Positions 1-64,000 of a stretch of 64,000 bases of DNA are shown here, piece by piece (the first letter of the stretch is position 1; the number at the start of each line of letters is the position of its first letter). The translations under genes and the position numbers were made by a program. The stretch is taken from the NCBI GenBank assembly GCA_018902385.1, contig JABSSW010000011.1, positions 124,001 through 188,000 on the forward strand. The letters run 5' to 3'. The notes beneath the pieces were generated by a model that searched no databases, was not told where the DNA came from, and saw only the letters and a list, made by a program, of their open reading frames with translations. The DNA is from Physcia stellaris (taxonomy: Eukaryota > Ascomycota > Lecanoromycetes > Caliciales > Physciaceae).

Positions 1-3000
1 ACATTCTTCTCGACGTATTATTGCAATAAAATTTCGATATACGATTTTATTTCGTTCGCAATTTAATTTTTCAACGTTTTATGTACAAAACGAATCAAAC
101 GTATTCGATTCAAAATGTTTCAATTGTTTTATTCATTCGAAAATCGATCAAAATGACGAATCGTTCGTCGTTGAATTAAATCATTCAAAAATTGATATCA
201 CAGCGATTACGAAAGCGACATTCGTCAAAAAAAAAATTTGAAAAAACAACGCAACAAACGTTGTAAAATCAAAAAACAACAATTCGAAATTTTTTCATTT
301 TCGAAATTGAATTCAGACGATTCGATGAATATCGCGATAATTGATGCGATTTTTTTTTTTTTCATCGATTTCAAAAATCGAAAACAAAAAATGCAATGAT
401 TTTTTCATTACGATCAATCAAATCGATTTCGTATTCAAAACATTGCGAACAAATTTTGAATCGTTGAAAATTGTCGTCATGATCAAAAAAATTTTGAAAC
501 ACGAACAAATCAAATCGATTTTTGAACGTATAATGAAAAAAATATCGAAATGATTCAAATATTTGTCAAAAATATTCGATTTTCAAAAAACAATTAAATT
601 GTCGTCGTATCGAATTTACGATCACAAAATCGAATTTTTAAACGATAACAATACGTTGTTTCGAAATCGAATATATTTTTTATTCGAATTCAAATTTCAA
701 AAATTCAAAAAATATTTGAAAAATAATTTTCAAAAAAATTTCATCGTATTCAATCAAACAACATACGTTTCGTTCGTTTTATTTGCAATCAAATCAAATG
801 ATTAATTATGTTTGTGTGTGAATTATCGACGATTTAATCACATCACGAAACGCAATCGATATTTCATTTTTCTGATCGAAAAATTCTAATTAAAATGCAA
901 AAATGTAAATATTTGATTAAGTTGAATATCATATTGATTTTTAACAAATTTCGAATGAATAAAAAAAATAAAAAATTTATCACATTCGTTATTTTCATGA
1001 AATCGTACAAATATCGAATATTATTTTTCGAATTGATCAACGAATTCGCGAATTGACAACATTACATAAACGATTTGTTGTTCAATTTTTTGAACGATTT
1101 TTGTTAAATTTATTTAAATGATATTTTCATTTACAACAAATTCAAAAAAAAACACATTGTTCACGTTCGTAAAATGTTGAAAAAATTCAAAAAAATCAAA
1201 TTACAAATGAATATTGAGAAATGCGAATTTTTCAAAAAAAAATAATTTTTTTGAGCGTCATATTATCGATGAATGATTTTCGCATGAATTCGAAAAAAAT
1301 AAAAATCATTGTCAATTGAAAACGTTTTACAAATTTGAAAAAAATGCAAATTTTCGTGAATTTCGTCAATTTTTACAGACGATTCATTCGTGATTTTTCG
1401 AAAAAAATTCGAATTTTCATTCGAATGATCAAAAAGTTTATGAATTTCGAATGAATTGTTGAAATCGAAAAAAATTTTAATTTTTTCAAAAAAACGATGA
1501 TCGAAATTTTCATATTACGACATTACGATCGAATCAAACAAATCATTTTGAAAATTGATTTTTTTGATAACGTCAATGCGAAAATACTATTTCAATACGA
1601 CGACGAAAAAATTTTGCATTTCGTTGTTTTTTATAATTGCAACATGATTTCAATCGAATGCAATTACGAAATTTATAACAAAAAATTGCTGATTATTATT
1701 CGTTGTTTAAAACATTAACGTTTTGAATTTGAAAACATTGAAAAATCGATCAAAATTTTCATCGATCACAAAAATTTGAAAATTTTCATGACGTCAAAAA
1801 AATTAATTTTTCGTCAAATTCGTTGAACAGAAATTTTTTCGAAATTCAATATTGTCATTCAATTTCAATTCGAAATTCAAAATGTTAAAACAAATGTTTT
1901 GATTCGTATGTTTGATTCACGATCAAAAAACGATATTGACGAACGACATCAATATCGAAAACAAATATTGTTTATTTCGAAACGATTCGAAATTCACGCG
2001 ATGAAAATTGACGAATTTATTTATGAACGAATTTTTGTTGTCAACAAAATTGACGATGATTGCACGATTTATTGTGAAATTATCGAATAAAATTTTCTTT
2101 CAATGAATGAAATTGATTTACGAAATTGCATTGAAAAAAACGACGTTTTGTATCGAAAAAATCGATTTTGAATGTTCGTTGATGTTTTTTTATTCGTTGA
2201 TTTTTTCAAAAAAATTTATGAATTTTTTGTTTCGAAACATTCAAATTTTAATCGCATGAAAAATTTTATACGTCGCGATTATTATTGATTTAACATGCGC
2301 AAAACGATTCGTCGATACGTACGTAATTGTTATGAATGTTAACGCACGAAAATTTTCAAAAATCGCAAAAACGATTTATTTATTTTTTTGATCATATTTT
2401 TGCAACGTTGAATCGACATATTAATGAATTTTATTATCGAATTGTTCGACGTTCACGATCATAATGTCATATGCACGATAATTGACAAATTTAACAAAAA
2501 ACGTCATTACGTGTTTTGTATCGTCGACGACGAAAATATCAATGTTGAAATCACGATTAAAATATTCATCAATTACGTATTTCGTACACATGAATTATTT
2601 TTTTCGATAACGTTTGATCGAAATTTTCAATTCATATCGTTCGTTTGACAAACATTTTGTCGAATTTTCGACATCAAATGTAAATTTTTCATCGTTTTTC
2701 ATTCAGAAATCGATGAATAAATCGAAAAAATCAATCAAAATATCGAAAAAAAATTGCGATAATTTTGCAATTACATACAAAACGATTGAAACGTTTGATT
2801 GTTCATGATCGAATTTGCAAACAACAACGCAATATTTGTAACAACAAAATTATTTTCATTTTTTATCAATAAAGATTTTCATTTTCGTATGAATTTTTCA
2901 TCAAATTTTATTTCGTATGTTACAACGAAAAAACGATTTTTGATCGTCAAAACAAAAAATATTATCGACACGATGCAAAATATTTTCAATTACGTACGAA

Positions 3001-3500
3001 ATCATGCAAAAATGATTCAAAAATTTATGACAATTCAAATCAACAAACATCGAAAAATCGTAAAATACGTCGAAAAAATTTTTGTTTTTTTCAATCGACA
3101 AAACATCAAAACGATCAAATCGTTTGACAAATTCGATGACAAAAAATTAAATTTTTACAAAATATTACAACGAATAAGCAATTCATATCGACTCGAATTG
3201 TTTGAAATTATGCATATTTACGATATGTTTCATTGTTGATTTTTGCGCAAAAATTTTCGTGATTCATTCGAAAATCAAATCAATAAATTTTTTGATTTTG
3301 TTATAATCAACGAAAATTCCGAATGAGAAATGAACGTTATTTTGAAATTTCGATATTATTACAATCGTTTTCAATATCGTGTCAATTGATCGAATTGATC
3401 GCATGATCGAATATGATATTATGTTGACAACGAAAAATTTGATAATGTTCGCGACATGATGAACGATTTTCATCGTATTTATTTCACGATTGCAAATTCA
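1..3500 (+). mobile_element. Fossil Ty3/gypsy (chromovirus) LTR retrotransposon, partial, broken
   Basis: Remains of a Ty3/gypsy LTR retrotransposon, cut by the left window edge. On the + strand, pol landmarks appear in the family order: reverse transcriptase-like sequence at about 790-1440, RNase H at about 1490-1720, integrase at about 2100-3240 and a chromodomain-like stretch at about 3270-3480, which places it among chromoviruses. What lies in 1-790 is probably the upstream part of the polyprotein, but I could not assign it. No LTR, primer-binding site or polypurine tract was recognised. The copy is broken, with dozens of interruptions, and is extremely A+T-rich. The mutations look like a fungal genome-defence process, so their number does not date the insertion. 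Family assignment rests on reading the degraded translation by eye. Confidence 0.85.
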
Positions 3501-4770
3501 AAATCGTTTAAAACGTTAATTTCAATATTTCAAAACATCGTCAACGAATCAAATTTTTCAGCGAATCGTCGTCGTTTTCGAAAAAAAATCGTCATGCTGA
3601 CATTAATCGAAATTACATTCGATTAAAATTTGAAAATTTCGAATTCAATACATTCATTTCGATTTCATTTTCGTAACGTTTTCGCAATTTCTAGTTTTCG
3701 TTATCGTTTCGATGTTATTTACAATCAAAATTTATGTCGTATGAAAAACTGAATCGTGTCAAAAACATTTTCAAAAATTGTTGTCAAATTTTATCGAATT
3801 TTGAAACAATAACGAAACATTTGAAAATGAAAAATGATAATCGTGAAATTTTTGAATTTTGCAAACATTCAAATCAATCAACAAAATTTTCAACAAATTT
3901 TTCAATTTCGAAGCAACAACGAATCGTCGAAACGACGTTCGCGAAAAAAAAAATAATGTTACGAACATGTCTGACAGATAAATTTGACAAATAAATAATT
4001 GATATGATATATGATCGAACAACGAATTATGTTTTAATTTTACGTTGAAATTAACGTGATTTGAAATTTGACGTCGCATATTGTTTGCAATTTCAATATT
4101 TTGTATTTATTTGTTTTTGCAAACTTATTGTTTTCGTCTAGTTAATCAATAATACGTTTATTCAAGCACGATTCATGATAAAATTCGATTGCGAATTCGT
4201 CAATTGCAAAATGATTTTCAAAACGAATGAACGAATATAATTGAAATTTGAAAACGTTCAAAGCGTTTTCGATTTTTCAAAATCATGATACATTGTTATA
4301 TGACATTTGTTGATTAAATTCAACGTTCAAATGACGTTCAATGATTTGATATCGATCGCGATTGAATAATAAATTGTTAACATTTTTTTGAAATCAAAAT
4401 GATTGAATTGTTGAATTTTTTGCACAATGCTGAATCATAAAAATGCGTATAACAATTCATTGACGTAATTTCATCATAATGAATGCATTTCAATTGATTT
4501 TCTTGATATAAATCGTTTGATTGATGTGATAAAACAATAAATCGAATATTGATTGTAAAAAAAAACAAAAACAATTGAACGAATTTTCAAAACGTCATAC
4601 AAACGTGATTCAATTGAAATGATCGATAAATAAATGTAATAAAAAATGTATAATCAAATTCAAACGTTTGAATGATTTTTTGCTGTTTCAATACAATGAA
4701 AAATCGTTTTTTCGATTTCGAAATGAAAGCGTTTGCATCGACGCGTGTTTTTTTTTTCTTTTGCACGATG
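3500..4770. repeat. A+T-rich mutated repeat sequence, unassigned
   Basis: This continues the composition and cytosine-context bias of the retroelement and ends at about 4770, where CpT and CpC reappear. It could be the 3' end and LTR of the same element or a second mutated repeat. Open stretches occur on both strands (for example + 3734-3994 and - 4847-4587), but neither resembles a family I can name. The minus-strand stretch crosses into unmutated flanking DNA. I saw no terminal repeats or target-site duplication. Confidence 0.6.
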
Positions 4771-5178
4771 ATTAGCTCAGATGTTGACTCAACAAATGAC
4801 ATGTTGCTTATATGATAAAATAGACTCGATTCAGACGATTCAAACAACGTCGCAATGGCCAGACTAGACGTATTATTGATGGAGTAAATGGTGGTTGCAG
4901 GTGGGGAGGGGAGATCGCGAAATAAACACGCTAAATTTCACTAATTGGATGCGGAGGGGATGTGGCGAGTGTGGATATTTTACGTGATGTCACTCGGTTT
5001 GTCTCATCTTGCATTTGTATTGAAGCCCAATAATCTCAACCATGACTGTTCCTGACCTTCACCTGGCTGCACACCTACCCGCTCCCAAATCGCTCGGGAT
5101 TTGTTTGAGGGGCACTCTCTCCAAAATCTTCACCTTGGAAACCTGAGCACGCGACCACTCGCTTCGTACCCAGTCACC
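4770..5178. other. Transition from A+T-rich block to genic DNA; SFK1 upstream region
   Basis: Base composition changes within about 100 bases. From about 4870 the sequence is mixed-composition intergenic DNA leading to the SFK1 start. No repeat end, tRNA or other insertion landmark is visible at the border. Confidence 0.5.
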
Positions 5179-6669
5179 ATGGCCCTCAAATATGCCTTTT
5201 TTTGGATATTACCCTTAATCAGTGCTTTTACATGGCTCGGTATGCGCCACACTCCCTACAACTAGAATTCTTTTCTTATTATTGATTTTATCTAGGCATG
5301 CTGCTAGCCATGTTCATCGTATGGGAATTGGAGGGATCGTAAGCGCTCAATTGCTGCCAAGGGACGGAGAACCTGGCGCACTCACACCGTCTCAGTCCAC
5401 ATTACTCTTCGATGGGGCCCAATCAAAGGATAGCGTATGTAACCTGCGAAGTTGACGATAGACCTGTACCTAACTCTCCGAAGTTATATCTCAGGTCTTC
5501 TATCTTCAGCTTTGTCATCACATACAGCACTAAACAGGTCCAGATGTCGGCGCTCAAGGTCTTAAACCGCTCTTCATCGCCGGAGCATGTGTAACCACCA
5601 TATTTCTAGACCTGGCTTTCGCATCGGAGAGGTATTTGCGGCATACAGGGCGATTAGCGAAGAACCTTAACACGACCGAGAAAGCTCTCTCCACCCTGTC
5701 AAGTAAGTTGGTCAAGTTCTTCTATGCGATTTAAGCCCAAACTGACAAAGGCAAGTTGTATTCGCGGTAGTGGGCACATGTGGTTTAATTCTGCTCTCCA
5801 TATTTGATACGGTCCATCACCCGCGTCTTCACGATGGATTCTTGCTGCTATTCATGTGGGTGGCTTTGAGCACTTTAGGAGTAAAAAATGCTAAGATTGC
5901 TACCAGGGGTGGATATGTCATCAGCGCCATTTTCGTATGCGCCGAATATCAACGGTTAGGCGTTCACTTCAGGCAGCACCGCGTCTTAAGAGTATCGTTC
6001 TGGGTCAAACTTGCTTTTATTCTTGTCGAAGGTTCGCTGCCATAACTATGCTTTTGTGGTTTTTGGCCTCTTGGCTCTGGAGCTACAATCTGCTGACACG
6101 AATCTGAAATCCCAAAGTCGCCCTAGGCGTTGTCTTCGCGGTAACGACTTTTACCAAGCACCAGAATGTCGCAGCGATCTTTGAATGGGTTATAGCTCTG
6201 ATCTTCACCTGCTACGTCCTCACCTATTTTGTCGACCTTCTTCCTGCATGGCATGCCAAACAACAAGTCTCGAATTTGGAAATGGGCCATTACGATGGGG
6301 CTGACGATCATAATGGCACAAATTATGCCGACTACAGGGGGCAATATGAAGCACAAGGTCCAGCAGCCGTGGCGCAGCCCGTGCTCCCAGCTACTGAACA
6401 CGCTACTAGCACGATGACAAGCACCCTCACCAGTTTTACGAACGGTAGTGCTGGGTATCCACGCACAGGTAATGGGGTGGCCGTTGAGCATGCGGGGCGA
6501 GGCCATGATAAAGTAGAGCAATCGCGGAACTTTTGATCCGGTTTGATCAGGATGAGAATTCATTGCAGGCGTTAATCGGGTCGTCGCGGCCGATGATGGG
6601 GAGGACACCGCTGGTCTGATGATGCACCGAATGACTGGCGATCCTACGACCGCGACCGCCCAGAAGTAG
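5179..6669 (+). CDS. SFK1: Sfk1/DRAM/Frag1-family plasma membrane protein
   Basis: Multi-pass membrane protein of the DRAM/TMEM150/Sfk1 family. Yeast Sfk1 works with the Stt4 phosphatidylinositol 4-kinase at the plasma membrane and affects lipid asymmetry. The start at 5179 opens with a hydrophobic segment (MALKYAFFWILPLISAFTWL). Family landmarks follow across several exons: GAQGLKPLFIAGACVTT, LDLAFASERYLRH, HDGFLLLF, CAEYQRLG and HRVLRVSFWVKL, then further transmembrane segments and the WVIALIFTCYVL block. The cytosolic tail is hydrophilic and Thr/Ser-rich. A last intron at about 6470-6569 leads to a short terminal exon with its stop at 6667-6669. The exact borders of the intron between about 5450 and 5540 are uncertain. 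The partner kinase STT4 lies 13 kb downstream in this window, probably by chance. Confidence 0.85.
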
Positions 6670-7183
6670 TCCTAATGCTTATTCTTATGCTGATTTTGTT
6701 ATTCAAGCGAAATTCATGGTAAAGATGAGGCAGTCTGACTACGTCGCACCGAGGCTTACCTATGAAACCGTCCGCAAAGGAGATGAGATGTTACTAACCA
6801 CTGATATCGAAATGCGGACGCCTCACTTCTTACCAAAGCCCAACTACACATAGACATCCAACCCCTGAGTAAGAAGCTTTGAGCATCATGATTAGCCTTG
6901 ACCTCGATGCGCTATCGGCCTTGATATATATCAGTTAATTTTGCATGTCATCTCCGTGGCAAAGACCGCTCGTATCCGTTGATCTACCATTTATTACCAG
7001 TTGATACGGTCAATAGCTAAAGAAAGTAAGATACATATTGCTGCAAATCCACATCAGAGAAAATTGAGATATTGATTGGCAACAAAACAAACAAGAAAAC
7101 GCACTTTACAAGCAGAAACAGCATCGATCCCTATCTGCGTCCGGGATTGCACGTCCCATCCACCACACGGGGCATTGTGCAGC
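6670..7183. other. Convergent intergenic region SFK1/EIS1
   Basis: 514 bases between two converging genes, presumably holding both 3' UTRs. I see no coding sequence or repeat. Confidence 0.5.
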
Positions 7184-10100
7184 TTACAAAACCTCATGGA
7201 ACTTACTATCCCTAGCGGGACTGTCGTTTCCCCTCCCCGCAGCTCCCTCCCCCACGCTCCTCGGCGGCGGCAGCGCCTCACTATCAAAAGTATCCCTCGC
7301 CTCCTCGAACTCCTCTTCTTCCTCCACCTCTGTGCTCTCCCGCCCAAGATTCCTTCCCGTCCCAGTAGCAGCAGGCACGCTCGCGACGCCTTCTGGTCCC
7401 TCAGCAGCCGCAGCGCACTGCAGTGGCTGACCCCTGAGAGTGCCCTTAAGGTTGTGCGTCATAGGGGCTGGCTCCCGCGGAAGTCTATTCCGGCCACGCA
7501 CGTCGTCAATATCCTCATCGCTGGAGAGCGAAGAGATAGAGGAGGAGGAGAGGCTGCGTCGTGGTTTGCCGGCCGGGGAAACCTCGTAATGATCGTCATC
7601 GGCTGCTACATCAATAATGTTGCCACTGACCGGAGCAGCAGCAGCGGTAGCGCCCTCGGATTTAGCCATGGCGACTTCGCGCTCCGAGTCGGCGGTTGCG
7701 CTGCGGTTAACGCTATTGTTGCTTGCTCCGGTAAGGGTGGCGCCGCCGATGAAGCCCTTCTCAGAAAGAGGTTCGGCTGGGGAGGGCTCGCTGATTTCGG
7801 GTTTTGCAGGTTTGCTAGAGCGGCGAGCGAATTTGGTCTTGAGCCAGGATGACACCTTGCCTTCGGATTTGCCGTCTTTCTCTTTAGGAGCGGTTTTGGA
7901 CGTTGCTGCTGAAGATGTACCGGCCGTCACGGTAGTCTTGGTTGATGGGGGCTCTGGAGCAGCTTTTGCCGTTGAAGCTACGGGGATAGAAGGCGCAATG
8001 CGGCTTGCAACAGGTTCACCGTGCTTGGCAGGTGAGTCTGAGGAAGACTGGGTGGCAGCTGGAGCAATGGCGTCTGGTTCTGCTGATTTCCCTTCAGCAC
8101 CTGTTGCCGTTTCTGTTGTAGTCGGTACTGTAGGTGACATCAGCCCTCCGTATGTTGGCTCATCAACAACAGAGGCTGAAAAAACACGCTGGGCTATCAT
8201 CTCGGCATTCAGAGATGGAGACTGGCCAGGCACGTCTTCCGCTGTTTCCACTGATTTATTAGAAGTCATGGGTTCCTCGGTAGTTGGGGAGATAGGCGTT
8301 GGGTCGACTGCTGGAATAGGTCCCGGAGTGGCTTTATCTTGCGTAGTATCTGCTTCGATTACTGCCTCATCTACAGAAATAGGGCCAACCTTTGGAATTG
8401 GATCAAGGGCTGGTGGCTCCGAATCAACTCCAGATTCAGCTCCCTCGACATCCACAACATCTGCTGACCCGTGGTCTTCTTGCCTCATGCGTTTCTGCTC
8501 AGCCTTCTTGGCTTTCTCCTCTTCCTTCTTTGCCTTCGCCTCCCGCTTTTCTTCATCTACGCTCTGTCAGCAAGCGCTCACGTAACAGTAGAATCAATCG
8601 AATACCTCTAAAGCGCTTCCATTCTCCTTTGGTCATCTGGTCACGCAGCTTCTGGTCCGCAATCTTGTCAGCAGCAAGCCGTTCGCGCTCCTCACGCTCG
8701 GCACGTATGCGCTCATCTCTAGCTCTGTGCTCCTCGGCTTTCGCGGTGATCTGATCAATCGTAGGCTGCACTCTGGCGGTAGCAATCGCATCAACTTCGG
8801 ACTGGTCCAGATATTTCCCTCCACCTATATTCACTTTACCATGGTTCGTCATTCTCGATTTGCTTTCAGCTTCTGCCTTGAGTTTCGCTTTTGCCTCCCA
8901 CTCCTCCATCATAGCTGGGGATGCTTTCCCGGTTTCTGAGAATACCCGTTCATCCATCCCATGCATACTTGCTCTGACGTTCCTCTGAGCGGCTGCCATG
9001 AGAGCCTCCCTATCTGATTGACGCTTCTTCGCGTCGACTTGTGCCAATCTATCTTGGAAAGATGACATTTCGGACCGGATCTGTTTGGAGCGTTCATCGT
9101 CACTATTGTGCTCGAGACCCCCACTGGAAGCGCGCCTTCGCTGACGACCTCGTATCGAAAGCCTTGACTGCCCTTTCGAAGTGGTAGCCCCATAATAGCT
9201 TCTATAGGCAGCGTGTTCGTCGTTTAGCTTGGCGAGTCGTTCAGCTGCCAACTTTTGCGCAGCTTCCTGAAGGTTCACATACTGTCCGACTCCTGGGTGC
9301 GACTCCTCGCTAGAAGCAACCGAGCCAGGCCGATTGTGAACGCTCGTCGCAGCGTAATGGCTATCTGACCTCTGACTTGTAGCTGCTTGGTCAATAGCTT
9401 TCTGCTGAACGGCATACATCTGCTTCGCCATCGATACTGCTGCAGCACGCAGGCCTGCCTGCCTGTTCTTCTCCTCGACTTCTGGAGCAACTGGTGGATG
9501 AGATGTATACATCTCTCTAGATAAATTGGTGACCGCTGCGTCATGGATCCTCTTGGCGTCTAACGGTGGTGCTGTAGGTAGAGGTGACGCTTGCGGCGCT
9601 CGCTTCGACTGTCGGTTGGCGATGTTGGCAGCTCCGAGTGCGTTTGTCGCGGCATTCTCCGAGTCGGGATACTGACCTCTTACAATAGGAGATGAGCCTG
9701 ATCTTTTTCTACTGCCAGCTATTGCGCCCGTGGCTGCAAGCAAAGCCTTCTTTTCTCCTTCCTGAGTAACCCCATAATCCACACTTGGACTCAGCCCTTT
9801 CTTTCTCATAGCTTGACCTGCCGCAGAGTTGCCCGCATCAGTAGTTTCCGGTCTCCAGACTTCCACATGGCCTCCATCCTTCTGAGCAAGGAGTGCAGCT
9901 TTGGAGCCGGCGGCGCTCAATTCTGGATGCCATAGTGGGGCGGGTTTATAATCTTTTGCGAGCATTGCAGCCTTACTCGCAGGCCCTGAGGCTTCGGGGT
10001 GCCAGTGCTCAAAGTCTCTGTGATTAGCGTTGGCAAGGCTGGCTGCCGCTCCAGCTGAAGATTGGATGTTTGGGATGCCCAGAGTGGGATATGCCGGGAG

Positions 10101-10385
10101 ATCGTGTGGCTCTGCATGTTTAAGGGACGTAGCAGCACCTGCGAGATGAGATAAACAAGCGTCTGGACCATGGGTTTCAATGGCTACTTACTTGCTGAGG
10201 ACAGTTTGTTGTCCGCGTCGAGAGGATAATTGTTCGGGGCTTTGGACTTCTTCTGCTGGCCTCGTGTGACGTACAGCGCAGCAGTGGCAGCTTTCACATA
10301 TCAGTCGAGTTGTTCAACCGATTGTACACATCTGCCAGATGTCTCTACCTTGATCCTCAAGCTTCTGTGGCTTGCTTGAAGCCAT
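7184..10385 (-). CDS. EIS1: Eisosome protein 1 (Eis1-like)
   Basis: Long, mostly disordered and coiled-coil protein of the Eis1 family, which associates with eisosomes, the furrow-like domains under the fungal plasma membrane. The start at 10385 (MASSKPQKLEDQ) is followed by two small exons. The N-terminal half carries the family's repeated motif in which a short Ala/Ser stretch is followed by a W-H/R-P-E block: FEHWHPEASG, APLWHPELSAAGSKAALLA and VEVWRPETTDAG. A charged coiled-coil region rich in RAREERIRAEREERERLA-type sequence precedes an intron at about 8498-8553, and an acidic Ser/Pro/Thr-rich C-terminus ends at 7184. About 1,000 residues, within the family range. Long plus-strand open frames opposite it (7617-8585, for example) are shadows of this biased sequence. 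Confidence 0.85.
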
Positions 10386-11044
10386 TATTCGCACTCTACC
10401 CCGCGGCTGCGCTCTTGCGAGTGCTGTGGACTCTAAAGATGGTAGTCACAGTCTGTTGACTTTCCTGGAACACAGTGGACACAAAGGAATGTGGACGTAT
10501 CAGAAAGAGAGGTGCATCATATTCATGGGTGAAGTCGCCAACGAAGGGTCTGTCGCTTCAAGTGCAGTTTGACGTCAACGGCGCAGTCTGGTTTGCGCGA
10601 TCTTGTGCTCGCCTCACAATCCTACTGAACCAGCATTTATTAATTTCTTCCTGCGCTGAAAATCTTATTATCATTGCATGTCGAGCGATGCTCGAGCTAG
10701 ATCTGCTACCCATCACAATAAAGTGACTGCGATCCTACACACTGCCACAGAACCCCATTACCATCCATAGTAGGAATGAATATCCCTGCTCCGTTCTGAT
10801 GTTTGAACCAGATCTAGCGTTCTATCTAGTCACTGATCTTCAAGTATTTTCTGTCATCTTCCACTATGATTGTTGGTTCTGCTCTATGAAAGCATGCTCC
10901 CACGGAACGTATCTTTGGGGTTTCAAGACACCCTCAGTGTTATAGAGTAGAGTTCTTTTAAAGTGTACTACTATTTCACCGTTTTCCTTGACACTTTTCT
11001 TCGAGAATAAAGGGAACAAATTACAAAACTGTTCTCTCTCCGTA
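10386..11044. other. Divergent promoter region EIS1/phosphatase
   Basis: 659 bases between divergently transcribed genes. It should hold both promoters and 5' UTRs. Short open frames here have no family resemblance. Confidence 0.5.
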
Positions 11045-12254
11045 ATGGCTTCTCAACAAGATATCGATATCGTCGAGCCCAGTCCCTTCAAGAGCCTTCT
11101 CAATTTCAGAGATGTTGGTCGAACGGTAAATCGCCTTCAAAGCAAGATGCAAGTCTCTCCTAAGACAATAGTAAAGCCAATGTTATTGGGACAAGAAGCT
11201 TACAATTTACACAGTACCCTCCGTGAGGGCAAACTTTACCGCAGCGCCAGGGCAGGTAGTCGAGTAAAGATGGCCTACTACGTACTAGAGGCTGACTGGA
11301 AAAGCCCGATGAAGTGTCAACTCTCGATATCGATCCTCTACTAAATCAGTACAAAATCCGCAGTATCATTGATCTACGTTCAAAGTATGGCCTTTTCCCT
11401 CTTGTCAACATTTCACCTTTACTGACCAAGTCACTGAATATAGGACAGAGCATGTGCAAAAGGAGAAAAAGCACGGCTTGTCAAATTCGTCAATCTACAC
11501 TACCGAGATCGTTGGTATAGACTACAACTACGTGTCTCTTAATGGATCAGCTTTTGAGGTAGGTTATTCTCCCATGACTTTCTGCCTCTCCTTGCCTGTC
11601 AACCCTCATGGCATGATCGAGGAGGTCTTATGAAGGAGGGTCTTTGCTACATCTTGAACGGTGATCTGGGCGCGCAACCACTGACTTCAGCATCACTAAC
11701 AGCGTGCTCTCCTCAAACGACTCAAATACACGAGTCTCATCAAACTTCTTTCCCTAATGGCATTCGGGTACCGTGTAGAGGCAATTGCAATCATTGGCGC
11801 CGAGGTCATGCAACCCCGAGGTTTGACAGGTCTTGCATTCGACACTCTCGCCACCAGCACGGCGGAGATTTTGTCAATCTTCCGCTTGCTTGCTGACGAG
11901 GAGGGATATCCCGTGATGATTCATTGTACGCAGGGGAAAGATAGAACCGGCCTAGTCGTGCTACTTCTGTTACTCATGCTGGAGGTCCCTATTTCGGCTA
12001 TCGAGGCTGATTACCAGGCTAGCGAAAGGGAGCTCCAAGTGGAGCTGGAGGAGAGGATAGGGGAGCTTCGGAAGGGAGGTCTGGAAGCCGAATTTGCTGA
12101 GTGTCCCGCTGGGTTTGTAAAGGCAGTGGTTACGGAGATTGAGGAAAAGTATGGTGGCATCAACAAATATTTGATTGAGAAGGTGGGTGTTGATGAGGAC
12201 CTTCGTCGTCGACTCGTCTCGACACTCGCTGGGTCTAAAAGTGCAATTTCTTAA
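11045..12254 (+). CDS. Tyrosine/serine protein phosphatase family (Y_phosphatase3-like)
   Basis: Cys-dependent protein phosphatase of the fungal tyrosine/serine phosphatase family (PF13350-like). The last exon holds the P-loop signature HCTQGKDRTG, with the nucleophilic Cys and the GKDRTG loop. Upstream blocks LLNFRDVGRTVN, GKLYRSAR, PDEVSTLDID and KIRSIIDLRSK match the N-terminal part of the family. The start at 11045 (MASQQDIDIVEPSPF) is a standard ATG. About 310 residues in four or five exons. The junction after GKLYRSAR is odd: the family's RPDE motif is kept only if the intron begins with GC rather than GT (donor near 11249); the GT alternative four bases downstream loses the motif or the frame. 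The substrate cannot be told; phosphoprotein or phosphoinositide are both possible. Confidence 0.8.
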
Positions 12255-13063
12255 GATGAAGTCACAAAGCGAAGTTCGAGGAAACGATATCTAATGGAAG
12301 AATGATAGTCTCTTGCTGTGAATTTTGTTGTTGACTGAACGCTTGATCTGTCTTTGATTTGCTATTGTGGTCTTTGCGACTCTCTGACATGTTCTCCAAG
12401 CTGTATTACATTCTAGGAATGATCTGTCATGGAAAAAAATTCAAACACCAGGCAATCTCAACAATAGTATTGATAATAACAGCGGTCAGAGTTGACGAAT
12501 CCCCGACGATGTGCACCGAGCGATGCTCATTGAATTTTGCACCGTCAACGCACTGTGGAAGGTTCGTCAACTCTGAGTGCTACTCATAGCTATGAATGAT
12601 ATCGCATGATGAATGGCGCCTCTACCAGCAACACAAGGTCTGAACAGAAACCCAAAGGCAACGTCTTTGAGAGAGCGGCCTCATGACCCATTTGTGCTGG
12701 AGAATGTCTGGTTGAACCGAAGACCGCCGTAGGCAAGGCCACTCAAGCCGTATACAAGCAACACATAATTGCCAGTAATCGGGAAAACATCCATGATGTT
12801 CTAGAGAAGCACTCAAGCGTGAGCCAAGCAAAATTCAAGACGGATTGAAGGGCATCGAACATGCCATGGCAGGGGATTCCTGAGTCAAATACCGTAGCAG
12901 TGCTCTACAAAGGGAAACATGATGCACGAGAATTGAATGAGCCAATACACTATCAGTAGTGGAATCCGACATCAGCAATCCACATAAAGATGATCGAACG
13001 CGTAATTGCAAGTCTACTATATCTATTATTCTGACCCTATGAGATCCTGTACTAGGACTTACC
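12255..13063. other. Convergent intergenic region
   Basis: 809 bases between the phosphatase and the minus-strand disordered-protein gene, and long for this window. A strong donor (GTAAGT) lies just after the stop of the minus-strand gene at about 13057, so part may be a spliced 3' UTR. No family resemblance in its short open frames. Confidence 0.45.
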
Positions 13064-14323
13064 CTATCGCTGATCCCTCCTCTGTCGATTGATTGGGCTT
13101 TGCGGCTCAACCCGCACACCATAACCCCGACCATAAGGTACTACATCGACTTGCACGCCATCATCCTCGGAGTCTCCACTTTCATAGTCGCTCTCCATAG
13201 CCTCCGCTTGCTGTCCACCTCGATACTCTCTATGGAGCAGCGAAGGCTCGGAAGACGCAGCATATGGCTGTTGAGCTGGGTACGCCGCTCTCCGCTGCAC
13301 GTCGGGGTAAAGTACATCGGGTGGGCCTGACACAATCCTACGATTCTGTGTATGTTGAGGTGGCATCTGAGGGACGGACGGCGAGTACTGTTGGTACTGA
13401 TACGGATCTGTAACGTATGGGTGATAGGAAGACGCCGAACGAGGACGGGGACTCCAACTTGGATCGTCAGGAAGACGGCGTGATGGATCAGACATGTCAG
13501 ATGGAGGCGACTGTCGTGCTGAGCCAATACCAGAAGAGTTGCGCTTGGTTTTATCTCGAGGCTTTGTATAATGAGGCACATTTGGAGCTTTACGACGTAG
13601 GGGAGAAGAAATTCGTGAACTCGAATTCGGGCGTGGATCCTCTGAAAAGTCGGCTGATGGATAATACCCAAATGGCGCATGTGATAATACGTCTTGACCC
13701 GGCAGGAGTAGACCTGGAGGGGCAGCCGTATATTTGGCGCTCAAAGCATCCCCTCGGTCATGGCGAGGTAGAGAGCTTTTCCTAACTTCGTTCCCGGACT
13801 TTTGTTCCCTGAGTGCTGGGCTAGATGTGCCACTGCTTTGGCGCTTGTCAGCAAGCCGTAGATTTACCCCGGATGTTCTGCGTTTGGACTGGTCTCTTCT
13901 CCTCTTCCTTTCCAAAGCATCCAGCTCGGGTTGTGATAATTTGACGTTGGTCTTTCCCAGAGCTTGGGCACGGCGTATGCGCTCCAACGCCTTCTGAACA
14001 AGGAGGTCTTCCTTATCCTTTAATGCCAGTTGCATCGTCCCTCCCGAAGTTTCTGAAACCACGGGATAGTTCTCGTCCGAAGTATCCGAATCATCTTCAT
14101 AGACCTGTCTCTGCCGAGTTCGCATGTGAGCTCCAAGATCGGCGCCAGTGAATCTCAACTCGTCACTAGCAAAAGAGCTTTCCACATTAACCCCTTGTCC
14201 GTCGTCACTATCGCTATCTATTTCCTCGAAACGTAAGGCTTCCTCTTTTTGTTGCGTATATACACCTCGGTCTTTGCGCCTCTTCGCCTGCCGAGCCCCT
14301 GATGGTCTTCCCCATGAGGGCAA
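13064..14323 (-). CDS. Conserved disordered protein, start codon not found
   Basis: About 420 codons of clean open frame. The N-terminal region is basic and then acidic (KRRKDRGVY, FEEIDSDSDDGQG, SSFASDELRFTGADLGAH), followed by a Lys/Arg/Ser-rich middle, a Pro/Tyr/Gln-rich part (YQYQQYSPSVPQMPPQ) and an acidic patch before a basic end. I recall similar disordered proteins in other Pezizomycotina but know no function. The frame opens at a TTG; the first in-frame ATG is some 66 codons further in (AHMRTRQRQ), past the motif-like N-terminus. Upstream the same frame runs into the 3' end of the PRA1 coding region, where an in-frame stop closes it. Either an upstream exon overlaps PRA1, or the start is internal or non-ATG. 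Coordinates mark the open frame only. Confidence 0.55.
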   Translation of the reverse strand: MPSWGRPSGARQAKRRKDRGVYTQQKEEALRFEEIDSDSDDGQGVNVESSFASDELRFTGADLGAHMRTRQRQVYEDDSDTSDENYPVVSETSGGTMQLALKDKEDLLVQKALERIRRAQALGKTNVKLSQPELDALERKRRRDQSKRRTSGVNLRLADKRQSSGTSSPALREQKSGNEVRKSSLPRHDRGDALSAKYTAAPPGLLLPGQDVLSHAPFGYYPSADFSEDPRPNSSSRISSPLRRKAPNVPHYTKPRDKTKRNSSGIGSARQSPPSDMSDPSRRLPDDPSWSPRPRSASSYHPYVTDPYQYQQYSPSVPQMPPQHTQNRRIVSGPPDVLYPDVQRRAAYPAQQPYAASSEPSLLHREYRGGQQAEAMESDYESGDSEDDGVQVDVVPYGRGYGVRVEPQSPINRQRRDQR

Positions 14324-14349
14324 GTCGTACGGAGTTCGCGGCCGACCAC

Positions 14350-14880
14350 CTAGACCGCCTCCTCGGAAAAAGCTGTATCAATCGGTTTATCCATGAAAGA
14401 AGCGTGGCCCAATATGGTCACGCCAGTTGCACCAACCAACCATAGAGCCGTTGATATTGGCGAGGCCCATATAAATAGAGGCACCGTTATTATGAGTAAA
14501 GCTGTATAGAGCTGGGAAGTAGTAGCGCGAGTAAAGCCGAGCTCCAAGTCACGACCTTCAAGTTTCTTGATACCAAAAAGACCCACGCCGAGGAAAATGA
14601 TATCGAACAACAGTGTAAGATTGGTGAGCAAACTGTATATGGCCAACATGACAGCTACCGCAGCGTAGTTGCTTGAAAAATAGCTTAAATTATAATTGAC
14701 CCTACTCTGTACTTCTCCAAAATTCGCTGGCTTGGAAAGTCGTTTGAAGTCAAGAAATTCGGAAATGGGCTTCAGGTTGGCGAAGCGTGTGCTTATCGAT
14801 TGGGAACGTACACCTTCGAAACGAGAACCTAGGTTGAGTCGGGACGTCAGAGCGTCAAGCGGGATCTGGATGCGTGCCAT
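14350..14880 (-). CDS. PRA1-family protein (Yip3-like)
   Basis: Single-exon 176-residue prenylated Rab acceptor family protein, normally found in Golgi/ER membranes, where it binds prenylated Rab GTPases and may help place them on membranes. The start at 14880 (MARIQIPLDALTSRLNL) is a standard ATG. The central FGEVQSRVNYNLSYFSSNY block and two pairs of hydrophobic segments (AVAVMLAIYSLLTNLTLLFD, then QLYTALLIITVPLFIWAS and TALWLVGATGVTILGHA) match the family. The tail FMDKPIDTAFSEEAV also fits, so the stop at 14350 is credible. It lies 26 bases before the open frame of the next minus-strand gene, which has no ATG of its own. Confidence 0.9.
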   Translation of the reverse strand: MARIQIPLDALTSRLNLGSRFEGVRSQSISTRFANLKPISEFLDFKRLSKPANFGEVQSRVNYNLSYFSSNYAAVAVMLAIYSLLTNLTLLFDIIFLGVGLFGIKKLEGRDLELGFTRATTSQLYTALLIITVPLFIWASPISTALWLVGATGVTILGHASFMDKPIDTAFSEEAV

Positions 14881-15629
14881 CGCAGAGCGAGGGTAGCTGA
14901 GCTGCTCTGGAATATTTTGTTAATATCTCGCTTTGGGCGAGGGAGCGAGATCTGTGAAGGACACGGTTGATTTAGGGGCTAGATCGGTGTTGCGTATCGA
15001 CTTGAGTAGGATGCTGTGTTGCTGGGATGGTGAGAAAGGGGCAAAATTGTTGAGAAGAGAGTGCTGTAAGCGGAGAATTATTTTTGAAGGTGCTTTACGG
15101 GTACCTGACCGAATTTGGTGTGGCCGGAAGTTGACAAGGACAGAGTGGCTTAGATAGCGCAGTCCCGGCTGGGCCGAGCAGTGCTGATAATAGCAAAACC
15201 GCCATTCCTCGGTGGATGTCTGGATGATGACAGCTTTCGAAGATAGGGAAGGAAGAAATTGAAAAGGTTGCTTTGACTCGAAATGCTAGTGTGAAATAAT
15301 CCGGTTGTTCCCCTCGTTGAGCCAATGGAAGTCTCCGGAACACGTAGACGACGCGTTCCCCTTCCAAGTGATGCCGTCAAACTAGGTACCTATAGAGCAT
15401 TGCATTTTGATCGTAGAACGGAACTATGGCCTATGCAAATAAAAGTTCCAGAGTCCTTCAGTGTTACATTACCCCTTCGATTTTAATTCATTCATCAAGT
15501 GATCCAGGTTCATCAGGCTTCAGGTTTTGCGGCCCGTCAGCCGCCAATTCTAACCAAAGCCGTTACTAGAGTAGGTAAATTATTTTGTAGCCGCACAATT
15601 GCACACGTAACATCTAGTGATAAAGAGCC
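14881..15629. other. Divergent promoter region PRA1/ERJ5
   Basis: 749 bases between divergent genes, expected to hold both promoters. No coding sequence, RNA gene or repeat seen. Confidence 0.5.
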
Positions 15630-16849
15630 ATGAGAGTCGCACCCCTCTTCTTGCTGGTCTTCTCCTTCCTTTTACCTATAGCCATTAGTTGGACCCCCGC
15701 AGATCATGAGATATTCCGGCTTCGGGACGAGATTGCTGCCGCCGAAGGTCCGGAAACCACTTTCTACGATTTCGTCGGCGTAAAACCCTCGGCCTCCCAG
15801 GACGACATCAGCAAAGCGTATCGCAAAAATCACGCTTGATACATCCGGACAAAGCGAAGCAGTCGTTCATCGTCTCTCGCGCTCAGCCAACGCCGAAATC
15901 CAAGTCTGGCCACAGCAAGAAAAAGCCTGGCGTCCACGTCTCCAAACCTCCGTCGGAAAGCGAGATCCAAGCGCACGTGAAGAAAGCGAGTGAGCGCTAT
16001 GCAAGATTGGGTGTCATTGCTCAAATTCTGAAAGGGCCAGGACGCGAGCGCTATGATTTCTTCTTAGAGAACGGTTTCCCAAAGTGGCGGGGCACGGGCT
16101 ACTACTACGCTCGCTTTCGTCCTGGTCTAGGAACAGTGCTGGCTGGATTGTTTGTACTAGGCGGCGGTGGCGCACATTATGCCGCCTTATACGTGAGTTG
16201 GAAGCGTCAGCGAGAATTTGTTGAAAGATATATTCGGCACGCGCGACGCGCTGCGTGGGGCGACGAAGTTGGCATCAAGGGAATTCCAGGGGTCGATCCG
16301 GATGCTGTCCTCCCTGCGCCTGCGCCAGTCGAAGAAGAAACAGCCGCGGGCAATCCTGCCATGAATCGTCGACAAAAGCGAATGCAGGAGAAGGAAAGTA
16401 GGAAGGAAAAGGACAAGGGCGGCAGGAACAGCAAACTATCCGCTAAGCGTAGTGGAACAAATACGCCGCTCAGCGGTGTAGAAGTTGAGAGCACAGGACC
16501 GCAAGGGCCAAAGAAGAAGGTTCAAGCGGAGAACGGTAAGATGTTAATCGTAGATTCTGTGGGCAATGTTTACCTTGAAGAGGAGGACGAAAACGGAGAC
16601 AAGAGAGAGTTTTTGCTTGACCCTGAGGAGATCCCTAGGCCAACTTGGCGGCAGACCGTTTTGGTCAGGCTGCCCATATGGGTATACTCCAAGGCAAAGG
16701 GGAAGGTTCTAGGGAACGAGCATCAAGAGTCTACGCATGAGGATTCGGAAGAAGATGGCTCGGAGCAGGAAGGATTGCAGGAAACTTCCAGGAAAACCAC
16801 TATCAATGGGAACGCAAGGAAGCGTAGAAAAGCGACTGCAAGAATCTGA
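15630..16849 (+). CDS. ERJ5: ER DnaJ co-chaperone, Erj5-like
   Basis: Type I-like J-domain protein of the ER membrane; yeast Erj5 supports Kar2/BiP and ER folding capacity. The start at 15630 begins with a signal peptide (MRVAPLFLLVFSFLLPIAIS). The J domain follows (TTFYDFVGVKPSASQDDI, KAYRK), then the HPD tripeptide in LIHPDKAKQ. A transmembrane segment sits near residue 170-190 (GTVLAGLFVLGGGGAHYAAL), followed by a long charged cytosolic tail with KKK/EEED stretches. The reading frame breaks between KAYRK and LIHPDK at an A run (15825-15829); one more A would give a continuous protein of about 405 residues with the normal J-domain helix II/HPD spacing. No splice sites explain the shift. I read this as a sequencing deletion; a real mutation would destroy the J domain. 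Confidence 0.85.
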
Positions 16850-17049
16850 TACTTGGGAGGTAGATTAATTGATAAACCTCAAGCCATGAATGAAGCCATT
16901 CGCGATCGAAGGGTGCCTTTACGCCCTGGTAAGGCTTTCGTTGCGCATCCCTTAAGGGTGGTGGTGTTATTGTAGGTAGTAACCTTGGCTACCTTGCTTC
17001 GCTCCTGAAAATGCAGAACGTATTGGTTTAGCATGGACAAGTATGCTGA

Positions 17050-18818
17050 TCAAGTCTGCACAAACTCCACCATCACAGAACTGTTCTTCAGTCCCGCCTG
17101 CTCAATTGTGTCGTCGAGATGATCGATCAGGTTTTTGCTCATGCATATCAGCTCGAACTCAACCCCTTCCTTCCCTTCTAGCGGACTGGCTTTTAACCAT
17201 TCGTATATCCTTCGCACGTGCTCTGACAGTCCAAAACGGCGTACAACCCTACCATTTGGATGCCTGAATTGGATCCGAGTACTTGGGACCTCCGGTGGCG
17301 GCTCAGTATGCGGCATGGAAGATGAAATCGAAGCCAGCGGGGAATTTGAAGATCCATTTGCTTGGGTCGTGTCAGGTTGTACATCCACCATATTTGTATC
17401 TCCATGAGAGGGCCTAATATTGCTTGGGGTTTGGTGGCTTATACTCCTGGTCAGGTCATCCGGATCGCTCTCCCTTCTAGATGGCTCAGCCGGCGCCAAG
17501 CTGTTTTGCAGAGCCATCTCTAACATTTGCTCCTCCGTCATTTTCTCCACTTGAGTTTCCTTTTTGGTATCAGGTTTCCTCCTTGCTACGGGATTCTTCG
17601 CAGTGGCTTTGAGACTGTATCGGTCCAGAAATTCGTGGAGTTGCATGAGAAACTCTGAGGCTTTTGGTGCTGGCAGCCCAGACCATACCTTAAGCTGTTC
17701 GCCTGTTCTAGGATCGAGAATGGCGATGTGGGGATAGGCATCCGTGTTATCGCGCCCAGGAAAATAGTATTGTATGTACTGCCTACCCCGTGGATCATCT
17801 TTTGAATACTGCATGAAGATGAAATTCTCTTTTACAGTCTCCATTATCCCAGGGTTCTTCCAGATGTCTCGGTTTAACACTTGACAGTCGAAGATCGACG
17901 GGTCTTGGATGTTAACGAGTAGCCATTTCTCTCCGTCCTTTCCATCCCTCCTAGCTTCCTCCCATGACTGCCGGTACATGATTTCGAAAGGCGGTCGGTA
18001 CATTTCTGCAAGCATATTCGACTTAGAGGACGTTCCTGAAGCTCCAGCATTTGTTCTTGCAGGCCTTGACCGAGAGGACTCAGCGCTAGCTTCAACGTCA
18101 GTCCATATGGAGCCTGGAGCAGTCTGGTTAAAGATTCCAGGTCGTTCTAGTTGGACTGTTAGTAAGTTTCGACAGTAATAGAACGAGGAAACGAACCTCT
18201 TGATCTCGGTTGTTGCCTTGCCCGCATTTGCTCCAAAACAGCAGCTCGTATGTCATCTTCGTCATCCAAATCGTACGCGCCTGGCCCAACCAATGTCTCA
18301 GTTGTTCGTGCTATAGGTGCTCGGATACCTTCGGCATCAGTTGTCTCGGCCGCACCCGCCGCACCATAGAACTCCTCTTGGAGTCTTCTAGCCATAGCTT
18401 CATCGTCTTCTACAGGTCTAGCCTGGATGCTCGAAGGTGTGGATGCAGCTTGTGCCTGTGGTTGTGGCGCTGAGTTAGAATGTGGTTGGCGTCGTGCTGA
18501 TGCCGCCGTTGCTCTTTCATGATTCTCATCGTCGGAGAAATCCGACTCTGGTTCCGAATCCACATGAATAACCCCTCTGTTATCCTCGTAACCTTGTCTC
18601 GATCTGGACGGTCTGGTCGACGATGCTGGTATTGGCAGCGGCTGTGATGGTTGGATAGATGCTGCAGAAGGAGCGCTTTCAAGCTCTGCTCCGTCGTTGG
18701 CATAATACAGCTCGATCGCTTGCTCCAGATTTCCATCAGTCAGCGTGAGATACTGCTGAGCTCTGTCGGTTGCTGTCCCAGTGATCGCAGCGAATTGTGA
18801 AAGTGCGTCATCAGCCAT
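17050..18818 (-). CDS. UBX5: UBA-UAS-UIM-UBX protein (Ubx5/UBXN7-like)
   Basis: Adaptor of the Cdc48/p97 segregase. The start chosen is the ATG at 18818 (MADDALSQFAAITGT); the open frame continues upstream but lacks an ATG. Domains in order: N-terminal UBA-like (ATDRAQQYLTLTDGNLEQAI), a disordered acidic linker, a MARRLQEEFYG segment, an intron at about 18138-18175, then a UAS thioredoxin-like domain (NIQDPSIFDCQVLNRDIWKN to PHIAILDPRTGEQLKVWSG), a ubiquitin-interacting motif (TEEQMLEMALQNSLA) and a C-terminal UBX domain (STRIQFRHPNGRVVRRF to SSVMVEFVQT). About 575 residues. The four-part architecture is that of yeast Ubx5 and human UBXN7, which link Cdc48 to ubiquitylated substrates and cullin ligases. 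Divergently paired with STT4. Confidence 0.9.
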
Positions 18819-19370
18819 GATGGCCGCGAATGTCCAAGGTAGGGAGACAAGGTGTACGATTTCAGTACTGAAAGGAGCAGCAGCCGGCTTTGAAACATGA
18901 ATTTTAACTATGCTCAAGCATCAAATTGTAGAACATGAGCACGGAGTGGTACAACACAACGATATAGTGACAGTGAGTGAGTGAAGAGTGCAATGTCAGC
19001 TTCCTACACTTTCAGATTGCCGTGTTGATTGTAGAGTTTCCGAGGAAAGATCTGCTTAGAGGAAAGATCGATGATCAGCTTCGGAGAGAAGGTCGATGGA
19101 GGTCTTTCCTGACACTATGTAATCACATAAAAGTGAAAAATGAGCCGATAGGTAGCAGTAGGGCTGGTGACGCGTGACAGACCGATAAGTACGCGATACG
19201 GATTTTACATCATTAGCTTACCTCTATCTCCGCATCACCACATATTCACATGGAACTCAACGAATGATCACGTTCATAAGGTAAGGTATATAACGCTGTC
19301 ACCCTTCGATTCGAAAGCTTTCACCTTTGAATGGATATCTAATGCGTAGCAGTGTCGCAGAGATACCAAC
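18819..19370. other. Divergent promoter region UBX5/STT4
   Basis: 552 bases between two divergent start codons; expected to carry both promoters and leaders. No coding sequence seen. Confidence 0.5.
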
Positions 19371-22300
19371 ATGTTAAACGGGTAAGTGGATGGTGAACCC
19401 ATGAGAAGAGAAGAGCAAATTCGCCTGACCTCAATACTATTAGACCACCCCAGGACCTGAGGCGCCAGGCACTACAGCAGATTGGTCTACTGACTGCCTC
19501 ATCCGAATCTCAGCAGCGCCAACATGAAATTAAAAGACTGTCCGCCACTATTCTTCCGGCCAAAAGCCTGCAGAATGGTGCTGCCCATGGTCCCAAGACG
19601 CAACTCCCAAATCTGGCGTCAACTCCCATGGTTGGTCATCGTTGCAGCAATCACGTCAATTATATATTGACATCTACATTAGACATCCTCGGAGCTAGAT
19701 GTTTTGCTCGCTCTCAGCAAGACTGCTCCCTTTCTTGACGACCTAGCGAGTGCCAAACGACTCGTTACCCAGCTATCGCCGTATCTAGCAGAGGCACATG
19801 CGCAATCATTGGCGCCCTCCCCTCTCCTTCGGTCTATCGAATCCTCGCCATGGGAATCCTTGACTTACCAGCTGACCAGTGCAACTCTAGCGATTGGTAT
19901 TATGCATCCCTCGCTGCATGATATTGCGCTCAGCAGCACAAATGAATACCTCCAGAGCTGCCTGCGTGCCATCAATGCAGGCCCAGTGGTGCATTACCAG
20001 CAGGACATATCAGTTGACGAGCTTCCAGTACGCGAGCGGCTCGGTATCGCGACAACGACGGTCTCGCTCCTAGGATTTCTGGAGGCTGCATCGCTGCACA
20101 TTCACTTCTATAGCGTTTCGGAAAGGCTTAAATTGATTGATTTACTTCAACATGTACTGACTGAAGGCTTCATGGTCTCCATCGAGGGTGTCTTCTCCTC
20201 TATCCGAACAGCAGATATCGGAGCGAAGCGGTTTTCGCTGTGGAAATTATGGACCAAACGATATGCTGCTTCAGGAAGACCTCTGGGAGCAATGCTATTG
20301 CAGTGCGGCTATATGAAGCTGCTGGTGTCCTGCAGTGCTCTGCAGATTGCTACTGCACAGCAACTACGAGAGCAGAACATGTTCGATCTAATAATACAAC
20401 AGAATGGATCTGGAGCCCTTGATTACCACAACCAAGATCCTACAATTCTCGAAGTTCTATCTGATGCCGCCGTTGAGGAAATGCGTCTCCTTGAAGACGG
20501 TGCTGATTATCTCCAGCTAGGCTCGGCATGGCAACAGCGGCTCGCGTTTGCCGTAAAAGCCCACACCCTAAACACATATCTCAATTGCATGGTTGCCAGC
20601 GAGGAGATTGCTGACTCTGATACACTGATATCTTGGTTAGACGATACGCTAGCTGACCCTGTTCAGATGGCTGACGACACCCTAGCCAGTGTGGTCCTTA
20701 GATCTATGGCTGTCATCGCTAAGCTCTTTCCTGCCATGGCTTCGTCGCTAAGTCGATCACTACCCAAGTTTATTGTTCAAGGTGGTATTAAAGGCAGCAC
20801 GGTCACGACAGCGGCACAGACTTTGGCATACATATTCAAGCTCTTGTCACCAGATGCTGTTATAACGGGCCTTTATTCACTGGGTAATATTCTGAGCGCT
20901 AGTTCAAATGGTGACAAGACGATGGGGACTTCGGGAATCCCAGATCGCGCAGTTGTCAATGCCCGGCAGGACGGGCGTTTGAGTCAGCATTCGTCAGCTA
21001 GCGCAATATCTCTTGATATCAGCGGTGACGACGAAACCGGTGCTGCTTATGGTAACGTTGTCCGCGCCATCGTCAGTATCGCGACCTGCTGTCAAGACGA
21101 AAAGATCACGGCTTTGGCCCAGTCAATGTTGCTACAGAAGCTCGGGAAAGTTAGTCTCTCTGTAGACATCCACATCATTACAGAGGCTGCCGTGCTAGCG
21201 CAAACTGGTGGACAATCAGAATTGAATTCCTTGCTCAAACTTTACGCAAGAATCAGTCACGAAGGAGCTATACAGAACAACAGTACTCTCTTAGGCGCGG
21301 TCGGTTGCCAAACAGAATCAGTCTTCCATCGCTAACACTGTGCTCCAGGTTACGAAAGCTAGGCTCTACTTAGCCAAAGCTCTCATGCCTGCTTCTACTC
21401 TTTTTGAGGTCTATCTAACTCATCTCCTCGAGTTAGTAGTGAGTAAAGGCGACGTCCACGAGAATGATAAAACTCTCCAAGGAGACGTCGACTTAGCTGC
21501 CCGCGAGATCGTCGAGCTTCTACCACCTCTAGCCATACTCGTCTCTGTGCTCAAGGATGACTCTTATATCTGCCAGGATGTGAAGATTAGGCACCTGTAC
21601 CGCGAAGCCTGGTTCAATATCATCGTACATGGGATATCTACTAAATCGGGAGTTGGCCAACAGCATGCTAATGAGCTCCGCATTTTTGCTGTGCACTCGC
21701 CGCCCCTAGTAGCTGAGGATCGTACAGAACAGTTCGAGAGTGAGATTGAACTGAACACCGTCTTACGAAGAGGCATGAATCCGCCACATATAGCGGAGCA
21801 AAAAGCTCGTCTCATCTCTATCCTTGGGAGATGCGAAACTGAAATCCGGAGCCTGAGCTATCCTAAGGTAGTATTTCTAAGTGCGGCTTACCTTGTCGAA
21901 ATATTACGAGCGGATGCAGGTGAATGCTCCCAAATACTGCCCTACTTCCTTGATCCAAGCCTAAATGGTAGTGCAATGGAGAATTGCATGGTTGCCATTG
22001 CGGATGAAGTCATGAATGTTTATCTCTATAACATGTTGCGAGGAAATCGCAACGTTAATTCAGCACCTCAAGCCGCAAAGCAATTGGCGATGATGTTCAC
22101 TGGTTGCTGTCACAGGATGTTCAGAGTTCAGCAGATAGCCGCTTCATGTGCTGATAAAATCATCGGTCGTATGCCTTCTTCGCTCTGTCAAAAATCGTCC
22201 CTGTTTGCTCTCCTTGAATTATTAACTATCATGTGGACTAGTTGTCTGGATGGTGAGCTTGATGAATACGATTGGAAGTCGAGTTATACATCAGCACGTG

Positions 22301-25300
22301 GCAATGTCTCCGTGGACCTATCAGACAACTACAGCATGAGAAAGGCCACTTTGAATACTTTCTACAAGAGGGCGAAATCATGGGTAATGGCAGTGATCAA
22401 TATTGCTCCATTGGATGTGAAGGGTCTATTACAGGTTTCAAGCCCGTACCGAGTGTCTGAAGCTTGTGTTGACCATGACTAGACCTACTTGTCTGAGTAT
22501 GACGATCATGGCGCTTACGGCCATGTTGCTTTGGGCAGAAGTTTTGCTTTAGAATTGGGTGCTACGATCCCTGCCACAGATCATAAATTAGGTAATGTCG
22601 TTAATGATGGGAGTAAGCTGCAGACTATCAGACTAAAGCGCTGATAAGGTGCGATCGATCGCCACAGTGATTGCAACATTAATACTGCGTCCGACTTCAT
22701 CGCCCAGTATAGCACTCGCCAAGGGTATCGTTACACGGACGTTTCGCCAGACAACACGGAAAGTAGCATCGGGCATCGACAAGAAGGTAAATATTCCCTT
22801 GATGTTTAGGCTATGAAAACTAAAAGTGAACTAGAACGAAATAGTGTATGCACTGTTCCTCGCCTGTCCTACACGGAGTCCGACCAAGACGCTCTTGCTC
22901 GACTAGCATGTAGAACGGAGCAGAAGGACGTCATATCTGACGTGGATCTTCGTGATGTTCTACGACGAGCAGCTGCGCTTCTTTGCAAAACAGCAGCGAA
23001 CCAATGCGGCGTGGTGCGTCATCTGGTAGGAATACCGTTCACGATCTTCACGAAACAGTCAATACAGCTAGGTATAGCCTTGTGGTTGGGGGTGATGAAT
23101 GAGAATCCTTTCATGGAACCCAGAATACTAACGGAGATTGCTCAAAGCTGGGAGGCGACTGTGCACAACAGCGTCGGCGTCTTCAGTGATAAGCTTCAGT
23201 GAGTAACATCCGTAGAAGCGAATCTTCGCTAATGGAATCAGTCATCCCGACCCATTTTACGTCAAAGAAGAGTTCGCTCCATCGGACAAGCATGGCTTGT
23301 CTCGAAAACAACAAGCCGCTCATGATTTGATAGCTCCTCACCTTCGAATATTACAATTTCTAAATAGTCATTTCAATTCAACTCGCCTTGGCAGCCCTCA
23401 AGTTCAAAAGATATTCCACCGCATGATCTCGATTACACTTCAAGGAATACAGCAAAGTACAGGGCACCCTTTGGCCCGCGAATTCCACTTTCAGGTAGTA
23501 TTACTCAGTCTGAACGTCTTCAGATATAGCGTAAATCTAGATACGGTAGCCCGCTGGAAGCTGAAAGATGCAATACTTAGTGCAGGTTTAAGGTGGTTCG
23601 CTCACCAGCCAAGGTGCGGCTTCTCCGACCTTACTGCTACTCCAAAGATTGACATTGCCGCAGGTGGTCTTTTGGCGGTAACCGATTGCAGATAAAGGCT
23701 GAGACCAAATTGTTGGCCGAGGTCAACAAAGCCTTGCGTGTGAGCTTGCAAGTAGGCTCGAAAGCTGAAGGTAACCTGCAGAACTTGCAAGCTAGAGAGG
23801 ATCTATTGCACGCTCTCCTGGAAAACGAGCAAATGCGACTAGTTGTCTGGCTTTACCCTCTTGACCACGAGAGAAGACATTTGTTCGCTTCTCAGTCTGG
23901 GAAGACGTCGCAGGAAGTAGGGCTCCGTACGCTTTTCCTATGCAGTACAAGGCTTACCTATATAGTTATCTGGATCTCTCGTTGCAACCGCTTGGATGGA
24001 ACATCCTAGCGTAGCTATCCATCTTGAGACGCGATTTCCGTCAGTACAGCTGCAACGCGATGTCCGCGCATTGTTGCTCAATTACCCCGAAAAAGCTATT
24101 AGCGAACCAGATTCCCTTCATCTTCTCGTGGGGCCTTCCTTGCCCCTTGATCTTGGCTCGCAGCTTAAGGTGAATCTCCATCATGACCTTTGATTTCAGA
24201 CATTGACATTTAAAGTACCTTCTATACTGGGCTGCGGTCAACCCAATAACGGCGGTAACATATTTCCTACCGGAATACGGAAACCATCCATTCATCCTCC
24301 AATATGCTATGCGAGCTTTAGAGTCCCATCCTGTAGACGTAACCTTCTTCTATGTACCACAGATTGTACAAGCGTTGCGTTACGACGCCCTTGGCTATGT
24401 ACAGCGATACATAATCGAGACAGCCAAGTTCTCCCAGCTTTTTGCACATCAAATTATTTGGAATATGACGGCAAACGCTTACAAAGACGAGGACTCTAGT
24501 ATCGTGAGTATCTATTCGCTTTTCCTGAGAGACGACATCAATTGATACCTTTTTTAGGAGGACTCTCTAAAACCAACGCTTGACGTAGTGACAAACAACA
24601 TGATTACCAGCTTCTCTAGGACCGATAAAGCCTTCTACGAGCGAGAATTCGCGTTCTTCAACGAAATCACAGATATCTCTGGCAAGCTTCGGCCATACAT
24701 CAAGAAGAGTAAGCCGGAAAAGAAGCAGAAAATCGAAGAGGAACTCAGGAAAATCAAAGTGGAAGTAGGGGTATACTTACCCAGCAATCCCGACGGTACA
24801 GTCGTTGGAATTGATCGCAAATCGGGAAAACCGCTACAAAGTCATGCAAAGGCCCCATATATGGCAACGTTCCGAATTAAAAAGAACAGAGGTGATATGG
24901 AAGCTACAGACGGCATGCCGCAAGAGACGAACCAGAATATTGAGAATCGTCGTAATCAGCAGGTGTCACGAGAAAGCACCTATGAGGTCTGGCAATCGGC
25001 CATCTTCAAAGTGGGCGATGATTGTCGTCAAGATGTGTTGGCGCTACAATTGATTGCTGCATTCAGGGGCATTTTCAATAACGTCGGATTGGACGTGTAC
25101 GTTTATCCTTACCGGGTCACTGCCACTGCTCCGGGGTGCGGTGTGATCGACGTCCTTCCCAATTCAATATCGAGGGACATGTTGGGCCGTGAAGCTGTCA
25201 ATGGGCTGTATGACTACTTTATATCCAAATACGGCCCCGAGGATTCTATCCGATTTCAGCAGGCGAGGAATAATTTCGTCAAGAGCATGGCAGCATACTC

Positions 25301-25768
25301 GGTCATTTCCTATTTACTCCAATTCAAAGATCGACACAACGGCAACATCATGATCGACGACGCTGGCCATATCCTTCACATTGATTTTGGCTTTTGTTTT
25401 GACATTGCGCCGGGCGGTGTCCGGTTTGAACGCGCACCATTCAAATTGACAACGGAGATGGTGGCAGTGATGGGGGCAGCACTACCTCCCAGTCCTACCG
25501 TTGGTTTGAGGAGCTTTGCGTCAAGTCCTTTCTTGCGTCACGGCAGCACACAGATAAACTCTGTCACATTGTTGTTCTCATGCTGGGTAGCGGACTGCCT
25601 TGCTTCAAACCCGAAACGATTGCCCATCTTCGGCAAAGATTCGTTCTGGACAAAAGCGAAAGGGAAGCTGCAGACTTTATGAAAGATCTGGTGAAGAAGA
25701 GTTATGGCAGCTATTCCACCAAAGGCTATGACCAATTTCAGCTTCTGACGAACGGCATTCCATACTAA
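19371..25768 (+). CDS. STT4: Phosphatidylinositol 4-kinase III alpha (Stt4)
   Basis: Makes PI4P from phosphatidylinositol, mainly at the plasma membrane. The first coding exon is only 11 bases (ATG at 19371, donor at 19382). The large N-terminal region is helical-repeat-like and spans many exons; introns at about 21299-21352, 22434-22486 and 24170-24213 restore the family reading. The helical PIK domain includes EKAISEP, GPSLPLDL, YLLYWAAVNPITAVTYFLPE and VDVTFFYVPQIVQALRYDAL. The kinase domain (24,990-25,500) shows FKVGDDCRQDVLALQLI, the catalytic DRHNGN and the metal-binding DFGF, and ends with a Phe-rich tail (YDQFQLLTNGIPY). At the G run 25472-25476 the frame shifts: one more G links EMVAVMGG to STTSQSYRWFEEL as in the family. 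I see no intron there, so a one-base deletion in the assembly is likely. About 1,900 residues expected. Confidence 0.92.
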
Positions 25769-26710
25769 TGAAGAGATGTTTTGTCTGGTGTGGGAAGAAG
25801 TGAAGATCACACTACGACAAACACACTCGCCCTCACTAGGTATCTTAGCATGTATGATACAGGTGCTGTCGAACATGTACTCCGAACATTGTACTCGTAC
25901 AGCAATGAATCTTAGGATCTTTGGAATGCAGCCTTTAGTGGTGAGATAAGAGAGCGGCTGAGGGGGCAAGCCGGGAGAGGAGAGGGGTAGACCCGAGATG
26001 CATGCCAAGGCCAGACTTAGCGCTTCACATGCAAGGTACAGTTGATCGGCAGCGAACCAAAGCAGCTGCTTCAACCTTCTCTTCCAGGATCTGTGTCAGA
26101 ACCACAACTAGAGTAATTCCTAGCCATTGCCTTTGCCTATGACAGCCGATCATGTTACGGACTCGACTGTGTCGCCCATCTAAGATTAATGGCGCTATAA
26201 ACTCGAACACATCCCTTCATCAATTGACTCAAGACTTCTTGATCCGGGTCCAGCTTTAGGACGATTCCCCTTTCATCTGCTTCATGCTTCATCTGCTCCA
26301 ACCTCCTATACTATCACTAGGAGGAATGTTTACGAAAGTCTATTCACTCACACGTACCGCTTCGTAAGGGATTTGTGAAAGGATCTCGTTCCTCATTACT
26401 TACCCACCCAGCTCAATTGTATAGAATCACTGGTCCTGCTGCCATCGAAATCGTTGAAGATCCTATCTGCAGAGCTTGAGACTCGGGAAATCTCTTCTAC
26501 ATTTGACGATTCCTCCACAGCAAATTTTCCTCGCGCTCGGCCTGGATTGATTGTCCTGGGTTTCCATTCACAGGCGCTCTCTACAGCACTCTGTACCCTC
26601 TCCAGAGCATAGGTAGCTTCGCTGAAGAAAGAGCTATAGCCCTGGACTGATACAGCTACTCTTTCCGAATCACAATCAGCGCTGAACCGAATCTATCAGT
26701 AATCAAGATT
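25769..26710. other. Upstream region of Ste20-type kinase
   Basis: 942 bases downstream of STT4 and upstream of the kinase. It contains pyrimidine-rich stretches and several short upstream ATGs, as in a long leader, but no supportable gene. Confidence 0.45.
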
Positions 26711-29027
26711 ATGGCATCTATAACTAGAGATGAAAAGGGTGGAGGGTTAGATCCGGAAAGCTTGTATACTAGACAGAATTGTATTGGTACGTTCAGCGGC
26801 CAAGGCTTGCCCAGTATGCAGCTGATGCAGGGTACGGCTTAGGTGGTGGGAGCTTTGGGAAAGTCTATAAAGGGTTCGTTGATGACCACACATGCAAATA
26901 GAAAACTGCTGATTGCTTTGTAGGGTCGACAAACGTACGGGACAGGCAGTGGCCATCAAAGTCATTGACGTCGAGAATGCTGAGGATGAGGTCGAAGACA
27001 TTATTCAGGAAATATCAATCCTCTCAGAGCTCCATTCGCCACATGTTACCCAGTATCATGGCTCCTTTTTGAAGGGTTCGGACCTCTGGATCATCATGGA
27101 ATTCTGTTCTGGGGGAAGTTGCGCGGACCTGTTGAAACCTGGGCCAATCACGGAAGACTACATCACCATTATCATCAGGGAGCTCCTGCTGGGTCTTGAG
27201 TATCTTCATGGCGACAAGAAATTGCACCGGGATATTAAAGGTATGTCTTCCACAAACATGGTTGACAAGGTTCAGACCGCTAAGAGCATCACTTCCACAG
27301 CGGCAAACATCCTGCTGGGGGCCAACGGTCAGGTAAAACTGGCTGACTTTGGGGTATCTGGCCAATTGTCAGCCACAATGACCAAAAAGAATACATTTGT
27401 AGGCACGCCGTTTTGGATGGCCCCTGAAGTCATCAAGCAATCCGGCTACGATCATAAAGCAGATATCTGGTCTCTCGGAATTACGGCCCTGGAGCTTGCG
27501 AAAGGGGAACCACCTTACTCTGATATCCATCCGATGAAAGTGTTATTTTTGATCCCCAAAAACGCCCCGCCAAATCTGCAAGGTGACTTCACCAAAAGTT
27601 TCAAAGATTTCGTGGATCTCTGTCTTCGGCGTGATCCTCGCGAGAGGCCATCAGCCAAAGAGCTCCTGAGACACCCTTTCGTTCGACGTGCCAAGAAAAC
27701 CACGTACCTGACCGAACTCATAGAGCGATACGAGCGATGGCAGGCTGTGCATGGTAATACTGGTTCCGACGAGGATGATGACCTCGACAGTCAGCGTGCA
27801 AGCTCTCATAATCCTATCAATGAAGACCTTTGGGACTTTGGAACGGTCAGGCCTGCTGGTGGCAGAGGTGGAGGACTCAAAGCTATGGGTGCTTCTGCTG
27901 CGAATGCCCGTGCAAGTAACAGTCGCAACCCGGAAGAGAAAACGGGAAGCTTAAAGGTACTTACAGAAGCTAATGGCAGGTATCCTCACCTTGTCTCAGG
28001 TGGTGAGACTGTTAAGATTGGCTTTGCTGGCGAAGCACAAATTCCAATGTCCTCTCCTCAGCGGCAATCAGCGCAAGCCTCAAATCTGTTACCACCAGCA
28101 GTTGCTGCTTCCGTGCCATTACCCCCTTCTCCCAGCAAGGGGCGGCCAGTCAAAGCTTTGGTCGAGACTCCAACTCGAAGTACTCTGACCGTGCAGCAGA
28201 CGCACGATACTAGTCCACAAACAAATGACACTGATCGAAATTTGCATGAGTCCCTAGCGGGTAGTTTGAATCTCCTCAACTTGGGAGCCAGCCAGGGAAC
28301 GAGGAATCTTCAGGATGAAAATATCCAAGCCTCTCAGCCTCCAGTCTTAGGTAGGCCAGATCAACAGTCTAGACTTTCAGCTATGCCAATGAAGCTGCAG
28401 GAGATACCGCCATTCCAGCGCCAACCTCGAGATCAACCTCTGCGGAACCTACCGGTTCAACCAGTTTCGCAAATAAAACAACAACCACAAGCATGTTCAC
28501 CCTCCTATCAGCAGCAGCGGTTGCCATCATTCTCACCCCAAGATTTCCTCCCATCTCAACAACAAATACCACAGTTACCTTCGATCCAGCACCGTGAAAA
28601 CGGTGGTGCCTCCGACACGGCTGGGCATCGTATGTCCACTGACTCCAGCAGCTCCGCGAGTTTCCCAACTTCTTCATCCGACGCAGAAGTCACAGCGCTC
28701 AGCGGTGTAATCGTCCCGGCCCTTGAAGCCGCCCTTCGTCGGCGTTCGTATAATTTAAACCTGGCAGCGTTGCATAGCAACAAGTCGGGCTCTTCAAATG
28801 GTGGTAATATCACTGATCTAGCTATGAAACGCCAGTATGCTCATGAAAAGCTGAAGAAGCTGGTCATGAAGGCTGCTGGCGTCTTTGCAGAAATTGAGAA
28901 ATGGGACAATGAAGCGCCGGTTGGAATGGGTGAAGATGTCAATGCATTTCTGGAGGGATTTCTTGAAGAAATACTTGTTCGTGTAGAGGCAGAGGACGAG
29001 GAGCCATCAAATGATCCACGAGGTTGA
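26711..29027 (+). CDS. Ste20-family protein kinase, germinal-centre-kinase type
   Basis: Serine/threonine kinase with an N-terminal catalytic domain, closest by eye to the MST3/YSK1 (GCK-III) group and yeast Sps1/Kic1 kinases that act in morphogenesis and polarity. The ATG at 26711 opens a short exon (MASITRDEKGGGLDPESLY); two small introns (about 26779-26832 and 26875-26923) precede the Lys-containing exon. Key parts: glycine loop GGGSFGKVYKG, VAIKVID lysine, catalytic HRDIK, DFG in LADFGVSGQ, and the Ste20 activation loop GTPFWMAPEV. An in-frame intron at 27241-27299 separates HRDIK from AANILL. The long tail from about residue 300 is disordered, with Pro/Gln-rich stretches, then a helical C-terminal part (YAHEKLKKLVMKAAGVFAEI). 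About 710 residues. Which member of the group it is needs a tree. Confidence 0.88.
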
Positions 29028-29476
29028 CCGTTATCCGCTGGTCTTGATGTCATACTCCTCCCTGAGGCCGTGCAGAACTGTCGTTTATTGGTACCGTTCA
29101 AGGGGTAACGTTGATTTGTAGCTTTCTTTTAGCGGCATGCTTGCAGGGGCTTCTGTACTGCATTTGGCAGCTTCCATCTATATAGTGCCTCGAATCCATC
29201 ACCTGTCTACTTTGGCGAGATCCTTGGTGTCGTGGATATGTATTAATCGGCATTACTTACTGGAGCACATCGGTCATACCAAGACACTTCTGAATGAGGA
29301 TCCTAACCCCCAACTTGTCGACGTTTGATGATTTGAGACCTCCACATAGTGCACATCTCCAGGGATGATGACGCCGCGCAATGCAATACACTCTCCCAGA
29401 TCCCATCAACGTCGCCCCCGCAACCCCCACCAGAAGCCACCAACACCAAGAACTTCTCGTCCCACCATCCAACCGC
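29028..29476. other. Convergent intergenic region kinase/YSY6
   Basis: 449 bases between two converging genes. C-rich, low-complexity sequence near 29400-29480; nothing else recognised. Confidence 0.45.
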
Positions 29477-29907
29477 TCAGAAGAACAATCTCAGCAGCTC
29501 GAAGAGCAAGCCACCGCAGACGACGAAAGCAAGCAGACCTAAGAGACACGCAACCATCAGCCCTTTCCTCCCCTATTCCCCCCTGGCAACAACAAAATAC
29601 ATTCCCTCGATCTCTCTACGACCAGCATAGACGTACCGATCAACCCTTTACTTATCGGCGGCTGGTACTTTTCCTTCTTTTTGATCGCGCTTTCGGGCTT
29701 GCCCCGTTTGGCGGCTTCGGATCGCGCGTAGCGCTCGTTGGCTTTTCGCTGTTGGGGCGTTTGCGGAGTGGGCTGGTGATAATGACTGTTAGCTTGGGGC
29801 TCTAGAGAGAAGCTAGGTGGGTGTTGGAATTCCGAGGGGGGAGAGAGGAGATGTTGTTCTGGATCGGGCGCTTGGTGGTGGGAAAGGGGGATGGGGGGAG
29901 GTACCAT
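29477..29907 (-). CDS. YSY6: Stress-associated ER protein Ysy6/RAMP4
   Basis: Tiny tail-anchored ER protein (about 67 residues), homologue of mammalian RAMP4/SERP1, which sits at the Sec61 translocon and stabilises membrane proteins under stress. Three exons: the first is just the ATG (29905-29907) followed directly by a GT donor. The second starts after GCTAAC...CAG and encodes TPQQRKANERYARSEAAKRG and KPESAIKKKEKYQPPIS, the family signature. The third, after an intron at about 29529-29621, encodes the membrane anchor GLLAFVVCGGLLFELLRLFF and a stop at 29477-29479. The longer open frame covering this region on the same strand is mostly intron and leader read-through. Confidence 0.88.
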
Positions 29908-30266
29908 TGTGACGGTCAGCTTGAGTAAAGGCGGGATAGGTTGTCGCGACTTGTATCGCTTCGATGTAGAGTTGGGAAGATTTGTCAAATTTACGGACTG
30001 GTGGACGAGAGATTTCGGATGGGGGAATTTTGTGAGATCGAAGAGGACAAGGGTGCCGAGTTTCTTGTTGGAGCAGAGGCGGGCTTGGCATTTTCTCTTC
30101 TCCGCATTTGAATGTTTTCTCTTCCTCAAGCCACGTAGCCATTTCGTTTAGGTTTCAGAGAAGATCTTCAATAATTTGAAAGCTATTATCAGGGATAACA
30201 TCTACGTATGGAACCATAGCCCAGCTGACTGAGTGTTCCCGCGCCTCCTGTTGCCCGTCTCGCGGC

Positions 30267-30635
30267 ATGACCCCCCTCCAGCATCTCCGCCGCCGCCACT
30301 ACTCATCCCAACAAGCCCCCAGTAAAGTTACATCGCCGCATGTAAGTCACGAAAGACCAATTATCCGAACCTCGGCTAAGAGCGCTATAGATCGGCTTCT
30401 ACCAGTCCTTCGGCCGTCCCATTGCCAAGGTCTTCCTAGGTGCTGTATTCACATATCAGGTCGCGTATTGGGTGTGGGTCAAGCTCGAGACAGATGAGAT
30501 GAAGGAGAAAAAGAATGGTAGGTCCCTTTTAAAAATGAAGGGATCATTTGTATTGGTATGTGAGCGTGCTAACGCGGCCATTTAGACGAGATCAATGACC
30601 TGAAGGCTCAGTTGAAGGCCGTGAAAGGCAGTTGA
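30267..30635 (+). CDS. Small single-pass, probably mitochondrial membrane protein
   Basis: Three-exon gene for about 83 residues. The N-terminus is basic with a typical mitochondrial presequence look (MTPLQHLRRRHYSSQQAPSK). Then come IGFYQSFGRPIAKVFLGAV, a transmembrane segment continuing FTYQVAYWVWVKLE, and a short charged coiled coil (INDLKAQLKAVKGS). Introns at about 30341-30384 and 30519-30586 have clear GT-AG ends. I recall similar small proteins in other Pezizomycotina without a named function; an inner-membrane complex assembly or accessory role is inference only. It is followed after 34 bases by another same-strand open frame. Confidence 0.6.
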
Positions 30636-30669
30636 TAATTCACGTTTCGGGTCTGAATACCATTGTATC

Positions 30670-31045
30670 ATGACTGTCGCACCGATACGAGATATTACAA
30701 GCGCGAAGCCATTGCCTATGGCGAGTTCCTCGCAGGCTTCAAAGAATACTCAGCAGCGAACGAGCAAAGCCTTCACACGATTGTTTGAAGCGATACGGCC
30801 ACCGTTAGATAGCCGTGAGCTATGCTGCGCTTTACCCGTCAGACAAGACGGCCTCGTGGCTATCAACTTCCACGAGAGGCTCGCTGAACGTGATCATCCA
30901 ACTCGTCGTCAACAAGGAGTCCCTGTGGTACCCGACGGAGTCTGAAATTGTTATATGGACTTACCAATCTTGTATAACAGTCAGGCGGAAGGGCTGGAAG
31001 ATGGTGCCGAAGGGTTTCGAATCTTTTAATTTCAAGCTCAATTAA
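30670..31045 (+). CDS. Conserved-looking small protein of unknown function
   Basis: Two adjacent open frames on the + strand look like one protein of about 125 residues: MTVAPIRDITSAKPLP and SKAFTRLFEAIRPPLD in the first, then YAALYPSDKTASWL, STRGSLNVIIQLVVN, YPTESEIVIWTYQ and [16 protein letters not shown] in the second. The switch occurs at about 30810-30817 with no convincing splice sites, so either a small indel is present or I have missed an intron. Starts at 30670 or 30718 share the frame. I do not recognise the family. The stop at 31043-31045 overlaps the coding end of the minus-strand cyclophilin gene by 8 bases. Confidence 0.5.
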
Positions 31046-33116
31046 TCTCAATGTTCAAGATTTTGATATCTTCTTCAGGCTTTTCGCTTTTCTTTCCTAC
31101 CCTTACGTTCTCTATTTTGTGCACCACATCTAACCCTTGCACAGCGCGACCAAAGATCGTGTGCTTTTTGTCGAGCCAGGGAGTTTTTTCTGTGGTGATG
31201 AAGAATCTGAGAACCATCAGCGGCCAATATTAACGCGTGCTAAAAAGGACGCAACCACGACTTACTGAGAACCGTTCGTGTTTGGACCTGCATTAGCCAT
31301 ACTCACGGTGTACGGCTTATCATGCTTTAGCGTCGAAAACTCATCTGCGAACTCATGACCCCAGATACTCTCTCCTCCGGTCCCATCACCAAGCGGGTCA
31401 CCACACTGTATCATGAATTTACGAATGATACGATGGAAAATGGTGTTATTATAGTATCCGTTCTTGGAGTGAGTGACGAAATTCTCAACGGCTTTGGGCG
31501 CAGCCTCTGGAAAGAGCCGGATATGAATATCACCGAATGTGGTGTGGAGTATAGCGCCTGAGCCAGTCTCGGCGGGTTTGACTTCGATCTGTTGGCGCGC
31601 ATTGAGATTTTTGGGCTTCTCATTTTGAACGTCTCGTGTTGATTTGCTGATCTCCTGCTCGTTGGTGAACATGTAAAAACGGACTTTGCCGGATCCCGTC
31701 GAGACTAGCATTGGATCTCGTTCCTCGGCCTCTTGCAATAGTGGATTTGCAGAAGCAGCCATTGACACAGTCACGACACCTTTCTTTTGGGGTTGACCTT
31801 GATACAAAGCCAAATTCAGTGAGCGGAAGGGCTCCTCCTTCCCATAAACCTTGACCACACGATTAGTCAACGTGTTTATTACCTTCGTCCCCAAGATAGA
31901 GCCATAGATGATGAAATTGCTGGATTCGTCGAAGATCACATTGATTTTATTCGTCAGCGCAGGATTCTCGAGCTCCCTCTCAACAGCTAGCCGTCGGCCG
32001 AACTCAACGTCGTCGAGTCTTTGTAGCGCTGTACCAGCCTGCTGCATGTCGGTGATAGTTTGCAGGGACTCATCATATGTACGTGATAACTTTCCTGTGG
32101 GGAAATCGAAGATCCTTATTTTACGGTCTGGAATAGAAAATGTCGCAAACTGTGAATCCGAAGGGGAGATGGTGATGGATGTTGGTAATGATTTGGCTTT
32201 CTTGAATTCGAACAGATCTGTTGAGCTTTTATACTTGAACACATCGTCCGGCTTCTCATAGGTACCATGGGGCCGCCAGTACTCTATCATACCATTCTCA
32301 TCTGCTGAAATAGCACAATCGTACTCATTGTTGTAAGCTATATGTGCAACCGGTTTTTTGTGCAGGTTGGGAATCATATGTATTGGTGATTGTGATTCGC
32401 CTCTACCGTCATAAATGCTTATGATGTTGTTGGCTTCTGAAGATACTGCCAACATCGGTATCGACGCGCCTCTTCTGTGGACCCAGCATATCGCCTTTGG
32501 CACGTCTTCTAATTGTAGGATTGCAAGTAAATCTGGAGAAAATGTCAACACGGTATCGTATCATTAGATCGAAGGTTCATACCAAATGTTATTACGTCGA
32601 AGATCTTGATAGTTTTATCGAGTCCTGCGGTAGCAAAGCTTCGGCCGTCCTTACTCACACTAACACTCTTGATTTCGCCATTGTGGGCCTTGAACTCTTT
32701 CACTGATTCAATTCCGACTACGGCCTTCTTCCAAAACTTTACAAATCCATCTACCGAGCTTGTAATCAGGAAGTCCGTGGAAGGAGTAAAGGTGACGAAA
32801 GACAGCTGATCTTTGTGCATGAGCGATTTTGAGTATCGTGCGGACGCTGGCAGAGCGGATATATAGAGCTTTTCATAAGGGAGTTTTCTTCGCTTCTTCC
32901 TAGGGGCGGCTGAAGGTAAGGCAGGCCCAAAATCATCATCCGAAGAAGACTCTATGGAAATCGTTAGCTATGCCCGTGCACAGATGAAATATTTGGAAAA
33001 CCTTCAGCATCGATTGCACGGGCATCAGCTTTTGACGTCGCTTCCTTGCCACTGATTTCGAATTCGGCACGTGAGCGCTTCTCACCCGACGGCGACATTG
33101 GCTCCGCAGAGCTCAT
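31038..33116 (-). CDS. WD40-repeat peptidyl-prolyl isomerase (PPWD1/Cyp15-like)
   Basis: Cyclophilin fused behind a WD40 propeller, the layout of human PPWD1, a spliceosome-associated prolyl isomerase. The start at 33116 ([20 protein letters not shown]) leads through an acidic exon and [20 protein letters not shown] into WD repeats ([59 protein letters not shown]). The C-terminal cyclophilin domain has [47 protein letters not shown] and [16 protein letters not shown], with the catalytic Arg, Phe and Met pattern intact. The last intron (about 31205-31265) splits the Gln of NGSQ, and the final exon ends at 31038. About 630 residues, usual for the family. Confidence 0.92.
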
Positions 33117-33334
33117 AGCTATTAATTATCGTCAAAATCACGTCGAAGTCAGGCGGGAGTATTCATGGATTGACGACTAAGGTCCAGGCGGAGTAATTCC
33201 GGTTATTACTATTATTACGGTTAGTGCGGTATCAATGAGTATCAGGTTGCTTTGATTGCGCATCTCAAAGCTGTGCCAAAGCATCACGACTCTCCGGATA
33301 AATACGCGCTTGGAGAAGCTCACAATCATTCATT

Positions 33335-34171
33335 ATGGCTGCTTCAATGTTCAATCCAAATCCAATCCTTGCCTCCGGACCTAGCTATTCCTTCTCCCAA
33401 GCAGCAGCAGGCGTGAAGGAGCATAGCTTTTACCCGTAAGTAACTCTGCAGCGACAAGAGCTTAGACGACTGAATCCTTGCAGCTACACTGATAATGGCG
33501 GGTCTACTTTGGGGATCTCCGGAACCGATTTCACCATCATGGCTGGAGATACCAGGTCAACCTCGGGCTACAACATTAACTCCCGCTACGCACCTAAAGT
33601 CTTCAAAATAGGCGGCGATGACGAAACAGGCGAGGGCGCTCATATGGTACTCTCAGTAGTTGGCTTTGCCGCAGATGGTCGTGCGCTGAAGGAACGATTG
33701 GACGCCATCGTAAAGATGTACAGATACCAGCATGGCAAGAACATGTCAGTCAAAGCTTGCGCACAGAGACTCTCGACCATCCTCTATCAGAAGCGATTCT
33801 TTCCATACTATGTGCACGCTCTCTTGGGGGGCATAGACGAGGAGGGGAAAGGTTCGCTGTACAGCTACGACCCAGTGGGGTCCTATGAGCGGGAATCTTG
33901 CAGGGCTGCTGGGGCCGCAGCGAGTTTGATCATGCCATTTTTGGATAACCAGGTCAAAAACAATAATCAGTATGTTCCTGGAAGTGGCGAAGGTCACGAG
34001 CTAGAGGCTCGGAAAGCCGAGCTTCTACCCAAGGATGAGGTTGTCAAGATTGTCAGAGATGCATTCACTAGTGCGACTGAGCGACATATTGAAGTGGGAG
34101 ACGGTTTGCAGATGCTTGTCGCCACGAGAGATGGGATAGAAGAGGTTTATTACCCTTTAAAGAAGGATTAA
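33335..34171 (+). CDS. PRE7: 20S proteasome subunit beta-6
   Basis: Non-catalytic beta subunit of the 20S core (yeast Pre7, human PSMB1). The ATG at 33335 (MAASMFNPNPILASGPSYSF) begins a short exon; one intron at about 33434-33480 sits after HSFYP. The second exon reads GGSTLGISGTDFTIMAGDTR, then YAPKVFKIGG, GKNMSVKACAQRLSTILYQK and GSLYSYDPVGSYERESCRAA, and ends LVATRDGIEEVYYPLKKD. About 260 residues. Beta-6 has no catalytic Thr, as here. It stands divergent to the WD40-cyclophilin gene with 218 bases between start codons. Confidence 0.94.
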
Positions 34172-34440
34172 GCTTATGCCCAGACCTTGTGGATCTTCTG
34201 TTTCCTTTGCAGTACAGTGGCAGCATTTACGCAAGGCGTTCTCGGTCTGTGAAACCAGAGGTGCCTATTAACAAGAATGGTCAGCAATTCATCACAATTG
34301 TCTTTGATCAGTCGTTGGCTCGATATTGCTTTTCAGACTACGTCAGTCGTTTCAAGAGTTGCTTTCCCCCGTGCCGCCCTTCTTACTGGAGATCTCCCAT
34401 ACCCCAACTCCTCGCTAAGTCAACAAGTCCCGGGATGAGT

Positions 34441-35320
34441 TTAGAAACGCTCTTTCATACGTGACGCGACTGTTCGAAGGTTCCCATATACCTTTCCCTA
34501 GAAGCCTCGAATTAGCATCAATTAGTCTTCTCGAAACGAGCATATGCTGACCGGAGGCGATCCCAAGATCAAACTAACTATAGCTTCGCGAGCGATGTGT
34601 ATGTTTTTGAACCCGCCCAGAATGTGGATCTTTTGGTCTGCAAGGACCACCCTCGTACGGCTAGCATTTTCAATGGCGAACTTCGTTTTCCCATCTTTCC
34701 CAGCGATGCGTCCAATAGCACGCCCAAGATGCTCTCCATTCAAAGTTTTCACATCCTTAATCTCAAAGGTCTCAATATAGAGATCATCAAGTCGAAGAAG
34801 TGCGATGGCATCGTCAGTGTCGAAGCCAAGACTGAAAGCTTTAACAAAATCTTCGCCTTTTTGCAAAGCGCCAGCATCTGTAGTGTGCTTGGAAGTCCTT
34901 AATTCAACCGCTCTGGCCCTGACGTTCATGCGGACTTGCAATCTCAAATGTTCCACAAGTGGAGGGTAGATCTTTGGCCATGACGCTTTTAAAGGCGTCA
35001 TTCGATGTGGGGGTATTAGAACTTTTCGTGTCTCTGCAGTGTGAATTCCATCAAAAATTTTGGCAGGGGGGAATTTTGGTCGGCCTTCTTCATCGAATTG
35101 CATTCCCGTATCTTCGGCTTGCTGCTGGGAGGGCTGTCGCTCTGTTGGAGGGACACTTGTAACATCGACGAGTAGATCATCATCGTCTGACACGTTTGTC
35201 AGAAGAAAACATCTCGATAGCAGCAGTGAGGGTGACAGGCTCACAATCGTTTGGTAATGGAGATGCTTCAGCTTCTGCGAGTTGCTCGGGTCGTCGGATC
35301 AGAGCCGTAGGCGCGGGCAT
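34441..35320 (-). CDS. PNO1: Pno1/Dim2 ribosome-assembly KH protein
   Basis: RNA-binding factor for small ribosomal subunit maturation; Pno1 binds near the 3' end of 18S rRNA and partners the Nob1 nuclease. The start at 35320 (MPAPTALIRRPEQLAEAEAS) is followed by an intron of about 58 bases (donor GTGAGC near 35247) and an acidic segment DYDDDLLVDVTS. The body carries HRMTPLKASWPKIYPPLVEH, VRMNVRARAVELRTSK, GFDTDDAIALLRLDDLYIET and the KH module (GRAIGRIAGKDGKTKFAIEN, RTRVVLADQKIHILGGFKNI). A second intron separates SLILGSPP from the terminal exon GKVYGNLRTVASRMKERF, stop 34441-34443. About 260 residues; the normal C-terminus appears only with this splice. Confidence 0.92.
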
Positions 35321-35631
35321 TATTAGATAGAGCTTCCCTGATATCGAAGGATGGGTTTGTCAAGATTCGGCACCTATATTCATGGCGTCCGCGTGAGCTG
35401 TGTGCGTTTTTGCAGCAAGACGAGACGGACAAAGGAATCAGTGTTAGGGAAGTTTGTATTTTTGCATGTGCGCTTCGGAGATAATCAACCTTTTCTCCGA
35501 GCGTGAAGTCATCAAAGCGAGCAAGCTTCAACCATCTTTTGTCTGGGTCGCGGGCCTGCTAACCTCATCGCTCCTCAAACACTGAGGTCATCAGACCATC
35601 CGTTTGCCGCCGCCATCATGGTCTGAAGAGG

Positions 35632-37925
35632 ATGAATAACAATGTGCGACGCAGGTTATGCGCCACTTCGCTCAGTTCTGGCAACTCATGTGCTACCGTC
35701 ATCGGGCCCCCGCTATGGAGCTCTTATCCATGCCGTTCATTCTTCCATAATACATCGCGCTACAATGCTTGGAGTGTCGTCTCTCACCCAAGAAGATTAT
35801 CCCAAAATCTGCCCATTCTATCTTCAGCACCACCAACGACGCCATGGAAGCCACCGCAAGGACCTTTGTGTGTAAATACTTGGCAATCAAGTACCTTTTC
35901 TGCTCGGTTCGGGCTGCAACGAAATGAGCGCCCAGGGTTTGAGCATAAGATCTGGGATCGCCGAAAACCCTTAGGCTTCAAAGTCAGCCAACGACTTTTT
36001 ACTGGCAGGTCAGGCGTCTAGGATCTCGTGCGAACCATGAAGCGGAAGAAACAGGAAAATGTAAGAACGGAGACAGAGACAGCCATAGTGGAGTGGATTC
36101 GTCACGTTCTGATGTTCAGAAGGGGTCCCGAACGAACTCTGCTGGTACAACACATGCTTTAAATACTGCTCAAAAGCACCTAATGGATCGTCTACCCCAT
36201 ATGCCACAGATACACAGACCAAATAAAGAGGAGCTTCTTGCAGCTGCCACGGGGTTCTGGTCTCGGCTAAAGATTCGATTCAAGTGGTTCTCTATCCGCA
36301 GTGCACGGCCATTCAACGCAGACGAGATAGGAGCCTTCTTCTCCTGGGTCTTGGTGGGCCATGTGATATGGATCGTCTTGGGCACTACAACTTTCTTCTC
36401 ACTCGCCATACTTGCGGTCAACACCGTTTTCGCTCAAGGTCAGTCCAATTTTTTTGTCCAGCAGCTTTCATTTTTACTGAACTTCGTCCAGAAACCTTGG
36501 CCAGATGGGTAGGCAACTATCTTACTAAGTCTTCCGGTGTAAAGGTGGTGTTTGAGTCAGCGATCGTTCCCAGTTGGGGTGATGGAGTCATTACATTCAA
36601 AAACGTCTTTGTTTCGAGGCGTCCAGGACAGGGTATGACGGAGGTGAGCAAAGGATCCCCAACGACAGCCGCTGCAGCAGCGGCATTAGAGCGAGCAAAA
36701 GATTCCGGGAATGAGCCTTCGACAAACCATGAAACTCTTAACATTGAAGAGGACAGTAATTACACCCAATTTGATATATCGCTGGATACAGTCAACGTCA
36801 CACTATCTTTTTCTAAATGGTTCAATAGTAAAGGGTTGCTTCGAAACGTCGAGATTAAAGGTGTGCGTGGTGTAATTGACAGGACGTCCGTGCATGGTAC
36901 TGGAGTGTATGTGGATCCGAGAAGCTACAAGCACGAGCACAACCCGGGTGACTTTGAAATCAACTCCTTCAAGCTCGAGGATGTTCTGGTGACAGTGCAT
37001 CAGCCTCAGGGCTTCCGGCCATTTTCAGTGAGTGTTTATTCTTGCGATCTACCACGACTTCGCAGGCAATGGCTTTTCTACGATTTCCTGTCTGCCAATC
37101 ACATATCTGGATCTTTTGATGAGTCGCTATTTACGATTCATCCACGTCAGATACACAGCCATGCAGGGCCTCACCTTCAGGATGTTGGTGAAGCCAACTT
37201 GTGGAAGAAGCAAAGTCGTCTCCGCATCGACGGCCTAAGTATAGATCATCTCAACCGCGGCGTCGAAGGTCCTTTCTCATGGATTCACCAGGGTAACGTA
37301 GACATTGTGGCAGATATCCTCTTCCCGGCCGACAGCGACGAAAGTATCGCAAAAGTAATGTCTGATTTTTACGATCGTATGGAAGCCACCGTAACATCCA
37401 GCCAACGACAGCAACAGGGCGATGCCCGAAGTATCATTAGTAATGATACTGAAAACGAGCCTGAGCTCGCATATCCACAGTCGAACATGGCTTCCGAAGA
37501 CGACAAGCGCTTCCTCGTTATGGATTTGAGAGTTCATCTCAACGACGTCCGCGCTGCTGTGCCCATATTCACAAGGGAGATTTCTTACGTCAACAACGCT
37601 CTAATAAGACCTATTGTAGCATACATCAACTCCAGAAAAGCGTTTATCCCAATTCACTGCCGTGTCGTTAAACGTGCGACTGAATTCGATGGGAGTTGGA
37701 CCATATTCGATAGCGGTCTGATGGATGACCTCTCAGCGGAGGTGAATTAAACTTACGCCTTTGACGTTGGGATGACGGCTGACTAAGATATAGACCTACC
37801 AAGCTTTTGCAAAAGACATCACGGATAACCAGGCACAATTGCGGCGTTTCAAAAAGGTTGGGCTTTGGTCGTTGCAACTCTTCGTCCAAGCCTTGTTTAT
37901 GGGCATGGCAGGTAATCTAGCCTAG
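35632..37925 (+). CDS. MDM31: Mdm31/Mdm32-family mitochondrial inner membrane protein
   Basis: Mitochondrial distribution and morphology protein of the inner membrane, tied in yeast to cardiolipin/lipid homeostasis. The ATG at 35632 starts an Arg/Ser-rich presequence exon (MNNNVRRRLCATSLSSGNSC). After an intron (about 36007-36090) comes the charged matrix segment HRPNKEELLAAATGFWSRLK, then the first membrane span WVLVGHVIWIVLGTTTFFSL. The intermembrane body includes KSSGVKVVFESAIVPSWGDG, ITFKNVFVSRRPGQ, FDISLDTVNVTLSFSKWFNS and VHLNDVRAAVPIFTREISYV. The last intron (about 37741-37790) joins to YQAFAKDITDNQAQLRRFKK and the second span GLWSLQLFVQALFMGMAG, stop at 37925. About 700 residues. Mdm31 versus Mdm32 was not settled by tree. 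Confidence 0.9.
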
Positions 37926-38401
37926 AGTATGGCCGGCGTTCGGTGGTCTAGAGAGTTGCTGCATAGCGTTGGTGTTGCGGTTTTCTGACGATGAGACTGA
38001 GAGCTTCTTTGGCCGTGTACATAGCACCGCGGTTTATGGGCTAGGAAGCTTGGATGACCTATGCATTTTTCCTCGACGGAGTATATACTCAACTTACACC
38101 CTATTTTCATTCCTATCCTCTCTATAGACTCAGAACGACGATTCGACAGAAGATTCCTTACTGGATACATCCATCAATAAATAAAGCGAAAGCAAAACAA
38201 TGCCAAAGATAGGAGACTGTTTGATCCTCGAGGCTTTTGCAAAACTGTCGAACCCTAATCGTTTGAATCACGAAATGGCACTGCTAATATGTAAACCCAG
38301 AAGAAAATCAAAAAATACTTCAAGAATACCATTGAGGTATGTACACTTACGATTACCCTGTATTACCTCAAACCTCGTGACAAAGTATAGTATTACTCAT
38401 C
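37926..38401. other. Intergenic region MDM31/methyltransferase
   Basis: 476 bases, same-strand neighbours; presumably the MDM31 3' UTR and the methyltransferase promoter. Nothing else seen. Confidence 0.45.
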
Positions 38402-39572
38402 ATGACATCGCTCCACAAAGTTGTAATCTCTGGCTTTTCGTCCGCTTCCAATTATGACATCCACCGCCCCTCATACCCCCCTTCCGCCGTCTCCGCTTTT
38501 CTCTCCGCACTCAAAATCTCAGGAGTGCAAGGGGCGAGGATCATAGAATTGGGAGCGGGTACAGGGAAGTTCACAGAGCTCTTGGCGGCGAGGAATGAAC
38601 GGTTCGAGATCTTAGCCCTTGAGCCGCACGATGGTATGAGAGACGAACTAGTGGGAAAGCAGCTGAGGGATGTGACCGTGGGCAAGGGAAGGGCGGAGGA
38701 AATGGGCGTAGAGGAGCAATGGGCGGACGCAATCATTTGTGCACAGGTGGGTCATGCTGTTTCCAGGCTGTGCCAACCTTTGGGAGAGTTTCCTTTGAGA
38801 ATCTGCTGGGACGAGTCAATAAAGCCGCAGCTGTACAAATATAGTTATTAAGCATTGGTTCGCATTTTTAGGCATTTCATTGGTACGTGAGAGTCCATTG
38901 GCGATGCTCGGACTTTGTTGAATTAAAGATAATCTAGGTTCGCCAACGACGCCGCACTCAGAGGAATGTACAAGGCACTGGATTCAGGAGGCTCCTTAGG
39001 TCTCATTTGGAACGTCGAAGATTGTCCGTTCAGAGATTCGGAACTATGATGAGACTTGCTGAACTTCGTTGCAGACAATGCGCCGAGGTCTTGGGCGCCT
39101 TCTACTCAATGGGAGGCCAAGGTGAAAGACATCATGTGGTCATTCGACGATTCGCAGCCTCGCTTTCGACACGAGAAATGGCGTGAGGTCTTTGAAAATC
39201 AACTCTCCAGCACTCCGTTCAGCATCCAATCGGCCGACCCGCTGTTCTCGTTGCCTTTGGGAGAACAGTCCGAAAAGTTCACGTACTGGCTGACACCCGA
39301 AGCGGTGTGGAACAGATTCCATTCCCTGAGCCAAATTTCAGTGCTGGAAGGCGAGCAACTGGAGGTTGTTTTCCCATTCCATGTCTATCAGATCATGACT
39401 GATATCTAAACAGGATACTAGAAGAGGGGTTTTCGAGGCTCTGGAAGGTCCGGACGTACAGAAAAATGAGAAAGGCGAGGTAGCACTGCAGTAAGTCGTT
39501 CGATTCTTTTTTCCGATTTCTAGATCTGGTTTGAAGCCGCAAGACATGTCTTGCAACTCAGTTGTTATCTGA
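38402..39572 (+). CDS. SAM-dependent class I methyltransferase (Crg1/UbiE-like fold)
   Basis: Small-molecule methyltransferase of the Methyltransf_11 type. The ATG at 38402 (MTSLHKVVISGFSSASNYDI) is followed by YDIHRPSYPP, typical of fungal members. The SAM site is visible as RIIELGAGTGKFTELLA (motif I) with the acidic LEPHDGMRDEL strand end (motif II) and EEQWADAIICAQ (motif III). Three introns (about 38746-38871, 38882-38939 and 39027-39074) connect to AFHW, FANDAALRGMYKALDSGG, LGLIWNVED and APRSWAPSTQWEAK. The 3' end is less sure; I follow an intron at about 39366-39411 into DTRRGVFEALEGPDVQ and a further short exon. About 300 residues; the substrate is unknown. Confidence 0.8.
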
Positions 39573-39774
39573 AATTGGAAATGCTGAGACCTTAATAGCG
39601 GTCATACCGTCTGGGCTTTCTCGACAGCGATTCCAGGCGCATCTCTCAAGGAAGGAGGTTGAGAGCATTATGTGTATACTCGAGAGTGCAATCATCGAGT
39701 ATACCAAGCCGCCACCAACGCCAACGCTTAGATACTCAATTCAATTTTCCACACAGCTCGGGAACGGCCGCACG

Positions 39775-40129
39775 TTACGAGCTTGCTGATATGTACATGA
39801 CTGAATTAGGATTAGCCATTGGCGAAAGTTAATCGTGATATCTGATATTGCTACCGTTGTTCCCTCTCACGAAAGCATCCCCATAGTTCCTCCTCAATCG
39901 TCCATTAACATATTCCTCGGTCTTTTCAAGTGCTATGTTCATATAGCCATCTACAGACTGTAGCTCTCCTATAAGAAACGAGATGTTAAGCAATGTTTAC
40001 AGTATACAAAGGGGTCTTTTTACCTTTGTATACTACGCCAGAGTTGAGTTTGACCGTGACGGGTGCTCCTATAATTTCCTGTAGGAAGGAACTTGGATCG
40101 CTTCCCTCAGCATTTGTACCGTTTTCCAT
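39775..40129 (-). CDS. LSM6: U6 snRNA-associated Sm-like protein Lsm6
   Basis: Core subunit of the Lsm1-7 (mRNA decay) and Lsm2-8 (U6 snRNA) rings. Three exons encode about 80 residues: MENGTNAEGSDPSSFLQEII then GAPVTVKLNSGVVYK; after an intron at about 39968-40028, GELQSVDGYMNIALEKTEEY and VNGRLRRNYGDAFVRGNN; after a second at about 39792-39843, VMYISASS and the stop at 39775-39777. The Sm1 (VTVKLNSG, DGYMNIAL) and Sm2 (FVRGNNVMYIS) motifs are complete and placed as in the family. No long open frame marks this gene because the exons are short. Divergent from the SUMO-like gene with 276 bases between start codons. Confidence 0.93.
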
Positions 40130-40405
40130 TATGTCTCAAAGCAGACCCTGCTAATTGTTTTATGGAGACTCAAGACCTTTCTTTAGTCAATTTCCGATGC
40201 GAAAGTGGACTTTGCCATCACGTGAGTAGACCGCGGCTTAGTTCCGCACTAAATCCCCTCGAAAACGCGTCCGTTCAACTTCACTTCCTTCACATCGCTC
40301 CCACTCCCGTCGTTGAGTTCGCCCCTTCCACAGATCTGGTAGTCCCACCGTTATGGTGATCTCCTTGGGGGTGATATGCGTGGAAGACTATTCTCGGTTT
40401 AGAGA

Positions 40406-41832
40406 ATGACTGAATTCACAGACGAGGCTTCAAAGCCACCTGCAAAGCGGGCACTCTTCAAAAAGCCGACATGGTCAAGACCTCAAAATCTCGCAAGTCC
40501 AGCAGACTTTTTCCACCGGTCGAATTCAGCAAGTGTAGATCCGGTCCTTGAGGCAGAGCGAAAACGAAAAGCCAAAGCTGCGAAGAAAGAGGCAGAGAAA
40601 GCAAGCCAAAAAGCAGAAGAACAGCGGGCGGAAAAACGTCAGCGCGTCTCAAAGGAGGAAGACGATGATCTCTATGGCGTTAGTGATCAAGATGTTAGGG
40701 CCGCTCATCCAGTAAATCCAACGGCTCGCTCAAGCTCGCGACCGGAAATAGAGAAGCCAGTACTTCTATGAATGGTCTGCTGAAAAGTAAATCACCATCT
40801 GATTCTTTGTCTGTACATTCCGACCATGAGACTGTAGGCAAAAAGTCGACCCAAAAGCTATAACTCAGCCTCTGGACATAATTGACTTGGAAGACAGTGA
40901 CGATGACGAAGTTTTAGTGGTAGCACAGGCCAGGAAACCACCTCCCCCCGAAGAAGATGACTTTCCCGTGTCCGACGAGGAGTATGCTGATTTGGCACGA
41001 AAAGCGCGGGAGAAGGCACGAAGAAAGCGCCTCGAGGACGACGTACTGATTGAAACTAGAAGACGGCCTCCCTCGATCGACCGAGACAGTCAATCGCAAA
41101 GACATCTTCCCACCCATATATCCACCCCACCACCGGCATCTTTAGACCCAGAAGTCCATATTTTAATCACTTCACGCTTGGATAACGCCTCACCGCTGAT
41201 CATCAAGCGAAGACTATCCCAGCGCCTAAAGGATGTGAGACTACACTGGTGCTCTCATAATCAATTTACCGACGAAATGGCAAGCACCATATTTCTGACT
41301 TGGCGAGGGAAACGTCTTTTCGATGTGACTTCTTGTAAAAGCTTGGGTATAGCCGTTGACAAAGATGGAAGGGTAATGGCAAAAGAGCAGGATGACATCT
41401 TAGCCGAAGAGGAAAGAAAAATACACATGGAAGCCATGACAAAAGAAATCTACGAGGCGTGTCAGAAAGCTAGAAGACAGGTAACGGAACAGCAAGACGG
41501 AGACTATGAAGAGGAAGAACTGCCGGTCCAGCAGAAGCCCCCAGAAGATCAGGTCAGGCTTATCCTGAAAGCGAAGGGGTTTAATGACTTTAAATTAATT
41601 GCTAAACCGGTGAGCTTATAGAGGGACATTTCCCTCATGGAGTTCCTAGCTAACGTTGTCTCAGGCGACCACAATTGCACGTATGATTGCCGGCTTTAGG
41701 AAAGCCAATCCTGCTGGAACCGAAAACAGGGAAGTCTTCATTGTATTTGATGGAGATCGCCTAGAACCCGAGATTACGGTCTCAGAGACAGAGCTCAGCG
41801 ATTTGGATGAGGTTGATGTCTATGTAAGGTGA
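40406..41832 (+). CDS. SUMO-like-domain protein (Rad60/Esc2/NIP45 family)
   Basis: Genome-stability factor of the RENi family, with SUMO-like domains that act in the SUMO pathway. The ATG at 40406 (MTEFTDEASKPPAKRALFKK) opens a disordered, Lys/Glu-rich N-terminus. An acidic SIM-like stretch (LDIIDLEDSDDDEVLVV) resembles SUMO-interacting motifs, and a second acidic stretch follows. The first SUMO-like domain is at about 41140-41400 (EVHILITSRL, LTWRGKRLFDVTSCKSLGI). The second follows an intron at about 41611-41664 and ends REVFIVFDGDRLEPEITVSE and LDEVDVYVR, stop 41830-41832. Between 40740 and 40850 the frame changes twice; the second change lies at an A run (40840-40844) that reads through with one more A. 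The first may be a missed intron or another small indel. Confidence 0.78.
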
Positions 41833-42171
41833 ACACCTGTGCTCGAGATAAACGTTCTATCTTTACCAATGAGTATTTGTACCTTATCGAGCAGGCTTTC
41901 AGAATCAATATCTCCCTCACAGCTATGCTCTAGGCTTCACGCCGCCAACGAATTTGCAAGAAAATAAGATTGGATTTTGTTGTAGAAACTAGGCCATAAG
42001 GTTTCAATGCTGGTTGCCCCTGCCATATGGTCAGGAACGGGTGAAATGGAATACAGGGCGCTCTTGCTCTGCTGGCCACAAATAATTACAGCCAAACGTC
42101 TTCCACAGCTTGGAACACGGGCTTTTCTCCGGCCCTCAATTTGACCTCACCATCGACAACGGCCGCCTTGC
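41833..42171. other. Intergenic, nothing recognised
   Basis: 339 bases downstream of the SUMO-like gene, leading into the tandem repeat. No supportable feature. Confidence 0.4.
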
Positions 42172-42500
42172 TCACAACAATCAATAACGGCTAGATAACT
42201 CGAGAAGTTTGTCCTCTGAGCTTCTGTCTGATCCCCTTTCGACTCCATGCTTCAACTCGACCTTCAATTCAGCGATCGCAGCAGCAAACTCACCACAATC
42301 AGCAACGACTAGACAGCTTTCAGAATATTCGACTTCGAGCTTCCGTCTGGCTCTCTTCCGACGTCACGCTCAAAGCCCGAGCTTCAATCCAGGGTGATTG
42401 ATTGCTTCAGCAAGCCCACCACAATCAGTAACGACTACGCGTCTTCAGAATTCTAGACCCTGAGCTCCTGCCTGATCCTTGTCCGACACCACGACAGTGG
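42172..42500. repeat. Diverged tandem repeat, three units of about 119-126 bases
   Basis: Three successive units begin with a shared CACMACAATCARYAACG-like start at about 42172, 42291 and 42416, followed each time by related CTAGA/CTACG, TTCAGAAT or CTCGAG, and GAGCTTCYGTCTG or GAGCTCCTGCCTGATCC blocks, then a TCCGAC/TTCGAC block. The third unit is shorter and runs into the next gene's leader. The copies are clearly diverged, so the duplication is not recent. None of the units is an open frame. It sits directly upstream of the orphan gene at 42531. Confidence 0.6.
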
Positions 42501-42530
42501 TCGCACTAGCAACTACCGGCAACATCAGAG

Positions 42531-43053
42531 ATGGCATCTTTCGTCACAAGAACGGTCATATTGGCGGCAGCAACTACCCCTACCACCACCACCACCACCC
42601 TCACAGTTGCGGCAACAACCATCACCAACGCAAGCGTGGCAGATCCCAGAATTGTTCACTCTAATTGGATAGTTGCTGCGGGGACAGTAGTTGCTGGTAC
42701 TATTTCTGTCCGAAACACCGTTTGGAACGTATTGGAACATACTAATCAGACTGCAGGTGACCAATTTCCTGTGGAGCTTACTCATATATTGGAAAGTACG
42801 AAAACAGCAGCAATCGAGGGAGGTAGAAATCGAGAATAGGACCAAGATTAAGGCGGTGGAAGAAAAGCACGCCGCGGATTACGCGAAGTTGAAGGCGAGA
42901 GTACAAGCGCTGGAGTTTTCTCCATCTAGAGCCGAGCGTCGAGAAGCCCCAAGCGTCGCGTCCCAAGGACCCTCCAGAGTCGAGCCTCAAGAAGCCAATG
43001 GCACCAATGGCGGAGGCTTGCACCGGAGGCAGTGGACATCGACGCAAGAGTAG
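42531..43053 (+). CDS. Orphan membrane/coiled-coil protein (hypothetical)
   Basis: Tentative two-exon gene. The ATG at 42531 opens MASFVTRTVILAAATTPTTT, a Thr-rich stretch, a hydrophobic segment (WIVAAGTVVAGTISV) and a polar part. A short intron (about 42756-42795, GTGACC...AAAG) would join it to a charged coiled coil (REVEIENRTKIKAVEEKHAA, YAKLKARVQALE) and a disordered Pro/Ser/Arg tail, stop at 43053. About 160 residues. Not recognised as any family. The intron is short (40 bases) and the model could be wrong; overlapping frames at 42479 and 42691 are less consistent. Confidence 0.35.
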
Positions 43054-43483
43054 CACTAGCACTAGCACTGTAAGTATGCAAGCTTCGCTTCGAAGAAGCT
43101 GTCTGACATTAACAATCTAAGATATACTTGTTGATTGGATCATTTTTTTTGGCATTAGTGGTCTTGGAGTGAGGTCGAAGAGCGTGCTCGAGGATGGTTT
43201 GCAATTAATTCAAGGACATGAAAGGCTTTTCTTCTGACAAAAGCATAAGATGCATTTCGCGACTCAATTTCCATCAGATAGATTCACCATGATTGGTATT
43301 ATGCTACTCGGAAAGCGTCCAGTTACGACAGCTCTGCAAAAATGCAAGATCAGAAATAAAACGCCCGTCCTTAACCCCCCCCCTCACACTCCCTTCGGCA
43401 CTCTTACCTCATTCATATCCACCCTTCCAAAACCCCACCACCCAAATTCCAGCCTCTCCCCACCACCACTCCCACCCGCAAAC
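43054..43483. other. Intergenic region upstream of TRM112
   Basis: 430 bases, same-strand neighbours. C-rich leader-like sequence just before the TRM112 ATG; otherwise nothing recognised. Confidence 0.45.
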
Positions 43484-44111
43484 ATGAAGATCCTAACAAC
43501 CTCCTTCCTCACCTGCGCCGTCAAAGCCTGCAAATCCTCCCCGCTCAGCTTCCCGCTCCACTACAAAGACGCCGAGCTCGAGCAAAGCGACATCGCCTAC
43601 AACCCCCAATTCCTGATCAACATCCTGCCGCGCCTCGACTGGGACGCCGTCCGGGTGACCGCCGCCGAAGTAAGTCCCTCCAACGTACCCACAAGAACTC
43701 TCAAAAGCAGCTCCCCTCTAAAATGGGACTGAAAATTGACTAACAGCTCTTCCCACCAAAAACAGCTAGGTTTCACCGTCCCCGACGAAAAGCCGGAACC
43801 TACTTTACCGCCCACCGACGCCTCCTCTGCGGATGCTTCGTCTGCTGCTGGGATAGCAACGGCGGACGAGAAGACGTTGCGGGATTTACATACGCTGCTG
43901 CTGGAGACGGAGGTTCGGGAGGGGAAGCTGGTGTGTGGGAACTGCGGGCATGAATACAGGATCAAAGAGGGGATAGCGAATTTCTTGCTGCCGAGTCATC
44001 TTGGTGAGTGGATTGTTTCCTGTCTTTGGCAGTCGGCTGGGGTATGAGGAAGGAGGAGGAGGGGTTCGGATTCATTCGATTCGGGGCTAATGGTCGTTTC
44101 GGGTAGTGTGA
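43484..44111 (+). CDS. TRM112: Trm112 methyltransferase activator
   Basis: Zinc-binding partner that activates several methyltransferases acting on tRNA, rRNA and the release factor eRF1. The ATG at 43484 begins MKILTTSFLTCAVKACKSSP, the family start. SFPLHYKDAELEQSDIAYNP and LINILPRLDWDAV follow; an intron at about 43671-43766 joins to LGFTVPDEKPEP. A low-complexity Ala/Ser/Asp insert of about 30 residues precedes LRDLHTLLLETEVREGKLVC, GNCGHEYRIKEGIANFLLP and, across a last intron (about 44004-44106), the conserved end SHLV. Two Cys of the Trm112 zinc site are seen in CGNCG. About 145 residues, slightly long because of the insert. Confidence 0.92.
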
Positions 44112-44652
44112 GGAATCTAGGATGGTTTGTGGGCAGGGAGGGGATCACCACCTCGTGGATTCAGCACGTTAAGACTTTGTGGTCAAGGACTCTCACGGTC
44201 CTGGCATGTCGCTCGGATTTGCAGGGTAGTGATCAGCCACGATACAACGTATACGAATTATCAGGATCATCGATAGGGAGTTCGACGAGCACTGGGAGAC
44301 GAACGAATTAGACATACAACAGAAAGCCCTCGAATCTCACGATTAATTGATATCGAGCGTTGCGGCGAGAGGCGCCTTTCGACGACATCTGGATAGAGAT
44401 GCCCGATAATGTACATAGAGTAGCCGGCAGCGAGCAGCAGCGCTCAGCTTTGGCCAACGGGGGAAAAGGTTGCAGATCAAAAATGTCCGACATATTCCAC
44501 GTATCCTGCCTTTACCGTGGAGAATAGATGACGGCAGCCTCCCGAGCATGAACATCATAAACGCCGTCGCAATGCAATCAATGATGAATTGATGCAACGC
44601 CCGCCAGTTTTTTTGCAATGCCAACATAGTATGGGAAACGGAAACATTTACT
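44112..44652. other. Convergent intergenic region TRM112/SET1
   Basis: 541 bases between two converging genes. No coding sequence supported; probably both 3' UTRs. Confidence 0.45.
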
Positions 44653-47600
44653 TTAATTGAGGAAGCCTTTGCAGCCCTCTGATCCGCAGAGGCAGGGTAT
44701 CCGGTCGTCGCTGTCCCATTCTCTTTCAAATTTATAGTCATACGTGAGTTCCTCGTCTAGTAATGCGTTAGCAAAGTGTACGGTTTAGCCATCCTTGAAC
44801 AAGACTTACTCTGCTCGATGTCCCGAAGAGCGTAGATGACGATGCGTTTGCTGCCCTCCACCTTGATGATCTTAGCGGTGCAGTTGGGGGTACAGCAGTG
44901 ATTGATGAACCGAGCGATGCCTCCTCGCTTTGTAGCGTCGATGACCGTGTTTTCGTCAATCCTGAAAAGGTAGCTGCTGCCTATCCCGCTCTTCAAGTAC
45001 TGCCTCTCCCTCATGTCTGCTACCTGTTGACGGACCTTTTCTCCAACATACTCAATGATCATGTCGTTCGCAGCAATGTTCTCCATGGCGTAAAGTCCCC
45101 AATTGTGAATCGCGGAACGGGCGAACTTGACAGGCTTCTTCCTCTTCTTGAGCTGATTGAAACGGAAAACGTCGCCTTCTCCCGTAGAAGCTGCAAGGAC
45201 TCGTTGGGCAGCAATGTCTGCGACAAGGCGTCGGTTCTCAGCGCGATTGGACCTTGAAAGAGAGTTAGATGTTGTCTTTGCAGCCGCCTGCTTGATAGCT
45301 TCTGCTGCAGCTGTGCTGGGGTCTTCTTTGGCCCGAGCCTCCCTCTCTTCACGAGCTCTTTGTACCTTGATTCGGTGAGGGAGGTACTTTGATTTTTCAG
45401 ATTCCAGAATCTTTTTGATGCCTTCCGTCCGAGCACAACCAGAGGCGTTGGGTACGTAATACCCTTCGATCAGTGCTTCTGCTCGTACAATCCCTCGCTC
45501 ACCACCACGATTTAGCGACTTGATCTCTTTTTGCTTCCAAGCCCAGAGAGAAATGTTTCCAAGACGAGCAGCAGGCCGATGGGTTAGAGCTTGTCTTAGG
45601 CACTTGAGATCTTCGTCGTCTTTAATTATTTGCTGCCATCCATCCAGATCCAGGACGATATTCGGGTCGTCCTCGACAGTCCGTCGCGGCAAATCCTTTG
45701 AAACACCCCAAAGAATCTCGCCTGGCTGAGATTCTTCTGGCTGGTCCGGTTGGACAATCGGCTCAGGCTCGATAATATCAACCTTGGCTGGTGCTTTCGC
45801 TAATAGTTCCTCGAAGTCAGCCTTGGCTTGCTCCTTCTTGAGAGCTTCACGCTCCTTGAAGATCTGTGTCTTCGTCTTCTTCGGTTGTTTGGCTCTGGAT
45901 TTTTTGGTGACCTTTTTCTCCGCCACATCGGCATCACGATCAGGTGTCTCGCTCGCTTCTTTCGAAGTAGGTTCGGCACAGCTCTCATCACCAGGCAACT
46001 TGATTTCCGTAATGGGAGTTTCTGTGTCAACGGCGGTCAGAGGAAGAGGAAGCTGTTCCTCTTCCCTTTCAATGCCAAAAAGCTCGTCATCTTCCTTCTG
46101 CTTTTTCCTTGCAGCCAGCTCCTGAAGAAGCCGCTTCCTTTTCCGTGTAGCAGATGGCTTGACTGCCTCGTTCTCGAGCGACTTCAGAAGCTTTTCACTA
46201 GAAACCTCCGGGCCAGTTTCAGAAATACCAGGTGTCTCGTCTCCAATCGTACCGTCCTCATCCATCTGATCCAAGGAGATGTCTTTCGTACGATTCCGAA
46301 GCTTGCGAGGGGTTCCAATCTCGGTTTCATCATCAGAGTCCCCAGATGCCATGCTCATTCGGCTGACAGGTCTGCTTTCTTGCTCTTCAGTATCTCTGGT
46401 CAACGTGGTTCGGCGTTCGTCATCCGAGTCTTGCTCCTCTTGGTGCTGGTATAGACGATGATGCAGCGACCTGATCCGAGTTTTCTTTGGCGTTCTCTGC
46501 TTGCGGCGCTCATCTGTGAAAGCAATGTTCTCTCTCCTATTCGCCGCCCCTTTCCGTATCCTGGGAAGAACATTGACGTTCAGGCTTGACTGGGCAAGAG
46601 GCTGTCGCCCGCTCCCAGAAACCTCGTTGCGAGAATCAGGTGTACCTCCTGGCGGTGTGTCGTCCGTTTGTTCGATGTGCAGGCTGTATTGATTGCTGCC
46701 TCGCGGGTCAGAAATGTTCAATCGCCTCCGTTTCTGCGCATGTCGATCCGGATCCAGAAAACTGAATAGAGTATCAGCTGCAATACGTGACTTTACATCT
46801 TCTACAAGCTTTTCTCGGAGCTCCCTTTGCAGGAAGTCAACAACAGCTAATACAGGATCCAGATTTAGTGCCCTAGACTTCTTCTCTTCTTCGATGTCCA
46901 GCTCACGTTCCTTACGAATTTTCTCCTGCAATGCCTTCTGTTTCTTTTCTGCCTGGACCCTTTCTGGACTGGGGCTTCTCTCGTAGGCAGGGTTACCATA
47001 GCGCTGACACTCCAGCCTCATCTCATACACATTGAACATCATCTGACCTTGACACTGCTCAGTACAAAACACCGCCTCCTCTTCACCTTTTATGGAGTCC
47101 TCGAAGATGATATAGTAACCAGTCCTGTCGCATCGAATAGCTTTCCAATGATAAGATTTCATTCTGTTCTTCAGATGATGAACCGTTGTATCTAAAACAG
47201 GGACAGATGAGTGTGGCAGAAAGACGTAGGGCATGCGCCTGATCTGGTCCAGGATTGGCTTCTCCTCAACGAGCTGCGGCCTCGAGCGGGGACCGACTGG
47301 TGGTGGTGGAGGCGGCGGTGGGGGAATAGGCCGCATTGACGATCTGCCAGAAGGGCCTTTAGGCGCCGAAAGGGGAGGGCCCAGGGTATCGACAGTGTCC
47401 ATCTTGAGACGGATCTCCTCCGGAGCTTCCTTTAGCACTTGTTTAGGATGCAGCTTCTCAACCGCCCGGTCAACGATACGTCGTCCAACGGATCCATCTC
47501 TATCAAGTTCTGCAAAGACCTTACGCAGCCCAACCCGTTGCTGCCCTCCTTTGCACTCCAAATAGGCTTTTCGAGCTGCTGCGCTAGCCGATGCCGCAGG

Positions 47601-48656
47601 TCCCCCACGGACTGATTTACTGCTCTTATACTCTATGAGGCAAATGCCTAGGAAGCTACCAGTATTTGGGTCCGTCTGGTTCTTAATGGTGGCGATATCT
47701 CCAAAGCTAGAAAACAGGTTCTGGACCTGACTGAAAGGCGCAAGTGGATCAAACCCTGTGACAACTATTCTGCGTGGAGGTAGAGCAATTGTTGTTGATG
47801 CATCAAACGCATACTGCTTCAGGGTGTATGGAGAAGGACGCAACCGAGTCTTCTGCTTGTTAGCTTCTCCTCTTGAGTATTGTGCAATTCTCAAGCGAGG
47901 GTCCGCTGGAGGCGGCTCGTCGTCCTACACAAGCATCCTGTCAGCTTCTCTACGCCTTAAGTGATATTAATGACGTATACTAAGGATACATACACGTTCT
48001 CCGAAAGTTTCGTATTGCACCTTCTTGTACTTCCTATCCTTGGACGGTACAAGGTCTGGATCGTAAATTATTCTAACCCCTTTGACCTCTCCTCTTCCGG
48101 GACGAGCCTGCTTCTGGCCATGAGATAGAGCATTGGTCGTCTGAGGAGTATCAACCCCACATGACGGTTTCTGTGGGGTTCGGGAATTTGGGTGATAGAG
48201 GATATCCTTTCGCTCGGGTGAATCTTGACCATGATCTGGTGGTGAGGAATCAACGACAGTCATAGGTGTCACACTTGTTGAACTGGCTTGGCCATTCTTA
48301 GGCGCGCTGCTCCTTGAGTGGTGAGAATTGCTAAAGACAGATGACGATGTGCTCGTTGAACTGGCGGAGCCTACTCCGTTCAAAAGATCACCAGGTCCCG
48401 TGTCAGTCTCCTCACAGACTGAAGCGTTATTTAGAAGCCGTGAAGACCCATGAGACGTTGCGTTCACCGTGGGAGCTGGCTCATTCTTTCGGTCTGAAGA
48501 AGCGTTTGGTGCTAGTGATGCATGTGCCGCAGAGTCTTCGCCGGCACAAGGTGACCTTGGCCTTTTGCGACTTTGTACTGCCTTGGATCTCTTCTGCGCA
48601 ACCACTGAAGGAGCAGTAGGAAAGAAATCTGCGTAGCCCTTGGAAGAGCGCGACAT
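44653..48656 (-). CDS. SET1: Set1 histone H3 lysine-4 methyltransferase (COMPASS)
   Basis: Catalytic subunit of COMPASS, which methylates histone H3 Lys4 in active chromatin. Three exons, about 1,290 residues. Exon 1 (48656-47994) encodes a disordered Ser/Arg-rich N-terminus starting [20 protein letters not shown]. Exon 2 holds an RRM ([37 protein letters not shown]), a run of prolines, the Set1-specific RRM-like region ([20 protein letters not shown]), a long charged region, the N-SET block near [20 protein letters not shown], and the SET domain: [37 protein letters not shown]. Exon 3, after an intron at about 44747-44811, gives [11 protein letters not shown] and the post-SET Cys cluster [15 protein letters not shown]. 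All catalytic blocks are intact. Confidence 0.95.
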
Positions 48657-49275
48657 GGCTTAGGGGGCTACTACCTTGCCTGCATGGGCAGCATCATCCT
48701 GACACCAATCCTAGCAATATATGACGAGGGTACCGACGGGTCACTCATGCAAAATGTATCGAGACTGATCTGTGATCGCAACACCTTTGCCCCTATGGCA
48801 CGCGGTGTTGGAGGGGGTCGCTTCTGGAACGCGAAGGACCAGTATGCGGATGGTGAGGGTGAAATACCGGGATCGGTAGCTGTAAGCACAGCGCGAAACA
48901 GTAGAGGTGGGTAGAAGAGCGACTTTCACATGAGGAAGTCGGTTATTGTGAGCAAGAAGGTGAGAATAGAGGGTTGTGGATTGAATAGATGTGGTGAATG
49001 TACAGGAATGCCCAGCAAAGAGTTGACTCTGCGGTAATTGCACGCTAAGACTATTGGGGCCACCGGACCGGCACAGCTGGGCCATTAAGCTCTTGTTGTT
49101 TCCTCTTTCTCTGATCTCTTTCTTCGCCTTTCATTCACAGCCAGCCGATGCCATTCATCCATAATATGTCTTCCATCATGAATTATGATTTCCCCAAATC
49201 ATCCATGGTGTTGCATGCTATCCAATGACATAGTCTAATCCAGCTGATGTCACTGGACACTGAAGGCGCAGCAGG
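48657..49275. other. SET1 promoter / downstream of PGAM-like gene
   Basis: 619 bases between two minus-strand genes. Expected to hold the SET1 promoter and leader (transcribed right to left from about here) and nothing else that I can see. Confidence 0.4.
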
Positions 49276-50107
49276 CTATTCGGCCGATCGTTCACCCACA
49301 ACTTCACTAGGTCCCTGGATTTCCTCCTCAATTGAACGCTTTGGCGGCGCTGGCTTATTACTCCACTCCATCCCACCGCCTTTGTCTTTTGTCAGCTTCC
49401 ATTCAATGAGTTCGCTGCTTTCGCCAGCTCCGAAGTCGAACACTCGGTAATCCGCGTTTTCAAAATAATTGCGGCACACACCCACGCGAAGAAATCCAGA
49501 ATGCGAGACTACAGCAATGACCTTTTCTGGCCGCTTCCTCAACCACTTTCGACAATCTTCAGCTCGTTGTTCGATTGCCGCGTCTGAGAAAGCCCACCTC
49601 CCAGTTTTTGCGGGGTATTCGGGAAAACGGTGCCAAAGTCCAGCGCAGGAAACTCTTGCGATAGTAAGCTGGTGGAAGTCCCAGTGTCGCAAGGTTTGTC
49701 AGAATTCTCTAAATTCCCAGTCAGTCGAAATAGTGTCTGAAAAACGGATTGATTGGAAAGGCGTCAAGGCGAAAACAAACAGGATACCAACCCTGCCATT
49801 CTCCACGTAGCTGGACTGGAACCCCGCGATCGATCAACCAGCGTAGACTTGCTTCAGCTGTTTGCAGCGTCCGCCGCATCGGGCTCACAATGATGAGCTC
49901 GACACTCTGTGCCAAATCAAAGCCTTGCAACTGTGCTCCCAGCTCGTCGCATTGTTTGAAGCCCAGCACCGACAGAGGCGGATCTGGTATGCTGTACTCT
50001 TGTGGGATGCAAGTCAGTGTCTCCATGGCAGGCAGTTGCAGGGTCACTTATTCTCGACATTGTGTAGAGCTTGAGCATGGCGGATAAGAATCAACGTAGG
50101 CGACATA
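49276..50107 (-). CDS. Histidine phosphatase (phosphoglycerate-mutase-like) family protein
   Basis: Histidine phosphatase superfamily member with the catalytic RHA motif at the start (MSPTLILIRHAQALHN), SPMRRTLQTAEASL in the second block, PCDTG after an intron at about 49710-49782, and VVSHSGFLRVG with the second catalytic His. Fungal relatives are small phosphatases of uncertain substrate. The start at 50107 is secure, but the first intron's borders are not, because no pair of sites gives the expected sequence perfectly. In the third exon the frame changes inside a run of G then A on the + strand (49621-49627); one more base there links FGTVF to PEYPAKTGRWAF as expected. About 245 residues if so. 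Confidence 0.78.
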
Positions 50108-51779
50108 GCTGCTAGAGAGAACAATGCGTGTCAGCTGTGCTTCTCGGGCTTAGCCGTTATCCTCTTGTGGGTAAGTAGAGCATGTCTCTTTCATAAGGTG
50201 GACAGGCATCATAGTGTTTTGTAGACTGTTAAACGCTGTGCTACTCTTAGAAAAGCAGCCTTGTGAAGGTAAGACAGCATAAAGTGTTTTGTACGAGTAT
50301 CGCAAGCCAGAAGTATGCCAATGAGCACCTAAAAAGAACTTACTTGAAAATGCTATGTGCTGAGGCGGGGGAATGAGATTTGCTCCTTCCGGGTTCTAGC
50401 CTTGCTATGCTTAGTCAATGTGAACGCAATCGTTTTCTAGCCATTGATATCCATCGTGCAGTGACTAAGCTTTCATCGGGGGGCTGAACTTGGATGTGCG
50501 CCGTGGGATACTCCGTGTCGACGTGGGCGAGTGACTGGAGAGCCGAGCCGCAGAGGGCAAGCTTCCAATTAAATAATAATACAGTGATAGGTACACCCCT
50601 CCAACTCCGAAGTAGAATCGCCACTGGTGGACAACATTCCAAGAGTGTGGCGCCGTCGTGTATGCAGGAACAAGACCTGTGCTCAAGCGCCAATAATTAC
50701 TTGGGCCATGCTGCCACCATGACATGCATAGCGTGGCAACAAGTTGGTGGTGAATTACCCATCACCCTGCAAAATTCCACAATCGACTACAGCATGTGAT
50801 CCTCCCAGCAATTTACGAGACACCGTGACGCGTTCAATCCTGCGCTCTGCCTGCTGGAGTCTTTCGACTCTAACATTGCCGATTTGTATCACTGCTTCCT
50901 TCTGCTTCTCCATCTCGGATGTTGGCAAACCTGAGACCTCTGCAAGCAAATTTCCACCGTTATTGAACGATATGAAACCAGCATGAACACAAGATGTGAG
51001 GTAGCTTTTGAGCCTTTTCGGCAAGAGCATGAAGCACTCTTCGGGCAATGGAACACAACATAACGTCGTCTTCCAGTGAATATTGAAACTGATTGCAGAG
51101 GGTTGAAGCAGTAGGAGCATGCGGGATCCGTGAGATGGGGGTTCTTGCATATTGGTCATCCTAGTCTAAGGTGCTCTGGACTAATTTTGTATCAAGAATC
51201 CGTATAAACAGCATTGAATAGTAGATCTAAATGTTGATGTTGTCAGGACTACTCGGTGAGTCCGTACAGGAGTAAGAGGCGGGGCCTCGGTTTTTGCCCC
51301 TGATGCATGCTTGGCACTTGGCAGGGGCAGCCTTGTGCTAGTGCACGCTAGTGTGCTTAAGCGTCTTGTGTATTTTGGGACATTTGTGAAAAACGGTCTC
51401 TCAGATGAAGGTGTTACGGCAGGCAACTACGTAGGAGACATCGTGGCACCAGCACCCGGAGAGCGCGGCGTGGTTCCTAACTCCTTGCTATCCTTAGACG
51501 TCAGATACGAGACCTGGTAAAGCAGCCCAGTTCGTAAGGGTTTCAGTGCGGAAAAAGGGGCAGCTTCCTTGGCCGTTCACGGACAAGGGTCCTTTCTTCA
51601 TACTTAACCACCCTAACTGGATTCACCGTCTACAAATCCCACTTCTCTTTCAATTACCTCCACAGCGCTGACTTGCCATTATCAGAACTTTGCATTACCT
51701 TCCAGTGCTAGTCTACATCATCTCGATAATTCCTCTCCTCACGCTCGTTACGAACAGTAGTGGATAAGGCCGAGCAACC
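50108..51779. other. Long intergenic stretch with one orphan open frame
   Basis: 1.67 kb between the PGAM-like gene and GFA1. Apart from the minus-strand frame at 50755-51159 I see no gene, RNA or repeat. The right part presumably carries the GFA1 promoter. Confidence 0.45.
50755..51159 (-). CDS. Hypothetical protein, orphan open frame
   Basis: 134-codon frame beginning with an ATG at 51159 (MTNMQEPPSHGSRM). It includes a helical charged segment (ERLQQAERRIERVTVSRKLL) and a small Cys-containing middle part. I do not recognise it. It could be a real short gene, an exon of a larger one or chance. It has no visible introns, and its neighbours offer no hint. Confidence 0.25.
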   Translation of the reverse strand: MTNMQEPPSHGSRMLLLLQPSAISFNIHWKTTLCCVPLPEECFMLLPKRLKSYLTSCVHAGFISFNNGGNLLAEVSGLPTSEMEKQKEAVIQIGNVRVERLQQAERRIERVTVSRKLLGGSHAVVDCGILQGDG

Positions 51780-54234
<2,455 letters not shown>

Positions 54235-54747
54235 ATGCCATGTCAATGTTCAAAGGACTATTCTTCTTGTTTGGAAGAAATGGAGAGGTGGTCAAGGTCA
54301 GTAATGATCGGTCTGCTGTGAGAATATGAGGAAACCACGGGGATCGAAAACTGTACGAAGGAGAGATACACCCAATGATATTGGGTAGATTACCCTAGAC
54401 CGGTAGCATAGCAAAATGATTTGAATGCGCAGCCATGAAAGTTTTCGACCAGCGGTGTTTCTTCCATCCTTGCTTTGCATACCATCGTCCGTTATCTAGC
54501 TCTGTAACAAGACGAATGACAAACCGTAGAAGGCCCTAGAGATATGTTAACGTCCTCTGGAGTGCACCGTGCCTAGACATCGGACGGCAACGATTTGTGA
54601 TTTTACGGCTTTACCAAATCCAAACTTGAATACCCTTCGAGTTCCTTGAGTTCCTTATTGATAGACGAAATGATCTTTCGGCGAAATTGGGTAGGCAAAC
54701 ATGTACCAGTTACAAAACGCATCGGATTGCCTGCTTCGTCATCAATT
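54235..54747. other. Convergent intergenic region GFA1/FAH
   Basis: 513 bases between two converging genes, presumably both 3' UTRs. Nothing else recognised. Confidence 0.5.
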
Positions 54748-55896
54748 CTAAAACTTCGACATACTCCCCTCACTCTTGACATGCTCCACCGTATTCGTAC
54801 AACTCCCCACGCCTTCTAAGCTCACCTTCACCACATCACCGTCCTGGAGCCACAGCGGAGGATCCCTCCCAGCACCTACACCTTGCGGCCTAAAAAGTCT
54901 CGTCAGCTCCATCACCTCACTACGCAAAGCGCCGAGAACTTCAAAGATGCCACTCACGTTCCCGTAAAGATCAAATCCCCGGGCAACAGCGTAGTGCCCT
55001 GACTCAAGAAACTGATCGTCTCCCTCACGCCAAAGTACATATCCCCCGTCCCGCTATCCTGCACCGTCTCCCCATTCAGCTCCGTTCCGATCCGCAACTT
55101 CTGCGGATCGGGAATCAAGTCGGTGGTCACGATGCCCGGCCCAAAGGGCGCCCAGCCGTCGAAGCCCTTGCCGAGCGCCCACTGTCCGCCACCGCGCTTG
55201 AGCTGCCATTCGCGGTGCGAGATGTCGTTGCCGACGGCGTAGCCGAGGACGTAATCCAGGGCGTCGGCGGCGGAGACGTTGTGTGCCTGGCGGCCGATGA
55301 CGACGACGAGCTCGCACTCATAGTCTAGACCTGGGGCTTCAAGGGCGGGTGCAGGGACGGGAATGGGGTCTGAGGGGCCGGTGAGGGAGGTGAGGGGTTT
55401 GTAGAAGAGGACGGGGTATTTTGGCAGTGGCATCTTGGCCTGCGGCAGATTGTCTCAGTTTGGGATGATGTATCAGATGTAGAGAGGGCTAACCTCTTTG
55501 GCGTGTTGTTCGTAATTCAGTCCGAGGCATCGAACGGTCTTGACGTCGTCTCTTGCCAACGGTGCGAGGAGTAGCCGTACATCCTACTCAGTGTTTAGAG
55601 GCTTGCTCTGGAACTTGCACGATATGAAGACCCATACTGCAACATGGTCTGTGACATCGTGCTTTCCGAAGATGTCACCTCTAATGACCCGTGCTTGTTT
55701 GGTCCTGGCGATGTCAGAGACGCCAGACGGTAAGATAGCATCGCCATAGTAGGTTTTGCCGTCCCGGGCTAGGAAGCGGACGAGGCGCTAAAGTACGAGG
55801 TCAGATGATTCATAATTGTATACCGGACTATGGGTTTTCCCAATTGAAAAGGTTGATTCACTCGCTCGAGAGAATTCTTACCGAAAAGGCAGGCAT
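54748..55896 (-). CDS. Fumarylacetoacetate hydrolase family protein
   Basis: FAH-superfamily enzyme (FAHD1-like; acylpyruvase or oxaloacetate decarboxylase are the usual activities). Five exons: the first encodes only MPAFS (55896-55882), then RLVRFLARDGKTYYGDAILP, DVRLLLAPLARDDVKTVRCL, and the main exon MPLPKYPVLFYKPLTSLTGP. Metal-site blocks are present: YECELVVVIGRQA (Glu pair) and GYAVGNDISHREWQ; also QWALGKGFDGWAPFGPGIVT and LLPGDLIFTGT. The last exon, after an intron at about 54892-54959, starts PQGVGAGRDPPLWLQDGD, completing the TGTP.GVG motif. Ends at 54748. About 285 residues, typical. Substrate cannot be told from sequence. Confidence 0.9.
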
Positions 55897-56276
55897 GGTA
55901 ATCTACCAACAATTGATGAAAGAGAGGAGAAGCCAAGCTTGATATAGGTCTGGTAGTGATGGAAGGAAATTGTCGCGAGGGTAGCAAGACAACAAGAGCA
56001 AAGATGAATAGATCGTCTGAAGCTCAGTCAGAAGCATCATCATTCGGACAGTCGGGCCGGAGCTATGTATGCCGGCATTTATCTCGGATAAGATCCCGAG
56101 ATTCATGAACAAATCTGTATGGAGGGTAATAAAGAAGACAAGGTGAAGAGATCTTGCACCAACTCCATAGAAAGGGTTCATAGAACATGCATACGTCCCA
56201 AGTATACTGTGGAGTCTTGATACACAAGTCTTTGGCCCAAACACATTCTCACAAAAGCAATGGATCGATCACATTA
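55897..56276. other. Intergenic region FAH promoter / HCNGP 3' end
   Basis: 380 bases between two minus-strand genes. It holds the FAH-family promoter side. No feature recognised. Confidence 0.4.
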
Positions 56277-57306
56277 TTATCTGGATCTCGAACGCTTCCG
56301 TCGTTTCGGAGATCTTGAGTCTACCCCAGGCCGGCCGTGGTCGAATCTCGATTTCCGTTCAATGTCCTTCTTCAAGCTCCCGGGATTGGCTTGTATTGGC
56401 TTCATCCGCTCACGATCTAAACCGGCCATGACCCTCTCGGCAGCGCTAGCTTTCGAGCTCTTGTTGCCCACAGTTGTCGCAAGCGTTCCGCTTCTTGTTG
56501 AATCCCGTGGATTAGCTGCAGCGACAAAGTCGATGCTCTCTCGCTGTAACCTTGATCTCTCCTCTTCGCCTTTTTTGTCACCTCTTGCTGACTCTTTGCT
56601 AGCTCTTCCTTGTAAGCCCAAGGTGGGAAGCCTTTCGGGTTCCAGATTTCCTCCGGTAATGTGGTATTGTATTGATCGTCTTCTTCTAGTCCGGCGGATG
56701 CCATAAGCTTGTAGAGTAAGCTAGGATTCTTCAGTGCGGAAGACTGTGCCAGCTTCTGGTTGAAATGAACGCCCTGCTTCTTGAGTTCAAGAAAATGTTC
56801 AAATTTCTTGTCCATACCAGGAGGGGGCGAACCAGGAGGCGAAGGAGGAATATCAAGGTTCGGCGTGGTAGGCAGGGTAAGATTGCGTATAGCGGCACGA
56901 ATGGCAGAATATGGGGACTGCGGTACCGAAGTGGTGTCGCCGTCAAGATCTTGGTCTTCGGGTGGGCCTACTGGCCCTAAAGCGGTGCCGTTCAGATCAT
57001 TTGCATCGGATCGTGTATCATCCTGACCAAGGGTGTCGCGGCCCCCGTTGGTATTTTCAATATCTATATCAGGTGAGCAACAGGCTTGGTTTACAGCATT
57101 CCGACCTTACTATGAAATTTGGGTGCATCGTTTCCTGTTGAACTGGCATCATTCTTGAAGTCCTAGGATCTAGCCGTTTAGTCACGAAGATCTTCGAAAT
57201 AACCTACTGACTGTGCATACAAGTGACGTACTTCAGAGGCCACGGCTTCATCCTGCGTGCCTTCTTCGTCCTCATTGCTACTCGCGTAGGTGACCAAAGC
57301 GGACAT
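56277..57306 (-). CDS. HCNGP/SAP30BP-family protein
   Basis: Homologue of human SAP30BP (HCNGP), a nuclear factor linked to transcriptional regulation and splicing. The first exon starts at 57306 with MSALVTYASSNEDEEGTQDE, the family-typical acidic start. The conserved domain follows after introns: KKFEHFLELKKQGVHFNQKL, LKNPSLLYKLMASAGLEEDD, YNTTLPEEIWNPKGFPPWAY. The C-terminal part (RESIDFVAAA, KSRFDHGRPGVDS, SPKRRKRSRSR) lies in a different frame; the change is at a T run on the + strand (56571-56576), and one more base there joins the two as EVTKKGEEERSRLQRESIDF. I treat it as a sequencing deletion. About 245-260 residues. Confidence 0.82.
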
Positions 57307-57528
57307 GTTGCCGATTGCATGTTACGGAGCGCAACTTGAAGAGAGTTTTGATCTCAAACATGTGATACCGCTAGCAAAGTAAGGTTAGCGCGACGCGCAT
57401 CACCCCTGCCTGAGAGCTTCATCCAAAACTACATGACCATTAGGCTGGTACTTATTTATGAATAAAAGCGATATCATTGCCTCAAGCCGCCGTACCTACC
57501 CTCAATCCTTTTCGGTCTTCCTCTCATA

Positions 57529-58567
57529 ATGGTTAGTTACCTTGTGCGTTCCGTTGAAATTACTGAATAAGCCTGACTTAATCAGACATCCATCGGTACA
57601 GGATACGATCTCTCCAACTCCATCTTCTCCCCAGACGGTCGAAACTTCCAAGTAAGCCAATACCAAGCAAACTACCTTACAATATTTAATGTACCATTAG
57701 GTCGAATACGCAATCAAAGCAGTGGAGAATGGTGGCACTTCGATAGGAATACGGTGTAAGGATGGTGTTATCCTAGCCGTCGAGAAGATCATAACGAGCA
57801 AGCTGTTAAAGAAAGGAGCGAACAAGAGGATATCGACCGTCGATCGCAATTTCGGCGTTGCGTTTTCTGGTCTTATTCCTGATGGACGTCACTTTGTTTC
57901 ACGAGCTCGCGAAGAAGCCTCATCATGGCGATCTCTTTACAAATCACCCATACCCACGGCATCCCTTGCCGAGCGACTGGGCAGCTATGTTCAGATGTAC
58001 ACACTATATCAGTATGTGCGACCTTTTGGTATCACAGCCATAGTAGGGGATGGGACTCGGAGGGTGAGCTCGAAGTCGACGCCCAGGTCGGCAGCGGACC
58101 AAAAAGTGGAGGTGGAGGGAAAGTTCCAGGCACGAAGTCTGGGGGCCCGGGGCTGTATATGATCGAGCCAAGCGGGTTGTACTGGGTATGTTTCTGGACA
58201 TGCCTTGAGTGTACATCAGGCTAATTATACGTTTGACCAGGGGTACTATGGTGCAGCTACAGGCAAGGGCAGGCAAGCAGCGAAGTCAGAGCTCGAGAAG
58301 CTAGATCTGGCTGCTGGCACTTTATCACTAGAGCAGGGAGTGAAGGAAGCAGCCCGGATCATCTACGTTGCGCATGAGGACAGCAAAGACAAGGAGTTCG
58401 AGCTCGAGATGACTTGGATCAGTAACCGAGACGGTCCTACGAAAGGGAGACACGAGCAAGTACCAAAGGATATCCTCGAGGAAGCAGAGAAAGCGGCGAA
58501 AAAGGCATTGGAGGGCGAAGACGATGACGAAGCACCGGCTGGCGAAGCGGAAACCATGGAAGAATAA
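57529..58567 (+). CDS. PRE10: 20S proteasome subunit alpha-7
   Basis: Alpha-ring subunit of the 20S core (yeast Pre10, human PSMA3). The first coding exon is just the ATG (57529-57531), followed immediately by a donor; exon 2 encodes TSIGTGYDLSNSIFSPDGRN and exon 3 VEYAIKAVENGGTSIGIRCK, the alpha-subunit N-terminal signature. RISTVDRNFGVAFSGLIPDG and YTLYQYVRPFGITAIVG follow. At a G run (58046-58049) the frame shifts; one more G links AIVG to GWDSEGELEVDAQVGSGPK and on to GGPGLYMIEPSGLYW. A last intron (about 58185-58240) leads to GYYGAATGKGRQAAKSELEK and an acidic Ala/Glu-rich tail, stop 58567. About 285 residues. Divergent from the HCNGP gene with 222 bases between starts. Confidence 0.92.
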
Positions 58568-58767
58568 TTATCGAGCCTTGACCATCTGTACCATATGTAT
58601 TCGGCATGCAGCGATGGAAGTTCGGCTCACTTTCATAGAACTTTTCTGGCGTCTAGCACATCAACTGTCCCCTTCTATTGCAGACAAATACAATGACCCA
58701 TTTGCATGGAGAAACGGCCCCATCGAGGTGCCACTACTTCTGACCTTGACAAGACCGACGCCTCTCC

Positions 58768-59594
<827 letters not shown>

Positions 59595-59667
59595 TCAGAT
59601 GTGGTAGAGAAAACAATTCTTATGCTGTCAACACGCTTAAATTGCTACAAACCTTCGCTGCCTATGC

Positions 59668-60568
59668 TCATGCTACCTGTGTCCCGTAGCCTCTAATCGT
59701 TTCCGCAAACGCCCAGCTCTGGTTCTCCAATTGCTCGTCTTCCTTCAACTCGACGCCTCCAGCCTTGGTCACCACCGCAATGGAGTACCGGTCTAAACTC
59801 CTTGCATCTCTGTAGAACAACACCTTCATACATTCCTTCACTGCCTCAATCGCCTTTTCCCTCGTAATTGACGGGACATCCTCCTCACTTGCTACAACCT
59901 GCCTCAGTAACGGTTGCGCCAAATGCGCCCCAAAGCCTGTCGCCAATGTTGGACTCGAGAAAGTCGTGCCCAGAAGATCCACTGATGCTAAGAATGGTTT
60001 CTCATCTCCGTCTAGGCCAGCAACAAGGATTTGATTCCACAGAGGGTTTATATCGGAGCGGCGCTTGTACATGACTTTGGAGAGGTAGGTGTGTAGGTTA
60101 GCGGCAGAGAGGGTGTGGCCATCGGAGCTATGTGATTCTGTGATTGAAAGCGAGTTAAGAAGGCGATCGATGTATTGCATGTCTGAGACATCGCCACCGA
60201 TGCCGATGACGGATGTACCATTGAAGGAGCGCAGGCGTTTGACGTCGGTGAACCGGGCGAGAGAACCATACGATGCTTGAAAATAATCGTAAGCATATAA
60301 TATTAATAGAGTATAACCACTTGCTCCTGGCATACCTAAGTTGTCTGCTGCTATCACAACCCCTTCTTTGAACTTTACCGCAAGGACTGACGTTCCTGTT
60401 ACGATTGGGGATTGTGTGTGCGTAATGGGGCCACTTGATTGCAAATAAGAATGATCATAAGCTCCGTAAATGTCGTCTCGAGGCTAGGATATAAGTATCG
60501 TCAGTGTAAGCCTCGCAGAGGAGGTCGTCATAACTAACACGACCCCAGGCCTGGGGTAGGTGGTTCAT
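59668..60568 (-). CDS. PRE4: 20S proteasome subunit beta-7
   Basis: Non-catalytic beta subunit of the 20S core (yeast Pre4, human PSMB4). Start at 60568 (MNHLPQAWG), one intron at about 60485-60540, then PRDDIYGAYDHSYLQSSGPI and TQSPIVTGTSVLAVKFKEGV. An in-frame intron (about 60275-60334) lies between VIAADNL and ASYGSLARFTDVKRL. Further blocks: GTSVIGIGGDVSDMQYIDRL, VMYKRRSDINPLWNQILVAG and FLASVDLLGTTFSSPTLATG. Ends LENQSWAFAETIRGYGTQVA, stop 59668. About 260 residues. Same strand as RIB4, 148 bases apart; divergent from SDH6 with 289 bases between starts. Confidence 0.93.
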
Positions 60569-60857
60569 ATTCGTGAATCGGACACCGTATGGAGGCTGTA
60601 ATTTGGGATTCGGGACAGTCCAGAGTCAAATTCTATTCTTCGGTCTTCAAAGCTCAAAGATCCGGTTGAAGGGTTGCTGTGAGAATGATTTGTAGTGTCG
60701 TCAAAGAGTGTAATTTCTACAGGCTTCATCAAAGGCCTACGCGGTCGAAGCTCTCCACGCCAAGCCATGTCAACGCTAAGCCCTATCAAATTGCCCTTGG
60801 CCTCATGATTTTTCTCTTCGTCGTCTCACTGAACTTTCATTGGGATGTGCCACTCTC

Positions 60858-61202
60858 ATGCGACTTTCCGGATTACAAAAGAGTGTTCTAGCATTGTACC
60901 GCAATTGCTTGAGACAAGCGCGGAAAAAGCCTACAGTACGTTGCTTCATTCTTAGCTGCACGTGCCATTTGATACTAAATTTCCCTAGGACGTTCAAGAC
61001 AATTTTAGGAGGTTTGCTAGGTTTGTATCTTTCTGTGCACCTTCTTCTCATGTTTCTAAATTTTTTATTCAGATCCGAGTTTAGGAAGAATGTACATCTT
61101 GATAAGAAAGACTTTGCCGCCATTGAATACCTCTTGCGAAAGGGCCAAAGACAACTCGAGATTTACTCCTCTCCCAGAATAACCAATATCGTAGCAGTCT
61201 AG
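60858..61202 (+). CDS. SDH6: Succinate dehydrogenase assembly factor 1 (LYR protein)
   Basis: Small mitochondrial LYR-motif protein that helps insert Fe-S clusters into the Sdh2 subunit of complex II. Three exons from the ATG at 60858: MRLSGLQKSVLALYRNCLRQ (LYR motif within ALYRNCLR) and ARKKPT; after an intron at about 60937-60989 a short exon DVQDNFRR; after a second at about 61013-61070, SEFRKNVHLDKKDFAAIEYL and LRKGQRQLEIYSSPRITNI, stop 61202. About 80 residues. Only with both introns removed does the conserved F/S-EF.KN...KKDF..IE..LRKG core appear. Confidence 0.92.
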   Translation: MRLSGLQKSVLALYRNCLRQARKKPTVRCFILSCTCHLILNFPRTFKTILGGLLGLYLSVHLLLMFLNFLFRSEFRKNVHLDKKDFAAIEYLLRKGQRQLEIYSSPRITNIVAV

Positions 61203-61386
61203 TATACAAGGAACCATGCTTCATAATCATAATCGAACGCGTAGAAGAAAAAATACCATCATATAACGCCACCATGCCGTTGCGTTTCATTAGGCAAACA
61301 TCCATCTCTTGTGGCTCGATTCCTGATCGCCGAGGGTCAACGACCCAGCGCCTGTTCCCCGAATTATCCAAATGGTATCATAGCCT

Positions 61387-62636
61387 CTACTCCTCCCAAC
61401 CATCAGCTCTAGGCAAGCACAAACCCAACCGCCAGAAGTAATCCCGGTGGGCAGTGAAAAGCTGCCAGATCCGGAACCGTCCTGGAACCGAGAGCCAATT
61501 TTTATTCTGTTCCAACCAATCTTTCAAGCCTTCGCTGCCCATTCTTGACTCGATATCCGCCAGGTCGGACTTGGCAATGGCCTCCGCACCAGCGATGCAC
61601 TCAGGGTCTGCATCGCCTCCGCAGTAACGGAGATCTGCGATTTCGGGAGAAAGATCTGATTTCGAGATGTAGATCTCTCCGGCGTGCATGTCGTAGCCCC
61701 ATTCGGTGAGTGGCAGCAGCGGCACTGGGTCATCGACGTGCGTCACGCGGCGATACATCCCGTTCCCTCCACTGGTCTTGTTCAATCCGAACGCTTTATC
61801 GAGATAGTGCATTAGATTTTTGTTTCCAATCCTTGGCTCACCAAAGGTCGTGACCTGCGGCTTCCAACCTCGAGCCTGAAAATCGAGACCTGCAAGCGCA
61901 GCCACGGCGCCACCCAAGGAATGGCCTACCAGCGTCAGCTGGTAGTTTGAATACTTCTTTACAAGTTCTTCCAGGTGCGGCAATACGTGAGGCCGAGTAT
62001 GCCGCCAAGAAGTCATGAAGCCAGCATGGACAGTACAGTCGTCGCACTTCGATTGCTCCGGGTCTACCGCTCTGGAGATGAGTTTACGCGGATCCTGTAT
62101 GATGCCGGCTAATCCACCGGGATTGGACTCATCGTCTTCGTCGCCAGGATATGGAGCATAGTCCTGCGGGATGGTCGACAAGTCGACTATGGTATTGGCA
62201 AGCGAAGATGTGCCTCTGAATGCAAGAATGATCCGAGGATGAGGCGATGAGTGGTCGATGGCGAGATAGCCGCAACTATCAGAGAGTAGAGCGCCAGACT
62301 CCCATGTCTAAATCATTGAGGATCAGTATCGAATCGCTTTAAGTTGGAGGTCTGTTTGAAAATAGTTACCGTGACAAGCTCAAACCATTCGAAGTCGGTG
62401 CATCGACTTGCGCACAAGAAGGGTTTCTGTATTCCAGTAAAACCAACACAATATGAGATATCGACTATGCGTGAGAGTTCCTCAAGATCATCGAAGACTT
62501 CTGCGGAGATGTTGTTGTTGGCGGAGGATAGCAGGCTTCCTGTCAATGGCGCTTGTGACACTGGACTGGCATACGCTGCTGTGAGAAGCCGAGAGAGATA
62601 TAGGTAGCACAGCGATGTGGAGATAGATGGCCACAT
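61387..62636 (-). CDS. Secreted class 3 lipase (alpha/beta hydrolase)
   Basis: Extracellular lipase or esterase of the fungal lipase-3 family (Rhizomucor/Thermomyces lipase relatives; feruloyl esterases share the fold). Start at 62636 (MWPSISTSLCYLYLSRLLTA) with a signal peptide likely cut after AAYA. One intron (about 62309-62371) joins FEWFELVT to TWESGALLSDSCGYLAIDHS, then RIILAFRGTSSLANTIVDLS, VHAGFMTSW and the nucleophile elbow LVGHSLGGAVAAL (Ser in GHSLG). The acid residue is in THVDDPVPLLP and a candidate His in MHAGEIYIS. Cys pairs fit a secreted protein. About 395 residues. The C-terminal region after SPEIADLRYCGGD is longer than in the shortest members. Substrate unknown. Confidence 0.9.
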
Positions 62637-64000
62637 CGTGCGCGATTCGACTGTCAAAGGTAGGTAGCAAAGGAGGCTTCAGAAGGGTACTGAGTATTGT
62701 GGACAGCAACAAAGTCGCCTTGTGACGTCGTCGAGGGTGCCATGGAGTCTTTAAGGTTAGGGTTGAAAGGCCCTGGCTCGCCTGGTCAAAACACCACACC
62801 TATTGGTATCCACAGTCATGCCCTGACATGAAATTTAATGCTATCTCTTCATAGCGTGGAAGCCAATATCCACTCGTACAGTACAGGATGGCAGGCCCAA
62901 CAGCCTCTGAACTTGCTACCGAAGCTATTACGCTCATCTACTTCGCAGCGTTTTCATCGTAACAACACTCTCTTCGCATAGATCACTGCGACGTCGATGA
63001 ACTTGCGAGGCCCAGAAAAGACTAAATCTAGTTGATGAGGGTGGTATAACATGAAATGATTACTTCGAGATCGTTGCTAGATGGCTCAAAGGTGAATTGA
63101 GCTTTAATGCTGGCTAAATTGATGGTGAAGACGGTGTAGGCTCTCTCTGCAGCCACTGCTTTGAGTGCAGATGTTTGTTTTGTTGCGGATACTGCAGGCC
63201 TCACTTACAGTATATGCAGGCCTTCTTTGGTGATGATCTTGCATGTGACGATGAAAGTCGATGTTGCTAAAAGCTAGTCTACTACTGTGCAGTGAAAACA
63301 TCTGATCGCTCCTTTGAGAACACGACCTTCTTCCATCTGTTGCTTAAGGGACCTTTTTGGGTAAGAAAGGCTTATGTATTCAGCGAGTGGTGCTGCTTCG
63401 GCTTGTCCTCTTAAAAGACCCATTCTCCAGCGGAAGCTTTTCTGAATTCTACACAAAATTGCTTTGTACAGTCCTCGGACGCTCCGACTTTTTTGATTTG
63501 CTGTATACGTTGCTCAGCTTGCTGCATTCTGTTTCTACAAGCTCGGTCCGTTAAAAATTGACTTTTTGATATGAGTAGTCGAGGGTATACATTTTCAAGA
63601 TCTCTCGGCAATCCATCCTTCAGGGCACTAGGAAGCCCACTCGTACGCGGAAGCTGAACAGCAGCAATGGCATCTTAATTGCGTCCCCAGCTTCTGACGG
63701 CTAGCCTTGTGTGCTACACTTACCAGAAGGTGCTTGACTACCATTTGACTTAGTTTTTCGTGCTTCTCTCCAAATGCAGCTATGTAGAGGAGACACGTGG
63801 ACGGTATAGAAGGGTCTATTGCAAAGTGATTTAAAAGCAGATCATCATACTCAATAGTGTAGTCTGCCACAGGCCAGGAGGAAGCGACTTTGTGAGGTGA
63901 TTACACAAGCAGAATATCCGGAGGGGTGACTCGCTTTCCCAACCTCAACGGTAGAATTCGAAGAAATAAATCCGATGATCCTTAATTGTCTCAGCATAGT
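62637..64000. other. Right-end stretch, no supported gene
   Basis: 1.36 kb upstream of the lipase and on to the window edge. The first few hundred bases presumably include the lipase promoter. Short open frames on both strands (for example - 63628-63870, which lacks an ATG) have no family resemblance. A gene lying mostly outside the window cannot be excluded. Confidence 0.45.

Follow-up and report, generated by a model that had tools for sequence, protein, structure and literature searches.

Of the surveys of repeat-induced point mutation (RIP) in fungi, that by Clutterbuck in 2011 is reportedly the standard one. In Neurospora crassa, RIP produces C>T changes on both strands of repeats, saturates them heavily and breaks transposon frames, in the order CpA>CpT>CpG>CpC; for Trichoderma reesei the order is CpA~CpG before CpT>CpC, with one sign lost in the text used (both from the available part of PMC5496416). 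CpT is a major target in the CpT-type RIP signatures of Magnaporthe, Botrytis, Sclerotinia, Colletotrichum truncatum and Anisogramma anomala. In the accessible portions of the respective papers, CpT is the dominant form by alignment in RIP-capable fungi (PMC7882544), C. truncatum families show CpA or CpT (PMC6180176), RID/Masc1 is present in the CpT species, and one or more class I RID/Masc1 genes occurred in every genome that bore a CpA or CpT signature (PMC4352252). Transposons of Pucciniomycotina and other basidiomycetes carry a C>T bias other than CpA, namely TpCpG/CpG hypermutation, in which CpG is targeted (PMC4014442; also the available text of PMC4352252). In Zymoseptoria tritici, a fungal C5 methyltransferase, Dim2, changes transposon composition through mitotic C>T changes at CpA, and CT sites are almost unmethylated (PMC8016269, in part).

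We analysed a window of 64,000 nucleotides of Physcia stellaris DNA that begins with an A+T-rich block. The mutations in this block follow a nearest-neighbour rule, CpY, in which the 3' neighbour of the cytosine decides, with the order CpC>CpT>>CpA>CpG. As in Neurospora, C>T changes on both strands saturate repeats and break transposon frames, and the genome holds RID-like and DIM-2-like methyltransferases, but the contexts rank in nearly the opposite order. The prominence of CpT is shared with the CpT-type systems, but A. anomala (PMC10998396) and the CpT species of PMC4352252 have CpA as the other target, as far as the available texts go, and CpA is mostly spared here. Those texts do not name CpC, which goes first here, as a main target. 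In contrast to the basidiomycete systems, CpG is mutated less than any other context, and the 5' base is minor. An earlier sequence-only reading of the window knew of no fungal system with the CpY preference. We likewise found none that is CpC-led or CpY in a non-exhaustive search (PMC3017866 and PMC2973834, seen in part, contain the term CpC), but the rule is partly known, since CpT-dominant patterns are in print (PMC7882544, available text).

That reading also described a single A+T-rich block. The loss of CpY does run throughout, but the block consists of two adjoining, different repeats, arranged as follows:

1 to 12, no strand assigned: tail of the adjacent A+T-rich sequence; here the 5' side of the Gypsy copy is cut off, and other copies align from 13 onward.
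13 to 4180, forward strand: 5'-truncated copy of a Ty3/Gypsy LTR retrotransposon with nearly all CpY/RpG turned into TpY/RpA, as seen from other copies, the unmutated relatives L034 and L035 and the substitution spectrum.
3957 to 4180, forward strand: 3' LTR of 224 bp; the 5' LTR is absent here and lies ~6.5 kb upstream in others, for example L018, L026 and L028.
4181 to 4770, no strand assigned: section of another repeat family, the second of the block, found in at least 40 places including the window, also purged of CpY (CC 0, GG 0, CT 4, AG 2).
4771 to 4961, no strand assigned: the second repeat's final ~190 bp, where CpY is not purged (GG 16, AG 11, CT 7; 41.9% GC).
4962 to 64000, no strand assigned: gene-bearing DNA of ordinary composition by base counts and genes, without a CpY deficit.

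The Gypsy family occupies at least 40 places including the window copy; scoring covered 40 of 499 candidates, with 49 matches listed, and the other 39 places are 84–97% identical. Copies with both LTRs are ~6.7 kb long, and several have LTR pairs of 224 bp, ~6.5 kb apart. L034 encodes RVT_1, RT_RNaseH and Integrase_H2C2 (reverse transcriptase, RNase H and integrase zinc-binding) in the order of Ty3/Gypsy elements. A genome search found no second copy of 4962–6700 (1.74 kb).

Recounting positions 1–300 returned the numbers previously counted by hand (CA 23, CG 23, CT 2, CC 0), and G indeed behaved as the complement (TG 9, AG 2, GG 0), so both strands were hit. For 2401–2700 we obtained CA 22, CG 24, CT 0 and CC 0; the remaining C, the 47th, stands at base 2700 before an A and makes up the 23rd CpA of the hand count. 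The whole of 1–4770 (25.4% GC) contains CA 311, CG 293, CT 18, CC 1, AG 21 and GG 0. The DNA beyond is as ordinary as had been claimed (4771–64000: CC 3350, CT 4120, CA 4011, CG 3231; 49.5% GC), and the right edge had been placed correctly, CT, AG and GG being dense from ~4774. The CpY index, (CpC+GpG+CpT+ApG)/(TpC+GpA+TpT+ApA), is 0.015 in 13–4180 versus 0.895 in 4771–64000. We then converted every CpY/RpG of 4771–64000 in silico and compared dinucleotide frequencies with those of 13–4180. The L1 distance was 0.097; a CpA rule gave 0.816 and the unconverted DNA 0.67. As conversion of the window's own ordinary DNA comes this close to the Gypsy part, the CpY-poor pattern is not a product of chance.

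To see the pattern more widely, 28 sampled sequences were divided into 500-bp bins, 360 of them A+T-rich (<34% GC) and 190 G+C-normal; a few bins are counted twice owing to a ~3.2 kb overlap of L011 with L013. CC or GG was absent from 344 A+T-rich bins, occurred once in 12 and four times in one, and reached 13–20 in three, which are tract borders with ordinary DNA. In this sample, A+T-rich bins are free of CpY and the deficit is absent from G+C-normal bins. The loss was confined to repeated DNA and spared single-copy genes in the sample, where repeat status is that of the two block parts, both high-copy repeats, rather than of each A+T-rich bin.

Classical RIP might be expected from the RID-like and DIM-2-like genes, which are typical of RIP-competent fungi, but it does not describe these data. 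The 360 A+T-rich bins of the 28 sequences showed no CpA depletion (minimum CA+TG 43, mean 60.8); such depletion would, by the sequence-only reading's own statement, have overturned its claim. CA stood at 60.9 per thousand in A+T-rich versus 66.2 in G+C-normal bins and CG at 62.4 versus 55.5; TpA was only slightly raised (56.7 versus 44.2), while a complete CpA rule would give ~180. The standard indices of the block are negative, with TpA/ApT at 0.39 and (CpA+TpG)/(ApC+GpT) at 1.42. Since the RIP thresholds are about >0.89 and <1.03, respectively, index-based screens should rate the block as unaffected, and the indices in fact score it as less RIP-affected than the remaining window. A composition native to the element was the other outcome that would have undone the earlier claim, and it is ruled out by unmutated family members with ordinary CpY content (L034: CC 214, CT 227, CA 197, CG 224). 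At the sampled loci, we regard classical RIP or native composition as extremely improbable.

Because the 44 Mb genome contains unmutated Gypsy copies (52% GC), substitutions could be polarised within the family. L034 overlaps ~2.75 kb of the 4.17 kb of the window copy. Of the changes in the window copy relative to L034, 754 are C>T/G>A, 18 are transitions in the reverse direction and 25 are transversions. By context, 348/353 CpC, 340/356 CpT, 44/344 CpA and 22/362 CpG were mutated. We extended this to 20 long copies, which are 20 of the 21 best-scoring places (C33:4359 was omitted) and hence the most window-like. All 20 agreed, with mutated fractions of 0.94–0.99 at CpC, 0.75–0.99 at CpT, 0.05–0.19 at CpA and 0.03–0.06 at CpG; the unmutated control L035 gave 0.02–0.04 in all four contexts. 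For these per-copy spectra, gaps were dropped and a cell was counted only when the copy had C or T there. The comparison of mutated with unmutated copies had been proposed by the sequence-only reading, and its idea of a C-to-T process that hits CpY and spares CpR proved largely right: decayed copies differ mostly by C>T/G>A in CpY. No second polarised family emerged from two other loci with reverse transcriptase, as L033 matched only three loci (51–56%) and L036 none.

An rDNA pseudogene, polarised by Rfam over ten alignment blocks that leave out poorly aligned LSU and SSU stretches and part of the LSU, follows the same rule. At conserved positions, 25/28 CpC, 16/32 CpU, 0/25 CpA and 0/28 CpG were mutated (CpY 41/60 versus CpR 0/53, Fisher p=2e-16). 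The contrast is weaker over all Rfam positions used, including poorly conserved ones (CpC 93/115, CpU 57/89, CpA 12/80, CpG 21/100). The sole 5.8S match in the assembly is mutated as well. Stop codons in reverse transcriptase domain matches, tallied by hand in 150 scored of 527 candidates, comprised 250 TGA, 33 TAA and 3 TAG, and TGA was the only stop type in 112 of the 140 matches with stops. An excess of TGA is expected, as TGG is the one sense codon that the CpY rule turns into a stop; the rule does not lead directly from any sense codon to TAA or TAG.

LTR elements have a cDNA phase, and APOBEC/AID-like enzymes, which read mainly the 5' base, hypermutate retroelements elsewhere. Such a deaminase, or another cytosine deaminase, could edit single-stranded repeat intermediates in CpY context and would yield only C>T changes without methylation or a methyltransferase. 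However, the 3' base sets the context here. Pooled over the 20 copies, where sites with a misfit next base were also dropped (as in the strand and correlation analyses), 4257/4259 CpC followed by a purine, 7783/8385 CpT, 808/8557 CpA and 252/8600 CpG were mutated, so that CpA was not the preferred target. The 5' neighbour had a small effect (ACC, CCC, GCC and TCC 0.955–0.993; ACA, CCA, GCA and TCA 0.060–0.122), and a TpCpG target is not seen, with 101/2797 TCG mutated. A deaminase reading the 5' context was rejected on this small effect. Both strands were mutated, their CpT fractions differing by at most 0.17, and the rDNA copy, which lacks a cDNA phase, and the second, different repeat were mutated as well. 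No result of this analysis favours a deaminase, and we consider one unlikely.

CpY might instead be methylated by a DIM-2 or RID homologue and then lost through ordinary, slow deamination of 5-methylcytosine, with no dedicated mutator. The genome has three C5 methyltransferase loci, and CpT saturation differs from copy to copy, as age might cause. The available text of PMC8016269 cuts both ways, with Dim2 driving C>T at CpA in Zymoseptoria but CT sites almost unmethylated. The pace of change speaks against slow decay. C95, 1.5 kb of one further copy at an early stage, has 253 C>T/G>A changes, six reverse transitions and one transversion in 1499 sites, at 159/191 CpC, 88/192 CpT, 4/190 CpA and 2/190 CpG. 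Likewise, the 20 copies differ mutually by only 0.37% transversions, versus 24–30% difference from L034. CpG, which decay of methylated cytosine would remove first, is spared, and decay of CpG methylation was rejected because CpG is kept. We consider slow deamination unlikely. CpC is hit at three to four times the rate of CpT, and its uncorrected hazard is ~80 to 135 times that of CpA (pooled 20-copy and C95 counts).

Among copies, CpA loss increases with CpT loss (Spearman 0.77; CpG 0.51). The growth of CpA loss in the most mutated copies suggests that specificity is strong but not absolute, or that a second, slow process contributes. Six runs tests, done per strand in three copies, detected no clustering of the surviving CpT sites along the element (lowest p 0.077), and no strong wider motif was found around them. 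Two unmutated Gypsy copies that are 5% apart differ by 58 C>T/G>A versus 75 reverse changes, and their frames show selection. This lack of a C>T excess indicates that the mutator is not acting on them now, or that they arrived recently. An assembly or sequencing artefact (bisulfite-like conversion, reversed sequence or a contaminant contig) has next to no probability: ordinary DNA begins within 200 bp on the same contig, with recognisable genes from 8.5 kb on, and copies lie on many contigs, mutated to graded degrees and on both strands at CpY.

The changes are C>T on both strands, dense in repeats, unseen in sampled gene-bearing DNA, nearly saturating and fast relative to other substitutions. 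The best explanation, which we hold to be probable, is a RIP-type, repeat-targeted C-to-T mutator in the form of a RID-class enzyme with altered 3'-neighbour specificity. The search for RID and Dim-2 homologues suggested earlier was productive. A PF00145 profile search, run exon by exon so that a much-split gene could escape it, found three loci with catalytic motifs present, two RID-like (C6, C5) and one DIM-2-like (C3). The RID-like L037 and L039, which we take to be RID/Masc1 class I from recognisable motifs rather than from a tree, are diverged (39% identity over 195 aa of the catalytic part) and have an N-terminal block and a PPCQ motif in common. The C5 methyltransferases that solved-structure searches returned bore the names of bacterial enzymes, DNMT1 or DNMT2, or were unspecified, and no entry was named RID; a scan of viral contigs found no relatives of the second RID-like protein.

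Under the RID-class explanation, duplicated DNA would be recognised by homology before meiosis, as in Neurospora, and one of the two RID/Masc1-like enzymes would be the catalyst, the 3' neighbour that it prefers presumably having changed from A to C or T. TGG codons would become TGA, breaking retroelement frames mainly at tryptophans, and repeats would end near 25% GC with CpG and most CpA kept. Some observations weigh against this explanation: the link from RID to the mutations is one that we infer, the CpA preference of canonical RIP is missing, the window's second repeat is not purged over its final ~190 bp, and the two unmutated Gypsy copies coexist without a C>T excess. On balance, we lean towards the view that one RID-like methyltransferase evolved 3'-pyrimidine specificity, giving a complete genome defence with a target rule approximately inverse to that of Neurospora RIP.

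To our knowledge, it is an open question how RID selects the cytosine that it mutates and whether methylation is a step in that mutation at all. A natural RIP-type system with a sharp, nearly inverted neighbour rule would make specificity mappable by enzyme or domain swaps in laboratory Neurospora, and, if the RID reading is true, the two paralogues could tie the RIP target rule to particular residues. A survey published in 2025 and covering 1,239 fungal genomes concluded, in its available text, that a CpA preference is common to RIP-like defences (PMC12543289); the CpY pattern is at odds with this conclusion. As standard indices rate such DNA as less RIP-affected, CpY systems may be common yet unseen.

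The first 4770 nucleotides of the window form an A+T-rich block (GC 25.4%) with 1 CC, 18 CT, 0 GG and 21 AG against 311 CA and 293 CG, while the remaining 59 kb have ordinary composition (GC 49.5%). A recount found the hand counts of the sequence-only reading, which had proposed a C-to-T process acting on CpY (CpC or CpT) and sparing CpR (CpA or CpG), to be correct. The block consists of two different repeats, and the features of the region are as follows.

13-4180: LTR retrotransposon (Gypsy) copy, 5'-truncated, identified by other copies matching in a genome search
3957-4180: 3' LTR, 224 bp
4181 to about 4961: part of a second repeat family, found at at least 40 places, window included
8553-9965: gene for an Eisosome-1 protein

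We queried the assembly (43.97 Mb, 147 contigs), in which the window occupies C11:124001-188000, with the Gypsy copy and scored the best 40 of 499 candidate places, window included; the 39 other places matched at 84-97% identity. Where Gypsy copies have both LTRs, these are spaced about 6.5 kb apart. The first 590 bp of the second repeat are purged of CpY, and its last ~190 bp (4771-4961) are unpurged, with 16 GG and 11 AG. The mutation tract thus has a sharp edge inside this repeat, at the start of 4771-4961. Past 4961, searched to 6700, the window DNA has no second copy in the genome. Genes for an MDM31/32 protein and a Set1-type histone methyltransferase lie beyond 6700.

Searching the genome for reverse transcriptases turned up two Gypsy copies whose frames run long without a stop: 1024 aa in L034, at C5:1166521, and 1151 aa in L035, at C12:60312.

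G000:C5:1165021-1168497: L034, unmutated Gypsy copy
G000:C12:58812-62288: L035, unmutated Gypsy copy

The domains of L034 follow the Ty3/Gypsy order: reverse transcriptase, RNase H, integrase zinc-binding. Used as a query, it recovers, at 69-81% identity, many of the A+T-rich places that the window copy had matched; L034 and L035 are members of that same family. Close to the integrase end the frames of L034 and L035 part ways, as judged by eye, so we call L034 unmutated by the CpY process rather than fully intact. Both copies have ordinary composition (GC 52-53%; in L034, 214 CC, 227 CT, 197 CA and 224 CG), showing that low CpY is not native to the element. Both survive in the genome alongside the 20 other compared copies, all of them wrecked.

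Polarised against L034, the window copy carries 754 C>T/G>A changes, 18 T>C/A>G changes and 25 transversions. The 3' base separates mutated from retained cytosines: 348/353 CpC and 340/356 CpT were mutated versus 44/344 CpA and 22/362 CpG. The proposed loss of CpY and retention of CpR was thus borne out (688/709 versus 66/706; Fisher p about 1e-289). The other 19 long copies are alike (CpC 0.94-0.99, CpT 0.75-0.99, CpA 0.05-0.19, CpG 0.03-0.06 mutated), and in the L035 control 0.02-0.04 were changed in each of the four contexts. Where a purine comes after CpC, the first C alone has a CpY context; 4257 of 4259 such sites were mutated across the 20 copies. The 5' base had little effect. APOBEC-type deaminases sense the base preceding their target. 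Since it is the 3' base that matters here, a C5 methyltransferase fits the context data better than such a deaminase. CpT loss differed by strand in one long copy, L025 (0.74 versus 0.91), less so in L026 (0.76, 0.86) and only slightly in L028 (0.74, 0.77).

The order of loss is visible in an early-stage copy on contig C95, of which a 1.5-kb piece (GC 34.5%) has 253 C>T/G>A changes, 6 reverse transitions and 1 transversion over 1499 sites. Mutated there were 159/191 CpC (93/101 before a purine), 88/192 CpT, 4/190 CpA and 2/190 CpG. CpC is therefore the earliest target and CpT is lost 3-4 times more slowly, with CpA and CpG barely affected at this stage. Hazards in L028, the least mutated long copy, were 4.7 for CpC before a purine, 1.4 for CpT, 0.04 for CpA and 0.02 for CpG. 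CpA loss reaches 0.15-0.19 in some of the more mutated copies and rises with CpT loss across copies (Spearman 0.77; CpG 0.51). This may mean that CpA is targeted very weakly, or that age has added slight decay. The 20 copies differ on average by only 0.37% transversions and 4.4% transitions (190 pairs) while CpC is near-saturated, a strong argument against ordinary slow deamination being the only cause.

A mutated rDNA copy, L040 (G000:C41:44399-47552), allowed a test of the CpY rule independent of any retroelement copy. Its 5.8S match (C41:45899-46052) was the only one among 39 candidates scored in the assembly, and Rfam recognised LSU, 5.8S and part of SSU around it. Over ten alignment blocks, taking adjacent consensus positions in capitals as conserved, 25/28 CpC and 16/32 CpU were changed versus 0/25 CpA and 0/28 CpG, with 59 C>U/G>A changes, 2 reverse changes and 1 transversion over 397 conserved positions. 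Including poorly conserved consensus positions, the contrast was weaker and in the same direction (CpC 93/115, CpU 57/89, CpA 12/80, CpG 21/100). The 5.8S search found no normal rDNA unit, which may simply not have been assembled. Barcoding from such mutated copies would mislead.

We next looked beyond single copies, in 500-bp bins from 28 sequences that mostly surround Gypsy copies rather than being drawn at random (360 A+T-rich, 190 ordinary and 8 intermediate bins). CC and GG were both absent from 344 of the 360 A+T-rich bins, where CA and CG levels were close to those of ordinary bins. The lowest CA+TG count in any of them was 43; the CpA depletion that would have contradicted the sequence-only reading occurred in none. 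Of 150 reverse transcriptase-domain matches scored (527 candidates), 140 contained stops, 112 of these TGA alone; in total there were 250 TGA, 33 TAA and 3 TAG. Under the CpY rule, TGG>TGA is the sense-to-stop route. CpA-type RIP (repeat-induced point mutation) turns CAA and CAG into TAA and TAG. The CpY rule alone is insufficient to explain the 36 TAA and TAG stops.

Standard RIP indices rate the heavily mutated 13-4180 as unaffected and even score the remainder of the window as more RIP-like than this block (TpA/ApT 0.70 versus 0.39; (CpA+TpG)/(ApC+GpT) 1.28 versus 1.42). In the excerpts of the papers cited here, the reported order of preference is CpA>CpT>CpG>CpC in Neurospora and CpA~CpG before CpT>CpC in T. 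reesei (PMC5496416). Thus, Neurospora RIP takes CpA first and CpC last, whereas P. stellaris repeats lose CpC first and mostly keep CpA. The same excerpts give CpA, CpA+CpT or CpG for other species (PMC4352252, PMC6180176, PMC10998396, PMC2621366, PMC4014442, PMC4522978, PMC5555474, PMC7493409, PMC8959702), CpC>TpT double changes alongside a CpA pattern (PMC8959702), and a CpA preference common to RIP-like defences in a k-mer survey of 1,239 genomes (PMC12543289). The sequence-only reading knew of no fungal system with this exact preference. CpT as leading target is not new, since an alignment-based study names CpT>TpT the dominant form in RIP-capable fungi (PMC7882544, in the part available). 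A CpC-led or CpY signature, with CpA mostly spared, was not among the matches listed from the RIP-context and Lecanoromycetes literature; a prior description is possible.

The sequence-only reading had also called for a methyltransferase search. Searching the genome with PF00145 identified three loci, two RID/Masc1-like and one DIM-2-like.

C6:789501-793500: L037, RID/Masc1-like
C5:496501-502500: L039, RID/Masc1-like

The third, L038 on C3, has an open frame of 1118 aa with DUF7893. We take L037 and L039, from their motifs, to be RID-type, and L038 to be DIM-2-like. L037 and L039 carry motif I DCFxGxGGxS, PPCQ and KQIGNAVPP, with EET or EQT replacing the usual ENV, and YGVPQNRR or YGVPQRRM. 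Their low identity (in the catalytic part 39% across 195 aa, in an N-terminal block of 149 aa 34%) indicates that they are old paralogues. As their frame breaks fall, by eye, in apparent GT...AG introns, there is no sign that either is broken. According to the available part of one survey, no genome with a CpA or CpT signature lacked a class I RID/Masc1 gene, and one motif was seen exclusively in RID of CpT species (PMC4352252). L037 and L039 are candidate makers of the CpY mutations.

We favour RIP with altered specificity, for which we infer homology dependence, timing and enzyme. Duplicated DNA would be recognised; on both strands, a RID-class enzyme would target cytosines followed by a pyrimidine, and each lesion would become fixed as T. 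L034 and L035 are 95% identical, with 84 synonymous versus 7 nonsynonymous changes in 760 codons compared and no C>T excess, and resemble functional lineages left untouched by the mutator. Either the stage needed for the process is now seldom reached by the fungus, or the two copies are recent arrivals.
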